Positions 1 through 20,062 of a stretch of 20,062 nt of DNA are shown here, piece by piece; position 1 is the first letter of the stretch; each line of letters starts with the position of its first letter. Below the pieces are notes generated by a model that was given only the letters and a program-made list of their open reading frames with translations, ran no database searches and was not told where the DNA came from. The DNA lies in IMG/VR virus record IMGVR_UViG_3300047491_000372, positions 1 through 20,062 of that record; one strand, 5' to 3'. The stretch comes from a virus. The position numbers and the translations under genes were made by a program.

Positions 1-3000
1 CATTGGGCTGATAGGTACTAAGTGTTGAACTAACATAGTTACCAAAAATTTCACCCACGGGTATGCTGTTAATGGCTGTTAGACTGTTTAGAGCATACTG
101 TCCGGCCCAATAGGCGCTGTACAATCTGACTGTGTCACCGCTGGCAAATCCATGGTTTCTATGGCCTATGCGAATTCGGTTGCTGCCATGCACAAAGGTT
201 AATGGATTATTAGGCAACTGAGCAGTACCCAGGGGCTGAGTTACTACATGTGCGCGACCGCCGGTGTCAGTTGTACTAAACACACAACGATTCAGTTTGA
301 ATTTAACGTCGCTGAGCTGATCCTCGGTCCAGAGGATACCATCCTGAGACTTGAACAAACTACCAAACAGAGCATTGGTGGTATAGGTCTTGGTTGGCTC
401 AAATATGTCCTGCTGACCCAACGTGGCAATCCAGACTCTGTAGTTCTTGGTATCACAACGTGGAACTATGGCATAGTGTTTGTTGGGCAACAGATAGATG
501 GGCTGACTAAACTTAAATTTAGTTGCAGTCTGACCAGTAGCATCTACAGTAACATCGTCAGGATATAATGTAACTGCTGCACCAGGAACCAGTTCATTGG
601 CACTGGGGCGTCCGCTTTCATCACAGACTCTGATGTCCAGGTGTATGGGAGCTTTTTCTGTGAGCGGTTTTTGTGCAAAGAATAAATCCACATCACTGAT
701 GAATGCACCATTGACATACTGATCTGGTAACTTAAATGTCTGTGCTATGGGGTCATAGTAGCGTTGTACATAGGTCTTGGTGGTTATGTAGTTGTTGGTA
801 ATCTGTACATTAGTTCCCTGAGCATAGTATTCTGCAGTAGCACGAGCTGTCCAATCATCAGGATCGTTGTCCGGATGATCGGTAATTACAACTGGTTTAC
901 GACCACTGAGGAATTTAAGCAGATCTGTGTTGGGTAAATCCAGCACAGCAACTACATTGCCCTTGCTATCTGAATACAGATAATTGCCAGTATCCTGAGT
1001 TAGTGCTGTAGCCGCAGTTACTGTACCATTTACACGTTTAACTTCACTACCATCTATGCCCACATAGAATTGACCACTGGAATAGTTGTAGCTACCTGAT
1101 GTTCTAATAAAGCTAGGACTTAGTTTACCTCGAGCATTGATCAGATATAATGTTGTTGAATCCTGCAGAGCTGCAACAGCACTGCCTACTAGTTTACGAT
1201 CAGCACCAGTGCCCTCGTAGTAATACACACAGGGACCAGCAGCAAAGGCCAGTTTAAATGCATCGCGCGTAGCTGCACTAGGTAAATAGGTTTCGTACTC
1301 TTTGGGATTTAGTCTCAGATGATACCACCCATAATCATAGACCCAGGTTGATTTAACTATGCCCTGTCTGGCCAGCAGAGTATCTGCACCCAAACCAACT
1401 TCTTTGATATCTACACTAACAAAATCACTTCTGCGGCGTGGGATTTCATTGGCAGCATTGGCACGAGTTTCGTTAAACTCTAGCAACGGCATGTTATCAA
1501 AAGTTAGTTTAACTGCACCTGTCATGTAGCTATCAATTCTCTGATCATCAAAGAAACAATAGTACTTGGCATTGGGACGCAGACCATTGGCCTTCCATAA
1601 AATGCTTTGTGCTCGGCAATAGGGCAATAATGTAGTTGGCCCACGACTAGAACTAACTAATGTATTAGTAAGTCTTTCTATGGTGCTATGGTAAATACTC
1701 CAGCCACCATCTAGGCTTTCTTTAATGGTTGTTGTGCCACCTGTGGTAAAATTTTCAGTATAGGTATAGGTTTCGTAGATGTCAGCCTCGGGCATTAATT
1801 TTAGATTGCCCAGGAATGTTGCTGTAAGGAATGGTGCAACTGCAATACTGGTTGTAGCCAGGTTTTGACTTAATACCGTACTGGTTGTATATTTAAGTGT
1901 CATGAGATCACCAGTCACAGCATAGTTTTCTGTGGTTCTGGCACTGCGCAATCCGGTTAGTTCACTGCTGGTAAACAAAGCTGCTGTATAATTAATTTTT
2001 TCTACCAGAGGTATGCTGTCTACAACAATGTTGGGCTGTACAAGATTCTGATCCATGTCCATGGTAAAACGGCCATCACCTGTAATTTCAGTATTGCTCA
2101 GATCTGTAAAGTTATCTACAAAGAATCCAGTCTTGTATCTTTCCAGTGTGCTGTCTAGATTGTCTCGAATCTGCAGATTTTTAGTTTTGGCTTCTAGCAG
2201 ATTTAAACTGGTCACGGCTTCCAGATTGGTTACACGTTTTTCAACCTGACCAATGTCTTTCATGGTAAAGCGACGATTTTCATACTTGGTAGTAGTAACA
2301 ACAGGATCTACAACACTGCGAGTATATGGAGCCAGACTCACATCATACAATTTTACAGCATTGATGGTATCGGCTAATTTTGGATATTCTGGAACTGTAT
2401 CACTAACACCACTTACATGATAGAAACTACTATTTTTATCCAGGAATATGCTTTCTTTGCGACCTAGATAAAAACTAACATCGGCTGTAAAGTTTGTACC
2501 AAAACGCGGTGGTGCAGCATTTGCACACAGGCCAGTTGCAGCACTATTGATCTTGGGTCTAAAATCTAAAACATCTGCCAGATTAAAGTTTTTATAACCT
2601 GGAATTTTTTCATAGGGATGTGTGTTTATGGCATAGCTGCTGCGAGCAAAAAAGTCACCTGTGCCATGTTCAAAATAGTCATAGTATACTCTAATACTGC
2701 CAGTTGGTGGTGGCATACCTGATTTTAATCGTACGTTGCCAAAATCATAAAAACAATTTCGTTGACCATCATCTAATTGATATCGACTGGTTACATCTGT
2801 AGCAGCTGCCTGAGTAATTGAATCCCAGGTTGTTGTAAATGTTGTGGCCTGGAATATTTTTACTATTTTTATGATATCTGTACGACTTAATCGCAGCGAA
2901 GTACGTGTAGCTGCACTGGTTCCTAGAAAATCATCCGAAACACTGGCTGTATAGGTTTTGGATTTTACGCGACCCAGTACAGTATTGTTAGCTGCACTGC

Positions 3001-5785
3001 GAACCACTGGCAGGCTAATTTTTGCAGTATTGCTGCTAAATGTTCCAGATATGGTTACAGTAACATTCTGACCTACCTGAGTTACACCATACACAGGCAA
3101 GGGTGTGCTTAGATTGCTTATGATGTCCTGAGCCACAAAATATGCATTGGTATCTGTTGTTGCCAATGATTCAGCTGCAGCATTACCTGATGCGCTGGCC
3201 AGGGTAACAGTTGCTGCACTCAATCCACTGACACCACTTACGGTAAAAATCTTGTATACCGTGTATAGATTGTCAGCTATGCTGCTTGTTGCTTCGGCCA
3301 CGGGGAACAACAGGGTGTTGCCGGCGATTTCATTAAGATTGTTGTTGATTCTAAAGGCCGGATAGCTGGTGTTGGATCCTGCTATGGTGGCCTGATCCAG
3401 GTTAATGGCATAGGCAATGCTGTTGCTTGAAACCTTGGTTATGAACAGACGGCGTCCATTGATGTCTACATAATCATTGGTGGTCAATTCGGTCAGCATT
3501 TTGCTGTCGTTGGTGCCCTGTATTCTCAAAGCGCCATGTGCCTGCACTGTTGTAGTACCACCAGTATAATCCTGTAACTGGAAGTTGCCGGTTAGTTTAC
3601 GAGCATTGATGCCTAACTGATAGTTACCCCAGATATCTGCAGCAAAGGTTGCGGTTCGACCTGCATAATAAGTACCAATGCTGGTATTGCCCAGCAGTGT
3701 GGTTTGATTGCTAGAAACAATCATGCGGTTTTCACTAATAATATTGACCACTGTTCCTGTGGTTGCACTATTGGCTACACCCAACCAGACAACATCGCCA
3801 GATCGGAATTCACTTTGGAAGCGGGCGCTGACCTGATTACCTGTTGCCATGCCTAAAACAGTTTGAGCAGGAACTCGGACATATAAACTAGTACCAGCAA
3901 CTGCGGTTGCAATGGCTGGACCATAGATGGTCATGCTGGTCTGACTATTAATTGCGGAAACAACCCAGCTACTTACTGTAGCAAATGAACTTGAGGCACC
4001 TATGGCAATGGTATCACCAACCACCAGATCCTGTTGGAATGCTGTTAAAGTACCAGTTACTGCAGTAAATACTGTGCCACCAACACTGGTGGTTGCAGCA
4101 TTAAATACGTTGCCTAGGGTTAGGAATGAACTAGTTGCATTACCTGCATACTTGACGTTGCCAGTCAGGGTATAACTGGTCTGAGTAATGCTGGTTGTGG
4201 TATCAAATACCACCAGACTGTTTACGTCTCGGTCAAAGTTTTTACCAGCGCGCATGGTTATGTCGCTGAGACTGACCTTTAATCCACCTCGTGCATCTGG
4301 ATCTACCCAGCTGATGCGCGCAGTACCCACCTGTTGACCATAGCCAAATTTCTGTATGTTGCGATTGCCTACAATTCTGTCAAACAAAGCTACCTGAGGT
4401 GCAGTGCTGATATCTGGTATGCCATAGCTGTAATTTTTGTCTGTATAAACATAATTGCCCAGGTTTAGGGGTATGCTGCGATTGTTTATGGTGCGGGTAT
4501 CTCGGGCTTTGCTCAGGGTAACATTGGTATTGACCAGTTTAAGAGTTTCATACCCTGAAATATAGGCTTTGCCTTTGCCAAATACCGCAACCAGGTTGCT
4601 GCTACTACCAGCTGTACTGACACCGCGGTTACCCAGAGGGTTGGCTGTATATCTCCAGACTACACTACCATCGGAAATGGTAGAAGTTTCATCTATGGTT
4701 GCATTGCTTAGACTGGCTGGTTCGCTGCCACCACTGATACCGCTCTGTATGCATTCAAAATAACGTGTAGTGGTTGAACTTAAGTTGCTGATTACATAGT
4801 CATTGGTTTCGTAGCTCTGAGTAGCTGCCCAGCTTCCTCGATCGTTTAATCTGGCTTCGCGAATCTCAAATTTAAAATCTTCAACAACATAGTTACCACT
4901 TTCATCAAAGGTTCTGCGGGCCAGTGTTTCTTGTAATATGTTGTACTGACTGCCATTGATGATCTGCTGTACAACACCGCTTTCGATGCGAATTAGTTCA
5001 AAAAAGTTTTCGGGATTTTCTTCCAGCCCACACTGTATGAAATCTATGTCAATTTTATATCTGTGTGCGCCAGGTGCTGCATAGTTTGGACTACCTGCAG
5101 CATTGTCATTGAGTGAGCTATCAGTATCTGCAGTTACTATGCTTTCGGTATACTGTATGCCAATGCGAACATTGATGTCAGCTACGGTATCAGCATATTT
5201 TTTAACACTGATGCTGGTGGTTGATACATTGGCAAAAGTTTTGGCAACATAATAAACACCATCATTGATGAATGCATAGGCACTGCGACCTGAATAATCT
5301 GTACCGCTTTGAGCAGTCAGGGTTTTGCTGACATCATCGGTCAGATACAGAGTAGCACCAGCAGCAAATACCTTATTAGTAGATATACCATCGGATAATT
5401 CATTGCTAGATGTATATAATAAAATCAGGGTAATTGGATCTGTACCTGTAGCAGCCAGAGCCTTTAGTACACGAGCTACAACACCGGTTCCATCGCTGGC
5501 TGAACTAATAAACCTATCTTCTAGATCACTGAGACTAAGGCCACCTAAACTAGTAGCTGCAATTTTAAGATAATTTACCTTGTCGTTGTACTGTACATTG
5601 CCTGGTATGACCACACTGCCGTCTTTGAATAAATGATCGCCAACCTTGGCAACCTGATTTTGCAGTATGCTCTGCAACTGATTCATTTCACGGGTCTGTA
5701 CGGCTACGCCTGGGCGAAATAAAACCTTGTAGTATTGATTACTTTGGTTAAAATCGTCAAAGTACGGTGTCTGATTAAAATTCAT
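1..5785 (-). CDS. DUF4815-type giant virion structural protein (C-terminus cut by window edge)
   Basis: The ORF starts at ATG 5785 and stays open to the left edge, giving about 1928 codons without a stop in the parts I translated. The N-terminus (MNFNQTPYFDDF, then LFRPGVAVQTREMNQLQSIL) matches the DUF4815 structural proteins of marine T4-like phages. Other landmarks are a W...Y...DGSVVW insert at residues 319-377, GT/F/GD beta modules around 570-800, LADVLDFRPK at 1069, a charged probably helical stretch at 1169-1208 (KDIGQVEKRVTNLEAVTSLN), DVDLFF near 1698, YLLPNKHYAIV near 1764, SLFKSQDGILW at 1829, and an FCCH-like HGFASGDTV at 1878. These blocks recur in virion proteins of cyanophages, as known to me from the family. 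It follows gp8, where T4 has its gp9-gp12 genes, so a peripheral baseplate or fibre-attachment role is inferred. The start has an AAGGG ribosome site 6 nt upstream. Confidence 0.85.
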   Translation of the reverse strand, partial: MNFNQTPYFDDFNQSNQYYKVLFRPGVAVQTREMNQLQSILQNQVAKVGDHLFKDGSVVIPGNVQYNDKVNYLKIAATSLGGLSLSDLEDRFISSASDGTGVVARVLKALAATGTDPITLILLYTSSNELSDGISTNKVFAAGATLYLTDDVSKTLTAQSGTDYSGRSAYAFINDGVYYVAKTFANVSTTSISVKKYADTVADINVRIGIQYTESIVTADTDSSLNDNAAGSPNYAAPGAHRYKIDIDFIQCGLEENPENFFELIRIESGVVQQIINGSQYNILQETLARRTFDESGNYVVEDFKFEIREARLNDRGSWAATQSYETNDYVISNLSSTTTRYFECIQSGISGGSEPASLSNATIDETSTISDGSVVWRYTANPLGNRGVSTAGSSSNLVAVFGKGKAYISGYETLKLVNTNVTLSKARDTRTINNRSIPLNLGNYVYTDKNYSYGIPDISTAPQVALFDRIVGNRNIQKFGYGQQVGTARISWVDPDARGGLKVSLSDITMRAGKNFDRDVNSLVVFDTTTSITQTSYTLTGNVKYAGNATSSFLTLGNVFNAATTSVGGTVFTAVTGTLTAFQQDLVVGDTIAIGASSSFATVSSWVVSAINSQTSMTIYGPAIATAVAGTSLYVRVPAQTVLGMATGNQVSARFQSEFRSGDVVWLGVANSATTGTVVNIISENRMIVSSNQTTLLGNTSIGTYYAGRTATFAADIWGNYQLGINARKLTGNFQLQDYTGGTTTVQAHGALRIQGTNDSKMLTELTTNDYVDINGRRLFITKVSSNSIAYAINLDQATIAGSNTSYPAFRINNNLNEIAGNTLLFPVAEATSSIADNLYTVYKIFTVSGVSGLSAATVTLASASGNAAAESLATTDTNAYFVAQDIISNLSTPLPVYGVTQVGQNVTVTISGTFSSNTAKISLPVVRSAANNTVLGRVKSKTYTASVSDDFLGTSAATRTSLRLSRTDIIKIVKIFQATTFTTTWDSITQAAATDVTSRYQLDDGQRNCFYDFGNVRLKSGMPPPTGSIRVYYDYFEHGTGDFFARSSYAINTHPYEKIPGYKNFNLADVLDFRPKINSAATGLCANAAPPRFGTNFTADVSFYLGRKESIFLDKNSSFYHVSGVSDTVPEYPKLADTINAVKLYDVSLAPYTRSVVDPVVTTTKYENRRFTMKDIGQVEKRVTNLEAVTSLNLLEAKTKNLQIRDNLDSTLERYKTGFFVDNFTDLSNTEITGDGRFTMDMDQNLVQPNIVVDSIPLVEKINYTAALFTSSELTGLRSARTTENYAVTGDLMTLKYTTSTVLSQNLATTSIAVAPFLTATFLGNLKLMPEADIYETYTYTENFTTGGTTTIKESLDGGWSIYHSTIERLTNTLVSSSRGPTTLLPYCRAQSILWKANGLRPNAKYYCFFDDQRIDSYMTGAVKLTFDNMPLLEFNETRANAANEIPRRRSDFVSVDIKEVGLGADTLLARQGIVKSTWVYDYGWYHLRLNPKEYETYLPSAATRDAFKLAFAAGPCVYYYEGTGADRKLVGSAVAALQDSTTLYLINARGKLSPSFIRTSGSYNYSSGQFYVGIDGSEVKRVNGTVTAATALTQDTGNYLYSDSKGNVVAVLDLPNTDLLKFLSGRKPVVITDHPDNDPDDWTARATAEYYAQGTNVQITNNYITTKTYVQRYYDPIAQTFKLPDQYVNGAFISDVDLFFAQKPLTEKAPIHLDIRVCDESGRPSANELVPGAAVTLYPDDVTVDATGQTATKFKFSQPIYLLPNKHYAIVPRCDTKNYRVWIATLGQQDIFEPTKTYTTNALFGSLFKSQDGILWTEDQLSDVKFKLNRCVFSTTDTGGRAHVVTQPLGTAQLPNNPLTFVHGSNRIRIGHRNHGFASGDTVRLYSAYWAGQYALNSLTAINSIPVGEIFGNYVSSTLSTYQPN
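3690..4081 (-). repeat. Two tandem beta modules in the DUF4815 protein
   Basis: Translation gives TGTLTAFQQDLVVGDTIAIG ... VVSAINSQTSMTIYG (about 3916-4075) followed by GNQVSARFQSEFRSGDVVWL ... VVNIISENRMIVSSN (about 3700-3850). Both follow the scheme G-x-x-x-x-F-x-x-x-L/F-x-x-G-D-x-I/V, then V-x-x-I-x-S/N-x-x-x-M-x-V. A probable third copy lies at 3420-3520 (LRIQGTNDSKMLTELTTNDY, then INGRRLFITKVSSN). The same scheme occurs four times in the gp7-position protein. Confidence 0.6.
4655..4831 (-). other. Inserted W/Y-C/DGxVVW module inside the DUF4815 protein
   Basis: Residues 319-377 read as a compact module: WAATQSYETNDYVI, then RYFECIQSGISGGSEP, then TISDGSVVWRY. The pattern of W-x-A-x-x-x-Y, a central Y-x-C-x-x-x-G-x-S-G-x-x-E-P, and a closing D-G-x-V-x-W is familiar from small beta domains inserted in many phage tail and fibre proteins. 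Carbohydrate or surface binding is an inference; nothing in the sequence proves a ligand. Confidence 0.55.
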
Positions 5786-5800
5786 GTTTTACCCTTGATT

Positions 5801-7258
5801 CTAGAAATTTATAACTATGTTTATTTTTTCGTTCTGACCTGCACTGCGTGTTACGGGACGACGATAATCCAGATACAGCATCTGACCTGTATAGGGCTGT
5901 ATTTCTGGTAATGTTCCGGTAATGCCTGTGCTGCTGTTGATTAGTTTGGTGTAACCATTGGTTGCTGTAATGGTATCACTGGTGTTAAAGTCATAGAGTT
6001 TAAAACTGGTAACTGTATCTATGCGAGTTGTATCAATGCTTTCTGGATCATCGGCATTGACTGGAACTATGTATTCCAGACGCGTTGTTCCTGAACTCTG
6101 GAACACAAACAGTCCCTTGGCCAGGCTGTTGCTGCCTGTGATAATGTTGTCGGCATCTGGTGATGTTGACCCATCAACCATGGTCAGAGTTCTTAGTATG
6201 CGACCAGAACTACTGGTAAATAGTGTACCAGTGTTGCTGCTTACTCGCCAGCCTGTGCTACTGTTATAGGCAAGTGGATTTTTAATCAGAGCTATGGTTC
6301 TAAAGTCCTGATTTACGGGGAAATCTCCCTGTTCATAACCACTGATAGTTCCAGCAATCATGACATTGTGTGCCATGGTTTCATACATGAGATTGCTGGC
6401 ATGGCCGCCCTGGGGTGCTATGACAGCAACAGCATTGGCCGTGGTTGGTGTACCACCACCGGTTAGGACTACCTTGGCCCAGGTATAACCTGAACCTGCA
6501 TTGGTAACTGTGATGCCTGTAATTTTTCCTGTGCTGGTATTGGCCGTGGCTGTAGCCGCTGCACCAGTTCCATCACCGTAGATTACAACACCTGGTGTAC
6601 CAGTATAGCCAGATCCGGCACCTTCAACAGTTATGATGTCTATGCCATTGATGCTGCTTATGCTGCTGGCCGAGACATTTACTGGTATATGATTGGCTGT
6701 TACAAAATCAACATCGGCTGATGTAATGGTATACAGGTATTTCCAAACATAGCCATCGGCTGTCTGTTGTGGTGCAGTTCCTGTGGTGGTTGGCTGTACA
6801 GTACTTACTGTACCTGTAGTTGCTAGTGCACTACGTCCATTAAACAAACACTTGTATACGCAGCCTGTGCTGGTAACATAGACTATGAAATTACTATCAC
6901 TGAGATTGTAATTGTTGTTTTCGGTTGGGCTACCTGAACTAACATTATGTCTGTACATGTCATAGCGAGCTCCGCTGGTCCAGTTTATGCGATCTATGCA
7001 AAGTCTAATGTTGCTGCTGTTGATTTTAACAGCAGCCATGGCATCGCGCCAGAATGAAGTTTCATTAAGTACATTATCTGCAGGATTGGGTATGTTGCTA
7101 TCAGTTACTGTACCCGAAGCCTGAGCACTGAATTTAGTACTTAGATTGTCAGCCCAGCTCTGCGGTCTGGCCAAAACCATGTAGATGTTTTCAGTACTAA
7201 ATGTGCTGGCAAACCCGCTGGCTGCACTGACTCTAAATTTATGTGTTAAAATTGCCAT
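5801..7258 (-). CDS. 8: Baseplate wedge protein, T4 gp8-like, with beta inserts
   Basis: The 485-aa product aligns by eye with T4 gp8 (334 aa) at several points: WRDAMAAVKI (70-79) against the T4 W-x-H-M-x-G-T-V-K segment, ADGYVWKYLY (167-176) against GDGYVWEYLF, DFRTIALIKNPL (318-329) against GFRQISIITNPL, and the end GQMLYLDYRRPV...NEKINIVINF against GEMIYMENRPPI...TEEINILFTF. gp8 is a wedge component that forms a dimer between the inner and peripheral baseplate. The extra length comes from a GSGYT repeat insert (205-270) and an acidic, Ser/Thr-rich stretch (about 330-430). An AAGGA ribosome site sits 7 nt before ATG 7258, and a late promoter lies just upstream. The gene ends 15 nt before the DUF4815 gene. 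Confidence 0.9.
   Translation of the reverse strand: MAILTHKFRVSAASGFASTFSTENIYMVLARPQSWADNLSTKFSAQASGTVTDSNIPNPADNVLNETSFWRDAMAAVKINSSNIRLCIDRINWTSGARYDMYRHNVSSGSPTENNNYNLSDSNFIVYVTSTGCVYKCLFNGRSALATTGTVSTVQPTTTGTAPQQTADGYVWKYLYTITSADVDFVTANHIPVNVSASSISSINGIDIITVEGAGSGYTGTPGVVIYGDGTGAAATATANTSTGKITGITVTNAGSGYTWAKVVLTGGGTPTTANAVAVIAPQGGHASNLMYETMAHNVMIAGTISGYEQGDFPVNQDFRTIALIKNPLAYNSSTGWRVSSNTGTLFTSSSGRILRTLTMVDGSTSPDADNIITGSNSLAKGLFVFQSSGTTRLEYIVPVNADDPESIDTTRIDTVTSFKLYDFNTSDTITATNGYTKLINSSTGITGTLPEIQPYTGQMLYLDYRRPVTRSAGQNEKINIVINF
5806..5813 (-). promoter_or_regulatory. T4-type late promoter candidate for the DUF4815 gene
   Basis: The minus strand reads TATAAATT, one mismatch (last base) from the T4 late consensus TATAAATA. 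It is made of the final Val-Ile-Asn-Phe codons of gp8. Initiation about 6 nt downstream would give a leader of roughly 14 nt, which includes the AAGGG ribosome site at 5792-5796 and ends at ATG 5785. The arrangement copies the promoter in front of gp8. Confidence 0.6.
6449..6646 (-). repeat. GSGYT-type beta repeat insert within gp8
   Basis: Residues 205-270 contain two GSGYT motifs (215-219 and 255-259), 40 residues apart, each preceded by I-x-V-x-x-A/G and followed by x-x-x-V-V-I/L-x-G-x-G. Such GSGYT modules are common in large phage structural proteins. They are absent from T4 gp8 as I know it, so this is an insertion into the gp8 fold. Confidence 0.7.
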
Positions 7259-7281
7259 GTTTTATTCCTTGTTTAATCTTA

Positions 7282-7289
7282 TATTTATA
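7282..7289 (-). promoter_or_regulatory. T4-type late promoter for gp8
   Basis: The minus strand carries an exact TATAAATA, the T4 late-promoter consensus recognised by the gp55/gp33/gp45 system. It overlaps the last Ile codon and TAA stop of the preceding gene. A start about 6 nt downstream gives a leader of roughly 18 nt with AAGGA at 7266-7270, ending at ATG 7258. This is a textbook position for a late promoter. Confidence 0.8.
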
Positions 7290-10200
7290 TGGTTCCAATG
7301 GTGGTTATGTCAAGATAATCATCATCAGACACATAAAGATCAGCGCCGCTGCTGACACTTACATGCAGATTTACCACACCAGTAGTATCCTGATATCTGA
7401 ATGCTGTTGCTCTGAGATTGTTGATGGCATAGGTATTTTCCGTGCTGCTGACCGTGGTTGATCTTATGATTCTAACACTGACACTGGTTTCAGGACCTGG
7501 ACCGTATACGGTTAGGCTGGTGGTCTGAAACTGATCTGCGGCTCTTAGTACCTTAAAGAACGGAACACCTGCAGTCTGCAGATAACTGCTAACATTTACT
7601 CCAGTGCTGGTTACCCTGTATGCAGTTAGTGCTGAACTGGTATAAATTACGGCCTTGTTTAGGGTTATGCTGGTATCTGAATTGATATTTACCACGGTAT
7701 AACTGGTGTTATCTGGATTGGCTCCATTAAATTTAATAACATTGCCAGTAGATAATTCAGTTGTAAATGCAGTACCAGAACCAACTACACTGGTTGTAGT
7801 GCTGGTTATGTTCATGGTGCCGGTTAGTGTGCTTACAAATGCAATATAACTTAATGTTAACTGTGGTGTTATGTCAATTTCAGTATCACTAACAACGTTG
7901 ACTATGGTATAGGCCGTACCTGTTGTAGTGCCAATACTGATTAGGTTGTCCCGACTTAAAGCTGTAAAATTTGTGCCAATACCCAACAAACGGCTAACTG
8001 AAGTTCCAAAGGTATTTTCCGGCCCCCAGACGCGGCCAACTATGGCCGTGCTGCTTCGTAACGCCTGAGTAGTGGCTGGACTAACACTGATCTGATTGTT
8101 GTTGGTTATGGCTGTAACCGTATAGGCCGTGGTATTATAGTTGTTTAGGAAATATAGTCTATCACCCAGATTTAAATTGGTTGTAAAGTTTGCACCTATG
8201 CCATAGACTGTAGTACTGCTAACACTGGTGAATATCTGACCGGTCAAACTGGTGGATGCGCGTGTCCAGGTGTTGCTGCTACCACCCTGCCAGATATCAC
8301 TGGCTGTAAACCAGCTAATACCACCATTGGTGCTGAATTGCAGTGCAAGATTCTGACCTGTGCCCGGTGTATTACCACCGTTACTAGAATTTCCTACCAG
8401 ATAATCTACGCTTAAATCTAGCTGTCCACATTCGGTAAAACTAGTAGTGGCTACAAAAGGATTAAGTATGCTGCCACCACCATTGAATATAAATGCTCCA
8501 GTATCAAATACAAAGGCTGTGCTGGTGTTGCTGGTAAAACTCGTGGCACTGACACTGGTTGTGGTTGAACTCCAGCTGGCTACCAGTCCGGTGCTGGTTA
8601 TGTTGGTTGTGTTAAAACTTTCGGCCGTGCTGGTAGTGTATTGCTGTTCCTGATCCAGTTCTATGCGCAGAGCCAGTCTATCATAGCTGGCGCCTCTTTG
8701 TCCATTATAGGGTTTGAATCTAAGCATGGCTTCATTGCCTGCAACATAGGCAGCAGAACTAACTGGTGTGCCACTGATCTGAGCCTTATACACTATGCTG
8801 CTGGCATAATTGCTAACAGGACGTGGTGTTATGAGCATGCTGGTGTTGCTATAGATGTTGGTTATGGTATAGCTGGTATCAAAATTGTCCAGACAAATTT
8901 TATCACCCTCTTTGAAGCTTGTATTAAATGTGGTAGCTGTACCAGTTAAGAGGCCTGTGCTGGTGCTGGCTACCACACTTCCAGGTGTCTGTATGGTAAA
9001 CTGTATGCTGTTTGAACTATGAAAATAGATTAGATCATCAAAGGCCAGAGAATTTTTAACAGCTATGTCCTTGTAGTTGCGTTGAGCTTCAGCATCAAAA
9101 TACGGAACAAAAGTAGCATTGGAACTCAGTCTGATGTTTATGACATTGTTTTCTTCACCGCTGGCATTGCCTCGGCTATTTTTAGCAAAGGTTATGAGCA
9201 TGATCATGCTGCCTACACTGGTGCTGTTGATGTTGGCCTCGGGTATTTTATATCTCAGTGTTCCCGAGGTCATGTTTAGCAATACTGTATTAGTGGCTGT
9301 TATGCTGCTGGTAACTAAATATCTGGTAGTAGTTAAACCCGAATTGGTGTCATAGGGCCAGGCTATGAGTTGTTCGTCTAGATCAATGCTACTGCCAAAT
9401 TTATCCCAGCTAGGTCCTTCAAATCTGGTAACCTCTCGGAGATTGCTGCCAGCATAGGTATCCTGCAGACTCTGCAGAGCAAATGTAACGTGCTCACCTG
9501 GATAATCAAAAGTTGTAGCATAGGTTATGTTTCCTATGCTGGTATAGGTCACAGTGGCAAATCCAGTTGTAGTGGCCAGCTGTGTGGTGCTGGTTCCGGT
9601 CTGCAGATCTGCAGTACGATCAAAGGTAAAACTTGGAACCAGTATGAATTCTGTTGTGGTTGGAAACGCAACCGTGGTATCTATGCTTACACTGGTGCCG
9701 AAGGTATTTAAAACGTTGACTGGATTGGTGTTGGCAGTAAATTCATTAAACATCACTGTGCCAGTGGGGTGCAGCTGTTTTAATATGTGATCGGCCCAGA
9801 TCTTACGATCATTTTGGCTGCGCACAACATAGCTAAATTGCTGATAATACAGACTGTCCTGCAACACCTGTTTGTGACTAAGCTGACTCTGACTATCCTT
9901 GTATACACCCTGAGCAGTTGTCAATACTGACATGCTGCTTACTGTTACGGTACTAGTAGTTTCAGCAACATGATCATAAAATATGCCCCGAATACTTTCA
10001 CCGCTGGTAAATGTTCCACGAGGAGCAATGCTGGGTTCAAAAACTAAATCATACACAGTTGAGCCATTCTGTCCAACTACTTTGACCACGTCATTAACTA
10101 CGGCACTGGCTGTGCTGGTCAGGCCAGTCACCCAGGTATGCATTAGATAATCTGGATTGCCAACGTTGGCACGAACTCTGAGTCGTTTTTCAACATACCA

Positions 10201-10596
10201 GAGACCTGCGCTGGTTTTAAACATGTCCTCGCGAGGATATTTAATGGTTATGTCATCGTTAAAGAATGCTTTAAAAAAGAACCTAAAACTTTTTTCATTG
10301 CCTTTGTTTTTAAAACATTCTTTAAAGTATTTGACTAAAATAGTATCATCTACTTCGCTGGTGCTGGGTAAATTTGGCACATAGGTATTTAAAAACTGTA
10401 TGGCCAGATTGTTTGCAGTTGTGTCTATGTCTCGATTAAGTTCAATGTTCTGTATGCTATGCTGTACACCCGAACTGCTGTTGTCCAGATATTCAAAATA
10501 CTTGGTCATGAAGATTACATACAGTGGATAATAATCACTGATGTATTCGGGTATCTGATCGCTCAGTATGTGCGAGAGTTTTCTATTGAGTTCCAT
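7285..10596 (-). CDS. Large virion protein in the gp7 position (baseplate wedge, probable)
   Basis: This 1103-aa protein lies between gp6 and gp8, exactly where T4 has gp7 (1032 aa). I do not see residue-level similarity to T4 gp7, so the assignment rests on position and size. The first 290 residues are unlike the rest: charged, aromatic and partly helical (FEYLDNS at 34-40, VKYFKECFKNKGNEKSFRFF at 88-107, ILKQLHPTGTVMFNEF at 271-286). That resembles the N-terminus of wedge proteins in marine T4-like phages. The remainder is Ser/Thr-rich and beta-dominated. It holds four copies of a GT/F/GD module (about 538-592, 786-840, 863-912 and 926-980) and a lectin-like stretch around 660-780. The start ATG shares its A with the gp6 stop (TAATG), so translation is probably coupled to gp6. 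gp7 in T4 nucleates wedge assembly; a similar role is inferred here. Confidence 0.7.
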   Translation of the reverse strand: MELNRKLSHILSDQIPEYISDYYPLYVIFMTKYFEYLDNSSSGVQHSIQNIELNRDIDTTANNLAIQFLNTYVPNLPSTSEVDDTILVKYFKECFKNKGNEKSFRFFFKAFFNDDITIKYPREDMFKTSAGLWYVEKRLRVRANVGNPDYLMHTWVTGLTSTASAVVNDVVKVVGQNGSTVYDLVFEPSIAPRGTFTSGESIRGIFYDHVAETTSTVTVSSMSVLTTAQGVYKDSQSQLSHKQVLQDSLYYQQFSYVVRSQNDRKIWADHILKQLHPTGTVMFNEFTANTNPVNVLNTFGTSVSIDTTVAFPTTTEFILVPSFTFDRTADLQTGTSTTQLATTTGFATVTYTSIGNITYATTFDYPGEHVTFALQSLQDTYAGSNLREVTRFEGPSWDKFGSSIDLDEQLIAWPYDTNSGLTTTRYLVTSSITATNTVLLNMTSGTLRYKIPEANINSTSVGSMIMLITFAKNSRGNASGEENNVINIRLSSNATFVPYFDAEAQRNYKDIAVKNSLAFDDLIYFHSSNSIQFTIQTPGSVVASTSTGLLTGTATTFNTSFKEGDKICLDNFDTSYTITNIYSNTSMLITPRPVSNYASSIVYKAQISGTPVSSAAYVAGNEAMLRFKPYNGQRGASYDRLALRIELDQEQQYTTSTAESFNTTNITSTGLVASWSSTTTSVSATSFTSNTSTAFVFDTGAFIFNGGGSILNPFVATTSFTECGQLDLSVDYLVGNSSNGGNTPGTGQNLALQFSTNGGISWFTASDIWQGGSSNTWTRASTSLTGQIFTSVSSTTVYGIGANFTTNLNLGDRLYFLNNYNTTAYTVTAITNNNQISVSPATTQALRSSTAIVGRVWGPENTFGTSVSRLLGIGTNFTALSRDNLISIGTTTGTAYTIVNVVSDTEIDITPQLTLSYIAFVSTLTGTMNITSTTTSVVGSGTAFTTELSTGNVIKFNGANPDNTSYTVVNINSDTSITLNKAVIYTSSALTAYRVTSTGVNVSSYLQTAGVPFFKVLRAADQFQTTSLTVYGPGPETSVSVRIIRSTTVSSTENTYAINNLRATAFRYQDTTGVVNLHVSVSSGADLYVSDDDYLDITTIGTI
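7657..8241 (-). repeat. Three consecutive beta modules in the gp7-position protein
   Basis: Residues 786-840, 863-912 and 926-980 each follow the same plan: S-x-x-T-x-V/R-x-G-x-G-T/A-x-F-T, then L-x-x-G/D-D/N-x-I/L, then Y-T-V/I-x-x-I/V-x-S/N-D/N-T/N-x-I-x-V/I/L. Examples are GSGTAFTTELSTGNVIKF and YTVVNINSDTSITL in the last copy. A fourth copy stands apart at 538-592 (about 8821-8985), with TGTATTFNTSFKEGDKI and YTITNIYSNTSMLI. Confidence 0.75.
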
Positions 10597-12458
10597 TAAT
10601 TATTTACCGCTACAACGTTGATGGTTATGCCATTTTTCACATTGCTGATGTTTTCAGCCACGGCATCATCCAGCAATAGAAATTCATTATAGCCCGGATA
10701 TATGGCACTTACAGCTGATTGGAGTTCAGCATAGATGTATAACTGATTTGCTGTGCCCAGATAACCAGCCAGGGTCAGGGCGCTATCAGGATTTATGGTA
10801 ATGAGTCCAGTGCCATAATCAATGGTGCCCAGATTGTTGTTTAATATGACACCTGTGTCTAGATTATAGGTTTTTAATGTGCCAGTACCTTCGTAGTCTG
10901 GTGGACTTTCGTCGGGAACATCGCGAATCTGCGCAGGAACCACAGTGCCTGAATTGTTAAAATAATAGTAACTGCTACGTAGTTGAGCTGGGTGTATTTT
11001 TCCAGGTAATTGTAGAGTCTGTACACCGGTAAATCTAACATTGGGTACTAGAGGCAATCTACGAACCAGAGCAAAATCAATGTTAACGTTTAGTATGGCT
11101 GTATCCAGATCCATGATCTGTTCTTCGAGCTGACTACGATAAAAATTAGCATTAAAGCGAGCCAGGTTAGTGTTCATGAATTCAGTCACTTGATCATTGA
11201 CCAGAGTTTGAATCTGTGCAGCAGTTCTAGCAGTCTGTGCACTGCTGTAACGCACATCTATGGTAAAATTTAAGTAGGTCAGAGTTGGATCTACAAACTC
11301 ATGCTGGGCTGTTAATATGCTACGGGGTTTGAGTATTTCGTCTATGATGTATTCTTTTTCAGCAGCAGTTAAAACATAACCAGTACGAGGTTTTATGCTA
11401 ATAAAGGTCTTGCCGTATTCAGGAGGGTTGTTGTTTTCACCACCCCAGATGTTTACACTCTGTACACCAGGTAAATAATTACTGATCAGTGTAGCATAGT
11501 CTGTTTTGGTTACTGCTCGACCCTGAGCAGTATAATTGTTTAGACTACGGAATCTAATGCTGTCTATGGTCTCGCGTTCACTACCACCTGAGGGTTTGCT
11601 AATGGTGGTAATGGTTCGGTCATTGGCACTTTCTCCAGCTATGGCATTTACACTCCAGCTAAGTGCAACATTGTTGCTGACATTGGCAGCATCACCATCG
11701 CTAATCAAATATCTAATTCGGATAATATCACCCTGATTTAAATTACGTCCTAGTACATCATCGCCAAAGTATATTTCATACAGGCCCCGAGTATTTTCCT
11801 GTAGATAATAAACTGTGCTGGCTGAATTTACTTCGGTAATGTCCGTGACCGGAGTAAATACTGTATCAAACTGTCCAATGCCATTGTACTGAACCAGAAC
11901 CTGCAGACTCTGAGTATCAACATTGGCATTACTGATTTCATATCGATTGGCTGGACTGCTGTCTGCACCCACGGTATAGTATTGTTCTATGATGCGTCCC
12001 TGATATACAGTAACGTTTTCAAATGTATAAGTACCATTTACCGGTGTTGCACTGTAGCTGCTAATGTTATAAAAAGTATAACCAGTACCATCTATGATGG
12101 TAGAAAATTGTGTATAGGGTTCCAGGGTTAAAAAGTTAGGTGCGCTGGTAACATTGCTCACGGACAGATCTATGGTTGCAGTTGCACTGCGACGACTCTG
12201 GGGTGTGTAATTGATCTGTTTGGCCAGACTGACTACGCTGGATCGTTTTAGAGCAGTATCCAGGAACATTTCGTTGCTGACCATGTTGGCTAATACAGCA
12301 TTGTAATGTGTATTATAGGCCAGTATGTCCATTAAAACACTGAGGTTTGAAGCATCAAAATCATAGTCTGTAAACTGACTTTGATTTTTTAAATAGGTTT
12401 TTAGGTTATCTTTGATGGTATCAAAGTCTAGTTCGGTTACGCGGACATTGTTGGCCAT
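10596..12458 (-). CDS. 6: Baseplate wedge protein, T4 gp6-like (baseplate J family)
   Basis: The 620-aa product is close to T4 gp6 (660 aa) in length. It has the family's N-terminal pattern: a short acidic helix, then NLSVLMDILAYNTHYNAVLA (38-57), then NEMFLDTALKRSSVVSLAKQ (62-81), a series typical of gp6 and baseplate J proteins. A central beta-rich core follows, with YEIYFGDDVLGRNLNQGDII near residue 230 and RGAVTK-like sequence (QGRAVTKTDY) near 310. gp6 forms the ring joining the wedges around the hub. The gene is bracketed by two TAATG junctions, with gp25 upstream and the gp7-position gene downstream, so the three are probably translated by coupled termination and reinitiation. No unusual residues or breaks were seen. 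Confidence 0.92.
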   Translation of the reverse strand: MANNVRVTELDFDTIKDNLKTYLKNQSQFTDYDFDASNLSVLMDILAYNTHYNAVLANMVSNEMFLDTALKRSSVVSLAKQINYTPQSRRSATATIDLSVSNVTSAPNFLTLEPYTQFSTIIDGTGYTFYNISSYSATPVNGTYTFENVTVYQGRIIEQYYTVGADSSPANRYEISNANVDTQSLQVLVQYNGIGQFDTVFTPVTDITEVNSASTVYYLQENTRGLYEIYFGDDVLGRNLNQGDIIRIRYLISDGDAANVSNNVALSWSVNAIAGESANDRTITTISKPSGGSERETIDSIRFRSLNNYTAQGRAVTKTDYATLISNYLPGVQSVNIWGGENNNPPEYGKTFISIKPRTGYVLTAAEKEYIIDEILKPRSILTAQHEFVDPTLTYLNFTIDVRYSSAQTARTAAQIQTLVNDQVTEFMNTNLARFNANFYRSQLEEQIMDLDTAILNVNIDFALVRRLPLVPNVRFTGVQTLQLPGKIHPAQLRSSYYYFNNSGTVVPAQIRDVPDESPPDYEGTGTLKTYNLDTGVILNNNLGTIDYGTGLITINPDSALTLAGYLGTANQLYIYAELQSAVSAIYPGYNEFLLLDDAVAENISNVKNGITINVVAVNN

Positions 12459-12853
12459 TATCGTACTCTGGTAAAGGTTGTTGTAAACTCAGAGACATTC
12501 TGAGTATTTTTGTTTTTATAGACTATGGTAATGTAGACCTCGTTGTCGTCTTTGTTGCTGGGAGCAACTTCTACACTCAGAACATCTACACGGGGTTCAT
12601 ATCGGGTTATGGTATTGTATAAGGTTCGTTCAGCCACGCTTATGGTAAAATCGTCTAGCTGTTCAAATAATATATTGATCAGCTGACAGCCAAAGTCGGG
12701 TTCAAAGGGTTTATCATAGTTGCGACTCAGTATTAAGTTGCGCAATGCACCTCTGATGGCGTTGTCGTCGCTTTTACTGGCTACGTCACGAGTTCTGGCA
12801 TTATAGGTAAATGCTGCGTCTAGGTCTATGAATTGTCGGGTTGCTCTGGCCAT
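12458..12853 (-). CDS. 25: Baseplate wedge / sheath initiator, T4 gp25-like (GPW/gp25 family)
   Basis: The 131-aa product matches T4 gp25 (132 aa) in length and carries the family's EPR motif at residues 86-88 (ITRYEPRVDV), plus IRGALRNLILSRNYDKPFEP and a QLINILFEQLDD helix (57-68). gp25 is an inner wedge component; its similarity to the T6SS protein TssE and its role in starting sheath assembly are known for the family. In T4 gene 25 lies elsewhere in the baseplate genes, not immediately before gene 6, while here it is directly upstream of gp6 and shares a TAATG with it. A TAG codon sits in frame four codons before the ATG, fixing the start within a few codons. No clear ribosome site precedes the ATG, but a GATAAATA late-promoter-like element does. 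Confidence 0.93.
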   Translation of the reverse strand: MARATRQFIDLDAAFTYNARTRDVASKSDDNAIRGALRNLILSRNYDKPFEPDFGCQLINILFEQLDDFTISVAERTLYNTITRYEPRVDVLSVEVAPSNKDDNEVYITIVYKNKNTQNVSEFTTTFTRVR

Positions 12854-12858
12854 AAGTT

Positions 12859-12866
12859 TATTTATC
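12859..12866 (-). promoter_or_regulatory. Possible late promoter giving a leaderless gp25 message
   Basis: The minus strand reads GATAAATA, one mismatch (first base) from TATAAATA. It ends 5 nt before ATG 12853. With T4 spacing, transcription would begin on the A of the gp25 start codon itself. The 40-nt gap to the upstream gene has no purine-rich ribosome site, which fits either a leaderless message or a chance match. Weak evidence. Confidence 0.35.
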
Positions 12867-12893
12867 TAGGTGACACATGTATTTTTGATCTTT

Positions 12894-13100
12894 TTATGAA
12901 TTAGGTGGTGGAATTGGGTCACCATTTGCATCAGCTAATGACTGAGTCCAGGTTCCATTTTCATTTTTAACCATGACTGTAATATCAAAAAGGTGTGATT
13001 CTTCTATGATTTCCAAACGACGTTCTTTGATAGCCTCGAATGAGTCGCGTTCTTCTTGTAATCCAGTTACTTGATTGTGTACTAACCATTTTCTATCCAT
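12894..13100 (-). CDS. Hypothetical 68-aa protein next to the adhesin
   Basis: This small protein starts at ATG 13100 behind a strong AAGGAG ribosome site. It is charged and likely alpha/beta: WLVHNQVTG (5-13), a helix SFEAIKERRLEIIEESH (20-36), LFDITVMVKNENGTW (37-51), then a proline-rich tail. The pattern of V-H-N-x-x-T-G, a helix and a strand ending N-G-T-W gives me the impression of small proteins found beside glycine-rich fibre genes in other phages, but I cannot name a family. It lies 11 nt after the adhesin gene, so a role as adhesin partner, chaperone or trimmer is a guess from position only. The preserved ribosome site, coding-like composition and fit into the tight gene row support a real gene. 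Confidence 0.75.
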   Translation of the reverse strand: MDRKWLVHNQVTGLQEERDSFEAIKERRLEIIEESHLFDITVMVKNENGTWTQSLADANGDPIPPPNS

Positions 13101-13107
13101 AGTTTAT

Positions 13108-13113
13108 CTCCTT
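13108..13113 (-). promoter_or_regulatory. Strong ribosome binding site for the 68-aa gene
   Basis: AAGGAG on the minus strand overlaps the TAA stop of the adhesin gene and lies 7 nt before ATG 13100. It is the best Shine-Dalgarno match in the window and indicates that the small gene is initiated strongly in its own right. Confidence 0.75.
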
Positions 13114-14230
13114 AACTTACTGCTCCATAAATTGTACCAGTTGTAACATAAGTTACTGTATAACCATTAAGTTCTATGGCTTTACCACCAGATCCTCCAG
13201 GATTTGACTGCGATGATCCACCAAGAGCTCCCCAACCTCCACCACCCAGGCCTGGTTCGTATGAGTTAGTCAATGGAACACCATCTCCAGCGTTGTTGGC
13301 AGATCCACCAGCTTTTCCATCAGAACTTGAGCCAGCACCACCTCCACCTCCAGCACCACCACCTTTGCCTCTGGCTGCAACTAAACTAGTAAGATTTACT
13401 CCACCAGCTCCACCAACACCAGGTAATATTCTACCACCACCGCCACCACCACCTGTATAACTACCAAAGAAAGAGCGGAATGTTGAAGATCCATCGGTGC
13501 CAGACTGACCAAGAGCTCCACCAACACCACCGGCTACAATACCAGTATCAATTCCACCGCCGCCATCTCCCCCTCCTGCGCCACCGCCAGCACCGCCATA
13601 GAAAGCACCACCAAGTGCTCTTCCACCGCCGCCACCGCCTGCTATGTAGCTATTATTAGTTATAGTAACATTGTAGCCAAGGCTGAGAGCTGTGCCACCA
13701 GCAGTTGGAAGTGCTAGACCTGAACCCGTATTTCCACCTCCTTTGCCTCCTTTACCTATGATGTAACCATTGTTTGTAATAGAGACAGTTGAACCAGTAG
13801 TTAAAGAATTTATGGTTAATGCAGCTATTGATGTTGAATCTGACCAAATGTAGATGCCAGTATCAATGGATATATTTGCAGTAACTGCTGTGGTTCCATC
13901 CCATCCTGCTGCTACTAAAGCACTACTTAAATTAAAGTTTTGTATGTTTGTTGTAATACTTGTTGAAAAGGCAAATGAACCGCCACCACCGCCACCTTCA
14001 CTACCACCGCCACCTTCACTACCACCGCCACCACCGCCACCACCACCGCTAACACTATAGTTATCATAAGTAATTGCCGTAGAAGTGCTCTGTAATTTTA
14101 CAACAAATATATCATCTCCAACTGCACCAAAATTATCAAAATTTATTCTGGCTGGGAGAGTAAAATCTCTATCCCAAAATAAAGCAATCTGATAGGGATT
14201 TATGACTTTTACATAGTATTTAACTGCCAT
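13112..14230 (-). CDS. Glycine-rich adhesin-like tail protein
   Basis: The 372-aa product has three parts. Residues 1-50 (YYVKVINPYQIALFWD and onward) look like the second half of an FCCH-like beta domain whose first half ends the PAAR protein. Residues 62-84 are a polyglycine linker with SEGGGG repeats. Residues 86-372 have a beta part (FNLSSALVAAGWDG, then TVSITNNGYIIGKGG) followed by long glycine runs and end in YVTTGTIYGAVS. The N-N-x-G-x-I-x-G-x-G-G-x-G-G runs and the T-G-T-x-Y-G-A ending are typical of phage tail adhesins. Such runs form polyglycine-II bundles in the gp38 adhesins of T4-like phages. Host-receptor recognition is therefore likely but inferred. The ATG overlaps the PAAR stop by 11 nt in the +1 frame; an AGGA lies 10 nt upstream of it. 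Confidence 0.8.
   Translation of the reverse strand: MAVKYYVKVINPYQIALFWDRDFTLPARINFDNFGAVGDDIFVVKLQSTSTAITYDNYSVSGGGGGGGGGSEGGGGSEGGGGGGSFAFSTSITTNIQNFNLSSALVAAGWDGTTAVTANISIDTGIYIWSDSTSIAALTINSLTTGSTVSITNNGYIIGKGGKGGGNTGSGLALPTAGGTALSLGYNVTITNNSYIAGGGGGGRALGGAFYGGAGGGAGGGDGGGGIDTGIVAGGVGGALGQSGTDGSSTFRSFFGSYTGGGGGGGRILPGVGGAGGVNLTSLVAARGKGGGAGGGGGAGSSSDGKAGGSANNAGDGVPLTNSYEPGLGGGGWGALGGSSQSNPGGSGGKAIELNGYTVTYVTTGTIYGAVS
13979..14047 (-). repeat. Polyglycine-coding tract with two 18-nt direct repeats
   Basis: The tract encodes residues 62-84 of the adhesin. On the plus strand the 18-nt unit CTTCACTACCACCGCCAC occurs twice in tandem (13996-14013 and 14014-14031), giving two SEGGGG units, flanked by further CCA/CCG triplets. 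A repeat that is a multiple of three can expand or contract without breaking the frame, so linker length may vary between strains. Confidence 0.85.
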
Positions 14231-14318
14231 TGGTATCAGATCCTGAATTTTTTAAAATAACCATGTCACCTGTTCCAAAACCATGAGGTTGTTCTGATGT
14301 TAAAACAGGAACCTGAAT
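14051..14318 (-). other. FCCH-like beta domain split over the PAAR and adhesin genes
   Basis: The PAAR protein ends PVLTSEQPHGFGTGDMVILK plus NSGSDTNGS (from residue 237), and the adhesin starts MAVKYYVKVINPYQIALFWD. Joined after the NG, they recreate the pattern of FCCH-like phage domains: P-V-x-T, HG-x-x-x-GD-x-V-x-I-x-x, NG, then Y-x-V-x-V-x-x-x-x-x-x-x-L. The second half lies in the +1 frame relative to the first. The FCCH name is from pattern recall and was not checked by a profile search. Confidence 0.6.
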
Positions 14319-15017
14319 GGCATCTGAAATATTTTCAAGATCTATGCTGGGAAAATTTCCTAGAATAGCTTCTTGCAATGATGGTAACCCCGGTGTTTCC
14401 AAACCAAAATCTGGAATGGATGCTGACACAGTATCAATGGCTACTCCTAATACATCATTTAATCCTATTTTTCCAACACCACCAGTAGGAACCAGAGACG
14501 AAACTTCTAAAACTGATGTAGATAGTATATCCTGTATTTTTTCATTGATTAATTCTGTAACATCTACTCCAGCTATTTCTATAACTTCAGTAAATTCAGG
14601 TAATGCTATGCCTAGTTTATCAAATACATCACCAACTGTGGGAATAGCGGGTAACTCTATACCTAGGCCAGCAGCAAATCCACTGAATATACCACCAAAC
14701 ATAGATACTGCACCCAGGGCGCCCAAAGGAGCACCTATGTTTACATTGGGGCTACCCATGGCTATGAGACTACCACATAGAATACTATCCCCCATGCGAG
14801 CAGCTGGGCGGCCATTTATGAATACATTAGAAGCACCAGATCTAACTATACTGGCATGACACCCATCTAGAGGACAACAATGCACTAACCAAACATCTAA
14901 AACTCTGTGAGCACCCAAACCATTTATTTTTACATCTGTACTAAATGTAACACCTGGTCGAGGCGGCCAACAACCATGTCCTGTACAAAAACATCCTATG
15001 AACGCAGCTGCTGCCAT
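14220..15017 (-). CDS. PAAR-repeat spike-tip protein with long C-terminal extension
   Basis: Residues 1-98 form a PAAR domain: GHGCWPPRP at 13-21, VKING at 29-33, then HCCPLDGCHAS (46-56), VFINGRPAARMGD (65-77), CGSLIAMGSPNVNIG (81-95). The many Cys and His residues (C9, C11, H14, C16, H37, H46, C47, C48, C53, H54, C81) fit the metal site that sharpens the tip of gp5-like and VgrG spikes. T4 has a short PAAR protein, gp5.4 (97 aa), also downstream of gp5. Here about 167 further residues follow: a Gly-rich hydrophobic segment (MFGGIFSGFAAGLGI, 106-120), predicted helices with Ile/Leu/Val spacing, and the first half of an FCCH-like domain (237-265). The start codon overlaps the previous stop as TAATG. 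The stop lies inside the adhesin gene. Confidence 0.9.
   Translation of the reverse strand: MAAAAFIGCFCTGHGCWPPRPGVTFSTDVKINGLGAHRVLDVWLVHCCPLDGCHASIVRSGASNVFINGRPAARMGDSILCGSLIAMGSPNVNIGAPLGALGAVSMFGGIFSGFAAGLGIELPAIPTVGDVFDKLGIALPEFTEVIEIAGVDVTELINEKIQDILSTSVLEVSSLVPTGGVGKIGLNDVLGVAIDTVSASIPDFGLETPGLPSLQEAILGNFPSIDLENISDAIQVPVLTSEQPHGFGTGDMVILKNSGSDTNGS
14248..14257 (-). promoter_or_regulatory. T4-A6 run with an in-frame slippery heptamer near the PAAR 3' end
   Basis: The minus strand reads TTTTAAAAAA. In the PAAR frame this is ATT TTA AAA AAT, so the heptamer T TTA AAA has the X XXY YYZ form of -1 frameshift sites. A -1 shift would end after a few codons at TGA. A +1 shift, or loss of one A, leads into the adhesin frame, which is open from this run onward through its ATG. 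Use of the site is unproven. Confidence 0.4.
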
Positions 15018-15580
15018 TATTCAACTGACCCTGTTGGTAATGAAAATTCTACATCAAATAAACTATGATCATTTACGTCTAATGTTCCACGTTTTATGTA
15101 GGTAATTAATTCATTGCGTTTACGATTCCAATCGTTATAGATTGTCTGTGTTAGATCAAATGTTCCTACACTGCTCCTAACTGTAATAACTATGGTAGTA
15201 GTTGTTCTTGTATCGGCTACATAACTAAATAATTTATAATAACTTGCTGGTAATCTTGTATAACTGGGTACTGAATATTCTGTTGCATCTTCAGTAGATT
15301 TTCTATACTTCCATTCTTCTAGATCAAAAATACCTCTGTGCCAACCACTTATTGTAATGGTAGAACCTAGGCCTAAAAATGTACCTGTGGTCTGATTGGT
15401 TGGATTATTGTTACCAACAACAATTAATAATTTACTAGTATCAGTTGCATATACAGATACTGAACTAACTGTAACAGTTATGGCTGTTAAAAATATAGCA
15501 TCGTTATAAAACGTATGTAGGCTACTGAACGGCACATATTCATAGGTTGCTGGCAACGTGGTAGGTAATAATACAGCCAT
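15017..15580 (-). CDS. Unidentified 187-aa protein between spike and PAAR genes
   Basis: I do not recognise this protein. It begins 1 nt after the gp5 stop and ends in a TAATG shared with the PAAR start, so it belongs to the spike block. The sequence is mostly beta: valine- and threonine-rich strands (ITVTVSSVSVYAT, 34-46; TTIVITVRSSV, 128-138), a conserved-looking aromatic/charged segment ISGWHRGIFDLEEWKYRK (77-94), and a helix IYNDWNRKRNELITYIKRG (147-165). No signal peptide or membrane segment is visible. Location suggests a virion protein that binds the spike or PAAR tip, or an assembly factor for them; both are guesses. No ribosome site stronger than AGG about 9 nt upstream is present, so coupling to gp5 is likely. 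Confidence 0.85.
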   Translation of the reverse strand: MAVLLPTTLPATYEYVPFSSLHTFYNDAIFLTAITVTVSSVSVYATDTSKLLIVVGNNNPTNQTTGTFLGLGSTITISGWHRGIFDLEEWKYRKSTEDATEYSVPSYTRLPASYYKLFSYVADTRTTTTIVITVRSSVGTFDLTQTIYNDWNRKRNELITYIKRGTLDVNDHSLFDVEFSLPTGSVE

Positions 15581-15581
15581 G

Positions 15582-18491
15582 TTATGCCTGAGCCATGTCT
15601 ACCAGATAATTGGCTACAACCTCACCGTTTACTGTTGTAATAATTTTATCTTCGGCTTCAACATCACGGTTACCTTCTTGTTTATGAACAACAGTAATCC
15701 AGGGCTGACCAGATCCTATGGTACTGTATTCCAATCTAATCTGATCATAGGGTACATTATTTTTAATCCATTGTGCTATGCCAAAATATTCAGTAGCATC
15801 TGCGCCTTTGAATTGAATGTTTGCGGCCTGACCAATATTAAATGGTGTTACAGTATTAAGTTGTTCTGTTACTGCAGCCAGAGCCTGATCACCCAATCCA
15901 CTGGTGACACCTGTAAACAATTTGCTAAGCGGACTGTCTGGATCAGAATCTAATAATTGGGCCGCCACGGGTTTAAATGCATCACTGATTTCCATGTTGG
16001 GAAATTTGTCCATGATTGGATCCAAGGCATTTACTGCCAGGGATTTCAAATTAGTAGCAATTTCATCTATGCCCAGGTTACCCTGTGCAGTAAGGAAGTT
16101 TTGTAAACCAACTTCTTTAACTCGGCTGGACAAATCACCCACATTAAAATGCTTGCTTAGCTGTGAAACTGCTGGTATGTCAGTCCAGTTAACAAATTCA
16201 TTGAGCACTGATTTATTGCCTAGGATTTGATTAGGTATGCTTTGATCAATGTTGGTAATAAGACCATCTGTAAAGGATTGTATTAGATTACGGCCCTGAT
16301 CAATAAGATTGCCAGGTAACAGATCTCCTAGACTACCACCAGTGCCAAATATGTTACCAAATCCTGATCCTGTACCTGATGCAACAAAACCAGCTCCTCC
16401 CAGTAGTGCTGCACCACCACCCAGACTATTTTCACCAGCTGCACTTGGCAGTTTGCCCAAGAATCCTAGAATTCCACCACTGTCCGTGCCACCAACACCA
16501 CCAAAGATACTGGACAGGCCCTTGCCTATGGCATTTTGTGGACTGGCAATTTCGTCTGGTAAAGGAATCAACCCCGTGTCTTCAAATGCACTGGTTGTGG
16601 ATCCATAGATGTCGCTGAGTATGCCATCATCCAGCAGTGTTACCGTAGCTGCAAATGGATTAGCTGTACCAGAATTTAAATTAATATCACTGGCGTCCAT
16701 ATCTAAATCACCAATAACACTGTGTTGTTCATCTCCAGTAACTATATAGTTTAAATCTCCACCTATGCTGTTGTTAAAATAATTACCAGTTGTAATGCTT
16801 AGATCCTGCTGAGCCTCTATGTTGATGTTTTTGGCCTTGACATTGAATGTTCCAGATACATTTAGGTCGGCATCGTTTTTAATGTTTATGGTAGTCTTGC
16901 CCAGCACTTCAACATCCAGAGCATTTTTAACCAGCAGAGTTTTAGCACCATCTACGGTAACATCGTAATTGCCCATGACATACATTCTGTTGTTGCGATT
17001 GTATATTTCATAGTTTTCACCCTTGACCTTGTAGCTGACACTGCCTTCACGATCAATTTCTACATAGGTTCCAGTTCTATGGTAAATATGAATACGTTCA
17101 GCATTGGGGGTATCATCTAGCTCAATGACATGACCACTTTCGGTTTCTTTTACATGATTATATGGATAACGAGCATTGAATGCACTTGCGGGTTCGTCCC
17201 AAGTACCTGAGCTGGCGCCATTGGCCGTGGGTATGCCCTTGCTGCGATTACTATCTTTTTCTTTTAATAGAGTGGTTTGTAAACTGTCGTTGTTAGTGGC
17301 CAACTTGTTGGTGTCGGCTCGAGCCGTATAATCACACTTGGGATAAACACTGTTAGGATCACCAAACGCATCGGGTTGACCTAGTTTGGGATTGTTTAAA
17401 GCCCCAGCCCAGTCTGTTATGTTGTCAAAGATGTTTTTATTACTTTTAATGCTGCCATTGGCTGTATTAGTTCCCGTAGACAACGCAGCGCTGGCATTTA
17501 TGGCTCTGGCACCAACTTCCCACCAGGTTGAAGCTTTGGTTCCTAGACCGTCAGCACCATTTACACCATTTTTTAAATCACGAGCACCTGTCCAGCCCAG
17601 TAGATGAGCCGAGCCTAGATAACCAGCAACCTGATCTGCAGACATCTGAGTATCTATGATGCCTTTGCTTCTTAAGATGCTATAGTTGCTGGCCGTGACA
17701 TCATACATGGCCTTTTCTTGTACGTTGTTTTTATTCTGTTTGAATTCTTCCAGACTGAATACGCCATTTTTGCCAGTCCAGTTACGACTGTCTGCTAGTT
17801 CCTCATTGGTTAGTCTGCGAACCGGTACGGGATTTTTTAAATAGCCCGTGGTCTGCAGAGCCTCGGCTCCTAGCTGATACTTACCAACAAAACCAGACCC
17901 TGTTGTTTGGGTAGCATAATTTTGTGTGGTGCCCGTACTAGAACTTTCTCTAAAGGCTATGGCATCCATGTAGGCCTGAATCTGAGGCTGCGTCAATGGC
18001 GGTAATGTACTTGCAATGCTATTAGAACTAGTAGCTGCACTATCAACGGGCTGTGGATTTTCAGGTAGGGCTATACCATTGGGGTTTAGTACTATTCTAT
18101 TGCTAACATCACGCTGTGAATTTGTAGCATTTGACTCGGCTCTGGCCTGAGCCACACAGGCATTACTGGTATTGGGAATACCGCCAATGGTGCCCATGAT
18201 TATGGGCTGCTGACATTCGGCTCCATCTGCAAAGAATCCCACCACCCAGGTGCCTTCGAGCGGACCCAGCGGAGTATTGCCTTTACCACTGATAGCAGCA
18301 CTAAGTATGGGCTGCATGGGCATGCTCCAGGGTAAAGCATTGGTAGGCAATTCGTTTTTATTGTCGGTATGGTATCCTGTTATGCGCACTCGAACTCGAC
18401 CCAGTTTAAGTGGATCCATGCGATCTTCAACCACACCTACCCACCACCAAAAACCGTCGCGTGCAAATAAATTGTCTATGCTAGTTGTCAT
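15582..18491 (-). CDS. 5: Baseplate central spike, T4 gp5-like, with lysozyme-like and degenerate M15-like domains
   Basis: The 969-aa product is far longer than T4 gp5 (575 aa). Residues 14-105 form the OB-fold that binds gp27 (FWWWVGVVEDRMDPLKLGRV, then GTWVVGFFADG, QPIIMGTIGG). Residues 168-335 look like a lysozyme or transglycosylase domain: DAIAFRESSS with E182 as probable catalytic residue and GFVGKYQLGAEAL at 200-212. I do not see the T4-lysozyme signature, so this may be another fold. Residues 452-606 carry a gp5/VgrG-type beta-helix (HVIELDDTPNAERIHIYHRT, then V-x-G-x-N-Y-x-x-x-x-x repeats such as VMGNYDVTVDG). Residues 650-730 are Gly-rich and hydrophobic, 730-880 mostly helical, and 883-945 resemble the end of an M15 peptidase lacking its ligands. 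The start overlaps the gp27 stop as ATGA. Confidence 0.92.
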   Translation of the reverse strand: MTTSIDNLFARDGFWWWVGVVEDRMDPLKLGRVRVRITGYHTDNKNELPTNALPWSMPMQPILSAAISGKGNTPLGPLEGTWVVGFFADGAECQQPIIMGTIGGIPNTSNACVAQARAESNATNSQRDVSNRIVLNPNGIALPENPQPVDSAATSSNSIASTLPPLTQPQIQAYMDAIAFRESSSTGTTQNYATQTTGSGFVGKYQLGAEALQTTGYLKNPVPVRRLTNEELADSRNWTGKNGVFSLEEFKQNKNNVQEKAMYDVTASNYSILRSKGIIDTQMSADQVAGYLGSAHLLGWTGARDLKNGVNGADGLGTKASTWWEVGARAINASAALSTGTNTANGSIKSNKNIFDNITDWAGALNNPKLGQPDAFGDPNSVYPKCDYTARADTNKLATNNDSLQTTLLKEKDSNRSKGIPTANGASSGTWDEPASAFNARYPYNHVKETESGHVIELDDTPNAERIHIYHRTGTYVEIDREGSVSYKVKGENYEIYNRNNRMYVMGNYDVTVDGAKTLLVKNALDVEVLGKTTINIKNDADLNVSGTFNVKAKNINIEAQQDLSITTGNYFNNSIGGDLNYIVTGDEQHSVIGDLDMDASDINLNSGTANPFAATVTLLDDGILSDIYGSTTSAFEDTGLIPLPDEIASPQNAIGKGLSSIFGGVGGTDSGGILGFLGKLPSAAGENSLGGGAALLGGAGFVASGTGSGFGNIFGTGGSLGDLLPGNLIDQGRNLIQSFTDGLITNIDQSIPNQILGNKSVLNEFVNWTDIPAVSQLSKHFNVGDLSSRVKEVGLQNFLTAQGNLGIDEIATNLKSLAVNALDPIMDKFPNMEISDAFKPVAAQLLDSDPDSPLSKLFTGVTSGLGDQALAAVTEQLNTVTPFNIGQAANIQFKGADATEYFGIAQWIKNNVPYDQIRLEYSTIGSGQPWITVVHKQEGNRDVEAEDKIITTVNGEVVANYLVDMAQA
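15657..15845 (-). other. C-terminal M15 peptidase-like domain without metal ligands
   Basis: Residues 883-945 of the gp5-like protein read PFNIGQAANIQF, then IAQWIKNNVPYDQIRLEY and GSGQPWITVVHK. The M15 pattern in other marine T4-like gp5 proteins, as I recall it, is H-x-x-G-x-A-x-D-I-Q-F, then A-x-W-I-x-x-N-V-x-Y-D-Q-L-x-L-E-Y, then P-W-I-H-V-S-F. Here the His becomes Phe884, the Asp becomes Asn891, and the last His becomes Thr933. The scaffold is kept, but the zinc site is missing. Confidence 0.55.
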
Positions 18492-19834
18492 GTCGATGCA
18501 TTCCCATTAAAACTGTCTTTGACCAATTCCAAGACCATGCTGTGTCTTTGCAAATCTACCCGATGTCTGATGGCCGTGACCAAATAATTACCTGTTAATA
18601 TTCTATCATAATTAAGTTTATTTTTATCGCTAGCATCCAGTGGAGTTGCTATGGGATAGATAAATTTAACCATACTGCCAACCTCCATGTCAGTACGACC
18701 CGGAACTGTAATTTCAATTTTAAAATTGTTTAATTCATTCAGGGTGCTGGTTCTGCGAGGAACTATGTCAGCGGCTCGATCTGCTACGTTATTTCTAAAA
18801 CCTGTATATAAACCAAAATGCTGCATGGCAATTTTCTGATGCCCAGCTTCGGTTCTCAATGATCCTATGCCTCCGGTACTAAATGGTGGCACTGGTGTTG
18901 GTTCCATGTGATGATATCCGCCCCAGTTGTTTACATGGTCATAGTCATAGATTTCATATTTTTTAGTAACTACATCTAAAGTAAACAATCTGTTGGCCAA
19001 GTACCCATTCATGCTATTTTTTAATATGTTGATGTTTTCTATGATTTTAAAATCACTTACAGTCTTGTACTGACGATCTATGTTGCTTACATAAAGAGAA
19101 TCGTCGGTATTGGCATGACCCAGAGGAGCATATACATAGGTCTGTGCAACAGTCTTGGAATCATTATAGGTTTTATAAATCTGTTCTACATTGGTAAAGT
19201 AAAAATTTTTATTGCTTTCAAAAAATACGTAACCTGGATTGTTGTAACCGGCTCCTATGGCCTTGCTGGCCAACCAGTTTAAACACTTGAGTGGTCGCCA
19301 ACCCGGACTGGTAAATTTTACTTCATTCTGAGTTTCACCTAATATAATTAGTGTACTAAAGTTACCTTGACCAGTACGGCTAACAGCTACGTAGTCTTGG
19401 AATATTTTTTTAACTACTGCATCAACCTTACCTTCGAAGGTTCTGTAAACAGGACTAAGAGCATCAACCATGATTTCTGGACTGCAAAAATGCATGATAT
19501 AGCTTTGCTTGGCTGTATCATTGGTAAAGATTTTATCTGTGATACTATAAACCTTAAAGGTCTTATAGATAGCCGAACCTTCCATGCTGGGTGTATAAAA
19601 TTTAATGCGTACATATTCATCACCTATGATGCCATGACGTTGTGTAAGATTGGCGCTGTCTATGATTAATAGGTTGCCGGCCAGACCAGTACGAAACATG
19701 TCCTCGTAGAGGTTTAATTCGCTGACATAGAGTCTGATATCAATTTCAGCCCCCGTGGCTGTAATCAGTGTAACTTCATGTAGATCAACATCACCGGCTG
19801 CACTTACGCCAGTGTTAAAATCAGTCTGCGACAT
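18488..19834 (-). CDS. 27: Baseplate hub protein, T4 gp27-like
   Basis: The 448-aa product is somewhat longer than T4 gp27 (391 aa) and sits directly before gp5, its partner in the T4 hub. Matching features include FRTGLAGNLLIIDSANL (47-63) against the T4 segment N-E-G-M-L-Q-F-Y-D-S-K-N-I, a beta core with YVRIKFY and FKVYSIT, CLNWLASKAIGAG (184-196), PGYVFFESNKNFYFTNVEQI (200-219), and a final ligand-like strand pair LTGNYLVTAIRHRVDLQRHS. gp27 forms the trimeric ring that joins the spike to the tail tube. An AGGA ribosome site is 9 nt before ATG 19834. The start lies 14 nt inside the end of the gp53-like gene, and the stop forms ATGA with gp5, so the three are probably co-translated. In T4 gene 27 is in a separate cluster from 53 and 5. 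Confidence 0.9.
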   Translation of the reverse strand: MSQTDFNTGVSAAGDVDLHEVTLITATGAEIDIRLYVSELNLYEDMFRTGLAGNLLIIDSANLTQRHGIIGDEYVRIKFYTPSMEGSAIYKTFKVYSITDKIFTNDTAKQSYIMHFCSPEIMVDALSPVYRTFEGKVDAVVKKIFQDYVAVSRTGQGNFSTLIILGETQNEVKFTSPGWRPLKCLNWLASKAIGAGYNNPGYVFFESNKNFYFTNVEQIYKTYNDSKTVAQTYVYAPLGHANTDDSLYVSNIDRQYKTVSDFKIIENINILKNSMNGYLANRLFTLDVVTKKYEIYDYDHVNNWGGYHHMEPTPVPPFSTGGIGSLRTEAGHQKIAMQHFGLYTGFRNNVADRAADIVPRRTSTLNELNNFKIEITVPGRTDMEVGSMVKFIYPIATPLDASDKNKLNYDRILTGNYLVTAIRHRVDLQRHSMVLELVKDSFNGNAST

Positions 19835-20062
19835 TGTTTAATATTCCTATGAAACTTTCAATGAAACGTGGTACATATTGTGGTTTGATCACTCTGATGG
19901 TTCTGCGAGTTTCGTTGATGGCTTCTTCGTATTGAGTATTGGTAACTCGGGTAACAGTAGAACTATAACTAAAATTATCTATCATGGTTTTACCAACCAC
20001 TGCTACAGTAACTGCTGCACCTGATACTGTGATGCTGGTGTTACTGTTTACGGCTACAACTG
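19821..20062 (-). CDS. 53: Baseplate wedge protein, T4 gp53-like (C-terminal 79 residues; start outside window)
   Basis: The frame is open from the right edge to TGA at 19821-19823. The last 40 residues, QYEEAINETRRTIRVIKPQY followed by VPRFIESFIGIL, match the T4 gp53 end (Y-E-A-A-V-L-E-N-E-K-L-R-Q-I-K-I-I, then I-N-S-F-M-N-D-L-I-R-I-M). Ahead of them is a Val/Ala/Thr-rich beta stretch (NSNTSITVSGAAVTVAVVGK) not seen in T4 gp53, likely an insert of the small Ig-like type. gp53 binds gp6 and gp25 and closes the ring of wedges. The gene overlaps gp27 by 14 nt. The partial view limits certainty, but the match and the gene context agree. Confidence 0.8.
   Translation of the reverse strand, partial: VVAVNSNTSITVSGAAVTVAVVGKTMIDNFSYSSTVTRVTNTQYEEAINETRRTIRVIKPQYVPRFIESFIGILNNVAD

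Follow-up and report, generated by a model that had tools for sequence, protein, structure and literature searches.

An FCCH-like β-domain divided between overlapping PAAR and adhesin genes in a T4-like phage tail gene cluster

PAAR proteins carry effectors in T6SS and eCIS, and the corresponding tip of phage tails has mostly been viewed as a bare point. Natural fragment complementation, in which strands of one fold are contributed by two chains, is familiar from donor-strand pilins and split inteins. In T4 gp5.4 and the PAAR tips of T6SS and eCIS, cargo is recruited either as an extension of the PAAR protein or by way of the next gene (PMC8651086, PMC7600766), and gp5.4 itself is a single monomer on the gp5 trimer (PMC7600766). 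The gp38-type adhesins at the tail-fibre tips of phages T2 and PP01 have a Gly-rich domain (PMC12892980). PAAR proteins with cargo, FCCH-like modules in phage proteins, and Gly-rich adhesins are all already known. What appears to be new at the locus described here is the division of one such module over two overlapping genes as a candidate spike-tip joint, an arrangement absent from the open-licence literature searched, in which nothing direct appeared on a split PAAR/adhesin pair or on FCCH domains in phage tails.

The window, by which we mean the whole 20,062-nt stretch of viral DNA that was analysed (IMG/VR record IMGVR_UViG_3300047491_000372, positions 1 to 20,062), belongs to a tail gene cluster of T4-like type, encoded on the minus strand. 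Its genes run, in the order of transcription, through a 448-aa protein, a gp5-like spike, a 187-aa protein, the PAAR protein, the adhesin, a 68-aa protein, gp25 (a name resting on position and relatives), and gp6. The gp6-like protein has its nearest phage counterparts, at 33-37% identity, in phages of Methylophilales, Pelagibacter, and cyanobacteria. The PAAR gene thus lies beside the spike gene of a contractile tail, and its cluster includes, besides the gp5-like ORF of 969 aa (15582-18491, minus strand; phrog_430, 3e-89), the gp25- and gp6-like genes. The PAAR domain (residues 1-95; 14733..15017, minus strand), which resembles the T4 gp5.4 spike tip (phrog_281, 7e-29), scores 44.6 bits against the curated PF05488 cut-off of 27. 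In exceeding the Pfam cut-off and in sitting between the spike (gp5) and gp25 genes, it is like T4 gp5.4; unlike gp5.4 and the T6SS and eCIS PAAR proteins, its cargo is an adhesin, and the extension and the next gene hold half a domain each. As for the gp5-like spike protein, we found no Pfam T4 lysozyme match, and its residues 155-356 match another hub/lysozyme family (phrog_27932) and may form a muramidase of another kind.

The initial annotation of this DNA had described a PAAR protein that stops in the middle of a β-domain, the remainder of which opens the next gene, shifted to the +1 frame and overlapping by 11 nt. The reading frames are indeed so arranged: the program-listed PAAR ORF (265 aa) occupies 14220-15017 and the adhesin ORF (372 aa) 13112-14230, both on the minus strand, with the adhesin in the +1 frame relative to PAAR and the overlap (14220..14230) reaching from the PAAR stop codon TAA (14220-14222) to the adhesin ATG (14228-14230). 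One detail needs amending, in that the PAAR stop falls 10 residues past the motif HGFGTGDMVIL (residues 245-255 of 265) and not 14. On the PAAR side, the domain is followed by an extension or linker (residues 96-235; 14313..14732) that is mostly helical in a low-confidence prediction and is missing from the PAAR proteins of relatives without the FCCH module; a structure model of the whole PAAR protein, at a pLDDT of 42, was set aside as unreliable. The first half of the FCCH-like domain then closes the protein (residues 236-265; 14223..14312). The adhesin opens with the second half (residues 1-59; 14054..14230), continues through a Gly/Ser-rich linker (residues 60-86; 13973..14053), and ends in a Gly-rich, gp38-like region (residues 87-372; 13115..13972) that matches phrog_10745 (1e-12) and, weakly, the gp38 adhesin family PF05268 (16.4 bits, below the cut-off of 25). 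Its Gly-rich domain is like that of gp38 from T2 and PP01; unlike gp38, the window adhesin lies 3' of a PAAR gene and is joined by its Gly/Ser linker to half an FCCH-like domain. Residues 87-372 are homologous to the adhesin of the relative L028, discussed below, and to adhesins beside the tail-fibre genes of two podophages, of Limnohabitans and Sphaerotilus. There, the same Gly-rich adhesin type lies directly 3' of a gene in the tail-fibre position (so annotated in one of the two) with a one-base overlap (L075:3908-4744 and L076:3911-4687); this binder has, therefore, been passed between tails of very different kinds.

The case for one domain in two pieces comes from a profile, A7, for which 12 undivided domains were taken from other viral contigs, with sequences of the split lineages excluded. 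The PAAR protein alone scored 14.1 bits against it, covering profile positions 9-39 only (PAAR residues 236-263), and the N-terminus of the adhesin alone scored 15.6 bits, covering positions 42-65 only (residues 4-27). The joined halves reached 38.0 bits (E 7e-11), far above the maxima of 26.2 and 27.5 bits among controls in which one half was shuffled (2 x 200), and the halves in swapped order gave two separate weak pieces only. By hhalign, the joined domain aligned with the intact one at 98.2% (E 3.7e-14), compared with E-values of 2e-7 and 1.4e-5 for the single halves. The two chains, therefore, hold complementary, non-overlapping parts of a domain that is found whole in three relatives (L006, L028, and L029). 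A profile search with the joined sequence had been suggested from the outset; with its outcome, the claim of a single domain shared by the PAAR end and the adhesin start is confirmed at the level of sequence, as one FCCH-like β-domain divided between the two genes.

The name FCCH, also given in the initial annotation, stands as a statement of family resemblance and does not extend to membership by the Pfam threshold. The intact-domain profile, when compared with the PDB, matches the FCCH domain of UBA1 (2lzj, E 6e-9), and the intact domain of L028, as modelled by AlphaFold (pLDDT about 80 in the core, 58 on average), has its best PDB alignments with the FCCH domains of UBA6 and UBA1 (Z 7.2, hence below 8; rmsd 2.4 over 68 residues). 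The Pfam family E1_FCCH (PF16190) matches the joined sequence, and neither of the single halves, at 13.4-14.7 bits, short of its cut-off of 29.5; the intact L006 domain scores 15.9 bits. The strands of the intact L028 model span its residues 12-15, 26-30, 39-45, 50-54, and 75-78, and the split corresponds to the loop between the second and the third (26-30 and 39-45). From this model of an intact homologue, we tentatively infer the fold of the window domain. The intact phage domain is thus like the E1_FCCH domains of UBA1 and UBA6 in sequence profile and possibly, judging by the model, in fold, and unlike them in its apparent use as a tail attachment module, which is here cut into two chains, and in falling below the Pfam cut-off.

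The relatives offer both whole and divided versions of this module. In L028, which comes from a 51-kb contig, the gene after a 138-aa PAAR protein is a 411-aa ORF in which an undivided domain leads, by way of a Gly linker, to an adhesin of the window's type. The alignment begins at residue 5 of the window adhesin and residue 41 of this ORF (48% identical over 200 columns), and the 40 L028 residues that the window adhesin lacks are the counterpart of the half carried by the window PAAR protein. In L006 and L029, PAAR proteins of 143 and 141 aa, respectively, are followed by a whole domain fused to a SUEL lectin (PF02140, 8e-12 in L006), and then by another Gly-rich protein. These fusions of the FCCH-like domain with a galactose/rhamnose-binding SUEL lectin (L006:6432-7130 and L029:4426-5085) show the same mount occupied by another kind of binder. 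The one-ORF version that was to be sought in related phages exists for the domain, which is whole within one ORF in L006, L028, and L029, and was not found for a fusion with the PAAR domain.

The domain is divided as in the window in four further contigs, L002-L005. Their PAAR proteins end in ...HGYGDGDQVILTDSGYDTNGTT (QVVL in L003) and overlap by 14 nt a +1-frame ORF of 61 aa that consists of the second half only, without an adhesin. Protein identity to the window in the split region is about 60%, and blastn finds no DNA match to the split relatives across 12867-14728, outside of which they are 77-87% identical. The split has, therefore, outlived the divergence of the DNA around it. The same segment, 12867-14728, is recognizable as a hypervariable island (its flanks are 77-87% identical to L003-L005), which in relatives contains no insert, the half-domain only, an adhesin, or a lectin. 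Scans with the second half, the joined domain, and the PAAR extension returned the same five split contigs only; a contig scan with the PAAR domain yielded nothing beyond a distant relative. A tblastn search of cultured phages with the joined domain and the window adhesin gave no match, and the split was accordingly found in none of the isolates in that collection. Two split lineages were thus recovered, and these probably go back to a single common origin.

This distribution also bears on whether the split could be an artefact. The initial annotation regarded a single-base sequencing error, namely a missed base that masks a fused gene, as a real alternative, and an A6 run within PAAR (14248..14253), the sole homopolymer near the junction, does adjoin it. 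However, the junction is identical in a separate contig, L001/L013, which departs from the window at 8 other positions in 7,568 bases, and the same split recurs in the four contigs of the diverged lineage, which lack the homopolymer. Sequencing or assembly error is excluded by these independent contigs, and its probability is practically nil.

The A6 run also bears on the second of the two mechanisms proposed at first, a frameshift fusion. In this reading, a programmed +1 frameshift, or transcriptional slippage at the run, would yield small amounts of a PAAR-domain-adhesin fusion in addition to the short PAAR protein. Other phage tail genes with dual products provide a precedent; in the +1 frame, no stop codon interrupts the roughly 10 codons between an upstream TAA and the PAAR stop, and AAA could re-pair after a +1 slip. 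Against this, L002-L005 have no homopolymer at the site (ATATTAACTGATTCAGG) and end in ACC TAG where the window has AGT TAA; both run and stop context differ, so that the two lineages share no shift site of the kind that a programmed frameshift should conserve among relatives. Further, a PAAR-domain fusion in a single ORF is absent from all PAAR contigs that were found, and both split lineages retain an ATG and an AGGA for internal initiation. The Shine-Dalgarno-like AGGA (14241..14244), 10 nt 5' of the adhesin ATG, pairs with the 16S tail at -4.1 kcal/mol, a value comparable to those of other window genes, and its spacing from the ATG is identical in L002-L005. With these start signals kept and a common shift site lacking, separate initiation of two chains is the simpler interpretation. 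Docking of the two products fits the comparative evidence, and we consider frameshifting distinctly unlikely.

Two chains need not meet, and the split might be a decaying accident whose halves are leftovers or serve other partners, with the adhesin mounted at some other site, such as a tail fibre, in the manner of gp38. Phage proteins often contain FCCH-like domains as loose modules, and the homologous Gly-rich adhesins of the two podophages, directly 3' of the tail-fibre gene, have no such domain, which implies that this adhesin type is able to mount without it. However, the halves do not evolve as leftovers would. Between the window and L002, the first half (26 codons) shows a pS of 0.65 and a pN of 0.28, and the second (52 codons) a pS of 0.60 and a pN of 0.24, giving a dN/dS of about 0.23 for each despite strongly diverged synonymous sites, with a significant excess of synonymous change in both (p 0.008 and 9e-5, respectively). 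Purifying selection thus acts on both halves, which are accordingly kept as proteins. In addition, the split point has not drifted between the lineages, and the retention of a lone 61-aa second half in L002-L005 would make little sense without a partner. We therefore regard halves that never meet as rather unlikely.

The size of the PAAR protein bears on where the binder attaches. We found 19 PAAR groups of loci, near-identical contigs having been merged by eye. An FCCH module, whole or split, lies directly downstream in 4 of 4 contig groups with a PAAR protein of 138-265 residues and in 0 of 15 with one of 90-99 residues. The nominal p of 2.6e-4 for this co-occurrence overstates the independence of the groups, which are mutually related; among close relatives only, p is 0.008. 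The association of extended PAAR proteins with the module suggests that the binder is attached at the PAAR extension. An alternative is that the rebuilt domain is structural only and caps the extended PAAR tip, the window adhesin being a passenger and not the main receptor binder. In L002-L005, where the second half is entirely without an adhesin, docking could indeed only complete or cap the domain. Yet at this position L006 and L029 have the undivided domain attached to a binding module (a SUEL lectin), and so does L028 (an adhesin of the window's type); carrying a binder is, therefore, the common state, and a purely capping role is very unlikely.

We accordingly favour, as the probable if far from certain reading, that the two products dock, rebuild the FCCH-like domain, and so mount the adhesin on the spike tip. 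The ancestral state would have been a whole domain serving as the N-terminal attachment module of an adhesin gene after PAAR, as in L028. In the window lineage, the gene boundary would have shifted into the domain, at the loop between strands 2 and 3, so that an extended PAAR protein now ends in strands 1-2 and the adhesin begins with strands 3-5. Each product would be made on its own from the overlapping genes, by coupled translation from the internal AGGA/ATG, and the halves would fold together into one domain, by which a single adhesin would be held on the one PAAR copy at the tip of the central spike. Since T4 gp5.4 is monomeric, each particle would be expected to have a single tip adhesin. 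In the manner of pilins and inteins, fragment complementation is proposed here, from sequence, to link a spike tip to a putative receptor binder. The chances are about even that the two-chain β-domain acts as a snap joint, with one half on the PAAR tip and the other on an exchangeable binder, placing a receptor binder on the point of the needle.

A phage tip protein thus apparently carries a receptor binder by means of a joint made from two halves of one domain. If so, this would give the tail a way to exchange adhesins at the spike tip and provide a natural split-domain pair for the study of gene fission; it would also predict tip-mounted binders in other phages with long PAAR proteins.

Two other ORFs of the window merit mention. 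The 68-aa ORF 3' of the adhesin (12894-13100, minus strand) has no family match and the strongest Shine-Dalgarno pairing among the window genes tested (-9.2 kcal/mol); its position suggests an adhesin assembly helper. Farther along, a 1103-aa protein (7285-10596, minus strand) contains several copies of a β-repeat of the form GTGTxFTTxLxTGDxIxF...YTVxxI.
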